A DNA stretch of 64,000 bases, taken from positions 1-64,000 of the forward strand of contig DAHUYN010000006.1 of NCBI GenBank assembly GCA_027315165.1, written 5' to 3'. This stretch comes from Thermoplasmata archaeon (GTDB taxonomy: Archaea; Thermoplasmatota; Thermoplasmata; Lutacidiplasmatales; UBA184). The translations under genes were made by a program, and so were the position numbers. Below are positions 1 to 64,000 of this stretch, piece by piece (within the stretch, counting starts at the first letter, position 1; every line of letters starts with the position of its first letter). The notes beneath the pieces were generated by a model. The model made no database searches, had not been told where the DNA came from, and was given only the letters and a program-made list of their open reading frames with translations.

Positions 1-1
1 C

Positions 2-715
2 GCCGCGAGCGCCGAGGGCGGGGCCGAGGCACCCCGCGACTTCGTCCGCTACCTCTTCTGGCACCTGCGGCCCGAGTGGCGCCGGAGGGGTCTCGAGGAT
101 CGGCGGGCCGAGCTTGCCGAATGGACCCGGGTCCTCGACGCCCCCGGCGCGGACCTCTCGCTGCGCACCTACTCTCTCGTCGGGACCAAGGCGGGCGTCC
201 ACGGGCTCTTGTGGATGGTCAGCCCGAGGCTCGAGGCCCTCCAGGAGTTCGAGGGCCGTCTGCTCGGCACCACTCTCGCGGGGTTCGTCGACTTCCCCTA
301 CAGCTACCTCGGGATGACCCAGCGCTCGCAGTACCTCGCGGGGCACGCGCACGCGGGCCAGGAGGGATCGCGGGCGCTCCCGTCGAACCGGAGGTACCTC
401 TTCGTCTACCCGTTCATCAAGAAGCGCGAGTGGTACGGCCTCGCCTTCGAGGAGCGGCGGCGGATCATGGGGGAGCACTTCCGGATCGGCCACCGGTTCC
501 CCGCGGTGGACATCCACACCGGCTACTCGTTCGGCCTTGACGACCCCGAGTTCATCCTCGCGTTCGAGGGCGACTCGCCCGCGGAGTTCCTCGACCTCAT
601 CCAGGCGCTCCGCCCCTCGGAGGCGAGCCGGTATACCGCCGTCGAGACCCCGATCTTCACGTGCATCGCCGCCCCGGCGCGGCGCATGGTCGAGCTCGCC
701 GCCGGCCTACCGTGA
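2..715 (+). CDS. hemQ: HemQ / chlorite dismutase-family coproheme decarboxylase (5' truncated by window edge)
   Basis: Frame 2 is open from the window edge; contains FVYPFIKKREWYGLAFEERRRIMGEHFRIG...GLDD and SRYTAVETPIFTCIA, typical of HemQ. Stops at TGA 713-715. Confidence 0.85.
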   Translation, partial: AASAEGGAEAPRDFVRYLFWHLRPEWRRRGLEDRRAELAEWTRVLDAPGADLSLRTYSLVGTKAGVHGLLWMVSPRLEALQEFEGRLLGTTLAGFVDFPYSYLGMTQRSQYLAGHAHAGQEGSRALPSNRRYLFVYPFIKKREWYGLAFEERRRIMGEHFRIGHRFPAVDIHTGYSFGLDDPEFILAFEGDSPAEFLDLIQALRPSEASRYTAVETPIFTCIAAPARRMVELAAGLP

Positions 716-2010
716 GCGCGAGGACACCCGGCCCGCGCTCTCGCGCCGAGTACCGGCGCGCGCAACGCAGCCTCGTCGGCGGCGTCGACAGCCCCGTCCG
801 CGCGTTCACGGCGGTCGGTGGCACCCCCGTCGTCTTCGCGCGCGGTCGTGGACCCTACCTGTGGGACGTCGATGGGCGTCGGTACCTCGACCTCGTCGGC
901 TCGTGGGGGGCGGCCCTCCTCGGCCACGCCGCGCCGGCCGTGGTCCGCGCCGCGAACCGCGCCGCCCGCCACGGCCTCTCCTTCGGGGCCCCCTCTCCCT
1001 ACGAGACCGACCTCGCCGAGCGGATCCGACACGCCGTTCCCGGCGTCGAGAGGCTCCGGTTCGTCAACTCGGGGACCGAGGCCGTGATGTCGGCGGTCCG
1101 GGTCGCGCGCGGGTTCACCGGACGGGCCAAGGTCCTCAAGTTCGACGGCGGCTACCACGGGCACTCCGACGGCCTCCTCGCCCGAGCCGGCTCCGGCGTC
1201 GCCACGCAGTCGCTCGCCGACTCGGCGGGCGTGCCCGCCTCGATCGTCGCCGAGACGCTCGTCGCCCCGTACAACGACCTCGAGGCGGTGCGTCGCACCT
1301 TCGAGGCCCATCCGGAGTCGGTCGCGGCCGTCGTCGTCGAGCCGATCGCGGCGAACATGAACCTCGTCCTCCCGGCACCGGGGTTCCTCGAGGGGCTGAG
1401 CCGCCTGTGCCGCGCCCATGGCGCCCTACTGATCGCGGACGAGGTCATCACGGGGTTCCGCCTGCGCCGCGGGGCGATCTACACGAAGCTCGGGGCCCGC
1501 GCGGACCTCGTCACGTTCGGGAAGGTCATCGGCGGGGGGCTTCCGATCGGCGCCTACGGCGGGCGCGCCGAGGTGATGGAGGTCCTCGCCCCCCTCGGCC
1601 CGGTCTACCAGGCGGGCACGCTCTCGGGGAACCCGGTCGTCATGGCCGCAGGGATCGCCACCCTCGACGCCCTCGGCCCCGAGGTCTATCGGAGGCTGGA
1701 ACGCAACGCGGACGCCCTCGTGGGCCGATGGGCCCGAGCGGCGCGAGACCTCGGGGTCGAGAGGTTCCAGCTGAGCCGGGTGGGGTCGATGATCGGCGTG
1801 TTCTTCGGCCCCTCGCCGCCTCGCTCCTACACCGAGGCCGGGCAGGTCGAGCGGCCCCGATACCGACGGTTCTTCCATGCGATGCTCGAGGCCGGCGTCT
1901 ACCTGCCGCCGTCGCCGCTCGAGACGACGTTCCTCTCCGCGGCGATGGCCCCTCGGGACCTCGACGAGGCCGTCGAGGCCGGGGCACGCGCGCTGCGGAC
2001 GGTGGGGTGA
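712..2010 (+). CDS. hemL: Glutamate-1-semialdehyde 2,1-aminomutase
   Basis: GTG start overlaps the hemQ stop (GTGA). Contains LVGGVDSPVRAF, FVNSGTEAVMSAVRVARGFTGRAKVLKFDGGYHGHSD and LIADEVITGFR. Confidence 0.95.
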   Translation: MSARTPGPRSRAEYRRAQRSLVGGVDSPVRAFTAVGGTPVVFARGRGPYLWDVDGRRYLDLVGSWGAALLGHAAPAVVRAANRAARHGLSFGAPSPYETDLAERIRHAVPGVERLRFVNSGTEAVMSAVRVARGFTGRAKVLKFDGGYHGHSDGLLARAGSGVATQSLADSAGVPASIVAETLVAPYNDLEAVRRTFEAHPESVAAVVVEPIAANMNLVLPAPGFLEGLSRLCRAHGALLIADEVITGFRLRRGAIYTKLGARADLVTFGKVIGGGLPIGAYGGRAEVMEVLAPLGPVYQAGTLSGNPVVMAAGIATLDALGPEVYRRLERNADALVGRWARAARDLGVERFQLSRVGSMIGVFFGPSPPRSYTEAGQVERPRYRRFFHAMLEAGVYLPPSPLETTFLSAAMAPRDLDEAVEAGARALRTVG

Positions 2011-3059
2011 GGGGGCTGGAGCGCCGGGATCGCCTCGTGCGAGCGCTGCGAGGAGAGGACGTCGACGCCGTGCCGGTCTGGCTGATGCGACAGGCCGGCC
2101 GACACCTCCCGGGCTACCGGGCGCTCAGAGCCCAGCACGGCATCCTCGAGATCGCTCGCACGCCCGAACTCGCCGCCGAGGTGACCCTCGAGCCCCTCGA
2201 GCGCTTCGACCTTGACGCCGCCGTCGTCTTCGCCGACATCACGCTCCCCTTCTTCGGCCTCGGCGTGGACTTCCAGATCGACCCGGGCGTCGGACCGGTC
2301 GTCGCCAGGCCCATCCGCAGCGCCGACGGCGTCGAGGCGCTGCGGCCGTTCGAGGCCCGGCGCGACGCGGGCTTCGTCGGAGAGGCGATACGACGGTTCC
2401 GTGACCGGCGGCCGGACCGGCCGATCCTCGGCTTTGCCGGGGCGCCGTTCACGCTCGCGAGCTACCTCATCGAGGGGGCCCCCTCGAAGGAGCATCTCCA
2501 GACCCGGCGGCTCGTGCAGGGGGAGCCCGCCCTCGTCGGACGTCTCCTCGACCGGCTCACCGAGATGACGATCGACTACCTTCGGATGCAGGCGAACGCG
2601 GGGGCCGCCGCGCTCCAGCTGTTCGACACCTGGGCCGGCCAGCTCACGCCGCGCAGCTATGCGTCGCTCGTCCTCCCGCGCGTGAGCGCGATCTTCGACG
2701 CGTTGCGACCCCTCCACGTGCCGACGATCTACTTCTCCACCGGCTCGGCCCACCTCACCCGACTCCTCGGTCGGACGGGGGCCGACGCGCTCGGCGTCGA
2801 CTGGCGCGCGCCGCTCGGAGCGGTCCGGGAGGTCGCGGGTCCCGACCTCGCGCTCCAGGGCAACCTGGACCCGGCGGTGCTCGTGACGGAGCCCGAGACC
2901 GTGCGCCGCGAGGCGCGAGCGGTGCTCGACGAGCTTCCGGAGGGCAGGGGACACGTTTTCAACCTGGGACACGGGGTACCCCCGGACGCCCGTCCGGAGT
3001 GTGTGGAAGCGTTGGTCGACTTCGTTCACGAGTACTCCGCCGCCAGGAGCCGACGATGA
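2007..3059 (+). CDS. hemE: Uroporphyrinogen decarboxylase
   Basis: GTG start in a GTGA overlap with hemL. Contains VWLMRQAGRHLPGYRALR, FADITLPFFGLGVDF, GFAGAPFTLASYLIEG and NLGHGVPPDA. Confidence 0.96.
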   Translation: MRGLERRDRLVRALRGEDVDAVPVWLMRQAGRHLPGYRALRAQHGILEIARTPELAAEVTLEPLERFDLDAAVVFADITLPFFGLGVDFQIDPGVGPVVARPIRSADGVEALRPFEARRDAGFVGEAIRRFRDRRPDRPILGFAGAPFTLASYLIEGAPSKEHLQTRRLVQGEPALVGRLLDRLTEMTIDYLRMQANAGAAALQLFDTWAGQLTPRSYASLVLPRVSAIFDALRPLHVPTIYFSTGSAHLTRLLGRTGADALGVDWRAPLGAVREVAGPDLALQGNLDPAVLVTEPETVRREARAVLDELPEGRGHVFNLGHGVPPDARPECVEALVDFVHEYSAARSRR

Positions 3060-3973
3060 CCGAGGAAACGAACGTCGAGGGAACGGGCGTCCTCCTCATG
3101 GGCTACGGAAGCCCGGCGGGACCGGAGGACCTTCCCGGCTACCTCACCGACGTGCTCGCGGGCCGGCCGCCGTCGCCGGAGATGGTGCGCGAGTACGAAC
3201 GACGGTACGGCCTCATCGGCTGGTCGCCGCAGCTTCGGATCCTCACCTCGATGCGGTCGAAGCTCGAGCGACGCCTCCGGGGGACCGCGGCCCCCTTCCC
3301 CGTCTTCCTCGGCACCAAGCACTGGACGCCCCACATCGGTGAGGCGATCCCCGAGGCGGCGTCGCAAGGGATCCGGCGCCTGATCGCGATCCCCCTCTCT
3401 CCCTACGCCTCGCCGTGGATCCTCGAGCCCTACCGAAAGGCGATCGAACGGGGACGTCGCGAGGCTCGCGGCGAGGTCCTCGTCGACCTCCGGGCCGGCT
3501 GGCACGCCAACCCCCACTGGATCCGCTACTGGACCGAGACGATCCACAAGAGCCTGCGCGAGGGCGCCGCCAAGCAGATGCCTCTCCTCTCGGCCCACAG
3601 CCTGCCCGAGCGGCACCGCGCCGCCGGGGACCCGTACCCGGAGATCCTCTCGACCACGGCGGCGGCGATCGCCCGGGAGGCGCGCCTGGAGCCCTGGGAC
3701 TTCACCTACCAGAGCGCCGGCAACACGACGGAGCCCTGGCTCGGACCGGACATCACCGAGAAGATGCGGGAGTGGCGCCGCAAAGGCTGGTCGGAGCAGC
3801 TCGTCGCCCCGATCGGCTTCGTCTTCGAGCACCTCGAGGTCCTCTACGACCTCGACGTCGTCATTCGAGCCTTCGCGGAGTCCCACGGGATCGGCTATCA
3901 CCGCACGCCGATGCCGAACGACGACGACCGGCTCATCGAGGCCCTCGCGTCGATCGTCCTCGAGGGGTCGTGA
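3056..3973 (+). CDS. hemH: Ferrochelatase family (coproporphyrin/protoporphyrin ferrochelatase)
   Basis: ATG start in an ATGA overlap with hemE. Contains GVLLMGYGSPAGPEDLPGYL, LLSAHSLPER, YQSAGNTTEPWLGPD and PIGFVFEHLEVLYDLD. Confidence 0.93.
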   Translation: MTEETNVEGTGVLLMGYGSPAGPEDLPGYLTDVLAGRPPSPEMVREYERRYGLIGWSPQLRILTSMRSKLERRLRGTAAPFPVFLGTKHWTPHIGEAIPEAASQGIRRLIAIPLSPYASPWILEPYRKAIERGRREARGEVLVDLRAGWHANPHWIRYWTETIHKSLREGAAKQMPLLSAHSLPERHRAAGDPYPEILSTTAAAIAREARLEPWDFTYQSAGNTTEPWLGPDITEKMREWRRKGWSEQLVAPIGFVFEHLEVLYDLDVVIRAFAESHGIGYHRTPMPNDDDRLIEALASIVLEGS

Positions 3974-4695
3974 CGGCTCGGTCCCCCGCTCGGCGACGGC
4001 CCGAGGCACCTCTCGCCCGGCCGTCCCGGCGGCCGCGACCCTCGGCGTCGGGGCCCGTCGGTCGCTCCCCGCCCCCACCCGCTCGGCGCGGGCCCGAGCC
4101 CCGGCCCCCGACGTCGCTGATCGCGCGACCGCTGTCGACCGAGACCTGGCCGGCCTTCGCGCGACTCGTCGAAAAGCACGGCGGGATCTTCGGCGGCTGC
4201 TGGTGCATCTCCTTCCACCTCGAGCCGGGCGAGAACCAACAGTGGGCCGGTCGGTATCGGGAGCTCAAGGAGGCTCGCGTTCGCGACGGGCGCGCGCACG
4301 CCGCCCTGGTCTTCGACGGTCCGGACGCCGTCGGGTGGTGCCAGTATGGCCCGACGGCGGAGCTCCCGAACATCCGGAGCCGGAAGGAGTACGACAAGGG
4401 ACGGGACCGTCTCCCCGACTGGCGGATCACCTGCTTCTTCATCGACCGCGAGCGCCGCGGCCGGGGGATCGCCGCTCTCGCCCTCGACGAGGCTCTCCGG
4501 CTGATCGCGCGGTCCGGTGGTGGGAGTGTCGAAGCCTACCCGGAGGACTACACGGACGAGCGGACCTCGAGCTCCTTCCTCTGCAGCGGGACGCTCGGGA
4601 TGTTCGAGAAGGCGGGCTTCGAGAAGACCCGCCGGATCGCGATGCGTCGCTGGGTCGTCGTCCGGAAGGTGGCGAGCGAGCCTCCGGCCGCCTGA
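3970..4695 (+). CDS. GNAT-family N-acetyltransferase
   Basis: In-frame GTG in a GTGA overlap with hemH. Contains FGGCWCISFHLEPGENQQW, CFFIDRERRGRGIAALALDEALRLI and LGMFEKAGFEKTRR. The N-terminal ~45 aa is low complexity, so the true start is uncertain. Confidence 0.75.
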   Translation: MTARSPARRRPEAPLARPSRRPRPSASGPVGRSPPPPARRGPEPRPPTSLIARPLSTETWPAFARLVEKHGGIFGGCWCISFHLEPGENQQWAGRYRELKEARVRDGRAHAALVFDGPDAVGWCQYGPTAELPNIRSRKEYDKGRDRLPDWRITCFFIDRERRGRGIAALALDEALRLIARSGGGSVEAYPEDYTDERTSSSFLCSGTLGMFEKAGFEKTRRIAMRRWVVVRKVASEPPAA

Positions 4696-4950
4696 GCGGC
4701 CCGGTCGGGACGCCTCGGGACCGAGCGGGGCCGGAGAGCGCCCGCCGGCGAGGCGCTGAGCCGGGCGTCCGATGCGCGGCGGCTCCGGACGTGGTTCGAG
4801 GGCTCGGAGCCGATCCACTCTCCCGATCGCGTCTATGCCCGGGAGCCGGCCCGACAGCGCCGGGGCCCTCCCGAGCAAGTCGGTCTCGGCCCCGACGTTC
4901 GTGCGCCCGGTCGACCCTAAAGCCCACCGAGGCTCGTCCCCCGACAGCTC

Positions 4951-5937
4951 ATGAGCGCCGGCCCGAGACGGACCTCGGCTCGCACCCCCCGACCGCCCAT
5001 CCCGCCCGCTCGCGGACCCCGACTGGGCTGGAGCGACGTCCCGGAACCGGTGCGACTCGGGATCGAAGCCCGCCTCGGGGCGAGGATCACGGGCGCCAGG
5101 ACCCGACGCATCGGATTCTCGCGCGCGTTCGCCGGGGTCGTGACGGATGCCTCGGGGGCGAGGACCTTCCTCAAGACCGTCGGCCCGTCCCCGAACCCGT
5201 CCGCCCCCGAAGTCCATCGCCAGGAGATCCGTCACCTGTCGCGGCTACCGCGAGGGCTCCCCGTGCCGAGGCTGCTCTGGAGCCAGGAGACGGGCGGATG
5301 GGTCACGATGGCCCTCGAGCCGATCTCCGGGCACTCGCCCCGGCTGCCCTGGCGCTCGCGCGACCTCGAGCGGGTCTTCGCGGCGTGGAAACGGCTCTCC
5401 GAACGGTTGACCCCGGCCCCTTCGGGCTTCCCATCGCTCGCGGACGACGCGCCGTTCGGATGGAGATCCTTGCAGGAGAGCACCCGGCTTCCCGCGAGCG
5501 AGCGGGTCGGAAGGCTCACCCCTTGGGTGCGAGCCCACCTCGAAGAGCTTGTCGAGATCGAGGCCGAGTGGCCTCGGGCCACGGTCGGGAGCACTCTCCT
5601 CCACGGCGACCTGAGGGCCGACAACCTCCTGCTCACGAAGGACGAGGTGTTCTTCGTCGATTGGCCCAAAGCGTGTGTGGGCGCCTCCTGGGTCGATCCT
5701 CTCGGGATGTTGCCGAGCGTCGCCATGCAGGGTGGACCCCCTCCCTGGAAGCTCTGGGGGAAGGTTCCGGGAACAGAGAACGTGCCCGTTCACGGCACCC
5801 GAGCGATGCTCGCCGCGATCGCGGGGTACTTCGTCGAGCGTTCCCTCAGGGCCGCCACGCCGGACCGCCGGACCCTGCGAGAGTTCCAGAGAGCGCAGGG
5901 AGCATGGGCGGTCACGTGGCTTCGTAGACTGATGTAG
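4951..5937 (+). CDS. Aminoglycoside phosphotransferase (APH/choline kinase-like) family protein
   Basis: Kinase motifs LLHGDLRADNLLL and VFFVDWPKACVGASWVDPLGMLPS. Confidence 0.8.
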   Translation: MSAGPRRTSARTPRPPIPPARGPRLGWSDVPEPVRLGIEARLGARITGARTRRIGFSRAFAGVVTDASGARTFLKTVGPSPNPSAPEVHRQEIRHLSRLPRGLPVPRLLWSQETGGWVTMALEPISGHSPRLPWRSRDLERVFAAWKRLSERLTPAPSGFPSLADDAPFGWRSLQESTRLPASERVGRLTPWVRAHLEELVEIEAEWPRATVGSTLLHGDLRADNLLLTKDEVFFVDWPKACVGASWVDPLGMLPSVAMQGGPPPWKLWGKVPGTENVPVHGTRAMLAAIAGYFVERSLRAATPDRRTLREFQRAQGAWAVTWLRRLM

Positions 5938-6075
5938 AAGGAGACCGGGACCCGGTCCATCGACCCCTCACGAAGGATCGAACCTGGGGCACGGGGGTCA
6001 CCATCGGCCCGTCGGGTCGACGTCGGCGGGCTTCACGACCCCGGGAGCCGCGCAAGCCGCCGGGCCGGGAGAAGC

Positions 6076-6148
6076 AGCCACTGGAGGGATTCGAACCCCC
6101 GACCTGCTGATTACGAATCAGCCGCTCTGCCGGCTGAGCTACAGTGGC
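6076..6148 (-). tRNA. tRNA-Thr (CGT)
   Basis: Reverse complement GCCACTG TA GCTCAGCCGGCAGAGC GGCTGATTCGTAATCAGC AGGTC GGGGGTTCGAATCCCTC CAGTGGC T folds as a canonical cloverleaf; anticodon loop TTCGTAA. Confidence 0.95.
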
Positions 6149-6608
6149 GACCGGGAGGGCCGAGACCCGGTTCTTCATAACTTTGGGCTATCCCCCGACC
6201 GCGTCGGCGAGCGCCTCGCGCTCTCGAACCGGCCGGGAGCGGCTCGACCGGAGGGCCCAGCGACATCGACGGAGAGTGCGGCCCTTGCGTCCTGTCTAAG
6301 CCCGAAGGGTCGCCCACGTCGGACCGACGCGACGTCGAGCCGACGAGCGGTGTGACGGCGTCGGACGGGTTCCGCTTCGAGGCGGCTCCGGCGAGGGTGG
6401 GGGACGCCCGCCGTAGGCCGCGAACGCCTGCGAACGCGCTTCGCGGTCCTGCCGCCCGGTTCGCCTGGTCCGACGGGGGGACTCTGTTTCCCACGCGGAC
6501 GCTCGAGAGGAGCACGGTCGGCGTAGGGGCCCGGTCCTGGGGCCGAGCGACCCGGCACGCCCCCGCGAGAATGGGTTCGCCGGCCTCAGAGCCCGAACCG
6601 GGCTCGGC

Positions 6609-7178
6609 TCACGCGGCCGGGGGGCCTCGAGCTCCCGAGGAGGGCACGGCCGGCTCCGGGGTCCCTCGGAACTCGGCGAGTGCGGCCCACCCGGGCCACC
6701 GGCGCTCAATGAGGTGGTCGAGGCTCCAGCGGCTCGAGCCGTAGGCCGAGTTGATCACGATGAGCATGAGGAACACCATCGCGTAGACGACGCCCCCACC
6801 CGGGTCGGTCGACCCCGCCCCGTACGGTCCGCCGAACCCCTCGGGGACGGCCCAGATGAACAGGCTCAGGACCGCTCCGCCGATGTAGGCGATCTTGCGC
6901 ATGAAGCCGAAGACGAGGCCCAGGCCGAGGGCCAGCTCGAGGATCCCGACGAGATCGACCCAGAACGCCGGGTTCGCCGAGGCCTGGTTCGCCCAGAAGG
7001 TGAACCAGCCTTGAAGCCAGTCCGGCTGACCGCTGCCCGAGATCATACCGGGAAACTGGTCGACGAACCCGGGCACGAACTTGAAGGCCCCATCGATCAG
7101 CCAGAGCCCGCCGAACACGATCCGGAACAGGGACTTCAGGCTCGCCGCGTTGCGTCCCCACCAACTTACGGATTCCAT
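6609..7178 (-). CDS. DoxX-family membrane protein
   Basis: Hydrophobic segments and RIVFGGLWLIDGAFKFVPGF ... VDLVGILELALGLGLVFG, typical of DoxX/DoxD-like proteins. Confidence 0.75.
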   Translation of the reverse strand: MESVSWWGRNAASLKSLFRIVFGGLWLIDGAFKFVPGFVDQFPGMISGSGQPDWLQGWFTFWANQASANPAFWVDLVGILELALGLGLVFGFMRKIAYIGGAVLSLFIWAVPEGFGGPYGAGSTDPGGGVVYAMVFLMLIVINSAYGSSRWSLDHLIERRWPGWAALAEFRGTPEPAVPSSGARGPPAA

Positions 7179-7428
7179 GCGACCTCGACCCCGGCCGTGC
7201 GGCCGTGGGGTCGTGGCCTCCGCACGTTAAGCCCTGTCGGTCAACCCCTCTTCACCCACCGAGGTCGCGGCGCTCGCTCTCGACGGGGACCGGGGGGCCC
7301 GGAACGATACGCGCGCGCCGCACGACGCCGATAGGCGCACACGCGCACGGAGCCCGCGGGCTCGCCCGCCCCGGCCGCTCTCCGGGCGGTCCCCGGAAGG
7401 AAACGGTGCCGCCCCGCGGGCGGCGGGC

Positions 7429-8655
7429 TCACAGGGTGTCGAGCGCGTCCCGAAGGTCCTTGAGGAGGTCATCGCTCTCCTCGATGCCGAGCGAGAGCCG
7501 GACGAACCCGGGGGCGATCCCGCGGGCGGCGAGCTCGGCCTCCGACAGATGGACATGCGACGTCTCCGACGGGATCGAGGCGAGGCTCTCGACGCCCCCG
7601 AGACTCGGCGCGACGTGCACGAGCCGGAGGGCCTTGAGGAACCTCCGGGCGGCGGGGCGGCCTCCCTCGAGGACGAGGCCGACCATCCCGCTCCGCCCCT
7701 GCATCTGCGTCGAGGCGAGCGACGCCTCGGCCGGCGAGAAGCTCCCCGGATAGTGGACCGAGCGGACCTTCGGGTGCGACCGGAGGGCCTCGGAGACGGC
7801 CGCGCCGTTGGCGTTGTGTCGAGCCATGCGGACCGACAGGGTCCGTAGCCCGCGCAACAGGAGGAACGCGGCGAGCGGGTCGAGGGTCGCGCCCAGGATC
7901 CAACGGGTCCGGTCGATCCGCTCGAGGAGCTTGTGCGGCCCCGCGACGACGCCGGCCACGAGGTCCGAGTGGCCGCCCAGATACTTCGTGGCGCTGTGGA
8001 CGACAAGGTCGGCGCCGAGGGCCAGCGGGCGCTGGTTCACGGGCGTCGCGAGCGTGCTGTCGACGACCGAGAGGGCGCCGACGCGGTCCGCCGCCCGCGC
8101 CCACCGCGCGAGGTCGTGGACGCGGAGCGTCGGGTTCGTCGGCGACTCGAGCAGGACGAGACGGGTCGAGGGACCGAGAACGCTCTCGGGCTCCTGCGCC
8201 GGCCCGTCGGAGACCCAGCGGACCCGGACGCCGAAGCGGGGCAGGAGCTCCGACAGGAGGTCGAGCGTACCTCCATAAAGCGTCTCGAGCGCGACGACCT
8301 CGTCGCCGGCCTCGACGTTCGCGAGGACGGTCGCGGCGATCGCCGCCATGCCGGAGGCGAAGACTCGCGCCCCTTGCGCCCCCTCGAGCCGCCGCACGAC
8401 CTCCTGGACGGCCTGGTGCGTCGGGTTCTCATATCGCGTGTAGAGGAAGACCTGGCCGTCCCCGCGGGCCTCGGAGTTCTCCTCCGGAGAATGGAACGTC
8501 GAGGTCTGATAGATCGGGGCCACGACGGCCCCTGCGTTGCGCTCGGGGCGCCGGTCGGCGTGGACCGCGAGCGTCCCGGGGCCCAGCCACTCGGGAAGGG
8601 GGTCGAACCGACCGTCGACCGAGCGCGGTCGGGGCCGCACGGGCTCGCCGCTCAC
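7429..8655 (-). CDS. PLP-dependent trans-sulfuration enzyme (cystathionine gamma-synthase/lyase or methionine gamma-lyase family)
   Basis: Contains AVVAPIYQTSTFHSPEE, YTRYENPTHQAVQEVVRRLEGA, VFASGMAAIAATVL, LESPTNPTLRVHDL, HSATKYLGGHSDLVAGVV and SLGGVESLASIP. GTG start inferred at 8655. Confidence 0.92.
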   Translation of the reverse strand: MSGEPVRPRPRSVDGRFDPLPEWLGPGTLAVHADRRPERNAGAVVAPIYQTSTFHSPEENSEARGDGQVFLYTRYENPTHQAVQEVVRRLEGAQGARVFASGMAAIAATVLANVEAGDEVVALETLYGGTLDLLSELLPRFGVRVRWVSDGPAQEPESVLGPSTRLVLLESPTNPTLRVHDLARWARAADRVGALSVVDSTLATPVNQRPLALGADLVVHSATKYLGGHSDLVAGVVAGPHKLLERIDRTRWILGATLDPLAAFLLLRGLRTLSVRMARHNANGAAVSEALRSHPKVRSVHYPGSFSPAEASLASTQMQGRSGMVGLVLEGGRPAARRFLKALRLVHVAPSLGGVESLASIPSETSHVHLSEAELAARGIAPGFVRLSLGIEESDDLLKDLRDALDTL

Positions 8656-9191
8656 GCGCCCGCCGCCCCCTCGGGGGCCGCGTCTCCCTCGCCGAGCAGG
8701 CGCAGCCGCTGCGCGAGCCCGAGCTCCTCGAGGAAGCGGACCCCGGCGGGGGGCACGAGCTCGTGCCAGGCCCCGCCGCTCTCGAGGAGGGCCCGCACGT
8801 GCGTCCCCTCGAAGCGCTCGCGCTCGACGAGCTCGGGGGCCTCGACCTCGAAGCCGGCCCGCTCGAACAGGAGTCGCGTGAGGGGGTTGTTCGTGTAGAC
8901 ACGGCCGAAGGCGGGGACCATCGAGACGACGTACGCCGCCCACTGGGCGTGGCGTTGGATGTCGGGGAGCGGCACCGCGGAGACCTCGGAGAGGTGGGCC
9001 TCGGAGAGACACCGGTCGATGAGCTCGAGACGCTCTCCCGCGGTGAGCGGGTTCGCCCTCGTGAACGACTCCTGGGCGCTCCCGACGACGAGGATCAGCG
9101 GCTCCCGGGGACGCGCGGCCCGGATCTTCCGGACGACCTCGAGGTGGCCTCGATGGAACGGCTGGAACCGCCCGACGAGGAGGCCGCGCAT
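8652..9191 (-). CDS. nadM: Nicotinamide-nucleotide adenylyltransferase (archaeal type)
   Basis: MRGLLVGRFQPFHRGHLEVVRKI, LILVVGSAQESFTRANPLTAGER, YTNNPLTRLLFERAGFEVEA. Confidence 0.93.
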   Translation of the reverse strand: MRGLLVGRFQPFHRGHLEVVRKIRAARPREPLILVVGSAQESFTRANPLTAGERLELIDRCLSEAHLSEVSAVPLPDIQRHAQWAAYVVSMVPAFGRVYTNNPLTRLLFERAGFEVEAPELVERERFEGTHVRALLESGGAWHELVPPAGVRFLEELGLAQRLRLLGEGDAAPEGAAGA

Positions 9192-9206
9192 CCCGCCGGC
9201 CTCCCC

Positions 9207-9443
9207 CTACTCGGGCGACAGGTCCTCGACGTCGTCGAGGAACTCGTCGATGTGCGGGCAACGGGCGGTGAGGTAGTAACGGCAGTGGCTGCACCGCGTG
9301 TCGTCGAGCGGCGGGCGGAGCGCGCTGTTGAACGCGTAGCAGGGGCGGCCGATGAACTGGTCCTCGCCCTCGTCCCCCTCGACGAACGCCGGCTCCTTCG
9401 GCGGCGGGGGCCCGTGCAGGGGAAAGCGGACCGAGCCTCTCAC
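9207..9443 (-). CDS. Small Cys-containing protein (C-x16-CxxC-x6-C), function unknown
   Basis: 78-aa ORF filling the gap between nadM and lonB; four Cys in [35 protein letters not shown] suggest a metal or Fe-S site. Confidence 0.65.
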
Positions 9444-11402
9444 GATCCCGTGGGGCGTCCGGTCGGTGACTTGATCGGGGTCGGCCCGCCGACATCGAAG
9501 CGGCTCGTGGCGCCGACCATCGCGGCCAGCCTCTCGAGGAGCGTCTCCTTCTGCGTGCCCTGTCCGACGAGCGCGTACTTGAGCACGTCACGCAGCGTGC
9601 GCACGGGGATCACCTCGACGACCCCCTTGTAGCGGGACTCGAGGACGAGGTCCGCGACATTGTCCTCGGGGATGAGCACGCGCTTGAGCCCGGAGTCGGC
9701 CGCCGCCTCGACCTTGGCCGTGACGCCCCCGACGGGCAGCACCTGGCCGCGGACCGAGAGCGAGCCCGTCATCGCGACGGACTGGTCGACCGGGACGCCC
9801 TCGAGGGCGCTGATCACCGCCGTCGCGATCGAGACGGACGCACTGTCCCCCTCGACGCCCTCGGAGGTGCCGACGAACTGGATGTGGATGTCGTAGCGGG
9901 AGATATCGGCGCCGGTGTACTTCTTGATGAGCGCGCTGACGTTCTGGACCGCCTCACGGGCGATCTCCCCGAGCTTCCCGGTCGCGACCACGACGCCGCC
10001 GTCCCGCGTCTGGGCGGGGGTCACCTCGGCGACGATCGGAAGGACGATCCCGGAGAACTCGCTCATCCCCGACTGGGCGTTGATCGCCGCGAGACCGTTG
10101 ACGATCCCGACGGCGGCCCCCTCGGTCGCGAACATCCGGTACTCCTTGCGGTGCTCGATGTACCGGTCCGCGATCTGCTGCTCGAGCGAGCGGCTCGAGC
10201 GCTTCGCGCGCACGACATGGCCCGCGGTGACGAACCGGGCCTGCTCGGAATTGGCGATGTCCCCCGCGACGCGGACGAGGCCGCCCAGCTCGCGGAGACG
10301 CAGGGTGAGGTAGCCGCTGCGGCCCGACCGCCGCTGGGCCTCTCGAACGACCTCGGAGACCGCCGCCATGTCGAAGTGGGGGATCTTCTTGTCCTTCACC
10401 ACTTCCTGGGCCACGAACCGGACGATCTTCATCCGGTTCTCCGGCGTGTCCGGCATCATCGTCTTGACGTAGACCTCGTAGCCGTAGCCACGGATCCGCG
10501 AGCGGAGCGCGGGGTGCATCGTCTGGACCGAGTCGATGTTCCCCGCGGCGACGAGGACGAAGTCGGCGGGGACCGGCTCGGTCTTCACCATCGCGCCGGC
10601 GGACCGCTCGGACTGGCCGACGATCGGGAACTTGCGCTCCTGCAGCGCCGTGAGGAGCGAGTGCTGGCTTTCGATCTTGAGGAGGTTGATCTCGTCGACG
10701 AACAGGACCCCCCCGTTCGCCTTGTGGATCGCCCCGACCTCGACGCGCTCGTGGGGCGGGGTCTCGAGCCCGCCCGACTGGAACGGGTCGTGCTTCACGT
10801 CGCCGAGAAGGGCCCCCGCGTGGGCCCCCGTGGCGTCGATGAACGGGGGGCGCTCGTCCGGCGCGTGCGTGACCAAGAGCTTGGCGACCGTGGTCGATCC
10901 GTCGGAACGTCCCGTCGACAGGCGGGCCAAGAAGAAGATCAGGACGACGATGAAGATGCCGACGAGGATCGCCGTCGGGTCGTGGCCGGGCGTCTCGAGG
11001 ACGATGTAGGCGACGAACGCGAGGACGAGCACCGCGGCGATGATCAGGAAGATCGTGCGCTGCTCCTTCTTCGTCGCCGCCTCGAGCTTCTGCGCGGCGA
11101 CGATCTCCTTGCCCTTCCCCGCCGGAACGACCCGGATCTTCGGCTCGTTCGGGTCCTCGTTGTTGGGGTAGGCCAAGATGTCCTGGAGCTGCTCCTTCGG
11201 CAGGAAGTCCGTCATCGCGCGGGCGAGCATGCTCTTGCCCGTCCCCGGCTCGCCGATGAGGATCATGTGGCGCTTCTGGGTCGCGGCCTTCTTCGCGACC
11301 TCGACGGCCTCGTCCTGCCCGATGACCTGCTCGAGCAGCCTGGGCGGAACCTCGACGTTCGCCGTCGACTCGTACGGAAGCGCGGCCCCCCAACTGTCCA
11401 GC
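9440..11402 (-). CDS. lonB: Archaeal membrane-anchored Lon protease (LonB)
   Basis: AAA+ module [41 protein letters not shown] insertion [20 protein letters not shown], proteolytic Ser [19 protein letters not shown] and Lys GVTAKVEAA. The first ATG (11266) is inside the conserved AAA+ region. The upstream frame has no ATG/GTG/TTG, so the 5' end given here (an in-frame CTG) is tentative. Confidence 0.9.
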
Positions 11403-11647
11403 TCGGGCGTGACCGACGCCCCCGCCGGCGGCTCCCGCGGCGTGTCGTCCGTACTTGCCTCTCGACGCGTGCGGGCGTTCGGCCCGTGGCGTCGAGTAAA
11501 TCAGAGGGGTCCACCGTATAAATCGTTTCAGTAGTTCTCGGGATACCCGCGCCGGTCCGGCGACGTCCGGACGAGCGATTCCGGCCCGGTTGCCCCCGTA
11601 CGCGGCCCGTTATCTACCGCTCGCGGCTCGTGCGCGTCGAGACCGCG

Positions 11648-12538
11648 ATGACGACCTCCCTGCTCGGCTCGCCGGTGGCGGAGCGGATCCGCGAACGGGC
11701 CCGTGAGGCCATCGCCGCGGGACGGGGGGCGGGACGACCCCCCCCCTCGCTCGTGAGCGTCCACCGGGCCGCGGCGAGCCCCTTTTCCATCTATCTCAAG
11801 CAGCAACGGCGCGTCGCGGAGGGGATCGGCATCGACTTCCGGGAGCAGGCGCTCGACGCTCGAGACGGCGCCGAGGCGCTCAAGGGCACGCTGGCGCGGC
11901 TCGACGCCGACGCGGGGGTCCATGGCGTCCTCGTCGAGCATCCGCTCCCCGCCGAGTTCGACTTCCTCGGCGGCGTCGCCCGCCTCCGTCCGGAGAAGGA
12001 CGTCGACGGCGTCGGCCCGGAGAACCTCGGCCGCCTCCTCGCCCGCCGGCCCGTCCAGGTCCCGGCGGTCGCCGAGGCCGCGCTCGCGATCGCCGCGCAC
12101 TACGGCATCGCCACCGCCGGGCGGCCCGTCGCCGTCGTGGGGCGCTCGGAGACGGTGGGCCTCCCGCTCGCGCTCCTCCTTCTCGGCCGTGGCGGTCAGG
12201 GCGACGCGACCGTGACGGTCGTACACTCGAAGACGCCGGACCTCGCCCGGGCCCTCCGCGGCGCCGAGGTCGTCTTCTCCTGCGCGGGGCAGCCCGGCCT
12301 CCTCGACCGCCGGACGATCCCGCAGGGAGCCGCGGTCATCGACGTCGGCCTGAGCACCGTCGCGGACGCGAGCCGGCCGTCCGGCGTGCGGATCGCCGGC
12401 GACGCCGACGCGGCGGCCCTGGACGGCTGGGCCGTTGCGCTGACGCCGGTCCCGGGGGGCGTCGGCCCCGTCACCGTCGCCTGCCTGATGGCGAACCTCG
12501 TTCGGGGCTGGCAGCGCCTCACGGGGGGATCTCCCTGA
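11648..12538 (+). CDS. folD: Bifunctional methylene-THF dehydrogenase / methenyl-THF cyclohydrolase
   Basis: SIYLKQQRRVAEGIGIDF, GVLVEHPLPAEFD, VVGRSETVGLPLALLLL, DVGLSTV, LTPVPGGVGPVTVACLMANL. Confidence 0.93.
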   Translation: MTTSLLGSPVAERIRERAREAIAAGRGAGRPPPSLVSVHRAAASPFSIYLKQQRRVAEGIGIDFREQALDARDGAEALKGTLARLDADAGVHGVLVEHPLPAEFDFLGGVARLRPEKDVDGVGPENLGRLLARRPVQVPAVAEAALAIAAHYGIATAGRPVAVVGRSETVGLPLALLLLGRGGQGDATVTVVHSKTPDLARALRGAEVVFSCAGQPGLLDRRTIPQGAAVIDVGLSTVADASRPSGVRIAGDADAAALDGWAVALTPVPGGVGPVTVACLMANLVRGWQRLTGGSP

Positions 12539-12885
12539 GCGGCCGCCGGCTGACGGCGCTCGCCGTCGTCCCGTCCCTGTACTGCCGCGACTGCCCGATG
12601 TGGTACGGCGCGGAGAACGCCGGGTGGGGGCCCTGCTCGATCAAGCACCGCCGCGGGGACGAGCGCTACCTCACCTACGGCGGGCACGCGTGCGACGAGG
12701 ACTACTCGCCGCCGCCGAACGCCTCGGGGAAGGCCGCGGGGTTGAGCGGCGTCCGCTCGACCTCGAGGGCGTCGGCGGTCGGATACTCCTCGACCTCGAA
12801 GGCCGGGAGCCGGAGCCGGGCCGCGACCCGCCGGAGGCGCCGCGCGTCGAGCTCGACGCGCCGACGGCCCAAGTCGACGCGATAG
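12535..12885 (+). CDS. Small Cys-rich protein, function unknown (3' end uncertain)
   Basis: Frame-1 ORF directly after folD: YCRDCPMWYGAENAGWGPCSIKHRRGDERYLTYGGHACDEDY. Possible CTG start in a CTGA overlap with the folD stop, otherwise ATG 12598. The tail overlaps the antisense radical SAM gene by ~180 bp and looks non-conserved. Confidence 0.45.
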   Translation: MSGRRLTALAVVPSLYCRDCPMWYGAENAGWGPCSIKHRRGDERYLTYGGHACDEDYSPPPNASGKAAGLSGVRSTSRASAVGYSSTSKAGSRSRAATRRRRRASSSTRRRPKSTR

Positions 12886-13814
12886 TCGCCCTTCGCCGCG
12901 CCGGCGAGCCCGGCGACACGCCGTGCGGCCCGGGCGAGGTCGCGGTCGAGAGGGATCTCGACGATGCCGAGCACGACGGTCCCGTCCGGGGTCAGCTCGG
13001 CGAACGACGGGGCGGTGCGCTCGGCGCGCCGCTTGAGGCGCTGGCGGAGCTGGACCCCGTCCTTGAACCTCGACGAGCAGTAGTGGAGGGGCAGGCGGAA
13101 GCTCCCGTCCCGCACGAGCCGCTCGGCGACGGCCCGGCTCCCCCGGACCCCCCAGCCGTTGCGCGGGTCCTGCGTGTAGCCGCGTTCGTGGAGCTTCGTC
13201 TCGTTCGTCTCCGAGAACTCGAGCTCGTTGAGGTTGACGAAGTCGACGCCGATCCCCTCGAGGGCGTGGAGCAGTCGGCGAAGCTCGGCCTCCTTCTCGG
13301 GGAGGACCGGGATCTCGACGCCGCGGCGGATCCCCCAGGACGGTGCCGCCTCGAGCACCGCGCGGTAGGCGCCCCCGTCCCCCGAGAGCGGGCCCCACAG
13401 GTAGTGCGGGATGTGGAGACGGAACTCGTCGAGGCCGGCGCGCGCGAGCCGCTCGAGCTTCGCCGCGTTCGGCTCGTGCGTGTAGAGGTGGATGTTGTGC
13501 CCCGGTCCGAACTCGCGCTTGAGGAGCTCGACGTAGTGGACCGTCCGGTCGATCGGGCCGAGGGGGTCCCCACCCGTGATCCCCGTCCCTGAGGCGCCGA
13601 TCGCGCGCGCCTCCTCGAGGACATCGGCGTCGTCGAGGACCCGGCGCTCGTTCGCGTAGATGACGTCCTTCTGGTTCCGCCGCTCGGAGACCGGGCAGTA
13701 AAAGCAGCGGAACCGGCAGAGCCCGGTGACGAACAGCACGAGCTTGCGGCCTTCCTGGCACTGCGTGCAGGCCGCCGAGAGGGGACCCCGGTGGCTCGAC
13801 GCCATCGGGAGCAT
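12702..13814 (-). CDS. Radical SAM protein
   Basis: CTQCQEGRKLVLFVTGLCRFRCFYCPVSERR (CxxxCxxC-like), GTGITGGDPLGPIDRTVHYVELLK, NIHLYTHEPN. Confidence 0.85.
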   Translation of the reverse strand: MLPMASSHRGPLSAACTQCQEGRKLVLFVTGLCRFRCFYCPVSERRNQKDVIYANERRVLDDADVLEEARAIGASGTGITGGDPLGPIDRTVHYVELLKREFGPGHNIHLYTHEPNAAKLERLARAGLDEFRLHIPHYLWGPLSGDGGAYRAVLEAAPSWGIRRGVEIPVLPEKEAELRRLLHALEGIGVDFVNLNELEFSETNETKLHERGYTQDPRNGWGVRGSRAVAERLVRDGSFRLPLHYCSSRFKDGVQLRQRLKRRAERTAPSFAELTPDGTVVLGIVEIPLDRDLARAARRVAGLAGAAKGDYRVDLGRRRVELDARRLRRVAARLRLPAFEVEEYPTADALEVERTPLNPAAFPEAFGGGE

Positions 13815-13876
13815 CGTGAGACCTCGCGCGGGCACGGGCGAAGGACGCAGGCCGCCTCCTAAAGCCTTGGCGGCCG

Positions 13877-13956
13877 CGCCGCCGGGTGGTGGGATGCCAC
13901 CTAGTGGACCCAGCGTCACCCGGGGGCGTAGGTTCAAATCCCCCACCCGTCTGGGC
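13877..13956. ncRNA. tRNA-like / structured element (possible degenerate tRNA), not a confident tRNA
   Basis: Near-perfect B-box GGTTCAAATCC, tRNA-Asp-like 5' end GCCGGGTGGTG, and long-range pairing GGGTGG-T-GGGAT with ATCCC-CCACCC. A canonical T stem and a U33 anticodon loop cannot be formed. Coordinates approximate. Confidence 0.3.
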
Positions 13957-13981
13957 GCCCGTAGATTCGGAGGGTTCCCCG

Positions 13982-14737
13982 ATGGAGATGCAGCCGGGCC
14001 AGATGGCCTACGACCGTGCGAGCACCGTGTTCTCCCCCGACGGACGCCTCTTCCAGGTCGAGTACGCGCTCCAGGCGATCCAGATGGGAGGGACGGCCGT
14101 CGCCGTCACCTACACCGGCGGGATCGTCTTCGTCGCCTACCGCAACCTGCCCGTGAGCTCGCTCGCCGAGGCGACCTCGATCGAGAAGAGCTTCGCCATC
14201 GACACGGGCCTCGGCTGCGTCACCGCGGGTCTCATCGCCGACTCGCGCGTCCTCGTCGAGTTCCTCCGCCTCGAGGCCCAGCGCCACCGGATCACCTTCG
14301 GCGAGATCGCGCCCTACTCGCTGTTGGGCCAGGCGCTCGGCACGCACCTCCAGCAGTTCACGCAGTTCGGCGGGACCCGCCCGTTCGCCGTCTCGCTGCT
14401 CCTCGGCGGCTTCTCGGACCGGCAGCCCGGGCTCATCGAGCTCGACCCGAGCGGGGCCACGATCGGCTGGAAGGCCTACGCGATCGGCCGCAACCGGCGC
14501 GCCGTCGCCGACTTCCTCGAGGAGAAGCTCGTGCCGGAGCGGACCGAGGAGTCCGCCTTCCGCCTCGCCGTGCAGGCCGTCGCCGAGGGCTCGCCGACGC
14601 CGTTCCCGCCCGAGGCCCTGGATGTCTCCATCCTCGAGCCGGACGCCGACCTCCGGCACCTCGCCCCTGCCGAGGTCGCCAAGCGCGTGAGCGGCCTGCC
14701 GTTCATCGGCCCGCTCGAGCGCGGTCGCTCGAAGTAG
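13982..14737 (+). CDS. psmA: Proteasome alpha subunit
   Basis: MAYDRASTVFSPDGRLFQVEYALQAIQMGGTAVAVTYTGGIVF, GCVTAGLIADSRVLVE, LLGGFSDRQPGLIELDPSG. Confidence 0.95.
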   Translation: MEMQPGQMAYDRASTVFSPDGRLFQVEYALQAIQMGGTAVAVTYTGGIVFVAYRNLPVSSLAEATSIEKSFAIDTGLGCVTAGLIADSRVLVEFLRLEAQRHRITFGEIAPYSLLGQALGTHLQQFTQFGGTRPFAVSLLLGGFSDRQPGLIELDPSGATIGWKAYAIGRNRRAVADFLEEKLVPERTEESAFRLAVQAVAEGSPTPFPPEALDVSILEPDADLRHLAPAEVAKRVSGLPFIGPLERGRSK

Positions 14738-16444
14738 GCTCGATCGCGACCGCGGCCTCGACCTCCTCGCGGAGGCGGATTCGACGCCGCGTTCGGTGGT
14801 ACGTCACCGCGAAGCGGTGGGCTTCGTCGCGGACGGCCCGCAGGAGCAGCATCGGCGGCGCGTTCGGGTTCGGCCGCTTCGGCTCCGCCGCCTCGGGGAG
14901 GTACAGCTCCTCGAGGCGCTTGGCGAGCCCGACGACCGGGAACTCCGGGGCGCCGGGGAGCTCCGAGAGCGCTTCGACGGCCGCCGCGACCTGCCCGCGG
15001 CCGCCGTCGATGAGCAGCAGATCGGGGAGCACCTCCGCCTCGGCGAGCCGTCGGTAGAAGCGCCGCCGCACGACCTCCGCGATCATCGCGAAGTCGTTCG
15101 TCCCCGTGACGCCGCGGATCCGGAAGCGCCGGTACTCCGATTTCGCGGGGCGGCCGCCCGTGAAGACGACGAGCGAGCCGACGGCCTCGTAGCCCTGGAA
15201 CAGCGAGATGTCGATGCCCTCGATCCGGTTCGGGATCGTCGGGAGCTCGAGCAGGCTCTGCAGCGCGAGCAGGACCTCGCGCGGGACCGGGGACGGCGAG
15301 ACCTGGTCGACGTGCGCTCGAGCGAGACGCTCGGCGAGACGGGCCCAGGAGGCGGAGCGCCCCGTCGGCCGGAACTGGACCCGGACGCCGCGCTCCCCCT
15401 CGAGCCAATCGACGGTCTCCTCGATCCCTTGCGGCCGCGGCCCGGCGATGTAGAGCGTCGCCGGCAGCTCGAGGCGGTCGGCGTAGTACTGGACGAGGAA
15501 CTGGCGCAGGAGCTCGCCCGCATCGGGCAGGTCCGTCGCCGGGAAGGCCAGCAGGTGCGGCTCGGTCCCGCGGACCTCGCCGTCCTCGACCTTGAGGAGC
15601 CCCACCGCGACGCGCAGCGTCCCCGGGTCCTGCGGGAGCGCGAGCGCCACCACGTCCGAGCGCCCGGTGCCCGGCCCGACGACGTGCTGGCGCTCCTGGA
15701 GCGCCTCGAGGCCCCGCACGGCGTCCCGCAGGAGCGCGGCGCGCTCGAACTCGAGGCGTCCCGCCGCGGCCTGCATCTCGGACTCGAGCCCCGGCCGCAC
15801 GGTGGCGCCGTGCCCTCGTAGGACCTCGAGGGCCCGGTCGGCCTGGGCCCGGTAGGCCTCGCGAGTCACCCGGCCCGTGCACGGGGCACTGCAGACCTGG
15901 AGGTGGTAGTAGAGGCACTCCTTCTTCGGGAGCCGGACGCACCGGCGGAGCTGGAAGGTGTCGGTGAGGAGCTTGGCGACGCTCCGGGCCTCGCGCGCGG
16001 AGGTGTAGGGGCCGAACAGCTGCTGCGCGCGGCCGCGACGGGGTCGGCGGACGAGGAGGAGCCTCGGGTACTCCTCCGAGGTCGTCACCGAGAGGTACGG
16101 GTAGCTCCGGTCGTCCTTGAGGAGCGTGTTGTAGGGCGGCTGGTACTGCTTGATCAGGCTCGACTCGAGCAAGAGCGCCTCCCGCTCGGAGACCGTCGGC
16201 ACGAACTCGACCGAGGAGCTCTCGGCGAGGATCGTCCCGTCCTTCTCGACGCGTGCGTGCAGATGGTCGAGGACCCGGCGCCTCAGGCTTCGCGCCTTGC
16301 CGACGTAGACGACGTCGCCGCGGGCGGAGCGGAACAGGTAGACGCCCGGCGCATCCGGCCCGCGCGCGAACCCGCCGCCGGTGCGCGAGACGAGCTCGCT
16401 CGCCGGCACGAACGCCGGAAGCGACGGCGGGGGGTCGCGGCCTC

Positions 16445-16448
<4 letters not shown>
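14703..16448 (-). CDS. uvrC: Excinuclease ABC subunit C
   Basis: GIY-YIG domain GVYLFRSARGDVVYVGKARSLRRRVLDHL, LIKQYQPPYNTLLKDDRSYPYLSVT, CxxxC region CLYYHLQVCSAPCTGRV, RIEGIDISLFQGYEAVGSLVVFTGG, LLIDGGRGQ. Confidence 0.95.
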
Positions 16449-19294
<2,846 letters not shown>

Positions 19295-19309
19295 GAGGCT
19301 CCTCCGACG

Positions 19310-20041
19310 CTACGACGACCGGGGGAGCTGCGCGCGGACCGTCTCCTCGAGCCGCGCGAGCACGTGGGCCTGGACCCGCTCGCCGATCGCCGCCGACGCC
19401 GGGCGCGTGTCCCCGACGACGCTCTCCGGCCAGGTGGTCGCGTCCGGCGCTCCCGGGACGAACGGGGAGCCGCGGTCCGGCACGACGGGGCGCTCCGCCC
19501 CGACGAGCGTCGGCGCCAGGTGGAGGACGCGGGAGGTCTCGAGAAGCCCGCCGTGACCGTCCGTCGGCGGGGCGAGCTCGCCTCGGAGCTCGTAGACGAA
19601 GTCGTAGTCGGAGAGGACGAGAAGACGGACGCCCTTGTGCTCGCGACGCACACGGTCCGCCGCCTCGCGCAACGCCGCCATGTGGCCGCGTTCGGCGTGG
19701 CCGGAGAGGACCAGGATCCGTCGGAACCCCATCCGGGCGAACTCGGAGAGGACGCCGACGACGTGCTCTTCGAGCTGGGCGATCGAGAGCGAGACGGTCC
19801 CGGGGAACCCGCTCGCGGTCGGGCACGAGCCGTAGGCGACCGCCGGGGCGACGAGCGCCCCGACGCGCGGGGCGATCGCGAGCGCCGTCCCCTCGGCCTG
19901 GATCTGGTCCGCGGCGAGCGGAAGGTGGGGCCCGTGCGCTTCGAGCGCGCCGACCGGCAGCACGAGAAGCGGGTCGGCGCGGAGCGCCCGCTCGAGCGAG
20001 CGAGAGTCCATCTCCGAGAGGCGTGACGACGCCGCGGTCAC
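19310..20041 (-). CDS. Creatininase-family amidohydrolase
   Basis: VLPVGALEAHGPHLPLAADQIQAEGTALAIA, LVLSGHAERGHMAAL, GHGGLLETSRVLHL. Confidence 0.85.
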   Translation of the reverse strand: MTAASSRLSEMDSRSLERALRADPLLVLPVGALEAHGPHLPLAADQIQAEGTALAIAPRVGALVAPAVAYGSCPTASGFPGTVSLSIAQLEEHVVGVLSEFARMGFRRILVLSGHAERGHMAALREAADRVRREHKGVRLLVLSDYDFVYELRGELAPPTDGHGGLLETSRVLHLAPTLVGAERPVVPDRGSPFVPGAPDATTWPESVVGDTRPASAAIGERVQAHVLARLEETVRAQLPRSS

Positions 20042-20152
20042 GCCCCAACGACCGGTGCGCGGTATTTAACGCGGGGCGGGAGGGCGTGAAACGGAGCGGC
20101 CGCCCAAGGGCCCTATAGACCGGCCCGCTCTCCGCGTCGGCTTCGCGAGACC

Positions 20153-22654
20153 CTACGGCGGCGCGGCCTCGGAGGGACGCGTCGCCTCGGCCGGCTCCGA
20201 GGACGGCGGCGCCGCTCGCTTTCGCGGCCTCGCCGCGCGCGCGCGGGGGCCGGTCGCACCGGCCCGCGCGGGGCGCGGGCTCGGAGCCGCCGGCGCGGTC
20301 GCCGCCTTCTTCGTCGCCGGCTTTCTCGCGCGCGTCGGCTTCGCGGCGCCCTCGGCCTTCGTCGCCGCGGACTTCCCGCTCGTCCTCGACGGACAGGCGG
20401 GGTTGATGCACAGCGTCCACGGGGGGCGGCCGGCCTCGATCGCGGTGACGACCGGCGCCCGGCAGACGGGGCAGGGGGGCTGGTCCTTCTCGAGCTTCCC
20501 CCGCTGGGGCAGCGGGTAGGTGACGCGGCAATTGGGGTAGCCCGTGCACCCGACGAACCGGTTGCCCCGGAACGAGTAGCGGATCTCGAGCGGCGAGCCG
20601 CAGCTCGGGCAGTCACCGATGCGGAACGCCTTGTGGTGCTCGGCGCACTCGGGGTTGATGCAGTAGAGGTCCGGCCGCTGCCCGCGGAAGACGATCTTCA
20701 CGCGCGGCACCTTGCACGTGCCACAGAGGAACTCGGGGGCGGGCTCGATGAAGCCCGCCGCGGGGAGCGGGTAGCTCGCGGAACAGGTCGCGGGGTTGTT
20801 GACGCACTGGACCCAGCGGGTCCCGCGGGGACTTCGAGAGAGCGAGAGGGCGCCGCCGCACTTCGCGCACGGACCGACGAAATGCTGGGCGTCGAGCGCC
20901 CCCTGGAGCGTCTTTCGGACCCCCTCCGCGTTCGCCGCGAGCAGGTCGTAGGCCTCGCGGAGCATCGCGCGCGACTCGTCGAGGACCTCGGAGCGGGCCT
21001 TCTTCGACTCGGCGACGAGCCCCATGTCCTCCTCGAGACGGTGGGTCATCTCCGGGCGCGTGATCACGGGGGCGTGCGCCTTGAGCGCCTCGGTGACCGC
21101 GATGCCGGTCCCGGTCGGCTCGAGGTTGCGCTGCGTCACGTAGTGGCGGTCGAAGAGCTTCTGGAGGACGTCGTGCCGCGTGCTCTTGGTACCGAGGCCC
21201 AAGCGCTCCATCTCCTGGATGAGGGTGCCCTGCGAGTAGCGCCGCGGCGGCTTGGTCTGGTCCTCGGGCATCCGGACCTCGGTGAGGCGCACCGTCTCGC
21301 CCTTCGCGAGGACCGGGAAGGCGACCTCCTCGGGGTGCGAGTAGGGGTAGACGCGATACCAGCCGGGCTCGATGAGGAGCTGGCCCTTCCCGTCGAACGG
21401 CTCGCCGTTCACCGAGACCTTCGCCTGGCGCGAGCGCCCGGTCGAGTCGGGTGCGACCGTCGCGAGGAAGCGTCGCACGACGAGCTCGTAGACCTTGGCG
21501 TGGTCCGGCTTGAGCTTCTTCGGGTCGACGTACCCGGTCGGGTAGATCGGCGGGTGGTCCGTCGTCTCCGAGCGGCCCCGGGTCGCCCGGAACGTCGGCT
21601 GCTGGAGGACGTACTCCACCGCCTCGGCGAACGGGCCCTCGCGGAACTTCTCGACGAGCGTGCGGAGCCCGAGGCCCCTCGGGTAGACCGTGTTGTCCGT
21701 TCTCGGGTAGCTGATCAATCCCTGCGTGTAGAGGTCCTCGGCGATCCGCATCACGAGGGCGGCGCCGAGCCCCAAGCGCGTCGCCTCGGCGACGAACAGG
21801 GTCGTGCTGAACGGGATGGGCGGACGGCGGCGTGTCTCCTCCTCGACGAACGAGAGGACCGTGCCCTCGCGCGCCTCTCGGACCTTCGCGAACACGACGT
21901 CGGCCTCGGCCCGAACGTTGTAGGAGCCGTGCTCGTGCTTGAGGACGAACGGCCCGTCCTTGTGCTCGCCGGCCGCTTCGATCGTCCAGAACGGCGTCGG
22001 CTCGAACTCCTTGATCGCCTGGTCGCGCTCGACCAGGAGCGCGAGCGTCGGCGTCTGCACGCGGCCGACGGAGAGGAAGCCCCGGCCGCGCTGCTGTGCG
22101 GTGAGGGAGAGGTACCGCGTCAGGAGCGCGCCCCAGACGAGGTCGATCTCCTGGCGGGCCGCCGCAGCCTCGGCGAGGGCGTGGTCGACCTCCTGGAGGT
22201 CGGCGAAGCTCCGCTCGATCTCGTCCCGCGTGAGCGCGCTGTACCGGGCCCGCTTGACCTCGAGCCCTGGGTGGACCTTCTGGAGGAGCTCGAGACACTC
22301 GAGCCCGATCAGCTCTCCCTCGCGGTCGAAGTCGGTCGCGATGACGACGCGGTCGAAGCCGCGCACGATCCCCTCGAGGGTGCCGACGATCCCGCCCTCG
22401 GTGACGCGCTTGAGCGGGACCGTCTCGAGCAGCTTGGGGAGCGTCGCGAGGTTCCACTCGGCGAGCTCCGTCGGATAGTCGAGCTCGACGATGTGCCCGC
22501 GAAGGCCCACCACCGCCCAGGGGCCGTCGGGACGGTCGAACTCGAAGACGTTCGTCCCGCTCTGGCGGCTCCGCTTCATCCGGCCGTCGGAGAGGACGAC
22601 CGCGATGCGAAGCGCCGTGTTGAACTTCTCCGCTACGACGAGCGTGCGCGTCAC
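20153..22654 (-). CDS. topA: DNA topoisomerase I (type IA) with C-terminal zinc ribbons and a basic Ala/Lys/Pro-rich tail
   Basis: TRTLVVAEKFNTALRIA, RVVIATDFDREGELIGLECLELL, RARYSALTRDEIERSF, YLSLTAQQRGRGFLSVGRVQTPTLALLVERD, GLISYPRTDNTVYP; multiple CxxC zinc ribbons. GTG start inferred at 22654. Confidence 0.95.
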   Translation of the reverse strand: MTRTLVVAEKFNTALRIAVVLSDGRMKRSRQSGTNVFEFDRPDGPWAVVGLRGHIVELDYPTELAEWNLATLPKLLETVPLKRVTEGGIVGTLEGIVRGFDRVVIATDFDREGELIGLECLELLQKVHPGLEVKRARYSALTRDEIERSFADLQEVDHALAEAAAARQEIDLVWGALLTRYLSLTAQQRGRGFLSVGRVQTPTLALLVERDQAIKEFEPTPFWTIEAAGEHKDGPFVLKHEHGSYNVRAEADVVFAKVREAREGTVLSFVEEETRRRPPIPFSTTLFVAEATRLGLGAALVMRIAEDLYTQGLISYPRTDNTVYPRGLGLRTLVEKFREGPFAEAVEYVLQQPTFRATRGRSETTDHPPIYPTGYVDPKKLKPDHAKVYELVVRRFLATVAPDSTGRSRQAKVSVNGEPFDGKGQLLIEPGWYRVYPYSHPEEVAFPVLAKGETVRLTEVRMPEDQTKPPRRYSQGTLIQEMERLGLGTKSTRHDVLQKLFDRHYVTQRNLEPTGTGIAVTEALKAHAPVITRPEMTHRLEEDMGLVAESKKARSEVLDESRAMLREAYDLLAANAEGVRKTLQGALDAQHFVGPCAKCGGALSLSRSPRGTRWVQCVNNPATCSASYPLPAAGFIEPAPEFLCGTCKVPRVKIVFRGQRPDLYCINPECAEHHKAFRIGDCPSCGSPLEIRYSFRGNRFVGCTGYPNCRVTYPLPQRGKLEKDQPPCPVCRAPVVTAIEAGRPPWTLCINPACPSRTSGKSAATKAEGAAKPTRARKPATKKAATAPAAPSPRPARAGATGPRARAARPRKRAAPPSSEPAEATRPSEAAPP

Positions 22655-22790
22655 GGACGGCGTTGCAAGGCGGGCGCCGCTAGATAAACTCGCGGGGCCG
22701 CCGGCGGTCCGTGGAGCTCCGAACGTGAGCGCGCGCGCGTTCTCCACGCCCGCGCGCGGGGGCGCGCGCGGGGCCGCGCACGCCAGCCCC

Positions 22791-22796
22791 TTTATA
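22791..22796 (+). promoter_or_regulatory. TATA-like box for tRNA-Phe
   Basis: TTTATA about 26-31 bp upstream of the mature tRNA 5' end. Confidence 0.55.
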
Positions 22797-22821
22797 CCGG
22801 GAACGGGTCGGCCCGCCCGGT

Positions 22822-22895
22822 GCCGCGGTAACTCAGTTTGGGAGAGTGCAAGACTGAAGATCTTGAAGCCGCCGGTTCAAGCCCGGCCCGCGGCA
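22822..22895 (+). tRNA. tRNA-Phe (GAA)
   Basis: GCCGCGG TA ACTCAGTTTGGGAGAGT GCAAGACTGAAGATCTTGAAG ... CCGGTTCAAGCCCGG CCGCGGC A; anticodon loop CTGAAGA. Confidence 0.96.
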
Positions 22896-22971
22896 CTCCT
22901 CCCCTTCTCTCGCTCCGCCCCGAGGTCGGCGTCGCGCGTCCTCCGCGCGTCGGCCGGGGGCCCCGTTCCGC

Positions 22972-24948
22972 CTACCTGAGCTCGCTGCGGAACCTCGCGA
23001 TCGCCTCGCGGACCTCGTCGACGGTCGCCCCGTCCTCGAGGGTGGTGAGGTCGCCGACGTCGTCGCGGCCGTCAGCGACGGCCTTGACGACGCGCCGCAT
23101 GATCTTGCCCGAGCGGGTCTTCGGCAGCCGACCGACGAAGTGGACCTCCTCGGGCCGGGCGATCTTCCCGATGAGCGCGCTCACGTGCGCCGCGATCGGG
23201 CCCGCGAGGGCGGGATCCGGCTCGACGCCGCGTCGGAGGACGACGAAGGCGACCGGGACCTCCCCCTTCACCTCGTCCGTGCGGCCGCAGACCGCGGCCT
23301 CCGCGACGCCCGGGTAGGAGAGGATCGCGTCCTCGATCTCGATCGTGCCGAGCCGGTGGCCCGCGACCTTGAGGACCTCATCGGCGCGGCCGAGGAACCA
23401 GAAGTAACCGTCCGCGTCGCGGACCGCGTAGTCACCCGCGTAGTAGGCACCCGGGAACCGGCCGAAGTAGCTCGAGACGTATCGCGCCTCGTCCTCGTGG
23501 AGGCCCAAGAGCATCCCGGGCCACGGCCGGTAGATCACGGCGTAGCCTTTCTCGCCCGGGGCGGCCGGACGCCCCTTTTCGTCGACGACGTCGGCGTCGA
23601 CGCCGGGGAGCGGGTAGGTCGCCGAGCCGGGCTTCATCGGCACGAGGCCGAGACCGGGGGCCGGCGAGATCATGATCCCGCCCGTCTCCGTCTGCCACCA
23701 CGTGTCGACGATCGGGCAGCGCTCCTTCCCGACGACGCGGTAGTACCACTCCCAGACCGACGGGTTGATCGCCTCGCCGACGCTGCCGAGGATGCGGAGC
23801 GAGCTCAGGTCGTGGGCGAGGACCGGCTCGTCGCCGTGGGTCCGTAGGCTCCGGAGCGCCGTCGGGCTCGTGTAGAGCAGGTTCACGCCATAGTGCTCGA
23901 CCATCGACCAGACGCGGTCCGGGGCCGGATGATCGAGCGCGCCCTCGTAGAGCACGCTCGTGAGCCCGAGGCCGAGCGGGCCGAAGACGATGTAGGAGTG
24001 TCCGGTGACCCAGCCGACGTCGGCGGCACACCAGTAGACGTCCTCCGCGCGCGCGTCGAACACCCAGCGCATCGTCGCGAGCGTGTGCACGAGGTAGCCG
24101 CCCGTGCCGTGCACGATCGCCTTCGGGTGGCCCGTCGTGCCGGAGGAGTACAGCAGGAACAGGGGGTGGTCCGAGGGGAGCGGGACCGGCGGCTGCCGTC
24201 GGGGCCCCTCCGAAAGCAGCGTCTCCCACGGGACGTCGCGGCCCGGGACGGAGCCGACGGCGGCGCCGGTCCGGCGGACCACGACGGAGGTCGTCACGGA
24301 CGGCGCCTGCTCGAGGGCCTCGTCGGCGATCGCCTTGAGCGGGACGACGGCGCCGCGCCGATAGCCGCCGTCGGCCGTGACGAGGAGGCGCGCGCCGAGG
24401 CGCCGGATCCGCTCCGCGAGCGCCGACGCCGAGAAGCCGCTGAAGACGGTCGTGAACGGGATCCCGAGCCGCGCGAGCGCGAGCATCGTCACCGGCAGCT
24501 CCGGCACCATCGGGAGGTAGATCGCGGCGTAGTCGCGCTTGGAGAACCCCCGCGCGTGGAGCGCACCGGCGAGCCGCTCGACCTCTCGTGTCAGCTCGGC
24601 GTAGGAGAGGGTCCGTCGCGAGCCGTCCTCGCCCTCCCAGTAGAGGGCGACCTTGTTCCGCGTCGGCCCGTCCAGGTGTCGGTCGAGGCAGTTCTCCGAG
24701 AGGTTCAGCTCGCCGTCGGGGAACCAGCGGGCGTGCGGGAACTCCCCCTCGAGGGTCCTCGTGAACGGCCGGTGCCAGCGGACCAGCTCGCGCGCGAGCG
24801 GACCCCAGAAGGCCCCGACGTCGCGCACCGACTGGCGGTGAAAGCTCCGGTACCGCTCGGTCGGCCAGTAGCGGGCCTCGAACGGGAGGTGCTCGAGCCC
24901 GCCGCCGGGGGGGCGCTCGGGGTCGGGAGGGCGCGGGGGACTCGCCAC
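22972..24948 (-). CDS. acs: Acetyl-CoA synthetase / AMP-forming acyl-CoA synthetase
   Basis: LFLLYSSGTTGHPKAIVHGTGGYLVHTL, WCAADVGWVTGHSYIVFGPLGLG, VDTWWQTETGGIMISP, YYAGDYAVRDADGYFWFLGRADEVLKVAGHRLGT, KTRSGKIMRRVVKAV. Confidence 0.95.
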   Translation of the reverse strand: MASPPRPPDPERPPGGGLEHLPFEARYWPTERYRSFHRQSVRDVGAFWGPLARELVRWHRPFTRTLEGEFPHARWFPDGELNLSENCLDRHLDGPTRNKVALYWEGEDGSRRTLSYAELTREVERLAGALHARGFSKRDYAAIYLPMVPELPVTMLALARLGIPFTTVFSGFSASALAERIRRLGARLLVTADGGYRRGAVVPLKAIADEALEQAPSVTTSVVVRRTGAAVGSVPGRDVPWETLLSEGPRRQPPVPLPSDHPLFLLYSSGTTGHPKAIVHGTGGYLVHTLATMRWVFDARAEDVYWCAADVGWVTGHSYIVFGPLGLGLTSVLYEGALDHPAPDRVWSMVEHYGVNLLYTSPTALRSLRTHGDEPVLAHDLSSLRILGSVGEAINPSVWEWYYRVVGKERCPIVDTWWQTETGGIMISPAPGLGLVPMKPGSATYPLPGVDADVVDEKGRPAAPGEKGYAVIYRPWPGMLLGLHEDEARYVSSYFGRFPGAYYAGDYAVRDADGYFWFLGRADEVLKVAGHRLGTIEIEDAILSYPGVAEAAVCGRTDEVKGEVPVAFVVLRRGVEPDPALAGPIAAHVSALIGKIARPEEVHFVGRLPKTRSGKIMRRVVKAVADGRDDVGDLTTLEDGATVDEVREAIARFRSELR

Positions 24949-24967
24949 CCTTCCCCTCTCCGGCCCC

Positions 24968-25540
24968 CTACCTGGAGCGCCCCGCCGGCTTTGGTCCCGG
25001 GGCCTTCGGGGCCGCCTTCGGAACGAACCAGACGTCGGTGATCGAGTACTTCGGGGTCGGCTCGAAGCGGGCCTCGACCGGCAGGCCGATGTAGAGGTCG
25101 GACTGCTTCGCCTCCTTCAGGCGCGCGAGCAGCAGGCTGCCGACGCCGTCGAACTCGACGAGCGCGAGGTTGTACGGGGTCTCCTTGAGGAACGCCTCGC
25201 TGCCGAAGTAGCAGGTCGTCCACGAATGGAGACGACCGGTCGTCGGAAGGTCGAGCCACTCCGTCGGCGCCGTGCACGCCATGCAGTGGCTGCGGGGCGT
25301 CGCGTAGACGAAGCCGCAGCGCGAGTTCGTGCACCGAGAGCCTCGAAGGCGTCCCTCCGCGAGCCCCAGGAAGAACGGCGTGTCCTCCGCGTAGCTGTGG
25401 ATGTACTGGATCGCGTACGGCGACCGGACGATCAGGCTCTCGACGCCCTGCGCGTCGCGGAACAGCGCCACGCCGCTCTTGTCGAGCTCGACCTGGACGT
25501 CGCGGAACTTCGACAGCGTCTTCGGGGCCTTGGCGGGCAT
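24968..25540 (-). CDS. DUF35 / Zn-ribbon OB-fold acyl-CoA-associated protein
   Basis: Rubredoxin-like C..C-x(n)-CxxC (RCTNSRCGFVYATPRSHCMAC) followed by an OB-like domain; lies directly after a thiolase gene. Confidence 0.85.
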   Translation of the reverse strand: MPAKAPKTLSKFRDVQVELDKSGVALFRDAQGVESLIVRSPYAIQYIHSYAEDTPFFLGLAEGRLRGSRCTNSRCGFVYATPRSHCMACTAPTEWLDLPTTGRLHSWTTCYFGSEAFLKETPYNLALVEFDGVGSLLLARLKEAKQSDLYIGLPVEARFEPTPKYSITDVWFVPKAAPKAPGPKPAGRSR

Positions 25541-25541
25541 G

Positions 25542-26951
25542 TCAGTACCCCCGCTCGAGGATCGAGACGGTCACCGCAGAGCCGGTCCCCGCGTGCGAGT
25601 GGATCGCGCCGCGCTTGGCGTTGGGGATCTGGAGGGTCGCGTCGCCGAAGTGCTTGCCGATCGTGCCCTGCAACTGCCAGAAGGCGAAGACGCCCTGCAT
25701 CAACCCCGTGGCACCGACCGGGTGACCGCAGGCGATGAGGCCGCCCGAGGGGTTCACGGGGATCTCGCCGGCCTTCGGGACCGGGAAGCCGTAGTCGAAC
25801 CCCTTGAGGAACGGCGCACCGGACTCGACGAACCCGTAGCCCTCGCCGTACCGGCAGAGCGCGAGGTCCTCGTAGGTCTGGATCTCGCTCGACGCGTAGG
25901 CGTCGTGGAGCTCGACGAAGTCGAGCTCGCGCTTGGGGTCGGTGATCCCGGCCATCCGATACGCCTCGAGACCGGCCGCGCGGCCGGCCCGGAACGAGTG
26001 GACGCCAGGGTACTCGAGCTTCGTGTAGTCCTCCGCACGCTCGTTCGGCGCGAGCGGGACCTTTCCGAACGGTCGGTCGGCGAGCCGCATCGTGTCCGTC
26101 CCGGTCCCGACGCCCGTGACCTCGATGGGCCGGTCCGTGAACTCCTTGGCGCGCTCCGCGCTGCAGAGGACGGCGACGGCCGCGCCGTCGCTCATCGTGC
26201 AGATCTGCTCGCGCGTGAGCGGGTAGGAGATCATCTCGGAGTTGAGCACGTCCGCGACCGTGAGCCGCTTCGGGTACTGCGCATAGGGGTTGTGGAGCGC
26301 GTTGAGGTGGTTCTTGACCGAGACCAGGCTCATGATCCGGCTCCCCTCGACGGTCGCGAGGCGCTGCGCCTCCCGCTCGTCGGGGATGTGCGCGAACCGG
26401 GTCTTCCGCAGGTACTCGTAGATGTGCCGCTGGACCATCAGCGCGTAGTAGCCCGTGTAGAACCCGCCGAGCGGGAAGTCGAAGTTGGTGTCGCTCGCGA
26501 GGGCGATGAACTCGTTGCCCTTCCAGGTCGCGACCCGGCTCATCGTCTCGTAGCCGGCGGCGAGGCAGACGTCCATCCGGCCGCTCGCCACCGCCTCGAA
26601 CGCCGCCTGGAAGCACTCGCCGCCCGTCGCGCCGCCCCACTCGATGCGGACCGAGCCCTTCGGGTTGAGCCCGAGGTAGTCCTGCACCATGCTCGCGGCC
26701 TTGAGCTGTCTCGAGAAGTGGTCCGAGAAGTAGGAGATCCGGCTCCCGTCGATGCGGTCGACCGAAAGGTTCTCGACGTCCTTGACGGCGTAGTCGTAGG
26801 CGCGGCGGACCATCAGTCGGAAGTCCATCGCGGGATGCGCCTTCGCGAACTTCGTCACGCCGCCGGTGACCATGTAGACGCGGCGACTCGGCTTGCGCCG
26901 AGGGGCGGCGGTCGCGGGGGAGGCGCTCGTAGGCTTCGCTCGGTCGGTCAC
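25542..26951 (-). CDS. Thiolase-superfamily protein (SCP2-like) lacking the usual nucleophilic Cys
   Basis: MVTGGVTKFAKAHP, FVELHDAYASSEIQTYEDL, GGLIACGHPVGATGLMQG. The motif expected as ENACASG reads EWGGATGG. Confidence 0.85.
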   Translation of the reverse strand: MTDRAKPTSASPATAAPRRKPSRRVYMVTGGVTKFAKAHPAMDFRLMVRRAYDYAVKDVENLSVDRIDGSRISYFSDHFSRQLKAASMVQDYLGLNPKGSVRIEWGGATGGECFQAAFEAVASGRMDVCLAAGYETMSRVATWKGNEFIALASDTNFDFPLGGFYTGYYALMVQRHIYEYLRKTRFAHIPDEREAQRLATVEGSRIMSLVSVKNHLNALHNPYAQYPKRLTVADVLNSEMISYPLTREQICTMSDGAAVAVLCSAERAKEFTDRPIEVTGVGTGTDTMRLADRPFGKVPLAPNERAEDYTKLEYPGVHSFRAGRAAGLEAYRMAGITDPKRELDFVELHDAYASSEIQTYEDLALCRYGEGYGFVESGAPFLKGFDYGFPVPKAGEIPVNPSGGLIACGHPVGATGLMQGVFAFWQLQGTIGKHFGDATLQIPNAKRGAIHSHAGTGSAVTVSILERGY

Positions 26952-27053
26952 GACTTCTCCTCGCGCGGGCCAGTCGCGCTCCGTTCATAATCCTGAGCCC
27001 CGCGTCGCCCGGCCGGCGGAACCGTCTTGGCCGCGTAGTGGCCTCTCGAAGCC

Positions 27054-27998
27054 GTGACCGCGACCCCGACGAAGCGCGACCTGCTCTCGATCGCCGACCT
27101 CGAGCCCGACCTGCCCGAGCTCCTTCTCCGGGCCCGGGAGATGAAGGCGGCCCGGCGCACGGGGGTCCTCGCGCACCGCCTGGCCGGGCTCAACCTCGGC
27201 ATGATCTTCGAGAAGCCGTCGACGCGCACGCGCACCTCCTTCGAGGTCGCGATGAACGACCTCGGCGGGCACGCGATCTACCTCTCCCCGAAGGAGATGC
27301 AGCTCGGCCGCGGCGAGACGATCGCCGACACGGCCCGGGTCCTCTCGCGGTTCGTCGACGGGATCGTCTACCGGGCCTACCGTCACGAGGACCTCGCCGA
27401 GCTCGCCCGATGGGCGACCGTCCCGGTGATCAACGCGCTCGACGACCTCGAACACCCCTGCCAGATCGTCGCCGACCTCACGACGCTGCACGAGCGCTGG
27501 AACGGCGACTTCGCCGGCCGGCGGCTCGCCTACATCGGCGACGGCAACAACGTCCACCACTCCCTCCTCCTCGGGTGCGCGCTCGTCGGGGTCGACCTCG
27601 CGAGCGCGACCCCGAAGGCCTACCGGCCGCGGCCCGAGATCGTCGCGCGCGCGGAGGTGTTCGCGCGTCGCTCCGGCGCGAAGCTCACGTTCACCGACGT
27701 GCCTCGAGAGGCGGCCCACGAGGCGGACGCGCTCTACACCGACGTCTGGATCTCGATGGGCGACGAGGCCGAGAAGGAGCCGCGCGAGGCCGCCTTTAGG
27801 GGCTACCAGATCAACGCGGCGCTCCTGGCCGAGGCCCGCCCGGACGCCTTCGTCCTCCACGACCTGCCCGCGCATCGGGGGCAGGAGATCACCGACGAGG
27901 TGCTCGACGGCCCCCGCGCCGCCGTCTGGGACCAGGCCGAGAACCGACTCCACGCGCAGAAGGCGATCCTCGAGCGCCTCCTTCGAGGCCCGGGCTGA
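27054..27998 (+). CDS. argF: Ornithine carbamoyltransferase
   Basis: MIFEKPSTRTRTSFEVAMNDLGGHAIYLS, LGRGETIADTARVLSRFVDGIVYR, HPCQIVADLTTLHE, DVWISMGDE, HDLPAHRGQEITDEV. GTG start. Confidence 0.95.
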   Translation: MTATPTKRDLLSIADLEPDLPELLLRAREMKAARRTGVLAHRLAGLNLGMIFEKPSTRTRTSFEVAMNDLGGHAIYLSPKEMQLGRGETIADTARVLSRFVDGIVYRAYRHEDLAELARWATVPVINALDDLEHPCQIVADLTTLHERWNGDFAGRRLAYIGDGNNVHHSLLLGCALVGVDLASATPKAYRPRPEIVARAEVFARRSGAKLTFTDVPREAAHEADALYTDVWISMGDEAEKEPREAAFRGYQINAALLAEARPDAFVLHDLPAHRGQEITDEVLDGPRAAVWDQAENRLHAQKAILERLLRGPG

Positions 27999-28017
27999 GG
28001 TCGGTCCCGCGTCGCCG

Positions 28018-28383
28018 ATGTACTCGCATCGCGACCACCGGGCCTACCACGACGCCTACCGCCTGCTCGGGCTCGCGGTCGCGCTCACGGTCGCGCTCGT
28101 CGCTCTCGCGGCCCTCCTCGCCGCGGCGTGGGCCGGCCTCGCCTGCCTGCTCGGCCTCGCCCTCGTCGGCACGGGTAGCCTCGTCGCCTCGCGCCGTCTC
28201 GTCGAGGGGTACGTCCGGGACCTTCGGGCCGTCCACGCCGGTAATCCGGTGCCGGGGAGCCTTCGGGTCGAGGTCGAGAGCTCGGTCGAGGTCGACCGCG
28301 AGCGGCGGCGTCGCGCCGGCTCGCCGAACGTGCGCCGGCGTGGGGTCGGTTCGGTCTCGCCTCCCCGGACCGGCGGGCCCTGA
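28018..28383 (+). CDS. Small membrane protein, unknown
   Basis: Two adjacent hydrophobic segments (LLGLAVALTVALVALAALLAAAWAGLACLLGLALV); no recognised family. Confidence 0.55.
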   Translation: MYSHRDHRAYHDAYRLLGLAVALTVALVALAALLAAAWAGLACLLGLALVGTGSLVASRRLVEGYVRDLRAVHAGNPVPGSLRVEVESSVEVDRERRRRAGSPNVRRRGVGSVSPPRTGGP

Positions 28384-28389
28384 GCGGCG

Positions 28390-28836
28390 CTAGCGGGTCG
28401 CCTCGGGCTCGGCCCGGAGCCGGATCTTGAGGAGGTGCTCGATCTTGCGCACGGTCGCATCGGGGGGGTGGAAGCTGCCGCTCTCGAGCTTGAGGACGAG
28501 GGATTTCTTCTCGTTGAGCTTCTTGCCGAAGTCCTCGGGCGTCCACCCGAGCTTCTCTCGAGCCTGGCGGATGCGATGGCCCCAGTCGGCGGCGAGCTCC
28601 ATCTCGGGCATCTCCTTGTAGAGGTCCCGCTCCTCGAGGCTCCGCCCTCGAGGGGCCGCGCGCCCCGGCGAGGGGATCGCGCCCGTGACGGGCCCCGCGC
28701 GATAGGGCGCAGGGGCCGGCGGCGCTTCGAGGACGACCCCGAACCGGCTGCACGGGGCGCAGAGCCGCAGCACCGAGCCCTCGACGCGCACGCGGATCAG
28801 CGACTCGGACTCCTTGCCACACATCTCACAGATCAT
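28390..28836 (-). CDS. Archaeal multiprotein bridging factor 1 (aMBF1)
   Basis: N-terminal Zn ribbon MICEMCGKESESLIRVRVEGSVLRLCAPCSRFG plus HTH DWGHRIRQAREKLGWTPEDFGKKLNEKKSLVLKLESG. Confidence 0.9.
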   Translation of the reverse strand: MICEMCGKESESLIRVRVEGSVLRLCAPCSRFGVVLEAPPAPAPYRAGPVTGAIPSPGRAAPRGRSLEERDLYKEMPEMELAADWGHRIRQAREKLGWTPEDFGKKLNEKKSLVLKLESGSFHPPDATVRKIEHLLKIRLRAEPEATR

Positions 28837-29360
28837 GGGATCGACCCTCCTGGTGTCTCCGGCCGGGGCGTCTCGGTCGCGCGCGTGGACCGGCGGGCCT
28901 CCATGCGCGCCTCGCCTTCCTGGAACCGACGGCGCTCGTCGTCGTTGGTGAGGTCGAGGGGGCGGACCGGCGTCGGTCGGCCATCGGGGCCGACGGCGAC
29001 CATCGTCACGTAGGCGCTTCCGACGCGCCGCGTCGGGCCGCCCGCGAGGTCCTCAGCGGTGACCTCGACGAGGATCTCCATCGAGGAGTGCCCGACGTAC
29101 GTGATGCGGCTGTCGAACGTCACCACCTGGCCAAGGCGGACCGGGGCCAAGAAGTCGACGCGGTCGAAGGAGGCGGTGACGCAGTTGAGCCCCGAGTGGC
29201 GCATCGCCGTGACGTAGGCGACGCGGTCGATCTCCGAGAGGATGACGCCGCCGAAGACGTTCCCCATGAAGTTCGCGTCGGTCGGGACCGTCAGCCGCAC
29301 GACGCTCGCGCGAGAGCTCGCGACGGTGCGCATCGTGCGACTGTTCACGGAGGGCCTCAC
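28833..29360 (-). CDS. Hotdog-fold acyl-CoA thioesterase
   Basis: NFMGNVFGGVILSEIDRVAYVTAMRHSGLNCVTASFDRVDFLAPVRLGQVV; overlaps the aMBF1 gene by 4 bp. Confidence 0.85.
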   Translation of the reverse strand: MRPSVNSRTMRTVASSRASVVRLTVPTDANFMGNVFGGVILSEIDRVAYVTAMRHSGLNCVTASFDRVDFLAPVRLGQVVTFDSRITYVGHSSMEILVEVTAEDLAGGPTRRVGSAYVTMVAVGPDGRPTPVRPLDLTNDDERRRFQEGEARMEARRSTRATETPRPETPGGSIP

Positions 29361-29414
29361 GATCCCGTACGGCCGGAGACCGGTCCGGGGAACGACCTCC
29401 TCACGGCCGCCGGG

Positions 29415-30089
29415 CTAAAGGGGTTTCTGGAGCAGGCTCCGGCCCGGCCTCGTCGTCGCGACGGACACGAGACCGGCCCGCGCCCACCGTCGCTCGTCGT
29501 CGACCCCCCGCCCCCGCGGGACGCCGAAGAGAAGGTAGCCGCCCTTGCGGAGGACGCGCACCGTCTCGGCGACGACCGCCGGCACGAACGCGTCGTCGAC
29601 GCAGCAGAGGACCCCCACCGACAGGACGACGTCGAAGCTCTCGGAGCGGAACGGCAGGTCGGCGTTGTCGCCGCGCACCCGGTCGGCGACGAACGGCCGG
29701 CCGGCGAGTCGGGAGAGCCTCGCGCCGCTCCCCCACATCCCGACCTGCGGCTCGAGGAGGGTCCACGAGAGCGGGCGCACCCGATGGCGCCGCGCGAGGA
29801 GCGCCGCATCGTAGCCCGGTCCCGAGCCGAGGCTCACGAGGCGCGAGCCGGCCCCGAGTCGTCCGTCGAGCAGCTCGAGCAGCGAGCGGAGCCGAGAGCC
29901 TCGGTAGCGCGTCCCGAGGAGCCACGCCCATCGAACGCGGCCGGGCAGCGGGAGAGGCCATCGGACCGCTCGCGTCGGGGCTCCGCCGGCGGCCCCCGCG
30001 GGAGAGCGTCCCCCCGTCATCGACGCAGGCCCCGCCCTCGCACGACCGACGGGCCACCGCGACGCGTCATGGGGCTCTTGCCGCAACAA
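29415..30089 (-). CDS. Class I SAM-dependent methyltransferase
   Basis: RLVSLGSGPGYDAALLAR, ADLPFRSESFDVVLSVGVLCCVDDAFVPAVVAETVRVLRKGGYLLFGVPRG. The true start may be the internal MTGG. Confidence 0.8.
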   Translation of the reverse strand: MLRQEPHDASRWPVGRARAGPASMTGGRSPAGAAGGAPTRAVRWPLPLPGRVRWAWLLGTRYRGSRLRSLLELLDGRLGAGSRLVSLGSGPGYDAALLARRHRVRPLSWTLLEPQVGMWGSGARLSRLAGRPFVADRVRGDNADLPFRSESFDVVLSVGVLCCVDDAFVPAVVAETVRVLRKGGYLLFGVPRGRGVDDERRWARAGLVSVATTRPGRSLLQKPL

Positions 30090-30091
30090 CG

Positions 30092-30101
30092 CCTATATAG
30101 G
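30092..30101 (+). promoter_or_regulatory. TATA box of the tuf-rpsJ operon
   Basis: Palindromic CCTATATAGG about 33 bp upstream of the tuf ATG. Confidence 0.6.
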
Positions 30102-30133
30102 GGCACCTTTTGGGCGCGCCCGGAGCCCACCCA

Positions 30134-31414
30134 ATGGCACAGAAGCCCCACCTCAACATCGTCTTCATCGGACACGTTGACCATGGGAAGTCGACCACCG
30201 TCGGCCGACTCCTGCTCGACACCGGCTACATTCGCCAGGAGGAGATCGACAAGTACCGGGCCGAGGCCGAGTCGAAGGGGAAGGCGACCTTCGAGTTCGC
30301 CTGGGTCATGGACGACCTCAAGGAAGAGAGGGAGCGCGGTGTCACGATCGACATCGCCCACCGCCGCTTTGACACGCAGAAGTACTACTTCACCATCATC
30401 GACGCGCCCGGCCACCGTGACTTCGTCAAGAACATGATCACGGGGACGAGCCAGGCCGACGGCGCCGTGCTCGTCTGCTCGGCGGCGGAGGGGATCCAGG
30501 ACCAGACGCGGGAGCACGTCTACCTCTCGAAGACCCTCGGTGTGAGCCAGCTCATCTGCGCCATCAACAAGATGGACCGGCAGGAAGTCGCCTACAAGGA
30601 GTCGAAGTTCACCGAGATCAAGGACGAGTTGACCAAGCTCCTCAAGAGCGTCGGCTACAAGGTCGACACGCAGGTCGTCTTCGTCCCGATCTCCGCGTTC
30701 AAGGACGACAACATCAACAAGGCCTCTCCCAACATGCCCTGGTTCAAGGGCCCCACGCTCCTCCAGGCGCTCGACAACATGGTCGTGCCGTCGAAGCCGA
30801 CCGACAAGCCGCTTCGGCTGCCCGTCCAGGACGTCTACACGATCACGGGCATCGGAACCGTGCCGGTGGGCCGCGTCGAGACCGGGAAGCTCAAGGTCGG
30901 CGACAAGATCATCTTCATGCCCGGCGGCAAGACGGGCGAGGTGAAGTCGATCGAGATGCACCACGAGGCCGTCCAGGAGGCCCAGCCGGGTGACAACGTC
31001 GGCTTCAACGTCCGCGGGATCGACAAGAACGATATCCGCCGCGGAGAGGTCGCCGGACCCGCCTCGAACCCCCCGACCGTCGTCGAGAGCTTCACCGCGA
31101 AGATCCAGGTGCTGAACCACCCGTCGGTCATCACCGCGGGGTACACGCCCGTCTTCCACCTCCACACGGCGCAGGTCGCCTGCGAGTTCACCGAGCTGCA
31201 GAAGCGGCTCGACCCGCGCACCGGCCAGGTCGCGGAGGAGAACCCCCAGACGCTGAAGACCGGGGATGCGGCGATCGTCAAGATCACGCCGAAGCGGCCG
31301 CTCGTCATCGAGCGGTACAAAGACTTCCCCCAGCTCGGCCGCTTCGCGGTGCGCGACATGGGCCAGACGGTCGCGGCGGGCGTCGTCGACGACGTCAAGA
31401 AGAAGACCGACTGA
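30134..31414 (+). CDS. tuf: Translation elongation factor 1-alpha (aEF1A)
   Basis: [52 protein letters not shown]. Confidence 0.98.
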
Positions 31415-31442
31415 ACGGTCGGTACCTCGAGGGAGCTAGCCG

Positions 31443-31757
31443 ATGCCGCACCCACGCGCCCGCATCTCCCTCAGCGGGACCGACCCCAAGAAGGTCGACA
31501 CCGTCTGCCGCCAGATCCGGGACATCTCGCAGAGGACGGGCGTCGGCATCGCCGGTCCGATCCCCCTCCCGACCAAGCGGCTCAAGGTCCCCGTGCGCAA
31601 GGGCCCCGATGGCGGCGGGTCGAGCACGATCGACCACTGGGAGATGCGCATCCACAAGCGGCTCATCGACATCGATGCGGACGAGCGGGCCCTGCGCCAG
31701 GTGATGCGCATCCAGGTCCCGGACGGCGTCAACATCGAGATCGTCCTCAAGACCTGA
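31443..31757 (+). CDS. rpsJ: 30S ribosomal protein S10
   Basis: [48 protein letters not shown] ... [36 protein letters not shown]. Confidence 0.97.
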
Positions 31758-31764
31758 CGGCGCC

Positions 31765-32397
31765 GTGTTCGCGCCCGGCTCGCGCGGGCTCCTCGGCGCC
31801 CTCCTCGGGGTCGTCGTGGTCGGGCTCGTCGCAACGACGTTCGCTCCTCCCGGTCCGTCGCAGTTCACCGCGCTCGCGACGACGATCCTTCTGACGGGGC
31901 TCGCGCTGTTCCTCGCGGCGTTCTTCCGGGACCCCGAGCGCGCGCCCGGGCCCGGGATCGTCTCGGCCGCCGACGGGCGGGTCACCGCGGTCGCGAAGGA
32001 CGGGGACCGCTGGCAGATCGTCGTCTTCATGAACGTCACGAACGTCCACGTCAACCGCTTCCCGATCGACGGGCGTGTCGAGGAGATCCAGGACGCAGGG
32101 AGCGGGTACAAGGCGGCGTTCCTCGCCGACGCGGCCCACAACGTGCGGCGGCACTACACGCTCGGGACGTCGGTGGGCCCCGTCGAGGTCGTCCAGCTCA
32201 CGGGCGTGGTGGCCCGGCGGATCGTCTCCTTCGTCGGCGTCGGGCACGCCGGTGCGAAAGGGGAGCGGCTCGGGATGATCGTCCTCGGCTCGCGCGTCGA
32301 CGTCTTCCTTCCCCGAGAGACGACGCACCCGACGGTGCACGTCGGGGACCGGGTGCGGGCCGGCGTCACCGAGATCGCGGCCGAGGGGCCCGCGTGA
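31765..32397 (+). CDS. Phosphatidylserine/archaetidylserine decarboxylase-related protein
   Basis: FFRDPERAPGPGIVSAADGRV, VVFMNVTNVHVNRFPIDGRV, ERLGMIVLGSRVDVFLP; GTG start; followed by a CDP-alcohol phosphatidyltransferase. Confidence 0.85.
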   Translation: MFAPGSRGLLGALLGVVVVGLVATTFAPPGPSQFTALATTILLTGLALFLAAFFRDPERAPGPGIVSAADGRVTAVAKDGDRWQIVVFMNVTNVHVNRFPIDGRVEEIQDAGSGYKAAFLADAAHNVRRHYTLGTSVGPVEVVQLTGVVARRIVSFVGVGHAGAKGERLGMIVLGSRVDVFLPRETTHPTVHVGDRVRAGVTEIAAEGPA

Positions 32398-33167
32398 CGC
32401 CCGGTCGTCGCTGGCCCGCGAACCTCGCCACGCTCGCCAACGGGCTCGTCGGGGTCGGCGCGATCCTCTACACGCTCGCGGGCAACAAGCCGTGGGCCGT
32501 GCTGCTCATCGTCTCCGGCGTCGCGTTCGACGGGCTCGACGGCCACCTCGCGCGTCGGAGCGGTCTCGGCCCGAGCCGGTTCGGCCGTGTCGCCGATTCG
32601 GTCTCCGACGCGATCACCTTCGGGCTCGCCCCCGCGGCGCTCCTCTGGGTGCACACCGACGACCCGCCGGCCTGGGCGCCGTACCTCCTCGAGGCGCACC
32701 TCGTGGCGCTCGCGGTGGCGGGGCTCGCCGTCGCGCGGCTCGTCTACTTCACGCTCCGCGGCTACCAGCGCTCGGACTTCGTCGGCGTCCCGACGCCGAC
32801 GAACGCGCTCGCGGTCTCGCTCGTCGTCCTCTTCCTCGATGCGCCGGCGTTCCTGGGGACGCGGCCCGAGCTCGCGCTCTCCCTCGACCTCCTGCTCGCG
32901 CTCACGATGGTCCTCCCGCTCCCGTTCCCGAAGATCCGTCGGGGGCACCCGCTGCGCGCGGCGATGGCGGCGACCTCGATCGCGCTCGTCGTCGCGGTCC
33001 TTCCCCTGCAGTTCCACCTGGCCCGCACGAGTCTCCCCGTGCTCGTCGGCGAGGCGGCGGCGGCCGTCGCGGCGATCGGGCTGGCAAGCTATTACCTCGT
33101 GGGACCGTTCACGGTGCCGAGGTCGGCGGCTCCGGCCGCCCCGAAGGACGATGCCCGCGAACGCTGA
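32394..33167 (+). CDS. CDP-alcohol phosphatidyltransferase, likely archaetidylserine synthase
   Basis: ANLATLANGLVGVGAILYTL and CDP-OH motif DGLDGHLARRSGLGPSRFGRVADSVSDAITFGLAPA; overlaps the preceding decarboxylase gene by 4 bp. Confidence 0.88.
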   Translation: MTPGRRWPANLATLANGLVGVGAILYTLAGNKPWAVLLIVSGVAFDGLDGHLARRSGLGPSRFGRVADSVSDAITFGLAPAALLWVHTDDPPAWAPYLLEAHLVALAVAGLAVARLVYFTLRGYQRSDFVGVPTPTNALAVSLVVLFLDAPAFLGTRPELALSLDLLLALTMVLPLPFPKIRRGHPLRAAMAATSIALVVAVLPLQFHLARTSLPVLVGEAAAAVAAIGLASYYLVGPFTVPRSAAPAAPKDDARER

Positions 33168-33582
33168 GGCCCCCGGGTTCCACCGTGCCGCCCTGACCGC
33201 GCGCGAGGCGCTCCTCTTCGAGGCCGGCGTCAAGCTCGGCGGCGTCTTCCACCAGTACCTCGGGATGCCCGTCTCGACGACGACCGCGCAGGGGCTCGCG
33301 AGGACGATCGAGAGCGCGGTGCGGCTGCAGCCGTTCGTCACCGACGTGCACGTCGCGATCGACCCGAGCCAGGGCGCCGAGGCCGGCACCGGCCGGTTCG
33401 CCTACCGCTACCTCTCGCCGGAGATGCTCGTCGTCGAGGTGACTCTCCAGGACGGTCCCACGACGGTCGTGGCGAGGCTCGAGCACCGCGCCGACCTCGC
33501 CTACCCGCTGATGTCGGTGCTCACCGTCGGCGCGGTCGACCCCGAGCGGGCCGGCGCGCCCCCCGCGCGTCCGCGAGACTAA
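33151..33582 (+). CDS. mptD: Archaeal dihydroneopterin aldolase (MptD family)
   Basis: LTAREALLFEAGVKLGGVFHQYLGMPVSTTTAQGLARTIESAVRLQPFVTDVHVAID. Confidence 0.75.
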   Translation: MPANAEAPGFHRAALTAREALLFEAGVKLGGVFHQYLGMPVSTTTAQGLARTIESAVRLQPFVTDVHVAIDPSQGAEAGTGRFAYRYLSPEMLVVEVTLQDGPTTVVARLEHRADLAYPLMSVLTVGAVDPERAGAPPARPRD

Positions 33583-35102
33583 CGCGGCATCGGCTCGCGC
33601 TCGGGCGCCTCCGACGGCCAGGTCCGTGACGGCTCGGTCGCGACGGTCCTCGGCGGAGGGGTGCGGCCGAGCGACGCCGGCTCGGTGAAGTTCCAGCGGA
33701 AGTTCGCGTAAAAGCCGATGGCGCTCGCCGCCGCGACCCCGAGGAACTGTGCCAGGAGCGGCGCGGTGCCGCCCTCGAGCAGGCGCGCGAGCAGGACGAG
33801 GTTCGCGAGGAGGGCCAGGACCTGGAACACCGCGTAGAGCGTGAGGTGGACCGGGAGGGGGCGCCCCGTGCGGTCGGAGAAGGTCCAGCGGTAGTTCCAG
33901 GCGAAGTTCCAGAGCATCGCGACGACGAACGCCGCCCCCGAGGCGAGGAGCAGCTCGCGGGCGCCCGAGCCGAGACCCCTCGACACGACCGTGAAGACGA
34001 CGAGATTGACGACGATCCCCGAGGCTCCGACGAGCGCGTAGCGCACGAACCGCTCCGCGGTCCGTCCCAGCTTCGAGGCGCGCACCGGGGCCAGGAGGCG
34101 CCGACGGAGACGGTCCAACGTCGCCGCGACCGTGGCGGGGAACGCGGCGAGCGCCCAGAGGACGTAGAGCGAGTAGTTCCAGTTCCACCCGGTGGCGTCG
34201 TGGTTGCTGTAGGGCGCGCAGCCCGTCGGGACACTGTAGAGAAGGGCGTTGCAGACCGTCGCCACCGGGCTCCACAGGAGGAACGGGAGGAGGAAGGCGA
34301 CGGTCACGGCGGCCGCGAGGGCGGCGCGACGCAGGTCCTTCTCGAGGAGGTAGTAGCCGACGACGAGGACGTTCGCGAACTGCTTCACGCCGAGCGAGAG
34401 GTACTCCGCCCATCGCTGCCGACGGCCCCCGACGCCGACGAACGCGAGCGTGAGGAGGAGCACGACGAGGAGGTCGTTGTAGCCGCTCGCCGCGAGCAGG
34501 ACCACGTACGGCTGCGCGAGCCGCAGCCCGGCGCGCGGGTCCTGCGAGAAGAGCGAGAGGACGCCGAGCCACGCCGCGAGCGAGAGCCACCGGTAGTCGA
34601 GGCCCGGGACGTAGAGGAACTGCAGGAGCGGGAGGTAGACGTAGAACGAGCGGGAGGCGTAGAGGCTCCCGTACTGGGTGTAGTCGAAGACGAGCGGCGT
34701 CGCGTAGGGGTTGTGGCCGGCGAGGAGGAGGCCGAGGTAGCGGGGGGTCGTGTACGGCTCGTCGGTGAGACCGTTCTGAAAGCCGGTGAGGATCGAGACG
34801 ACCCCGAGCCCGAGGCTAAAGAGGGTGAGCCACGTGACCGTCCGCCTCGTCGTCGGCGCTCCGAGGGCGGCGACGAGCCTCGGGAAGGCGACGGCGAAGA
34901 CGAGGAGGCCCAAGCTCGCGGCCGTCTCGACGAGGCCCGAGAGGCCGACCAGCCAGGGGAGGGCGAGGAGCAGGATTGGCGCCCCCGTGCCGACCGCGAG
35001 CGCCGCGAGGAGGCCGAGCGTCGGGCGGTGCCGCTCCGCCAAGGTCCCGGGCCCCACCACGAGCGCTGCCCCGACCGCCCGCCGAGGGCGGCGACAGGGC
35101 AC
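33579..35102 (-). CDS. Polytopic membrane protein (GT87-like glycosyltransferase half) fused to a C-terminal GtrA domain
   Basis: N-terminal multi-TM region with HNPYATPLVFDYTQYGSLYASRSFYVYLPLLQFLY; C-terminal RFVRYALVGASGIVVNLVVFTVVSRGLG...WNFAWNYRWTFSDR...GFYANFRWNF, typical of GtrA. Confidence 0.75.
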   Translation of the reverse strand: MPCRRPRRAVGAALVVGPGTLAERHRPTLGLLAALAVGTGAPILLLALPWLVGLSGLVETAASLGLLVFAVAFPRLVAALGAPTTRRTVTWLTLFSLGLGVVSILTGFQNGLTDEPYTTPRYLGLLLAGHNPYATPLVFDYTQYGSLYASRSFYVYLPLLQFLYVPGLDYRWLSLAAWLGVLSLFSQDPRAGLRLAQPYVVLLAASGYNDLLVVLLLTLAFVGVGGRRQRWAEYLSLGVKQFANVLVVGYYLLEKDLRRAALAAAVTVAFLLPFLLWSPVATVCNALLYSVPTGCAPYSNHDATGWNWNYSLYVLWALAAFPATVAATLDRLRRRLLAPVRASKLGRTAERFVRYALVGASGIVVNLVVFTVVSRGLGSGARELLLASGAAFVVAMLWNFAWNYRWTFSDRTGRPLPVHLTLYAVFQVLALLANLVLLARLLEGGTAPLLAQFLGVAAASAIGFYANFRWNFTEPASLGRTPPPRTVATEPSRTWPSEAPEREPMPR

Positions 35103-35150
35103 TGGCGCGACGGAAGATAATTCCCGTGACCCGCTCGCGCCCGAGCGCGC

Positions 35151-36278
35151 CTAGGCGCGCTCCGCGGGCTCCGTGTAGTGCAGGTCCGTCGGCCCGATGT
35201 AGTGCGCCATCGGACGGATCAGGCGGAGGTCCTGGTACTCCTCGAGGACGTGGGCCGTCCAGCCGACGACGCGGCTCACCGCGAAGGTCGGCGTGAACAG
35301 GTCCTCGGGGATCCCGATCAGCGTGTAGACCGACCCCGAGTAGAGGTCGACGTTGGGGTAGAGCCCCTTCTCGCGGTGCACGACCCCCTCGAGCGCGCGG
35401 AGCGTCTCGTAGTAGCGGAGGTCGTGGTGCGCCTCCCCGACCTGGCGCGACCACTCTCGGAGGATCGTCGCGCGCGGGTCCTCGACCTTGTAGACGCGGT
35501 GGCCGAAGCCCATGATCCGCTCGTGCTTGGCCAGGCGGTCCTTGACGACCTCCTCGGCGCGCTCCGGCGCGCGGATGTCGTCGAGCAGGTCCATCACGCG
35601 CGCGTTCGCGCCTCCGTGGAGCGGGCCCTTGAGCGTCCCGATCGCGCTCGTCACGGCCGAGTAGAGGTCGCTGAGCGTCGACGCCGTGACGCGGGCGGCG
35701 AACGTCGACGCGTTGAGCTCGTGGTCGGCGTGGAGGATGAGCGCGACGTCGAGCGCCTTGACGTCGAGCGGGCTCGGGGCGCGGTCGTCGAGCGCGGCGA
35801 GGAAGTAGGCCGCGTGCGAGAGGTCGGGCCGGCTCGGGAGCGGCGGGAGCCCCCGACGACGGCGGTGGTAGTAGCCGAGCACCGACGGAAGGATCGCCGT
35901 CAGACGGAGCGCGCCCCCGATCGAGCTCGCCCCGGGCTTGGTCTCCTCCGGCTCGAAGATCGCGAGCGCCGAGACCGCGGTCCGCAGGACGTCCATCGGC
36001 GAGCTGTCCTTCGGGATCCGGTCGAGGATCTCCCGGAGCCCCGGTGGGATCTCTCGGAGCGCCGCGAGGCGCTGCGTCAGCTGCTCGAGCTGGGCCGGCG
36101 TCGGGAGCCGGCCGTACCAGAGGAGGTAGGCGACCTCCTCGAACGTCGAGCGGGCCGCCAGCTCGCGGATGTCGTAGCCCTGGTAGAGGAGGCGCCCTCC
36201 CTTGCCGTCGATGAAGCAGATCCTCGATTCAAGCGCGACCACGTCCTCGAGACCGCGCTGAACATCCTCGCTCGCCAT
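35151..36278 (-). CDS. Citrate synthase
   Basis: SRICFIDGKGGRLLYQGYDIRELA, LILHADHELNASTFAARVTASTLSDLYSAVTSAIGTLKGPLHGGAN, IMGFGHRVYKVEDPRA, DLYSGSVYTLIGIP. Confidence 0.96.
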   Translation of the reverse strand: MASEDVQRGLEDVVALESRICFIDGKGGRLLYQGYDIRELAARSTFEEVAYLLWYGRLPTPAQLEQLTQRLAALREIPPGLREILDRIPKDSSPMDVLRTAVSALAIFEPEETKPGASSIGGALRLTAILPSVLGYYHRRRRGLPPLPSRPDLSHAAYFLAALDDRAPSPLDVKALDVALILHADHELNASTFAARVTASTLSDLYSAVTSAIGTLKGPLHGGANARVMDLLDDIRAPERAEEVVKDRLAKHERIMGFGHRVYKVEDPRATILREWSRQVGEAHHDLRYYETLRALEGVVHREKGLYPNVDLYSGSVYTLIGIPEDLFTPTFAVSRVVGWTAHVLEEYQDLRLIRPMAHYIGPTDLHYTEPAERA

Positions 36279-36318
36279 CGGAGTCCTCCTGAGAGCGCTC
36301 TCGCGAGCCGAAGGAGAG

Positions 36319-37788
36319 TTAATCCGTTTCGGCCCGAGGGCCCGTCGCGGCAGGGGGGGCATCGGGGGGGGCGCCGGCGGGGGGCCGGGCGTAGCGACGG
36401 CGCGCGTAGGCGACCTGGGCGGCGGTCCAGAGGGGGATCGAGACGAGGAGCGCGCCGGCGGAGACGAGGAAGACGAGCCGGTAGCTCCCGAGGAGCGAGA
36501 GGACGCCGCTGAGAACGGCCCCGCCGACCGCCGCCACGCCCCCGAGCGCGCTGTTGACCCCGAGGAGGCTCCCCGCGTCGCGCCCGCGCAGGGCCCGGAA
36601 CAGGATGATCGAGCTCCCCGTCGAGTAGAACGCGATCGCCCCGCCGAGGACCCCGAAGGCGAGCGCGTTCGCGCTGTAGCTCGCTCCCGTGGCCAACGGC
36701 ACGAACGTGAACCCGGCAACGGCGAGGTAGCCGAGCGACCGGATGTAGGTCGAGCGGTGGACCACGCGGTCCGCCCCGAGGCGGCTCGTGAGGTTGCCGC
36801 TCGAGGGGAACGAGGCGCTTTGCGCGAGGTTGTTGGCGAAGTTGACCAGGAAGATCGACGAGGCCGCGAGGCCGAGCGAGTAGAGGTAGGGCGTGTAGGA
36901 GATGTTGAACAGGTTCGAGGAGAGGTTGAACAGGAACCCCGCCGCGAAGATGAGCGGGATCTCGTGCCGCATCTCCTCGCGGACCCAGCGGCGGAACCGA
37001 GCGAGGGAGACTCGGGAGAGCTGCGGCCTCTTCGGGAAGAACGGGAAGGAGAACGGGGAGATCGAGGAGTGCCGGAGGCGGGAGGCCAGGCTCTCCGCGT
37101 GCCGGGCCACGCTCTCCGTCGTGAGGCGCCTCGGCGACTCCCGGATCCCGAACCAGACGGCCGTGACCGAGAGGAAGGCGAGCGCCGCGAGGACGAGGAG
37201 GAGCGGTTCGAGCGGTTTCCCTCCGAGGAGCCAGAAGTAGCCGACGAGCAGGCCTCCCATCGCCCCGAAGATGCTCATCTCCTGGAACGAGGCGAAGGCG
37301 TTCGGGCGCTCCTCCTCGTCGAACTGCTCGAGGATCAGGAGGTTCGACGCGCTCGCGCCGGCCGGTGCGACGAGCCCGACGACGACGTAGAGGAGATAGA
37401 CGAGCGGGAGGGTGGGTGAGAAGGCGATGATGACGTAGAGGACCGCGAAGGCGGCGTAGTTGAACAGGAGGAACTTGCGGCGGCTCGGGTAGCGGTCCGA
37501 GAGGTGGCCCCAGAGCATCGAGGCGAAGATGACCGCCCCGTTGAACAGCGACGCCGCGACGGCGACGTCGACCCACGCGCCGTGCAGGGTCGTCAGGATG
37601 AGGAGCGGGAACGCGACCCCGAACCCGGAGGTCGCGGCGTTGATCGGCACGAAGGCGAGGAGCCAGGGCCGGGCGAGGAGCCGGCTCGGCCACGTGCGCA
37701 CGGAGCGTTCCATCGAGCTCTCGAGGCCGAGCGGCGGCTCGGCTAAAGGCGATTCTGCCCGACAGGAAGCGCCGCCGGTTTCGGACAA
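36319..37788 (-). CDS. Major facilitator superfamily transporter
   Basis: About 12 hydrophobic segments; MLWGHLSDRYPSRRKFLLFNY (GxxxDRxxRR motif). Confidence 0.85.
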   Translation of the reverse strand: MSETGGASCRAESPLAEPPLGLESSMERSVRTWPSRLLARPWLLAFVPINAATSGFGVAFPLLILTTLHGAWVDVAVAASLFNGAVIFASMLWGHLSDRYPSRRKFLLFNYAAFAVLYVIIAFSPTLPLVYLLYVVVGLVAPAGASASNLLILEQFDEEERPNAFASFQEMSIFGAMGGLLVGYFWLLGGKPLEPLLLVLAALAFLSVTAVWFGIRESPRRLTTESVARHAESLASRLRHSSISPFSFPFFPKRPQLSRVSLARFRRWVREEMRHEIPLIFAAGFLFNLSSNLFNISYTPYLYSLGLAASSIFLVNFANNLAQSASFPSSGNLTSRLGADRVVHRSTYIRSLGYLAVAGFTFVPLATGASYSANALAFGVLGGAIAFYSTGSSIILFRALRGRDAGSLLGVNSALGGVAAVGGAVLSGVLSLLGSYRLVFLVSAGALLVSIPLWTAAQVAYARRRYARPPAGAPPDAPPAATGPRAETD

Positions 37789-37839
37789 CTCTTATTAAGA
37801 GGGGCCTCTGTCGAGGGCTCGTTCGCGAGGCACACCCCC

Positions 37840-38073
37840 GTGGCGATTGGATTCGTACTCATCAGCACCGCCCCCGCCAAGGAGCACGAGGTCTACACCG
37901 AGCTGCTCCGCGTCAAGGGGATCGTCGAGCTCCACCCGCTCTTCGGCGAGTACGACCTCATCGCGAAGGTCGAGGCGGAGGACTTCAACGCGCTCGGCCA
38001 ACTCGTCGTCGACAAGATCCGCTCGGTCGCGGGCGTCATCGACACGAAGACCCTCACGGGCATCAAGTTCTGA
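37840..38073 (+). CDS. Stand-alone Lrp/AsnC ligand-binding (RAM) domain protein
   Basis: MAIGFVLISTAPAKEHEVYTELLRVKGIVELHPLFGEYDLIAKVEAEDFNALGQLVVDKIRSVAGVIDTKTLTGIKF; no HTH domain. Confidence 0.88.
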   Translation: MAIGFVLISTAPAKEHEVYTELLRVKGIVELHPLFGEYDLIAKVEAEDFNALGQLVVDKIRSVAGVIDTKTLTGIKF

Positions 38074-38090
38074 AGGAGTAGAGGAAACCG

Positions 38091-38426
38091 ATGTTGGACC
38101 TGATCTCGGCGACGGCGCTCACGACCTCCGCCTCCCACTGGCAGAACTTCGTCACGATCCTCCTCCTCGTCTTCGGGCTGTTCTTGGTCCTCGCGGGCGT
38201 CTTCACCGCCTACTTCGGCAGCGGGAAGAGCCGGATGATCGGGGTCCTTCTCCTCGTCGTCGGCATCGTCGCGGGGATCGGCACCGCGCTGTTGTACCAC
38301 TACAGCCTCGGTGACGGGGGCAGCATCTTCGCGCTCCTCTGGGAGTCGTTCCTCGTCGTCCTCGCGGCCGTCGTCGGCGCCCTCGTCGCGGTCGGGATCT
38401 TCCTGGTCGCGATCATGAAGTCGTAG
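38091..38426 (+). CDS. Small membrane protein (about 3 TM), unknown
   Basis: FVTILLLVFGLFLVLAGVFTAYFGSGKSRMIGVLLLVVGIVAGIGTALLYHY. Confidence 0.65.
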   Translation: MLDLISATALTTSASHWQNFVTILLLVFGLFLVLAGVFTAYFGSGKSRMIGVLLLVVGIVAGIGTALLYHYSLGDGGSIFALLWESFLVVLAAVVGALVAVGIFLVAIMKS

Positions 38427-38461
38427 GGCGGTCGAGGGGGCACGAGCGCCCCGACCCGACG

Positions 38462-39325
38462 ATGGCGGCGCCCCGCGTGGTCACGCTGACGACCGACATC
38501 GGCAGCGCCTACGCCGCCCAGCTGAAGGCGGTCCTGCTCGAGCGCCTCCCCCCAGGCCACCTCGTCGACATCGCCCACGACCTCGCGGCGCACCGGATCG
38601 AGGAGGCCGCGTTCCTTCTCGCCCACATCGGCCCGGCGTTCCCCGCCGGCACCGTGCACCTCGCCGTCGTCGACCCCGGGGTCGGAAGCGCTCGGGCCCC
38701 GGTGGCGCTCGCCTGCCGCGACGGAAGCCTCCTGGTCGGCCCCGACAACGGGGTCCTCGCGCCCCTCGCCCGACGCCTCGGGGGGGCGAGGGCGGTGCGG
38801 CTCGACCCGGCCCGCCTGGGTCGTCGGGGCCGGGTCAGCGCAACGTTCGAGGGGCGGGACCTGTTCGCGCCCGCGGCCGCCCTGCTCGCGACCGGCGTGC
38901 CCCTCGAGCGCCTCGGGCCGCCCTGGCGCTACCGTCGGCTCGCGCTCCCGAGGCCCCGACGGTCGGCGTCGAGGTTGGTCGGCTCGATCCTGCACGTCGA
39001 CCACTTCGCCAACGCGATCACGAACCTTCCGACCGAGTGGTCCCCGCGGGTCGGCCGCGACGTCGAGGTGCGTCTCGGCCCCGTCCTGTGCCGGCTGGCC
39101 CGGCGTCGCACCTACGCCGAGCTGGCCCCGGGCGAGGCCGGCCTCCTCGGCTCGAGCTTCGGCACCCTCGAGGTCGCGGTGCGGGAGGGACGGGCCGCGG
39201 AGCTTCTCGGGCTGCGGGTCGGGCTCGAGGTCGAGGTCCTCCGGCGTCCCCGCTCCCCGCGCACCGCTCGCGTCTCCCCCTCGCGCGCGCGCCGGGCCTC
39301 TCGCCGCCGAGAATACGGTAAATAG
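38462..39325 (+). CDS. S-adenosyl-L-methionine hydrolase / DUF62 family protein
   Basis: VTLTTDIGSAYAAQLKAVLL, HIGPAFPAGTVHLAVVDPGVGSAR, LLVGPDNGVLAPLAR, VDHFANAITNLP. Confidence 0.85.
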   Translation: MAAPRVVTLTTDIGSAYAAQLKAVLLERLPPGHLVDIAHDLAAHRIEEAAFLLAHIGPAFPAGTVHLAVVDPGVGSARAPVALACRDGSLLVGPDNGVLAPLARRLGGARAVRLDPARLGRRGRVSATFEGRDLFAPAAALLATGVPLERLGPPWRYRRLALPRPRRSASRLVGSILHVDHFANAITNLPTEWSPRVGRDVEVRLGPVLCRLARRRTYAELAPGEAGLLGSSFGTLEVAVREGRAAELLGLRVGLEVEVLRRPRSPRTARVSPSRARRASRRREYGK

Positions 39326-39380
39326 CGAGGGCCGTACCTTCCCGACGGGCCCCCGCGAGGAGGCCGGGGCGGGTCGGACG

Positions 39381-40514
39381 GTGGCAAAGCGCGACTACTA
39401 CGAGGTGCTCGGCGTCCCGCGCACCGCCACGACCGACGAGGTGAAGTCCGCGTACCGGCGCCTCGCCCGCCAGTACCACCCCGACGTGCACAAGGGGGAC
39501 CGCGCCGTCGCCGAGGAGCGGTTCAAGGAGGTTTCCGAGGCCTACGAGGTCCTCGCCGACGACGAGAAGCGGCATCGGTACGATGCGAGCGGGTTCTCGG
39601 GGGTCGAGACCGACTTCGGACCCGGCGGGTTCAACTGGCAGAACTTCACCCACGTCGGCGACCTCGAGGACCTGTTCGGCGGCTCGTCGTTCTTCCAGCA
39701 GCTCTTCGAGCAGGGGCTCTTCGGCATGCCCGGCGGGCGGCGCCGGAGCGCTCGCGGCAGCGACCTCGAGGTCGCGGTCCGGCTCCCGCTCTCCGCGGCC
39801 GTCGAGGGGGCCGAGCCGACGCTCGAGGTGCCGTTCGCGGGCCGCTGCGACAGCTGCCGGGGCACGGGGGCGAAGGACGGCACCGCGCTCGAGGTCTGTC
39901 CCGAGTGCGAGGGCCGAGGACAGGTCCGTCGGAGCCAGGCGCGCGGCGTGAGCCAGCTGATCACGATCAGCGAGTGTCCGATGTGCCACGGGCGGGGCCG
40001 TCGCATCAAGGTCCCCTGCCCGACGTGCGACGGCACGGGGACGACGCGGCGCACGCGTCGCATCCAGGTCACGATCCCCCCCGGCGTCGACGAGGGGCAG
40101 GTCCTTCGAGTCCCCGGCCAGGGCATGCCCGGCCCCGGGGGCGCCCCCTCGGGTGACCTCTTCGTCCAGGTCGTCTTCGAGCCGTCCCAGAACCTCCGAC
40201 GCGAGGGGCCGGACGCCTACGGGGATGTGACGATCCCGCTCGCGGACGCGGTCCTCGGCTCGGAGGTCCGCGTGCCGACGATCCTCGGAGAGGCGCTCCT
40301 CAAGGTCCCGCCGGGGACGCAACCCGAGAGCCAGTTCCGCCTTCGCGGGGAGGGGTTCCCGAGGCTTCGGGCCCGGGACCGGGGGGACCTCATCTACACG
40401 GTGCACGTCGAGATCCCTCGCAACCTCAGCAGCAGCCAGCGGGAGGCGCTGCGCGAGGTCCTCGGGGCCGCCCGCGCCCCGAGCCGCAAGGGCGGGCTCT
40501 TCGGCCGCCACTAG
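39381..40514 (+). CDS. dnaJ: Chaperone DnaJ
   Basis: J domain MAKRDYYEVLGVPRTATTDEVKSAYRRLARQYHPDVHKGD, four zinc-finger repeats CDSCRGTG/CPECEGRG/CPMCHGRG/CPTCDGTG. GTG start. Confidence 0.96.
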   Translation: MAKRDYYEVLGVPRTATTDEVKSAYRRLARQYHPDVHKGDRAVAEERFKEVSEAYEVLADDEKRHRYDASGFSGVETDFGPGGFNWQNFTHVGDLEDLFGGSSFFQQLFEQGLFGMPGGRRRSARGSDLEVAVRLPLSAAVEGAEPTLEVPFAGRCDSCRGTGAKDGTALEVCPECEGRGQVRRSQARGVSQLITISECPMCHGRGRRIKVPCPTCDGTGTTRRTRRIQVTIPPGVDEGQVLRVPGQGMPGPGGAPSGDLFVQVVFEPSQNLRREGPDAYGDVTIPLADAVLGSEVRVPTILGEALLKVPPGTQPESQFRLRGEGFPRLRARDRGDLIYTVHVEIPRNLSSSQREALREVLGAARAPSRKGGLFGRH

Positions 40515-40521
40515 GTCGACG

Positions 40522-41166
40522 ATGCCCGACGACGAGGAGACGGCGGTCCCGGATCACTACTTCACGGAGCGGCCGCGAAGCGCGACAGCGCCGACGCAGC
40601 GTCGCTTCCTCTACCGCGGCGAGATCCTCCACTTCGAGGTCGACCGCGGCGTGTTCTCCTCGCACGGCCTCGACCCGGGGACCGCGCTGCTGATCGAGGC
40701 GCTCGCCCCGGGCCCGGCGCAGCGGGTCCTCGACCTCGGCTGCGGCTGGGGCGCGGTCGGCATCGCCGCCGCGCGGGCGGCGCCCCGAGGGCACGTCGTC
40801 CTCACCGACGTCAACCGCCGGGCGGTGCACCTCGCCCGGAAGAACCTCCGGCGCAACCGCATCCAGAACGCCGAGGTCCGCACCGGCCCGCTGTTCGACC
40901 CCGTCCCCGACGAGCGGTTCGACTGGATCGCGACGAACCCCCCCTACCATGTGGGCCGCGAGACGATCCTCCGGCTCCTCGAGGAGGCGCCCCGACACCT
41001 CGAACCGGAGGGTACGCTGCTCGTGGTCGGCAAGGGAAGCCACGGCATCCTCTACTACCAGGCGTGGCTCTCGGAGCACTTCCCCGGAACGGTCGAGGTC
41101 CTCGGCCGCGGGAGCGGCTACCGCGTCGTCGCGGCCCGCCTCGCCCCGAAGAGCCGGAAGGCGTAG
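40522..41166 (+). CDS. RsmC-like class I methyltransferase
   Basis: DHYFTERPRS, VFSSHGLDPGTALLIEAL, VLDLGCGWGAVGIAAA, FDWIATNPPYHVGRE. Confidence 0.88.
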   Translation: MPDDEETAVPDHYFTERPRSATAPTQRRFLYRGEILHFEVDRGVFSSHGLDPGTALLIEALAPGPAQRVLDLGCGWGAVGIAAARAAPRGHVVLTDVNRRAVHLARKNLRRNRIQNAEVRTGPLFDPVPDERFDWIATNPPYHVGRETILRLLEEAPRHLEPEGTLLVVGKGSHGILYYQAWLSEHFPGTVEVLGRGSGYRVVAARLAPKSRKA

Positions 41167-41840
41167 AGCCGGCCCAGGTGGCGCAGGTACTGTCGGAGCT
41201 GGTCTCCGCCGAGCTTGCTCTCGCCCGCGAGACGCGGCGCGAACGCGTAGGGGACCTCGAGCACGGGTCGGGGCCGGCAGCGGACGAGGACCTCGAGGGC
41301 GATCTTGTAGCCGGTCGGCGCCAGTGTCGCACGCGAGAGGATGCGTCGGTCGAAGGCGAAGAAGCCGCTCATCGGGTCGGAGACCGGCGTGAGCGGGCGG
41401 GCCAGCGCCTGCGCGCCCCGCGAGATCACGCGCCGAACCCCCGTGAGCCCCTCGGAGCGCGCGCCGGGAAGGTGGCGGCTCGCGAGGACGAACTCGGCGC
41501 GCCCGTCGCGGATCGGCGACACCAGCGCCGGGAGGAGCTCGGGCGGATGGCTGCCGTCGGCGTCCATCACGGCGACGACCTCCGAGCCGGCGTGCCCGAT
41601 CCCCTCGAGGACCGCCGAGGCGAGACCGAGCCGGGCGGCCCGCTCGAGGAGGACGAACGTGCCGCGCCTCGCGAGCTCCGCGACGAGCGCCGCGGTCCCG
41701 TCCGGGGAGTTGTCGTCGACGACGACGATCTCGCCACCAAAGCCGCCGACGGCCGCGCGCAGCCTCGGCTCGAGGATCTCGAGGGACCGTCGCTCGTTGT
41801 ACGTGGGGAGGACCACGGAGAACGAGGGCGGACCCGACAC
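41118..41840 (-). CDS. GT2 glycosyltransferase, dolichol-phosphate mannosyltransferase (DPM1)-like
   Basis: SVVLPTYNERRSLEILEPRLR, EIVVVDDNSPDGTAALV, VAVMDADGSHPPELLPALV, PMSGFFAFDRRIL. Convergent 49-bp overlap with the preceding gene. Confidence 0.9.
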   Translation of the reverse strand: MSGPPSFSVVLPTYNERRSLEILEPRLRAAVGGFGGEIVVVDDNSPDGTAALVAELARRGTFVLLERAARLGLASAVLEGIGHAGSEVVAVMDADGSHPPELLPALVSPIRDGRAEFVLASRHLPGARSEGLTGVRRVISRGAQALARPLTPVSDPMSGFFAFDRRILSRATLAPTGYKIALEVLVRCRPRPVLEVPYAFAPRLAGESKLGGDQLRQYLRHLGRLYAFRLFGARRAATTR

Positions 41841-42005
41841 GACGGGTCCACGCCGTGACCGCTAATGGGGTTGAGGGGCTCTGAGGGGGGCGGGCGACCG
41901 AAGCGCTTATGAACAGTGGCCATCTCGGCGCCGCCACTCCCGCCATGGAGAGGGCCGGCGCTCGCCGCTGCGCCCCCGGTCCGCGGGAGACAGCACGCCA
42001 GGAGT

Positions 42006-42782
42006 GTGAGTACCGCGCCCAAGAACCCCAAGGCCGCCGAGGAGACGCCTGCCCCGGCGCCCGAGCCGAAGGCTGACGCCGGCGAGGCGACCGCCCCGAA
42101 GAAGGAGCGGTCCGGCAAGGAGGGGAAGGAGGGCAAGGGAAAGGGCAAGGCCGGAAAGGCCGCGACTCCCGGCGCGCCGACGAAGAAGGCGCGCGTGGCG
42201 CCGGACAACCCCAACTTCCGCTACATCGTCCGCCTGGGCGGCTCGGACCTGGACGGCCTCCGACCGACGGCCCTGGCCCTCACCGGCGTGCGGGGCGTCG
42301 GACTGCGCATCGCCGAGGTCGTCTGCCGCCTCTCGGCGATCGACTCGCGCGAGATGATCGGCAACCTCCCCGAGGCGACCGTCACGACGATCGAGTCGGT
42401 CATCGGCGCCCTCCCCGAGAAGCTCCCGCCCTGGATGCTGAACCATCCCCAGGACTACGCGACCGGCGAGGCGCACCACCTCATCTCGGGGGACCTCGAG
42501 ACGGCGCGGCGCGACGACGTCAATCAGATGAAGATGATCCGATCCTACCGCGGCGTCCGTCACGAGCGCGGCCAGAAGGTCCGCGGTCAGCGGACCCGCT
42601 CGAACGGCCGCACGGGCATGGCTGCGGGCGTTCTCAAGAAGGCGGCGAAGGAGGCCGCGGCCGCGAAGGGCAAGGAGACGACGACCGCCGCCGCAGCTCC
42701 GGCCGCCGCCCCTGCCGCCGCGCCCGCCGCTGAGAAGAAGCCCGCCGCCGAGAAGAAGCCCGCGGCGGAGAAGAAGGCATAG
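42006..42782 (+). CDS. rpsM: 30S ribosomal protein S13 with long charged N- and C-terminal extensions
   Basis: Core NFRYIVRLGGSDLDGLRPTALALTGVRGVGLRIAEVVCRL ... SYRGVRHERGQKVRGQRTRSNGRTG. GTG start at 42006 inferred; tail has 3x PAAEKK. Confidence 0.93.
   Translation: MSTAPKNPKAAEETPAPAPEPKADAGEATAPKKERSGKEGKEGKGKGKAGKAATPGAPTKKARVAPDNPNFRYIVRLGGSDLDGLRPTALALTGVRGVGLRIAEVVCRLSAIDSREMIGNLPEATVTTIESVIGALPEKLPPWMLNHPQDYATGEAHHLISGDLETARRDDVNQMKMIRSYRGVRHERGQKVRGQRTRSNGRTGMAAGVLKKAAKEAAAAKGKETTTAAAAPAAAPAAAPAAEKKPAAEKKPAAEKKA
42723..42776 (+). repeat. Three in-frame 18-bp repeats encoding PAAEKK at the S13 C-terminus
   Basis: cccgccgctgagaagaag / cccgccgccgagaagaag / cccgcggcggagaagaag in tandem. 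Confidence 0.9.
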
Positions 42783-42787
42783 CGACC

Positions 42788-43375
42788 ATGGGCGATCCCA
42801 AGTTCCTCCGACGGACCTACGACACGCCGAAGCACCCGTGGGAGGCCGGCCGGATGGACGAGGAGCGCAAGCTGCTCGCCAAGTACGGCCTCAAGAACAA
42901 GCGGGAGCTGTGGAAGGCCCAGTCGGTCCTCCGCGGGTTCCGCGGACAGGCCCGAGAGCTCGCGGCCCGCCTGCGGGCCGGTGAGGAGCAGGCGCGACGG
43001 GAGACCGACGGCCTCTTGGGGCGCCTCACGCGCCTCGGTGTCCTTCGGGTCGGCACGCCCACGATCGACGATGTCCTGTCGCTCCGCACCGAGGACGTCC
43101 TGCACCGCCGCCTCGAGTGGATCGTCTTCTCCAAGGGCCTCGCGCCCACTGCGAAGGGCGCGCGGCAGCTCATCGTCCACGGCCACCTCTCGATCGGGGA
43201 CCACAAGGTGACGCGGCCGGGCTATCTCGTGACCGCCGCCGAGGAGGCGCAGATCGCCTACGCGCCGTCCAGCGGCCTCAACGACGACGGCCACCCGGTG
43301 CGCGTCGCGATCCGGGAGCGCCAGCAGGGCCCCTCGGAGCCCGTCGCGGCCGCCGCCGGACCGGGGGTCGTGTAA
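42788..43375 (+). CDS. rpsD: 30S ribosomal protein S4
   Basis: DPKFLRRTYDTPKHPWEAGRMDEERKLLAKYGLKNKRELWKAQSVLRGFR; S4 domain GARQLIVHGHLSIGDHKVTRPGYLV. Confidence 0.97.
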   Translation: MGDPKFLRRTYDTPKHPWEAGRMDEERKLLAKYGLKNKRELWKAQSVLRGFRGQARELAARLRAGEEQARRETDGLLGRLTRLGVLRVGTPTIDDVLSLRTEDVLHRRLEWIVFSKGLAPTAKGARQLIVHGHLSIGDHKVTRPGYLVTAAEEAQIAYAPSSGLNDDGHPVRVAIRERQQGPSEPVAAAAGPGVV

Positions 43376-43759
43376 ATGCCGAAGATCGGGATCGCGCACA
43401 TCTTTGCGAGCTACAACAACATCCACATCACCGTCACCGACATCACGGGAGCCGAGACGCTCACGAAGGCGACCGGCGGGATGGTCGTCAAGGCGGCCCG
43501 CGACGAGTCGAGCCCCTACGCCGCGATGAAGGCCGCCGACCAGATCGCCGCGGTCCTCAAGGAGAAGGGCTACGACACCCTCCACGTGCGCGTTCGCGCC
43601 CCCGGCGGCAGCCGGTCGCGCTCGCCCGGCCCCGGCGCCCAGGCGGCGATCCGGGCCCTCGCACGCGCCGGCATGCGCATCAACCGCATCGAAGACGTCA
43701 CGCCGATCCCCCACGACGGAACGAAGGCAAAGGGTGGCCGACGCGGCCGCCGGGTCTAG
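43376..43759 (+). CDS. rpsK: 30S ribosomal protein S11
   Basis: [50 protein letters not shown] ... [24 protein letters not shown]. Confidence 0.97.
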
Positions 43760-43764
43760 GCGCG

Positions 43765-44610
43765 ATGGAAGTCCTGATCCAGGAGCTCAAGCCGCGCGCC
43801 GCGCGGCTCGAGCTGACGGGGCTCTCGGCGCCGCAGGTCAATGCGATCCGCCGCACGCTCCTGGCGGACCTTCCCAAGCTCGCCATCGAGGACGTCGAGT
43901 TCCACCTCGGCCCGATCCGCGACGAGGCGACCGGGAAGGACTACGACTCCTCGACGAGCATGTTCGATGAGGCCGTGGCCCTCCGGCTGGGGCTGCTGCC
44001 GATCCCGACCGACCTCGGGCAGTTCCGCAAGCGCTCGGAGTGCACCTGCGAGGGCGCAGGATGCCCCCACTGCCAGGTGATGTACTCCGTCGACAAGAAG
44101 GGCCCCTGCACCGTCTACGCGCGCGACCTCACGCCGCTCGGCGACGCGTCCCTCGCGATCGTCGAGCCCGAGATCCCGATCGTCCGCCTCGGCGCCCGGC
44201 AGGCGCTGTTGGCCTACGCGACGGCGGTCGTCGGCACGTCGCGCGAGCACGCGAAGTGGCAGGCCGCGCATGCGGTCGGCCAGTCGCCGCGCCCGCACGT
44301 GCGCATCCAGAAGCACGCGGGCTGCACCGATGCGTGCCTCAAGCGCGTCTCGGGGGTCTGCCCCGTCAACATCCTCGAGTTCGGGAGCGGCAAGCTCTCG
44401 GTCACCGACGAGACGAAATGCATCCTCTGCGGCGCCTGCGAGAAGGCGTGCGAGCACGGCTCGGTCAAGGTCGAGCCGGACGAGAGCGACTTCTTCCTGC
44501 GCTTCGACACCGACGGCTCCCTCTCCGCGCGCGAGGCGCTCCGCTTTGCGCTCAAGGACCTCAAGCGGCGCTTCGAGGACCTTCGCGAGGCGGTCCAGGC
44601 GATCCCCTAG
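43765..44610 (+). CDS. rpoD: DNA-directed RNA polymerase subunit D, with 4Fe-4S ferredoxin-like domain
   Basis: LSAPQVNAIRRTLLADLPKLAIEDVEF, ALRLGLLPIPTDL, CILCGACEKACEHGSVKVE. Confidence 0.96.
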   Translation: MEVLIQELKPRAARLELTGLSAPQVNAIRRTLLADLPKLAIEDVEFHLGPIRDEATGKDYDSSTSMFDEAVALRLGLLPIPTDLGQFRKRSECTCEGAGCPHCQVMYSVDKKGPCTVYARDLTPLGDASLAIVEPEIPIVRLGARQALLAYATAVVGTSREHAKWQAAHAVGQSPRPHVRIQKHAGCTDACLKRVSGVCPVNILEFGSGKLSVTDETKCILCGACEKACEHGSVKVEPDESDFFLRFDTDGSLSAREALRFALKDLKRRFEDLREAVQAIP

Positions 44611-45683
44611 ATCCGGCTCGCGCGACCCTTCGAGGGGCTCCAGTCGTAGCGCAGGAGGGCCCCAGCGCCGCCCAGGGCCGAGAGACGCCGACCGCCCGGG
44701 CCTTCGCCCCGTACGATGAAGATGCGCGCGCGGGCGCCGCGCGCCGCCTCGAGGAGGCGGGCCGCCGCCGGGTCGCGAAGCCGCTCCTCGAGGAGGAGGA
44801 CCGTCTCCGCCGCCCCTCCTTCGACCGCCTCCGTCACCTCGGCGACGCCGACGGCGGCGCGCCGGCCGCCGCCGAGGCTCGTGACGAGCCTCTCGACGAG
44901 GTCGGCCTCCTCGGCGGCCACGGTCCCGCGGAGCGCCTCGGAGGCCCGGCCCGACCGGAGCAGCTCGTCGACGCCCTGCCGGCCGGCCTCCGCCGTCGCG
45001 AAGACCTTCAGCTTCGTCCGCGCCTCCGGGAGCGACTCGGTGAGCCGTCGCGCGAGCTCTTCTTTGAGGAACCCCGGCCCGGCGAGCAGGACGACCGTCG
45101 CTGCGGGGAACTCCTTCGAGAGGAGCGTCACGAGCTCCGCGACGTAGGTCCCGCGGTCCTTCTCGGCCGCACCGGCGCCGAACCGCTTGCCCGAGAGGGT
45201 CCGGTTGAGGTCGGCGACCGGCTCCACCGCGCGTCCATGAAGCCGGACGAGGGTCGATTCGCCCCAGTCGACGGCGGCGAGGACCACGCGAGGCTCCCCC
45301 TCGGAGCGGAGCCCCTCCTCGAGGATCGCCCGCTCCCCGGCCGAGAGCCCCTCCTTCTGGATCGTCAGCTCCTCGCCCTCGAGGAGGTCGAGCGTGTGGT
45401 GGCGGCCCTGGTCGAACGGCCCCTCGACGATCGGGCCCGTGACGCGGACGTGCTGGCTGAACCCGTGGAACTCGACCTGGTCGGCCCGGACGACGAGCCA
45501 GACGCGCCGGCGCTCGCGGTGGGCCGCCGCCGCGTCGGCGGGCGCCTCGGGGTCTCGGCGCGTTGTCGAGGCGCCGACCCGCTCGCCGGGCCGAATCAAC
45601 TGGACGACCCGCCACAGGTCGCTCGGGGTCTCGAGCCGGAGCCGCAAGAGCCCCGACGCCGGGTCCTGGTGGACGAGTCGCAC
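44607..45683 (-). CDS. pelA: mRNA surveillance protein Pelota
   Basis: MRLVHQDPASGLLRLRLETPSDLWRVVQLIRPGERVGASTTRR, HHTLDLLEGEELTIQKE, VVLAAVDWGESTLVRLHG, VTEAVEGGAAETVLLLEE. Confidence 0.92.
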   Translation of the reverse strand: MRLVHQDPASGLLRLRLETPSDLWRVVQLIRPGERVGASTTRRDPEAPADAAAAHRERRRVWLVVRADQVEFHGFSQHVRVTGPIVEGPFDQGRHHTLDLLEGEELTIQKEGLSAGERAILEEGLRSEGEPRVVLAAVDWGESTLVRLHGRAVEPVADLNRTLSGKRFGAGAAEKDRGTYVAELVTLLSKEFPAATVVLLAGPGFLKEELARRLTESLPEARTKLKVFATAEAGRQGVDELLRSGRASEALRGTVAAEEADLVERLVTSLGGGRRAAVGVAEVTEAVEGGAAETVLLLEERLRDPAAARLLEAARGARARIFIVRGEGPGGRRLSALGGAGALLRYDWSPSKGRASRI

Positions 45684-45817
45684 CGGGGCTCCCTCGGGGC
45701 CGGAGGCCGGGCCTCGTACATAGCGACTCGGTCGGCCGCGGCCACGACGCGCGGCCCGCGAAGCCCCGGAACGATAGCCTTATTGCGCCCTCCCCCGGTC
45801 CGCGCCGAGGGGCTCGC

Positions 45818-47170
45818 GTGGGCCGCTGGTCGACCTTGCTCAAGGAGCGCCGGTTCGCGGCGCTCCTGACGGCGGGCAGCGCCTCGCTCGCCGCTCCGAC
45901 GGCCTCTCTCATCGTGATCAGCTGGGCCCTCGCCGGGGCCTACCCGAACGTCCTCAACGGGCAGGCGTACTCCGCGCTCGCCCTCGCCCTCCTGGGCCTC
46001 TCCTCGACGATCCCGACGCTCGTGGCCGCCGTCTTCTCCGGGACGCTCGCCGACCGGACCGACCGGCGCTCGCTGATGCGCTCGGTGAACCTCCTCGCCC
46101 TCGCCGCCACCGTCGCGATCGCCGGGGTCCTTGCGCTCTCGCCGCAGGGACGCATCCTGGTGCCGGGAGGGAACGGGTTCTTCCTCCCCACGTGGGTGCT
46201 GCTCATCTACCCGCTCTGGGCCGTCGAGACGACGGCGATCACGCTGTTCCGGCCCGCCTTCAACGCCGCGCTCCCGCAGGTCGTTCGTCGGGACGAGCTC
46301 GGGACCGCCAACGGCCTCGTCTACGCGACGGCGCTCCTCCTCTCGGTCGGAGCGGGCCTCGGCGCGAGCGCTCTCGTCCGGCCCCTGCCGCCCGGGCTCG
46401 CGCTCGCCGTTCCCGCCGTCCTCTTGGTGGCGACGCAGGTCGGGATCGCGGCGCTCTCGGGGGACCTCTCGCCCAAGCCGAAGGAGGGCCGGGGCAGCTT
46501 CCTCTCCGACGCCCTCGAGGGCTACCGGTACCTCTGGTCGCGTCGCGACCTGCTCGAGCTGACGCTCTCCGCGCTCGCAATCAACTTCTTCTCGGCGGTC
46601 GCCTTCGTCGAGCTCGGGCTCTATGCGAGGTTCGCGCTCGACGTCTCAGACCCGATCCTGCTAGGCGCCCTGATCTCCGCCGGCAGCCTCGGGGCCGCCG
46701 TCGGCAGCGTGAGCATCAATCGCTTCCGCTTCGAGCGACGCGCAGGGGCGGTCCTCGCCGCCCTCGTCGTCGGCCAGGCGGCGACGGTGATCGCGCTGGG
46801 GCTGTTCCGCACCGCCTGGGTCGCGGTGCCGGACATGTTCCTCTTCGGGCTCTTCCCGGGCATGTACATGACGGTCTTCATGGCGACCGTGCAGGCGACC
46901 GTCCCGAACGAGACGCTCGGCCGCGTCCTCGCCGCGGACGAGGTCGGCAGCTACGGCCTCGTCCCCGTCGGTCAGTGGGCGGGTGGCCTCCTCACCGTCG
47001 CCGTCTCGCTCCCCTCGACCTACGAGCTCGCGGGCTTCGGGACCCTCATCGTCGGCGGGCTCATGGCGCTCGCGAGAGACCTTCGACGGCTCTCGTTCCA
47101 CCCCGGCCCGTCCGAGGAGGCGACGGCGACAGCGCCCCCGACGGCGGCCGTCGAGCCTCCCCTCGCCTGA
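45818..47170 (+). CDS. MFS transporter
   Basis: VGRWSTLLKERRFAALLTAGSASL, AAVFSGTLADRTDRRSLMRSV; ~12 TM. GTG start at 45818. Confidence 0.85.
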   Translation: MGRWSTLLKERRFAALLTAGSASLAAPTASLIVISWALAGAYPNVLNGQAYSALALALLGLSSTIPTLVAAVFSGTLADRTDRRSLMRSVNLLALAATVAIAGVLALSPQGRILVPGGNGFFLPTWVLLIYPLWAVETTAITLFRPAFNAALPQVVRRDELGTANGLVYATALLLSVGAGLGASALVRPLPPGLALAVPAVLLVATQVGIAALSGDLSPKPKEGRGSFLSDALEGYRYLWSRRDLLELTLSALAINFFSAVAFVELGLYARFALDVSDPILLGALISAGSLGAAVGSVSINRFRFERRAGAVLAALVVGQAATVIALGLFRTAWVAVPDMFLFGLFPGMYMTVFMATVQATVPNETLGRVLAADEVGSYGLVPVGQWAGGLLTVAVSLPSTYELAGFGTLIVGGLMALARDLRRLSFHPGPSEEATATAPPTAAVEPPLA

Positions 47171-47230
47171 CGCGGGGGCGTTGAGACGGAGCGAAAAGCG
47201 TAATAGGCAGGACCCGCGAGTCGAGCCGCA

Positions 47231-47911
47231 ATGGCCCAATCGGAGGCTGGCGTCCCCGCCTCCCCGGGGGAAACGACGGGACGGGCCGCCGGCGGCCTCG
47301 ACGAGCGGCAGTACCGGCTCCTCCTGCGCATCCACGAGAACGGGATGCGCGCGATGCTCGGCGTGACCCACCACCCCGACTGGCGGACCAAACCGCACGT
47401 CACGAGCTACTTCGACTGCGTCATCGGCGCGCGCGTCGCGCGCATGGCCTACGACCGCTACCCGGACGCCCCCGAGCCCGTTCGACAGTTCCTCCGGCTC
47501 CACCACCTGCACGAGATCTGCCATTGCACGATGGAGCGCAACCCGGTCCCGGCCCACATCGCGGACCGGATCTCCGAGTTCATCCTTCGGATCCTCAAGG
47601 AGCACGGGCTGGTCTCCTACCTCGCCGTCGCCCAGCTCACGGCCGAGCGCTCGGCGTTCGGCCTCGCCCTGTTCGGCCAGTTCGCCGACGACCCCCACAC
47701 GACCACGAAGGGCGCCATCGACGAGTTCTACCACACGACGACCCCGCTCCTTCTCCTCGCCTACCTCGCGCCGACCGAGGCCGAGCTCGAGCAGGCGCTC
47801 CGCGACCAGGAGGAGTTCCTCAAGCTCGTCAAGGTCGACCCGAAGGGGCTCTACGCCCCCACCGTCGAGAAGTACTGCACCGAGGCCGGGCGCGACGCCC
47901 ACAACGTCTGA
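47231..47911 (+). CDS. Conserved-looking hypothetical protein, His-rich helical
   Basis: 226-aa ORF with protein-like composition (RLLLRIHENGMRAMLGVTHHPDW... LRLHHLHEICHCTMERNPVPAHIADRISEFIL); no family recognised. Confidence 0.75.
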   Translation: MAQSEAGVPASPGETTGRAAGGLDERQYRLLLRIHENGMRAMLGVTHHPDWRTKPHVTSYFDCVIGARVARMAYDRYPDAPEPVRQFLRLHHLHEICHCTMERNPVPAHIADRISEFILRILKEHGLVSYLAVAQLTAERSAFGLALFGQFADDPHTTTKGAIDEFYHTTTPLLLLAYLAPTEAELEQALRDQEEFLKLVKVDPKGLYAPTVEKYCTEAGRDAHNV

Positions 47912-47991
47912 GGCGCCGCCCGTCGGCGTCACGGCGGGGGCGGCGCGGGATCCCGCCGTGCCTCCAACGCACGCCCGGTCCCGCCCTCCCG

Positions 47992-48705
47992 TCAGCGCGG
48001 AGGTGTCGGGGACACGGGAGGGGCGGCCGTCGCGGCTCCTCCGACGGGTCCCCTCCCACCCGCCGCGTCCCCTCGGAGCACCCGACGGTGGGCGTCGAGG
48101 AAGGCCACGAAGAGGAGCAGGTAGGTCACGAAGAGGAGGCTCAGCTGTCCCACGAACGGGTCGAGGACGGCGTGTTCCGTGAGCGCGCGGTGGCTCAGCG
48201 AGGAGAGAAGCGACGGGAGGAAGCTCCGTGCGGTGTCGCCGAGCAGGAGCGCGGCGACGGCCGCCCAGACGAGCGCGAGGACGACCAGGAGCTTGCCGAC
48301 GGTCCCGGTGAGGTGGCCGGCGGCCAGCCCGTAGGTGAGGTAGAGGAACCAGAGGAGACCGGCGACCGCCGCGCCGAAGACCCAACCGGCGGTCGGCTCC
48401 GGGACCGAGGCCGGCAGGAGGTAGGCGAGACCGACCGAGATCGCGGCGACGACGCTCAGCACGACGGTCACGCCGAAGGAGAGATGGGCGTGCCGGACGC
48501 GACCCTTGTGGAGCTCGTTCCACTCGTGTCGGCCGAGCCAGAGACTGACGAGCCCGACAACGGTGAACGCGGGCGCGAAGTAGACGAGAAGGCCGCCGCC
48601 CGGCAGGACCGCCGCCCGCGTCACGAACGTGTAGAGATCGCCGAGCCCCTCGACGAGGAAGCCCACGGAGAAGACCGTCAGCGCGAGACGAAGCGTCGCC
48701 GTCAC
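47992..48705 (-). CDS. Polytopic membrane protein, unknown
   Basis: About 6 hydrophobic segments; no recognised family. Confidence 0.65.
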   Translation of the reverse strand: MTATLRLALTVFSVGFLVEGLGDLYTFVTRAAVLPGGGLLVYFAPAFTVVGLVSLWLGRHEWNELHKGRVRHAHLSFGVTVVLSVVAAISVGLAYLLPASVPEPTAGWVFGAAVAGLLWFLYLTYGLAAGHLTGTVGKLLVVLALVWAAVAALLLGDTARSFLPSLLSSLSHRALTEHAVLDPFVGQLSLLFVTYLLLFVAFLDAHRRVLRGDAAGGRGPVGGAATAAPPVSPTPPR

Positions 48706-48872
48706 GCGGGTGAGAGGAGCGGAACCCGCCCAAGAAGCCTCGCTCGGAGGAGGCCGGCAGCGCCGGTGGGCCCGACGCCCTGCGGACCGCCCCGAGCCGC
48801 CCCTCGCGACTCCCCGAGCATGGAACCGACGGGCGGGGCGTAGCGCGCTAGGCGCCGTCGCGAGCGGAAGCT

Positions 48873-48961
48873 GTGGGACTCATTTGACAGGAATCCACGC
48901 CCTGGGACTGATTGCCCGAGTCTGGGACCAATTCGGACGAGGGACCTAGAATAAGTCCCAC
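48873..48961. promoter_or_regulatory. Clustered TGGGAC(T/C) repeat array (four + strand copies, one inverted), candidate operator
   Basis: TGTGGGACTCATT (48873), CCTGGGACTGATT (48902), TCTGGGACCAATT (48922), GAGGGACCTAGA (48939), and reverse-strand TGTGGGACTTATT (48949-48961). Confidence 0.6.
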
Positions 48962-48980
48962 AACCGCGAGCGGAGATATC

Positions 48981-48988
48981 TTTAAATT
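48981..48988 (+). promoter_or_regulatory. TATA-like element of the RHH-ftsZ operon
   Basis: TTTAAATT in an AT-rich patch about 50 bp upstream of ATG 49036, in an otherwise very GC-rich sequence. Confidence 0.55.
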
Positions 48989-49001
48989 GAAGGCCGACAT
49001 G

Positions 49002-49031
49002 TGTCTGACAAAGACCCTTACGTTGTCTGAC
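49002..49031 (+). promoter_or_regulatory. Direct repeat TGTCTGAC x2 spaced 22 bp, candidate operator near the transcription/translation start
   Basis: TGTCTGAC at 49002-49009 and 49024-49031, just before ATG 49036. Confidence 0.55.
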
Positions 49032-49035
49032 GACC

Positions 49036-49395
49036 ATGGGAGACACCTCCGAGCGCGTGACCGTTCGAATCCCCCAGGACCTGATGGAGAAGCTGAAGCT
49101 GATCCAACAGGCGAAGGGGACGCAGACGGTCTCCGATACGATCCGCGAGGCCCTCGAGCGCTACATCGAGGTCAACCTTCCTCCGCCGAACATCCGCAAG
49201 GTGGTCGTCGACCTCTCGCGGCAGGACAATCACCAGCTCGAGGAATTCGTCCGCGAGGGGAACTCCGTCTCCGTCGACGACGCGGTCCGCTCGGCGGTCC
49301 GCGAGTACATTCGCTCGAGGCTCGAGGCGGTCCCGGCGGCGACGCGCCCCCGACGTGAGGGGGAGCCGATCGCCGAGGGGCCGGGTTCCCGGTAG
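49036..49395 (+). CDS. Tandem ribbon-helix-helix transcription regulator (CdrS-like by context)
   Basis: SERVTVRIPQDLMEKLKLIQQAKGTQTVSDTIREALERYIEV followed by a second RHH-like unit NIRKVVVDLSRQDNHQLEEFVREGNSVSVDDAVRSAVREYIRSRL; directly upstream of an ftsZ-like gene. Confidence 0.88.
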   Translation: MGDTSERVTVRIPQDLMEKLKLIQQAKGTQTVSDTIREALERYIEVNLPPPNIRKVVVDLSRQDNHQLEEFVREGNSVSVDDAVRSAVREYIRSRLEAVPAATRPRREGEPIAEGPGSR

Positions 49396-49408
49396 CCGGT
49401 CAGGGGCG

Positions 49409-50434
49409 ATGGACGACGGGCTTGCGGCCTGGGCGTCGTTCCGGCCGAAGGACGGCTTCGCCGTCGTCGGACTCGGCGGCGCCGGGACCGACGCGGTCCA
49501 CGACATGGTCGAGCTCGGCATCCCCGGGGTCCGAGCCCTCGCGATCAACACGGATGCCAAGCACCTCCTGAGCCGTCCGATCGAGGAGCGGATCCTCGTC
49601 GGCCAGAGACAGCTCCGGGGCCGCGGGAGCGCGGGGGACCGGGCGGCGGTCCTCGACGCCGCGAGCGACGCCCGCGAGGAGCTGGTCCGCCGACTCCGGC
49701 GCTACGAGATCGTCTTCCTCCTCGCCGGGCTCGGTGGCGGGACGGGCAGCGCCCTGCTCCCCTACCTCGTGCGGGCGCTCCGCGAGACCGACGCGCTCCC
49801 GGTCCCGATCGCCTTCCTTCCATTCCGGGTCGAGCTCGAGACGAACCCGGAGCGCCGCGAGAACGTCCTCGCGACGCTCGACGAGCTCGAGCAGCTGGGG
49901 GGCCTCCTGCTCGCGGTCTCGAACGAGAAGCTGCGACGGTTCGAATCCCTCCCGCTCCACCGGGTCTTCCACGTTCGGAGCACCTACCTCCACAACCTCG
50001 TCACGAGCCTCGTCGACATGGTCGAGAACCCGAGCCAGATGAACGTCGACCTGGCGAGCCTCAAGGAGCACCTCCGGGGCTCCGGCGTCTCGACGCTCCT
50101 CTCGAGCCAATCTCACTTCGCCGAGCCGGAGCGGCTCGTGCGACAGGCGATCGAGGAGAGCCTCCTCGACTTCTCCCTCGAGGGCCCGCCAACGGCGCTC
50201 GTGCACCTGGACGGAGGGTCGAACTTCACGCTCAAGTCGTTCGACCGCGTGATCCACGCCCTGCGCGGCCACTTGGGAGAGCCGAGGAAGCTCATCTTCG
50301 GCACCCGACTCCACCCCGAGCGGCGCGACATCGTGCGGCTCACCGCGGTCGTCGGCGGGCTCGGACCCCGCTCCGTCCGCGAGGAGATCACGCGGGGTCG
50401 GGTCCCGAACGATCCGCTGGCCGACCTGCCGTAG
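49409..50434 (+). CDS. Divergent FtsZ/tubulin-superfamily protein
   Basis: FAVVGLGGAGTDAVHDMVELGIPGVRALAINTDAKHLL, FLLAGLGGGTGSALLPYLVRAL (tubulin GGGTG), T7-like QMNVDLASLKE. Confidence 0.88.
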   Translation: MDDGLAAWASFRPKDGFAVVGLGGAGTDAVHDMVELGIPGVRALAINTDAKHLLSRPIEERILVGQRQLRGRGSAGDRAAVLDAASDAREELVRRLRRYEIVFLLAGLGGGTGSALLPYLVRALRETDALPVPIAFLPFRVELETNPERRENVLATLDELEQLGGLLLAVSNEKLRRFESLPLHRVFHVRSTYLHNLVTSLVDMVENPSQMNVDLASLKEHLRGSGVSTLLSSQSHFAEPERLVRQAIEESLLDFSLEGPPTALVHLDGGSNFTLKSFDRVIHALRGHLGEPRKLIFGTRLHPERRDIVRLTAVVGGLGPRSVREEITRGRVPNDPLADLP

Positions 50435-51047
50435 GGGTGGCCGAGCGCGCCCCCTCGCGCCGGTCGAACGCGTTGTGGAGGACGTCGATGCACTGCGACG
50501 CCCGGAGCGAGCGAGGGCCGAGGCTCACGCGAGGCACCCCGGAGCGCTCGAGCTGGACCTGCTCGGCGGGCGTCGGGTCCTCCGGGTCGCTCAGGACGGC
50601 GGCGAACTCTGTGGCCTGAGGTCGGAACGACTCGACGGGAGCGCCCGTCTCCGTCAGCCAGAGAGCCCCGTCGAAGGACAGGAACGCCTCGAGCTCGGCC
50701 GCCGGGTCGGCCGGGCCGACGAGCAGACCGGGCGACGACTCGACCTCCTGCGTAAGCGGGATCGCCCGCACGAGGGCGTTCTTGAGGAGCGCCGCCGTCG
50801 ACCGCTCGTCCGGGTTGAGGTGGCGCAGGCGGGCCCCCACGAGCCTCACCCGGCGCGGCCCCGGCGGCGACAGGCTCGAGAAGAGCACCGTGAGCTCGGT
50901 GTCGCGCCTCAGGTCGTTCGAGAGCGTGAACGCGGTCGAGACGGCGCGCGCGACCTCGTCGACCCGTCCGCCCCCTCCCGCGAGGTCGTTGAGAGTGAAC
51001 TGACCGCCGGTCGGCACACGGTGCGCGAGGAGGAGGAACCGACGCAT
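50388..51047 (-). CDS. trmY: tRNA pseudouridine N1-methyltransferase TrmY family
   Basis: MRRFLLLAHRVPTGGQFTLNDLAGGGGRVDEVARAVSTAFTLSNDLRRDTELTVLF ... GVPRVSLGPRSLRASQCIDVLHNAFDRR. Confidence 0.88.
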   Translation of the reverse strand: MRRFLLLAHRVPTGGQFTLNDLAGGGGRVDEVARAVSTAFTLSNDLRRDTELTVLFSSLSPPGPRRVRLVGARLRHLNPDERSTAALLKNALVRAIPLTQEVESSPGLLVGPADPAAELEAFLSFDGALWLTETGAPVESFRPQATEFAAVLSDPEDPTPAEQVQLERSGVPRVSLGPRSLRASQCIDVLHNAFDRREGARSATPTAGRPADRSGPDPA

Positions 51048-51100
51048 GCCGCGAGGCGGGAGCCCCGCGGGGAGATACCGTTGGCCCCGAAGCGCTCGAG

Positions 51101-51793
51101 TTATACGTCAGGCGTGACGCGGGCGCGGCCGCGGGGAGCGGCCGGGGCCGGCGGGGTCGGCGCGGCCGGAGGGGAGCGGCGGCGCTCGAGCCAGATCTCG
51201 TCTCCGAGCTCGTGGTAGACGGCGTGGGCCGCGAGCCCCGTGCCGGTCTCGCCGTGGGGGAGATGGAAGGCGCCCGATCGGGCAGCGTTCGTCGAGTAGA
51301 CGACGTCCTTTTCGCCCGCCTCGGCCATCGCCTGGGTCTCCTCTCGGGCCAGGTCGAAGATCCGGTCCTTCCGGAACATCCAGTAGTGGATCCGCCACTC
51401 GCGACCGTCGTAGAGGGTCGTCTCGTCGCGCTCGGTCTCGAGGATGCCCGTGTCCTCGAGCATGTAGAACGTGTCGCGGTCGTCCGGCTCGAGGACGTTG
51501 TCGATGATCCTCTCGTTGAAGCCGAAGAAGTTCAGCACGTGGGCGGCGATCGCCCGGGCATCCTCGGGCCGCATGCCGTCGTGCCCGACCGAACGACGGA
51601 TCGCCTTGGCGAGGGAGTCATGGTCGACCGGGCCCGCGATCTGGAGCACCGCATCCTCCGGGAGGCCGGCCCGAGTCGTCGTGATGTCCTCGGCGGTCCT
51701 CAGCGGGACCGGGTTCCGAAGCGTGTAGGGGCGCGAAGGCGGGGTCCCGCGAACGTTCCCGGACCGTTCCATGATGAAAGAATCCCAGACCAC
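51101..51793 (-). CDS. Conserved-looking hypothetical (putative archaeal DUF)
   Basis: Protein-like ORF: GHDGMRPEDARAIAAHVLNFFGFNERIIDNVLEPDDRDTFYMLEDTGILETERDETTLYDGREWRIHYWMF. Confidence 0.7.
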   Translation of the reverse strand: MVWDSFIMERSGNVRGTPPSRPYTLRNPVPLRTAEDITTTRAGLPEDAVLQIAGPVDHDSLAKAIRRSVGHDGMRPEDARAIAAHVLNFFGFNERIIDNVLEPDDRDTFYMLEDTGILETERDETTLYDGREWRIHYWMFRKDRIFDLAREETQAMAEAGEKDVVYSTNAARSGAFHLPHGETGTGLAAHAVYHELGDEIWLERRRSPPAAPTPPAPAAPRGRARVTPDV

Positions 51794-51895
51794 GGTATAA
51801 AGACCTTCTGGCGCCCGTCTGCGTCGCCGCTCCGGCCCTGCGATGTCGCGCGCCCCCGGGACGGCCGCCGGCGCCGCCCCCGGCTGCCGTTGGGA

Positions 51896-52471
51896 CTATC
51901 GGCGTCCCCTCGACATCGGGGCGAGCGCCTCGAGCCGGGGCCGCCAGTCCTCGGTCTCGATCCGGGCCTCGAGCGGGGCAAGCTGGTCGAACGCCGGTCC
52001 GAGCGGGAGCACGGAGCGGGCGAGGTAGACGTGGGCGAAGCCCCCGGGCGAGGGTCCCCCCCAGCCGCGAGGGCTCCGTTCGAGCGCACGGAACTCGTAG
52101 TACTCGGGGGCCGGCACGAACCAGATCAGCCCGTCGTCGGTCGCCTTGGCCCCGGCGGGAGGGCGGAGCTCGGTCCGGAGGCCGAGGTGGCGCACGACGG
52201 CGGCCGGCAGGTTGAAGAGGAGCCGCTCCGACACGCGCGCCGGGGCGATGAACCGGTTCCGCACGGTCTCGACGGGGACGATCTCCCGCGAGGCGTAGGA
52301 TCCGACGACCCGGACGATGCCGGGCCCCCGCGCGAGGAAGGAGAGCCCGCGGCTCGGCGACCGTAGCTCGCGGACCGCCTTCGGGTCGAACTGGATGAGG
52401 GTCGCGACCTCCGCGGGGAGCTGGGCGGCGAGCCAGGTCGGGTGCACGGCCCGGAGGACGACGTACTCCAT
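51896..52471 (-). CDS. Hypothetical protein
   Basis: MEYVVLRAVHPTWLAAQLPAEVATLIQFDPKAVRELRSPSRGLSFLARGPGIVRVVGSY ... LLFNLPAAVVRHLGLRTEL; promoter-like A/T patch upstream. Confidence 0.6.
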   Translation of the reverse strand: MEYVVLRAVHPTWLAAQLPAEVATLIQFDPKAVRELRSPSRGLSFLARGPGIVRVVGSYASREIVPVETVRNRFIAPARVSERLLFNLPAAVVRHLGLRTELRPPAGAKATDDGLIWFVPAPEYYEFRALERSPRGWGGPSPGGFAHVYLARSVLPLGPAFDQLAPLEARIETEDWRPRLEALAPMSRGRR

Positions 52472-52494
52472 CGCGACGGCCGGACGACGCCGGA

Positions 52495-53205
52495 CTACCT
52501 ATTTGAACCCTCATCGGGCGGCCGGGCACCGTTCACGAGAGGGCGCGGGCGCAGGCGCCGGATCACCGGGACGATGGCGCGGAGCGACTCGGCCCGGAGC
52601 GACACGTCCGCGGCCCTTGTGACCGCCTCGTCAGAGGTGTTGAGGGCGATCCCGGCGCCGACCTGGGGGAACAGCGCGGCGTCGGCCCAGCCGTCCCCGA
52701 CGTGGACGACCTCCCTCGCGGCCAGGTCGAACCTCTCGAGCAGGCGCGCGAGCCCGCCCGCCTTGTCGGCGTGAGTCGGGCCGACCGCGAGAATCGTCCC
52801 GTCGCCGCCGACGACCGTGCCGCGGGTCCCCTCCGCCGCGTCGAACCCGAAGCGACGGGCGTACCAGGCGCAGACGTACTCGGGGTTGTGGGTGAGGAGG
52901 GCCGAGCGGACCCCGACCGCGCGGAGCGTCGCCAAGGCCTCGCCGATGTCGGCGAGCTTCGGTGTCGCCTCCAAGAGCCGCTCGACCTCGGCGACGGAGA
53001 GCCCGACGGCGAGCTCGAGGAGCTCGCGGAGGTGCTCGTCCTCCCCGACCTCGTGCGCGAGGAACCGGGCCTGGCTCTCGCGGAACGCCTCCTCGCGGTG
53101 CGTCGCCTTCGCGATGACCGACCAGCCGTGGACCCTCGTGAGGGTCCCGTCGAGGTCGAAGGTCGCGAGGCGGAAGCCGGGCGCGTCCGGAGGCTCAGCG
53201 CGCAC
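52495..53205 (-). CDS. HAD-superfamily phosphatase (SerB-like)
   Basis: ATFDLDGTLTRVHGWSVIAK, RSALLTHNPEYVCAWYARRFGFDAA, DKAGGLARLLERF, VHVGDGWADAALFPQVGAGIALN. Confidence 0.9.
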   Translation of the reverse strand: MRAEPPDAPGFRLATFDLDGTLTRVHGWSVIAKATHREEAFRESQARFLAHEVGEDEHLRELLELAVGLSVAEVERLLEATPKLADIGEALATLRAVGVRSALLTHNPEYVCAWYARRFGFDAAEGTRGTVVGGDGTILAVGPTHADKAGGLARLLERFDLAAREVVHVGDGWADAALFPQVGAGIALNTSDEAVTRAADVSLRAESLRAIVPVIRRLRPRPLVNGARPPDEGSNR

Positions 53206-53473
53206 GGGCCCCCAGCCCCCGCGCCGAGCCGAGGACCACGCCCCCGACCCACAGGACGAACAGCGCCACGGCTGCGGTCGGCAGGGCCGCGAGCAGCGCG
53301 CCGGGCGAGGCGGGCAGGAGGAGGGTGGCGAAGAAGAGCCCCAGGAAGCTGAGGAGGAGCCCGACGACCACCCGCCCCTGCCGTCGACGACGCGGCGCGT
53401 CGGCGGCCGCGGGGTCGGTGGGGGACGGCGGGGTCGGGGCGTCGGGGCTCGGAGGGGCGGCCGTCCCGGCCAT
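53195..53473 (-). CDS. Small two-TM membrane protein with Pro-rich N-terminus
   Basis: 92-aa ORF overlapping the HAD gene start; GRVVVGLLLSFLGLFFATLLLPASPGALLAALPTAAVALFVLWVGGVVLG. Confidence 0.55.
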   Translation of the reverse strand: MAGTAAPPSPDAPTPPSPTDPAAADAPRRRRQGRVVVGLLLSFLGLFFATLLLPASPGALLAALPTAAVALFVLWVGGVVLGSARGLGARAR

Positions 53474-53518
53474 TTGCCGGGGGTAGGAAGCGGTGAGATA
53501 ACCCTGCCCTACGGTCCT

Positions 53519-54850
53519 CTACGACGTCCCGGGCGCCTCGGGACCCGCTCCGGTCCCGCCGTCGGCCTCGGGGATCGACGCCGGTTCGAGGGGGTGTCCG
53601 AAGCCGGCGGCCCGGACCGAGGCGGGGCCGCGAGCTCCCGAGAGACCCCCGTACCGGGCGGCCCCGAGGGGGGCGATGACCGTCGTGATGAGCCCGGCCG
53701 CGGCGACGACCGTGTAGAGCTGGGGCGTGAAGATGCCGTCCTGGAGGAGGATCACCGCCATCGCGAGCTCGACGGCGCCGCGGCTGGAGACGAGGAACCC
53801 GATCGCCTCCGCGGGCCGTTTGGCCCAGCCCAGGGCGCGCGACGTCCCGTAGCCGAGCAGGATCTTGCTCAGGATCGCGAACGCGACAAGCGCGACGAAC
53901 GCGAAGCCGGCCGCCGGGCTCGAGGCGATCCCCCAGAGGTTCATCCCGAGGCCGACGAACGCGAAGAAGAGGGGGACGAAGAACCCCCAGGTCATCGCGT
54001 CGAAGACGAGGCTCAGCGAGCGGTGCTCGGCGGGGCCCGCGCTCTCGGGCGTCACGAGGAGGCCCGCGTAGAACGCCCCGACGAGGAAGGTGAGCCCGAG
54101 GAACTGCGAGTACAACGCCGAGCCGAGCGCCATCACCATCAGCACCGCGAACCCGGCCTCCTTCGACTTCCACGTCCGGCGGAACGACCGCCGCAGCCCC
54201 TGCCACCGCCGGCTCGATCGCAGGAGGCGCAGGAACATGTGGACCGAGAGGATGCTCGCGAGGAACAGCGCGACCGAGAGCACCGACTCCGCGAGCGCCA
54301 ACCACCCGCCGCCTCCGACGACGCGCAGGAGCACGGCGAACGCCGTCACCGCCGCCAGCTCGTTGATCACCGCCGTGTTGAGGAGGAGCACGCCGAGCCG
54401 GCTCCGGCTGAGCCCGAACTGGTTCAGCATGATCCCCATCACGGGGAGGGCCGTGATGGACAGCGTCAGCGCGACGAACAGGCTCGTCGTGTAGGCGAGG
54501 GCGGGGTAGAGCAACGGCACCAGGAGGGCCCCGGCGAGGAACGGCCCGACGAAGACGACCAGGCCGAGCACCGCTGCCGGGGCGCCGGTCTCCCAGATCT
54601 GCTCGGGGCGGACCTCGAGGCCGGCGCTGACGAGGATGAAGAACGTCGCGAGGAACTGGATCCCCTGCAGCTCGGGGCTGGCCGAGGAGAGCCCGAGGTA
54701 CGGCCCGAGGAGCGTCGGACCGAGGACGATCCCGACGGCGAGCTGGCCGACGAGCGCGGCCTGACCGAGGCGGGCCGAGAGCTCGCCCAAGAGCACCGCG
54801 GCGGCGAGGAGCAGGAAGAGAGCGACCAGGAACGTCGTCTGATCCGCCAT
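53519..54850 (-). CDS. CPA2-family cation:proton antiporter (KefB/NapA-like)
   Basis: FLLLAAAVLLGELSARLGQAALVGQLAVGIVLGPTLLGPYLGL, FFILVSAGLEVRPEQIWETG, SITALPVMGIMLNQFGLSRSRLGVLLLNTAVINE. Confidence 0.9.
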   Translation of the reverse strand: MADQTTFLVALFLLLAAAVLLGELSARLGQAALVGQLAVGIVLGPTLLGPYLGLSSASPELQGIQFLATFFILVSAGLEVRPEQIWETGAPAAVLGLVVFVGPFLAGALLVPLLYPALAYTTSLFVALTLSITALPVMGIMLNQFGLSRSRLGVLLLNTAVINELAAVTAFAVLLRVVGGGGWLALAESVLSVALFLASILSVHMFLRLLRSSRRWQGLRRSFRRTWKSKEAGFAVLMVMALGSALYSQFLGLTFLVGAFYAGLLVTPESAGPAEHRSLSLVFDAMTWGFFVPLFFAFVGLGMNLWGIASSPAAGFAFVALVAFAILSKILLGYGTSRALGWAKRPAEAIGFLVSSRGAVELAMAVILLQDGIFTPQLYTVVAAAGLITTVIAPLGAARYGGLSGARGPASVRAAGFGHPLEPASIPEADGGTGAGPEAPGTS

Positions 54851-55079
54851 CCGATCTCCATGCTCCGCGGCCTCCCAGAGGACGCGGCAGTCCCGGGGGA
54901 CCGGGGGGGCCCGACGGAGGGGGGCCGGCCCGATCGGGTCGGCCGCGGCCTGGCGGGTGCTCGGGGGTTCTGCTTCGAGCTTCCCCCCATCCGATATGAA
55001 CGTTTGTCTCGGCGAGAACCGCCGGCGGGCGGCGGGCGCCTCCGCGCCGCGCAAATAGCTCTGCGGCCTCGGGCGGGGC

Positions 55080-55511
55080 GTGCGCAAGCGGCTCGAGGAC
55101 GTCGAGGCGGCCGCGCAGCGCCGGAGCCGGGCGATCGAGAGCCCGCTGGACGTCCGCTGGCGGGGCGATGCGCGCTTCGTGCACCTCGTGGTCCGGAACC
55201 CGGCCCACCAGAGCCACTACGACGTCGTCTTCCCGGCGCACCCCACGCGAGAGCACGCCTTCTGCACGTGCGCCGACTTCGCCCGCCGTGGGCTCGGGAC
55301 CTGCAAGCACGTCGAGGCCGCCTGGCTCTGGCTCGAGGATCGGGCCGGCGACCGGTCCGAGCGGCCCGAACCGCCGTCGCAACGGGCCGTCTGGGACGAG
55401 GTCGACCGGCGGCAGCGGGCCCTCCCGCGCCTGCGGCTCCCCGCGCCGCTCGCTCTACGCTACCCGGGCGAGGCCTTGCTCACGCGACGGCCGAGCCCGG
55501 CCCGCCTCTAG
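55080..55511 (+). CDS. SWIM zinc-finger domain protein
   Basis: HAFCTCADFARRGLGTCKHVEAAWLWLEDRA (CxC-x(n)-CxH). GTG start. Confidence 0.85.
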   Translation: MRKRLEDVEAAAQRRSRAIESPLDVRWRGDARFVHLVVRNPAHQSHYDVVFPAHPTREHAFCTCADFARRGLGTCKHVEAAWLWLEDRAGDRSERPEPPSQRAVWDEVDRRQRALPRLRLPAPLALRYPGEALLTRRPSPARL

Positions 55512-55588
55512 GACACGACCGCCCGCGGTCCGGACGACCGTCGGGCGGGAGAAAGGGTTCGGGAGCGGCTCAGGAGAGCTTCGCCCGT

Positions 55589-57298
<1,710 letters not shown>

Positions 57299-57502
57299 CT
57301 CTCGTTCCTCTTCGTTCCCGGCCCCCGCTTGCGCGGGAGCTTGAGGCAGCCCACGAGGGCGGCCCTACATTAACCATCTGTCGTCAGGGCCGCTACAAAG
57401 ACGGGCCCCCGTGACGGTCTTTCGCACGGAGCGGCGAGCGACAACTCTCTCCTTACGCGCCGCTCGGGCGAGCGAGCCGCCTCCCTTAAGCCTCGCCCGC
57501 CG

Positions 57503-58147
57503 ATGCGGGACGCGATGGCCCGACGCAGTTCCCGCAAGGCGGCACCCCGCGCCCGGCGACCCCGCGCCCGCCCCGCCCGCGCCCGGCGCGGCCGGTCGGC
57601 GCCCCTCCCCCGGGCCCCCCGGGCGACGGCCCCGCCCGCGAGCTCGTGGAAGGGACGCGACAGCTCGCCGGTGCTCGAGCGGTACCCGACGAAGGAGGCC
57701 AACGCCCCGGTCGGCGCCGCCACGCCCGCGCCATCGGTGGCGAGGGCCGCTCGCCCGACGGGACCCTCGGTCACGGCGGCCCCACCGCCGGCCGTCGCCG
57801 CGGCCGTGCCGGGACCGGGATCGGTGGCGACCCCGACCCCCCCGAGGGGGTTGATCACCCTCGACACGGCGTTCGACGTCGACGGCTTCTCCCAGTCGCT
57901 TGGCGAGACCTCTCTCCGGGTCGTCGTCCCGCGCGAGGACCTGGTCGAGGTCCTTCGGCGCGTCACCGACTTCATGGGGTTCGGGATCTACGTCTACGCG
58001 CTCCGGGTCTACCCCGAGCCCGCCGAGACGCTCCGTCGGTTCGTCGTCGAGCTGCAACGGGTCGACTACTCCGAGGAGCGCCGGGCGTGGCTTCCGTTCG
58101 AGGAGAAGGGTGTGAGCGACTCCCCGTTCGGCCCCTCGTCAACGTAG
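57503..58147 (+). CDS. Hypothetical protein with basic/Ala-Pro-rich N-terminus and a small folded C-terminal domain
   Basis: Arg/Ala-rich N-terminus, then LDTAFDVDGFSQSLGETSLRVVVPREDLVEVLRRVTDFMGFGIYVYALRVYPEPAETLRRFVVELQRVDY. Confidence 0.65.
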   Translation: MRDAMARRSSRKAAPRARRPRARPARARRGRSAPLPRAPRATAPPASSWKGRDSSPVLERYPTKEANAPVGAATPAPSVARAARPTGPSVTAAPPPAVAAAVPGPGSVATPTPPRGLITLDTAFDVDGFSQSLGETSLRVVVPREDLVEVLRRVTDFMGFGIYVYALRVYPEPAETLRRFVVELQRVDYSEERRAWLPFEEKGVSDSPFGPSST

Positions 58148-58195
58148 GCGACGCCGCCGACGGCGACCTAATGAGCCCCGGGCCGCTCCCGGGCC

Positions 58196-58402
58196 ATGGC
58201 CGAGAGCTCCGTCGTCGAAGGGGAGGTGCGCGCCCTCCGCCAGGAGGTCGCCGACCTCCGGAACGAGCAGCGGGAACTGCTCCGGGCCGTCGAGGAGATG
58301 TCCCGGACCTTCCGGGCCTTGGCGACGCAGCTCGGGATCGCGGGCGAACCGTACCAGCGTCGGTCCGGCGACACGAACCGGGAGCTCCCGGGGTTCGGGT
58401 AA
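58196..58402 (+). CDS. Short coiled-coil protein, unknown
   Basis: MAESSVVEGEVRALRQEVADLRNEQRELLRAVEEMSRTFRALATQLGIA heptad-like pattern. Confidence 0.5.
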   Translation: MAESSVVEGEVRALRQEVADLRNEQRELLRAVEEMSRTFRALATQLGIAGEPYQRRSGDTNRELPGFG

Positions 58403-58463
58403 GCCGGCGCGGCGCCGAGGGGCGTAGCGGCACCGCTATCCGCGCGGTCCGTAGAGGGGCGCG

Positions 58464-60242
58464 ATGGCGATCACCTACACGGTCCGGCCGGAAGCCCCTG
58501 CCACGCACCGCGCGAGCATCCTCCTCGAGGTGACCGGCGTCTCAGGGCCGTCGTTCGACCTCGTCCTCCCGTCGTGGGTGCCGGGCTCCTACCACATCCT
58601 TGACTACGCCAAGAACCTCGACCACGTCGCGGCCCGCGACGCCGGGACGAAGGCGCCGCTCGCGGTCACGAGGATCGACAAGGCCCGCTGGCGCGTCGCC
58701 CACGGCGGGGCCGTCGGGGTCGAGGTGACCTACTCGGTCTACGGTCACGGGCTCGTCACCGAGGGGTTCGACGTCACGGAGGAGCATCTCTTCCTCAACG
58801 CGGCGCTCGGCCTGCCGTACGTCGACGGCCACACGCAGGAGCCGCACGAGGTCGTCCTCCTTCTCCCGCCCGAGTGGCGGGCCTACACCGAGCTCGCGCC
58901 GGTCGGGATGCATCCCCCGAGGTTCCGAGCGAGCGACTACGACGAGCTCGTCGACGCCCCGATCGACTGCGGTCGGCCCGAGGAGCTCGGCTTCCACGCC
59001 GCGGGGATCCCGCACCGGATCCTGCTCTGCGGACAGGGCGGCAACTACGAGGCCCACCGGCTCGAGGAGGACCTCCGCCGCATCGCCGAAGCGACGGCGC
59101 GGCTCTTCGGCGGCCTTCCGATGCCGCGCTACACGTTCTTCTACCACCTCACCGACGTGCCGGACGGGGGGCTCGAGCACGCGAGCTCTTGCTCGTGCGT
59201 CGTCACAAGGACGGCGTTCCAGCCGGCGTCGAGCTACCAGCGCTTCCTCTGGCTGTCGAGCCACGAGTACTTCCACGCGATCAACGTGAAGCGGATCCGC
59301 CCCGCCGCCCTCCTCCCGTTCGACTACACCCGGGAAGCCTACACGAAGCTGCTCTGGGCGATGGAGGGGACGACCGACTACTACGGCCTCCTCCTGCTCC
59401 CCCGGGCCGGCCTCCTCTCTCCGGGGAAGTTCCTCGAAAAGCTCTCGGGCGAGGTCGTGCGCTACCTCGGGATCCCGGGCCGGCGCGCGCGCAGCCTCGA
59501 GGAGGCGTCGTTCGTCTCCTGGATCGACCTCTACCAGGCGACCGAGGAGACGAGGAACCGATCCGTCTCCTACTACCTCAAGGGGCTCCTCGTCTCCTGG
59601 GCGCTCGACCTTGAGATCCGTCACCGAACGGAGAACCGGGCCTCCCTCGACACGGGCTGGCGCGTGCTCTGGCAGCGGTTCGGCCAGCCGGGCGTCGGGG
59701 TCGGCGAGGAGGAGCTCCTCAGGACGCTCTCGGAGGCGGTCTCCCTCGACCTCGCGCCGTTCTTCCGACGCTTTGTCTCGGGCACCGAGGAGCTCGACTT
59801 CGCCGCCTACGCCCGCTTCGCGGGCCTCGAGCTCGGGCCGAAGCCGAAGACGCTCGGTCCCGAGGACGACGCGGAACCCGGCTGGCTCGGGGTCGAGCAC
59901 GAGACGCGCGACGGGCGCCTCCGTGTCACCGCCGTGCTCGACGACGGCCCGGGGCGCCGGGCCGGGCTCTCGCCGGGGGACGAGATCGTCGCGATCGACC
60001 GGAACCGGATCGCCCCCGAGGACCTCGGCAAGGCGCTCCGCCGCGCCCCGGCCGGCACCGAGGTCGAGCTGACCGTCTTCCGTCGCGGCCGCCTCGCCTT
60101 CGTCCGCGCGACGACGGGGATCGCGCCGCCCGAGAAGCTGCGGCTCTCTCCGTCGGCGACGCCCACCCCCCTCGAGCGAGCGATCTACGAGTCCTGGCTC
60201 GAAGCGAAGTGGGAGCCCCCGAAGCCAGCCGAGCCCGAGTAG
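58464..60242 (+). CDS. M61-family metallopeptidase with C-terminal PDZ domain
   Basis: DLVLPSWVPGSYHILDYAKNL, LSSHEYFHAINVKRIRP (HExxH), LWAMEGTTDYYGLLLLPRAGLLS, PDZ GWLGVEHETRDGRLRVTAVLDDGPGRRAGLSPGDEIVAIDRNRI. Confidence 0.9.
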   Translation: MAITYTVRPEAPATHRASILLEVTGVSGPSFDLVLPSWVPGSYHILDYAKNLDHVAARDAGTKAPLAVTRIDKARWRVAHGGAVGVEVTYSVYGHGLVTEGFDVTEEHLFLNAALGLPYVDGHTQEPHEVVLLLPPEWRAYTELAPVGMHPPRFRASDYDELVDAPIDCGRPEELGFHAAGIPHRILLCGQGGNYEAHRLEEDLRRIAEATARLFGGLPMPRYTFFYHLTDVPDGGLEHASSCSCVVTRTAFQPASSYQRFLWLSSHEYFHAINVKRIRPAALLPFDYTREAYTKLLWAMEGTTDYYGLLLLPRAGLLSPGKFLEKLSGEVVRYLGIPGRRARSLEEASFVSWIDLYQATEETRNRSVSYYLKGLLVSWALDLEIRHRTENRASLDTGWRVLWQRFGQPGVGVGEEELLRTLSEAVSLDLAPFFRRFVSGTEELDFAAYARFAGLELGPKPKTLGPEDDAEPGWLGVEHETRDGRLRVTAVLDDGPGRRAGLSPGDEIVAIDRNRIAPEDLGKALRRAPAGTEVELTVFRRGRLAFVRATTGIAPPEKLRLSPSATPTPLERAIYESWLEAKWEPPKPAEPE

Positions 60243-60251
60243 CGCGCCGGC

Positions 60252-61532
60252 CTAGGGGCGCCGCGCGAGCACCTTGCGGCCGTAGCGCCACTCGCCGTCC
60301 ATCGGATAGAGCCGACGCAGGCGCGTCGTCACCGTCGCGCCGATCGGCGGGGCCTCGCCGGGAGCGTCGGCGACCGGAAGGGTGACGCGAACCCCCTCCG
60401 AGAGCTCGAGAAGGACGACCCCGTAGCCGCCGCTCTCGGAGACGAGCGGGTCGAACTCCGTCGGCTGCGCGCCCGGGGCCACGACGGTCGCGGCGACGAC
60501 CGTGCCGTCCCGCGGCAGCGCGACGCGCGTGAGGCCGTCGACCGCCCGGCAGCGGCGGCAGAGCCCGCGGGGCGGGAAGGTGACCGAGGCACACCGCGAG
60601 CACCGCTCCCCTTCGAAGCGCCAGCGTGCCGGAAGGTTCTCGAGATACCGAGGTCTCGGGACGTAGGCCCCCTCCGAGACCGCCGTCGCAAGGTCGGGCT
60701 CGGACCGCGCGTCCCTCAAGAGCGTCGGGGGCGCGACCGGCTCCCATGCGCCGTTCCAGGCGACCGGGCCGCCCAGCCGAACCCCGAGGAAGTGAGTCGC
60801 CTCGACCCCGACGGTCGCGAGGATCCCTTCGCCGCCCGGCCCGAGCCGCTCGACGAGACGGCGGAGTCCCAGCGCCGTCGGGACCGTCGGCGCCGCTCCG
60901 AGGCCGACCGGAGCGGCCGGACTCGTCTCGGCGCTCGCCTCTGGCTGTTGTCGGCGCCAGGCGGAGAGAAGAACGGGGGGCGCCTCTCTCGCGACCAGCT
61001 GCAGCGCGAGGGCGCTCGACGGACTCGCGAGGCCGGTCGAGGCCGTCGCCGCGCGGCACCAGGCCTCCGCGTCGGGGGGATGGTGGGCCGCGTGACGACG
61101 TCCGCCGTGCTCCAACACCGAGAGCCCCACGCCCTCGGCGATCTCGAAAGCGACCCCTCCGGCCCCGCTCTCCGGATGCGCGGTCGCCGGCGTCGAGGGG
61201 TCGACGACCGCGACGAGCGCGCGGCCGTCGGAGGGCGCCCGGCTCGCGAGCGCGAGGGCCGCCGCGAGCGCGCCGGGCCCCTCCCCGTGGTGCCGCACCG
61301 CGACGTGAGGAACGCCGAGAAGCTCGGGCAGCGCGGCCTCCGCCTCGGCGTTGTAGCGGCCGACGAGGTCGAGCGCGACGACCGGTCCGGCGGCGCCGCC
61401 GGGGCGGTCGACGAGCGCTTCGAGCAGCTCGGCGGCGATCGTGACAGGGTCCTCGTCCGGCCCCTCGACCTCGAGAGCGCCGGTGCGCCAGCGGCTCCGG
61501 TAGGCGGTCCCGGCCACGATCGCCCGCGCCAT
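60252..61532 (-). CDS. Degenerate HMG-CoA synthase-like domain fused to a C-terminal DUF35 Zn-ribbon/OB domain
   Basis: N-terminal part has HMGS/thiolase-fold-like spacing without ACxAG or HQPN motifs; C-terminal WRFEGERCSRCASVTFPPRGLCRRCRAVDGLTRVALPRDGTVVAATVV is typical of DUF35. Confidence 0.7.
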   Translation of the reverse strand: MARAIVAGTAYRSRWRTGALEVEGPDEDPVTIAAELLEALVDRPGGAAGPVVALDLVGRYNAEAEAALPELLGVPHVAVRHHGEGPGALAAALALASRAPSDGRALVAVVDPSTPATAHPESGAGGVAFEIAEGVGLSVLEHGGRRHAAHHPPDAEAWCRAATASTGLASPSSALALQLVAREAPPVLLSAWRRQQPEASAETSPAAPVGLGAAPTVPTALGLRRLVERLGPGGEGILATVGVEATHFLGVRLGGPVAWNGAWEPVAPPTLLRDARSEPDLATAVSEGAYVPRPRYLENLPARWRFEGERCSRCASVTFPPRGLCRRCRAVDGLTRVALPRDGTVVAATVVAPGAQPTEFDPLVSESGGYGVVLLELSEGVRVTLPVADAPGEAPPIGATVTTRLRRLYPMDGEWRYGRKVLARRP

Positions 61533-61533
61533 C

Positions 61534-62700
61534 TCAGGCCACCGAGAAGATCGTCACGGTCGCGCTCGCCCCCGAGCCCCCGACGTTGTGCGTGAGCGCT
61601 CGCTCCGCGCCCCGCACCTGGCGGGCGCCCGCCGCCTGACGCAGTTGTTGAAAGACCTCGTAGGCCTGGCTCGCCCCGGTCGCGCCGATCGGATGGCCCT
61701 TGGCCTTGAGACCCCCGTCCGGGTTGACGGGGAAGGCGCCGCCGAGCCGGGTGGCGCCGGAGTGTGTGAGCGCCGCCGCTTCGCCCGGCGCGGCGAAGCC
61801 GAGGTCCTCGAGCGCGAGGAGCTCGGCGATCGTGAAGCAGTCGTGCACCTCGGCGAACGAGATCTGTCGCCGCTCGAGGCCGGAGCGCCGGAACGCCTCC
61901 TCGGCGGCCCAGCGCGTGGCCGCGAGGCTCGTCAGGGACGGCCGCTCCTGCACGGCGAGGTAGTCCGACCCGGCCCCGGTCGCCGCGACGTAGACGGGCG
62001 TGTCGGTGTAGGCCCGGGCCCGATCCTCGCCCGCCAGGACGAGCGCGACGGCGCCGTCGGAGACCGGGCAGCAGTCCAGGAGCCGCAGGGGGTCGGCGAC
62101 GCGCGGGGAGGCAAGGACCTGCTCGACGGTCACCGGCTTACGGAACTGCGCGTTCGGGTTCGCGACGGCGTGGGCGTGGTTCTTCACCGCGACCTCCGCG
62201 AGCGCCTCGCGGGAGGTCCCGTACTCGTGCTGATGTCGCGAGGCCAAGAGCGCATAGACGCCCGCGAACGTGAGGCCGGCGAGCCGCTCCCACTCCGTGT
62301 CCCCCGAGACGCCCAGCCAGTAGCGGCGGCGGGTCGGCGTCGGGTCCGTCATCTTCTCGAGGCCGACGACCAGCGCCACGTCGGTGGCGTCGCTCTCGAT
62401 TGCCCGGACGGCGTCCCGGAGCGCGAACCCCGCGGAGGCGCAGGCGTTCTCGACCCGGGTCACGGGCGCGGAGACGAGGCCGGCCTCCTCCGCGACGACC
62501 GCGGAGACGTTGCCGAGCTGCCAGCCCGAGAACCCCAGCGTCCCGACGTACGCCTCCCGCACGTCGCTCGGGGCGAGACCCTTGTCGACGCTCGCGAAGG
62601 CGCCCGAGATCGCGGTCCGGAGGAGCGCCCGCGGTCCCTCTGCGAGGGCGCCGAAGCGCGTGTGGCCTGCGCCGACGATCGCTGCCCGCCGCCGACCCAC
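61534..62700 (-). CDS. Thiolase family acetyltransferase
   Basis: AAIVGAGHTRFG, VTRVENACASAGFALRDAVRAI (Cys retained), FAEVHDCFTIAELLALEDLG, NPDGGLKAKGHPIGATGASQAYE. GTG start at 62700 inferred. Confidence 0.9.
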   Translation of the reverse strand: MGRRRAAIVGAGHTRFGALAEGPRALLRTAISGAFASVDKGLAPSDVREAYVGTLGFSGWQLGNVSAVVAEEAGLVSAPVTRVENACASAGFALRDAVRAIESDATDVALVVGLEKMTDPTPTRRRYWLGVSGDTEWERLAGLTFAGVYALLASRHQHEYGTSREALAEVAVKNHAHAVANPNAQFRKPVTVEQVLASPRVADPLRLLDCCPVSDGAVALVLAGEDRARAYTDTPVYVAATGAGSDYLAVQERPSLTSLAATRWAAEEAFRRSGLERRQISFAEVHDCFTIAELLALEDLGFAAPGEAAALTHSGATRLGGAFPVNPDGGLKAKGHPIGATGASQAYEVFQQLRQAAGARQVRGAERALTHNVGGSGASATVTIFSVA

Positions 62701-62764
62701 GCTGCGCCCCCGAAGCCGCTTTACGCGCTCACTCCTGCGTCCATAAAAGGGCGAGGCTGGGAAG

Positions 62765-63340
62765 CTGTCCGACGAACCTCCGATCGTCCTCGGCATCACG
62801 GGTGCGAGCGGCGCGCCGATCGCGCGGGCCGCGCTCGAGGCGCTCCACGAGGCCCGCGTGCCCGTCGCGCTCGTCGTCTCGAAGGGGGCCGTTCCCGTGC
62901 TGTTGGAGGAGTGCGGCGTCGGCGTCGAGGCGCTCGCCCCGCTCGCCTCCGTCGTCTACGACGACGGCGACCTCGCGAGCCCGATCGCCTCCGGCTCGCG
63001 CCGCACCCGGGCCATGGCGATCGTCCCCTGCTCGACGAACACGCTCGCCAAGGTCGCGCTCGGCCTTTCGGACACGCTCCTCACGCGGGCCGCCCAGGTC
63101 CATCTCAAGGAGCACCGCCCCCTGGTCCTCGTGCCGCGGGAGACGCCGCTCTCCGTCGTGGCGCTCCGCCACCTGACGACGCTCGCCGAGCAGGGGGTCG
63201 TCATCCTCCCGGCCTCGGGCGCCTACTACACGCATCCCCAGAGCGTCGACGACATCACGCGGTTCCTGGCGGGCCGCCTCCTCGACCACCTCGCGGTGCC
63301 GCACCGGCTCTACCGAGGGTGGCGCGAGGGGGAGGCGTAG
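62765..63340 (+). CDS. ubiX: UbiX-family flavin prenyltransferase
   Basis: PPIVLGITGASGAPIARAALEAL, SGSRRTRAMAIVPCSTNTLAKVALGLSDTLLTRAAQVHLKEHRPLVLVPRETPLS, ILPASGAYYTHPQSVDDITRFLAGRLLDHL. The conserved N-terminus needs a start upstream of the annotated ATG 62858; only CTG 62765 is available after the in-frame TAA at 62744. Confidence 0.9.
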   Translation: MSDEPPIVLGITGASGAPIARAALEALHEARVPVALVVSKGAVPVLLEECGVGVEALAPLASVVYDDGDLASPIASGSRRTRAMAIVPCSTNTLAKVALGLSDTLLTRAAQVHLKEHRPLVLVPRETPLSVVALRHLTTLAEQGVVILPASGAYYTHPQSVDDITRFLAGRLLDHLAVPHRLYRGWREGEA

Positions 63341-63341
63341 G

Positions 63342-63887
63342 ATGGTCGCGAGACGCCTCGCCGAACTGTTCCCGCTGCCGTTCGTCGCCGTCGTCGTCCT
63401 CCTCGTCGTGCTCATCTTTCTCACTCCGAACCTGCTCGTCGGCGGCTCGCCGGCCGCCGGGAGCCTCGCGACGCAGGCCCAGCTCCGCATCGACCTGCCC
63501 CCCGGGTCGACGACGCTCCACTGCTACGTCGAGGGGCTCTCCCCCGTCCGCTACGCGGTGATCTCGGCCCGCGTGGCCACGAATGTCTCGTGGCAGCCCC
63601 TTCCCGTCGTCGCGAACCTGACCTGGAGCAACGCGAGCTACGACACCGAGGTCCTCGCCGCCGCGTTCACGGCGGCCGGCTTCCCGGTCGCGGTCAACGT
63701 GAGCGCGACCTACATCGACTCGACCGGGACGGCGGTGACCTACTGGGGCCTCTACGAGTTCGACCTGCAGGGGACCACGCTCTTCACGGTCCCGCTCGAC
63801 CCGTCCCTGCCGAGCGTCGGCGCGACGCCGGTGGCGTCGCTCCCGTTCGCCCTCCTCCTCGCGACGGTGCCGCCGGGAGGACCCTGA
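63342..63887 (+). CDS. Membrane-anchored extracytoplasmic protein, unknown
   Basis: N-terminal TM FVAVVVLLVVLIFLTPNLLV followed by a beta-rich, N-glycosylation-sequon-containing region (NVS, NLT, NAS, NVS). Confidence 0.6.
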   Translation: MVARRLAELFPLPFVAVVVLLVVLIFLTPNLLVGGSPAAGSLATQAQLRIDLPPGSTTLHCYVEGLSPVRYAVISARVATNVSWQPLPVVANLTWSNASYDTEVLAAAFTAAGFPVAVNVSATYIDSTGTAVTYWGLYEFDLQGTTLFTVPLDPSLPSVGATPVASLPFALLLATVPPGGP

Positions 63888-64000
63888 TGCGCCGGGCGCC
63901 GACGTTCGTCTTCTGGACCGCCGTCATCCTCGTGCTCGTCGTCGTCGAGCTCGCCGAGATCACGAGGCTGTTCACGCTGCCGATCCAGTCCGCCTTCGGC
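63887..64000 (+). CDS. Membrane protein fragment (truncated by window edge)
   Basis: ATG overlapping the preceding stop (ATG 63887); MRRAPTFVFWTAVILVLVVVELAEITRLFTLPIQSAFG. Confidence 0.5.
   Translation, partial: MRRAPTFVFWTAVILVLVVVELAEITRLFTLPIQSAFG

Follow-up and report, generated by a model that had tools for sequence, protein, structure and literature searches.

The 64,000-nucleotide stretch of DNA analyzed here (hereafter, the window) corresponds to contig C58 in a draft genome of 2.04 Mb, the nearest named relatives of which are Thermoplasmata MAGs, Candidatus Lutacidiplasma among them. It contains what is probably an autorepressed operon of the CdrS/FtsZ2 type that encodes a fused tandem ribbon-helix-helix (RHH) regulator and an FtsZ homologue and that, through the operator GTCNGAC, shares a regulon with a second ftsZ and smc. 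The first-pass annotation had described an operon for a protein with two RHH units followed by an FtsZ homologue, as is indeed found at 49036-49395 and 49409-50434, and had interpreted it as a division switch of this type that is autoregulated at an RHH site, an interpretation that is well supported by homology, synteny, the phylogenetic tree and the class-wide occurrence of the site. The locus departs from CdrS/FtsZ2 proper in the fusion of the RHH units, the position of the operator over the predicted transcription start, the degenerate GTPase signatures and the additional sites at the second ftsZ and smc.

The tandem RHH protein (119 aa; 49036..49395, plus strand) consists of an N unit at approximately residues 5-47 and a C unit at approximately 54-98, and its match to RHH_1 (5.9e-11, 42.4 bits against the Pfam cut-off of 20.5) assigns it to the RHH fold. 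The N unit weakly matches aCcr1, at 28.3 bits, below the NCBIfam cut-off of 60, and the C unit matches CdrS (NCBIfam NF058555) at 23.4 bits, below the curated cut-off of 100. In the relatives of this protein in the class, each of the two units matches the CdrS model, at 52-58 bits (about 1e-14 to 1e-16), so that the tandem RHH protein is best described as a fused double CdrS-like protein. CdrS is short and contains one RHH unit (model length 61), whereas here two RHH units within 119 aa are conserved across the class. As with CdrS, the gene directly precedes ftsZ2: FtsZ is encoded next downstream in 66 of the 68 orthologous loci (in the remaining 2, the contig ends after the RHH gene), and tandem RHH proteins that match over both units precede ftsZ in 13 class genomes. 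Thus, at the sequence level, the homology to CdrS is clear, with scores that lie below the NF058555 membership cut-off. AlphaFold models depict two helix-helix units (helices 14-27, 32-47, 62-73 and 80-98), with no confident pairing between the RHH units in either of two runs (pTM 0.40-0.41). A Foldseek search yielded nothing at E 0.001 or better and only partial RHH matches, the best of which was NikR (probability 1.00 over 47 columns, E 0.23). The tandem-RHH family is detected in 120 of 148 phylum genomes at E 1e-5, although the weak matches among these may be single RHH proteins; in the f19 genomes, the tandem RHH gene has no adjoining ftsZ.

The FtsZ homologue (49409..50434, plus strand; signatures GGGTGSA and NVDLAS) starts 13 bp 3' of the RHH gene and matches Tubulin (5.6e-23) and FtsZ_C (2.2e-12), with 176 bits for TIGR00065 against a cut-off of 295. 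The source genome holds four tubulin-family genes, namely, this one, strong FtsZs on contigs C11 and C22, and a weak one on C59. A second weak RHH-like match precedes this fourth, divergent gene on C59 (L268, 4309-4444 and 4965-5313), which is possibly a paralogous RHH-tubulin pair. In the tree, where the FtsZ2 references were two haloarchaeal plasmid proteins, one of them CdrS-linked, a 100/100 split separates the window FtsZ, on the FtsZ2 side, from FtsZ1 and bacterial FtsZ; the C11 and C22 proteins likewise lie apart from it. The CdrS-linked FtsZ of the Salinibaculum plasmid lies on the same side; this haloarchaeal plasmid (Salinibaculum sp. KK48) bears its own CdrS-like-FtsZ2 pair (L225, 2497-4191). 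The branch of the window FtsZ family is very long, and the RHH-linked FtsZs were not recovered with the FtsZ2 references as one clade, although a single clade was not rejected (p-AU 0.118). The family evolves fast: the best matches of the window FtsZ in congeners are mostly 58-70% identical, compared to 92-96% for the C22 FtsZ.

The window FtsZ lacks both signatures that define catalytic FtsZ, GGGTG[T/S]G and NxDxx[D/E] (definitions from PMC12583498). In the T7 loop, S, T, G or N replaces the second acid in 65/65 sequences of the genus, compared to D in 22/23 comparison sequences, and this acid is also gone in other genera of the same family. GGGTGSA is the sequence of the GTP loop both in the window and in nearly all of the genus. 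Judging by these sequences, the family appears to have reduced GTP hydrolysis. In a few class genomes (L240, L237 and L172), RHH-linked FtsZs have badly eroded T7 loops or motifs, so that decay of the RHH-linked FtsZ may be recurrent.

Immediately before the operon lies the twin operator GTCTGAC-N15-GTCTGAC (49002..49031, plus strand; site 1, 49003-49009, and site 2, 49025-49031), which ends 4 bp 5' of the start codon. The first-pass annotation correctly recorded this element as a direct repeat before the ATG, with two copies of TGTCTGAC, at 49002 and 49024, 22 bp apart; GTCNGAC-N15-GTCNGAC is the better notation. GTCNGAC pairs with such spacing are expected by chance 0.02 times per 64-kb window. 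The pair is present in 68/68 orthologous operons (the window counted), at most 60 bp from the start codon, and, across these operons, the arms GTC and GAC are 100% invariant and the spacing is 15 without exception, with many flanking columns near random. The most common form, found in most relatives, is the inverted repeat GTCAGACAA-N11-TTGTCTGAC, of which the direct repeat of the window is a variant. The source genome contains the pair once, and congeners contain about one per genome, with none for the reversed pattern; the surplus matches in congeners are mostly G/C-centred. The TATA-like element noted earlier, TTTAAATT (48981-48988, plus strand), is present, and its distance from the operator is conserved, an A/T-rich TATA-like 8-mer beginning 30 bp 5' of site 1 in 41/67 orthologues; given this distance, transcription is predicted to start at about site 1.

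Beyond the genus, GTCNGACA-N13-TGTCNGAC occurs in 39/150 class genomes, compared to 0/150 for the reversed pattern. Among 24 sampled class loci with the operator, 21 have it directly before a tandem-RHH gene, 1 before ftsZ alone and 2 elsewhere. Other members of the class possess variants with a single site or a different spacing, and the exact 22-bp pair is missing from several class genomes that encode a tandem RHH. Genome G051 has the pair directly before an ftsZ that differs from the RHH-linked one. The Salinibaculum CdrS-ftsZ locus lacks the operator, according to a search of haloarchaeal plasmids for this element beside ftsZ. Some matches precede unrelated genes or sit between convergent genes (L135, L173, L270 and L271). 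At L135, L175 and L270 (G053 and G205), a TATA-like sequence lies between the paired sites, with no RHH or FtsZ nearby, and the pair is a possible further target. In genome G060 (contig C8, L173, 1657-1786), two pairs 101 bp apart are located apparently between convergent genes rather than at a promoter. One 22-kb contig (G025:C50; L260 and L261) carries four GTCNGAC-N15-GTCNGAC pairs, with neither RHH nor FtsZ detected, and these pairs could represent a mobile element or extra targets.

A genome scan for the regulon, as proposed in the first-pass annotation, recovered GTCWGACAAA four times in the source genome, and never in the reversed form, at the RHH-ftsZ operon, the ftsZ on C22, smc and one C9 position without a clear gene; the same approach, with at most one mismatch allowed, returned, for the TGGGAC array that the annotation had emphasized, only the copies in the array itself. 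The site at the C22 ftsZ is kept in 29/30 congener sequences, with invariant GTC and GAC and a variable centre base; the lone exception is a mis-picked start codon, and that genome has the site at the correct place. The smc site is kept in 28/28 congeners, and the identity of the gene is indicated by SMC_N (3.8e-32) and the prokaryotic SMC model (7e-93), with a partial protein as the query. Across the class, GTCNGAC occurs within 160 bp before 13/20 smc genes, compared to a background of 0.06 per 150 bp, and many of these sites are doublets 11-12 bp apart. In many class genomes, a ATGGGATGCA(CTC)-like stretch, possibly a leader element or another site, lies 60-110 bp before smc, 3' of the GTCNGAC doublet (L414-L432). 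The site is found at 7/18 C22-type ftsZ genes and at 0/37 other canonical ftsZ genes, with a Fisher p of 1.6e-4 that is optimistic because related genomes are counted separately. The C11 ftsZ has no GTCNGACAAA site, with plain GTCCGAC found in 2 of about 22 congener sequences. The sites lie approximately 20 bp (second ftsZ) and 50 bp (smc) before the start codons, downstream of the respective TATA-like elements.

These features suggest a simple mechanism. The tandem RHH protein would recognize the 7-bp palindrome GTC-N-GAC and repress its own ftsZ2 operon by blocking initiation at the predicted start, given that two sites, two helical turns apart, cover that start. It would also bind the related sites before the second ftsZ and smc, lowering the expression of all three together, and such co-repression would tie the supply of division proteins to chromosome organization. 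Blocking of initiation at all three targets is suggested by the phasing of the sites at one to two helical turns and their location downstream of the TATA-like element. We infer, then, that the tandem RHH protein is the binder, that its effect is repression and that its role is in the cell cycle. Another RHH protein could be the binder of GTCNGAC, weaker RHH matches being also present in the phylum; the co-occurrence of the pair with the tandem RHH gene across the class points to this protein as the reader of the sites. The operator could also be real with the RHH protein activating its targets, as proposed for haloarchaeal CdrS. The two protein families are related, and CdrS of Haloferax and Halobacterium mostly acts as an activator of division genes (PMC8406309, PMC7439475). 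However, in the operon, ftsZ and smc alike, the sites follow the TATA-like element and either coincide with the predicted start or come after it, and inhibition is the usual outcome when an archaeal regulator binds at the promoter or further downstream (PMC8406309), so that we consider activation rather unlikely. Finally, the operator pair might function as RNA, GTCAGACAA and TTGTCTGAC forming a hairpin in the 5' leader that controls translation. Most orthologues indeed have an inverted repeat with 9-bp arms near the ATG, and the 5' edge of the putative hairpin coincides with the predicted start. Nevertheless, the centre bases of the two sites vary without staying complementary: 9/68 pairs in the genus mismatch, as do many class-level pairs outside the genus, and the window pair is T/T. 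Furthermore, the sites before smc and ftsZ use this 7-bp palindrome at different spacings, and, in some operons, it lies well upstream of the ATG. Because the centre bases do not covary, two DNA palindromes fit better, and we rejected the hairpin as very improbable; searches at the locus detected no Rfam match at E up to 1 and no tRNA nearby. Repression by the tandem RHH protein bound to DNA thus remains the preferred reading.

Upstream of the operon lies the TGGGACYNATT cluster (48872..48962), in which the first-pass annotation saw four same-strand copies and an inverted one. Three same-strand copies (48872-48884, 48901-48913 and 48921-48933) and the inverted copy (48950-48962) stand, with scores of 17.7-20.2 bits, whereas the purported fourth, GAGGGACCTAGA (48939-48950), scores only 4.3 bits. 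The cluster is non-random: all four exact TGGGACYNATT matches of the window fall within 87 bp, all 3 exact copies of TGGGACTNATT in the 2.04-Mb genome lie inside it, and the 205-bp upstream region has 4 TGGGA/TCCCA, a number reached in 0/2000 shuffles. It is, however, species-specific, as indicated by its lack of conservation in congeners and before orthologous operons and by the absence of the neighbouring ORF from the vicinity of the operon in all 68 relatives. Among 36 congeners, 4 have a single scattered match to TGGGACTNATT and the others none, and no k-mer of the TGGGAC type is enriched before the 68 orthologous operons; hence, the upstream alignment that the annotation had called for vindicated the TGTCTGAC repeat (68/68) and not the array. 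The neighbouring ORF, divergent and membrane-protein-like (47992..48705, minus strand), has no Pfam or NCBIfam match over the cut-off and is considered to lie outside the regulon. The downstream neighbours are kept, TrmY in 62/68 and DUF6015 in 58/68 relatives. Farther upstream, 41916-44610 looks, from ORF translations, like a cluster of ribosomal protein and RNA polymerase subunit D genes.

The array had been proposed as a remote activator or repressor operator class, and it could serve as the chief regulatory element and bind a second regulator devoted to it, akin to CdrL, which likewise has a single genomic target (PMC7439475). Three exact, genome-unique 11-mer copies within 87 bp would suit such a role, and, in a few relatives, a single, weaker inverted copy occupies a comparable position (L067, 13.0 bits; L099, 9.0 bits; L073 and L091, TGGGATTTTATT). 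Against this stand its absence before orthologous operons, the species-specific adjacent gene and the uneven phasing of the copies (29 and 20 bp). Without other genomic copies, the array has no regulon support either: allowing 0-1 mismatch, a genome scan with the cluster 13-mer found only the cluster copies, and, at 2 mismatches, 7 matches elsewhere compared to 9 for the reversed control. The scan excludes the array as a regulon motif and, together with the 36 congeners and 68 upstream regions, as a conserved operator. We therefore regard a main regulatory role as improbable, and the array is not the salient element of the locus. That the cluster is neutral, a local duplication or a relic that arrived with the species-specific upstream segment, is a serious contender, if somewhat short of probable: the copies are irregularly spaced, the cluster is not conserved and the neighbouring ORF is missing from the 68 relatives, but the copies share a common core with differing flanks and one is inverted, unlike a recent tandem duplication. 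The TGGGAC cluster is best treated as a separate species-specific element that contributes, at most, an extra regulatory input.

Among known systems, haloarchaeal CdrS-FtsZ2 (PMC7439475, PMC8406309) resembles this locus in sequence and in having its RHH gene immediately 5' of a gene of the FtsZ2 type. In the 100/100 split, the FtsZs linked to RHH genes lie on the same side as the CdrS-linked FtsZ of haloarchaea; in the window family, unlike archaeal FtsZ2, NxDxx[D/E] is without its last acid and GGGTG[T/S]G without its final G. A second ftsZ is a target in both cases, ftsZ1 in Haloferax by ChIP-seq (PMC8406309) and, here, the C22-type ftsZ by its site. The present system differs from haloarchaeal CdrS in that the two RHH units are fused, the GTCNGAC site lies at the predicted start and smc is among the predicted targets. 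In Haloferax, CdrS sites are mostly 41-110 nt upstream of the start, the genes listed for 18 sites do not name smc, and ftsZ1 falls on cdrS repression, which fits activation (PMC8406309). CdrL binds only before cdrS-ftsZ2 in Halobacterium (PMC7439475) and is reported to be absent outside Halobacteria (PMC7439475, PMC8406309). In Sulfolobales, aCcr1 regulates the cell cycle and represses both segAB and a division gene (PMC7617429, PMC12284271). It is likewise an RHH protein, the model of which the N unit of the window protein weakly matches, but it serves ESCRT rather than FtsZ division, and the window protein falls below its cut-off. According to the available portions of published surveys, archaeal ftsZ2 is often found beside a parD or RHH_1 gene, and those portions define no operator, tandem architecture or regulon (PMC8178401, PMC9871819). 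Thus, RHH genes beside ftsZ2 (PMC7439475, PMC8178401, PMC9871819) and CdrS binding before Haloferax ftsZ1 (PMC8406309) are already known; as far as our search of the open-access literature shows, the novelties are the operator, the fusion of two RHH units, the prediction that smc is a target and the degenerate FtsZ2.

More tentatively, the tandem CdrS-like repressor might link division with chromosome organization across Thermoplasmata through co-repression of ftsZ2, the second ftsZ and smc at GTCNGAC sites, and, in the family of the source genome, the linked FtsZ2 might have become a fast-evolving protein with impaired GTPase activity that forms filaments or modulates the other FtsZs instead of acting as a dynamic ring subunit. 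Little is known about the coordination of chromosome organization with FtsZ-based division in euryarchaea. The operator, which is common to the RHH regulator, two ftsZ genes and smc and is conserved in the class, including cultured members, offers a concrete, testable candidate regulon, and the natural loss of the catalytic acid in a lineage of FtsZ2 provides a second testable point.
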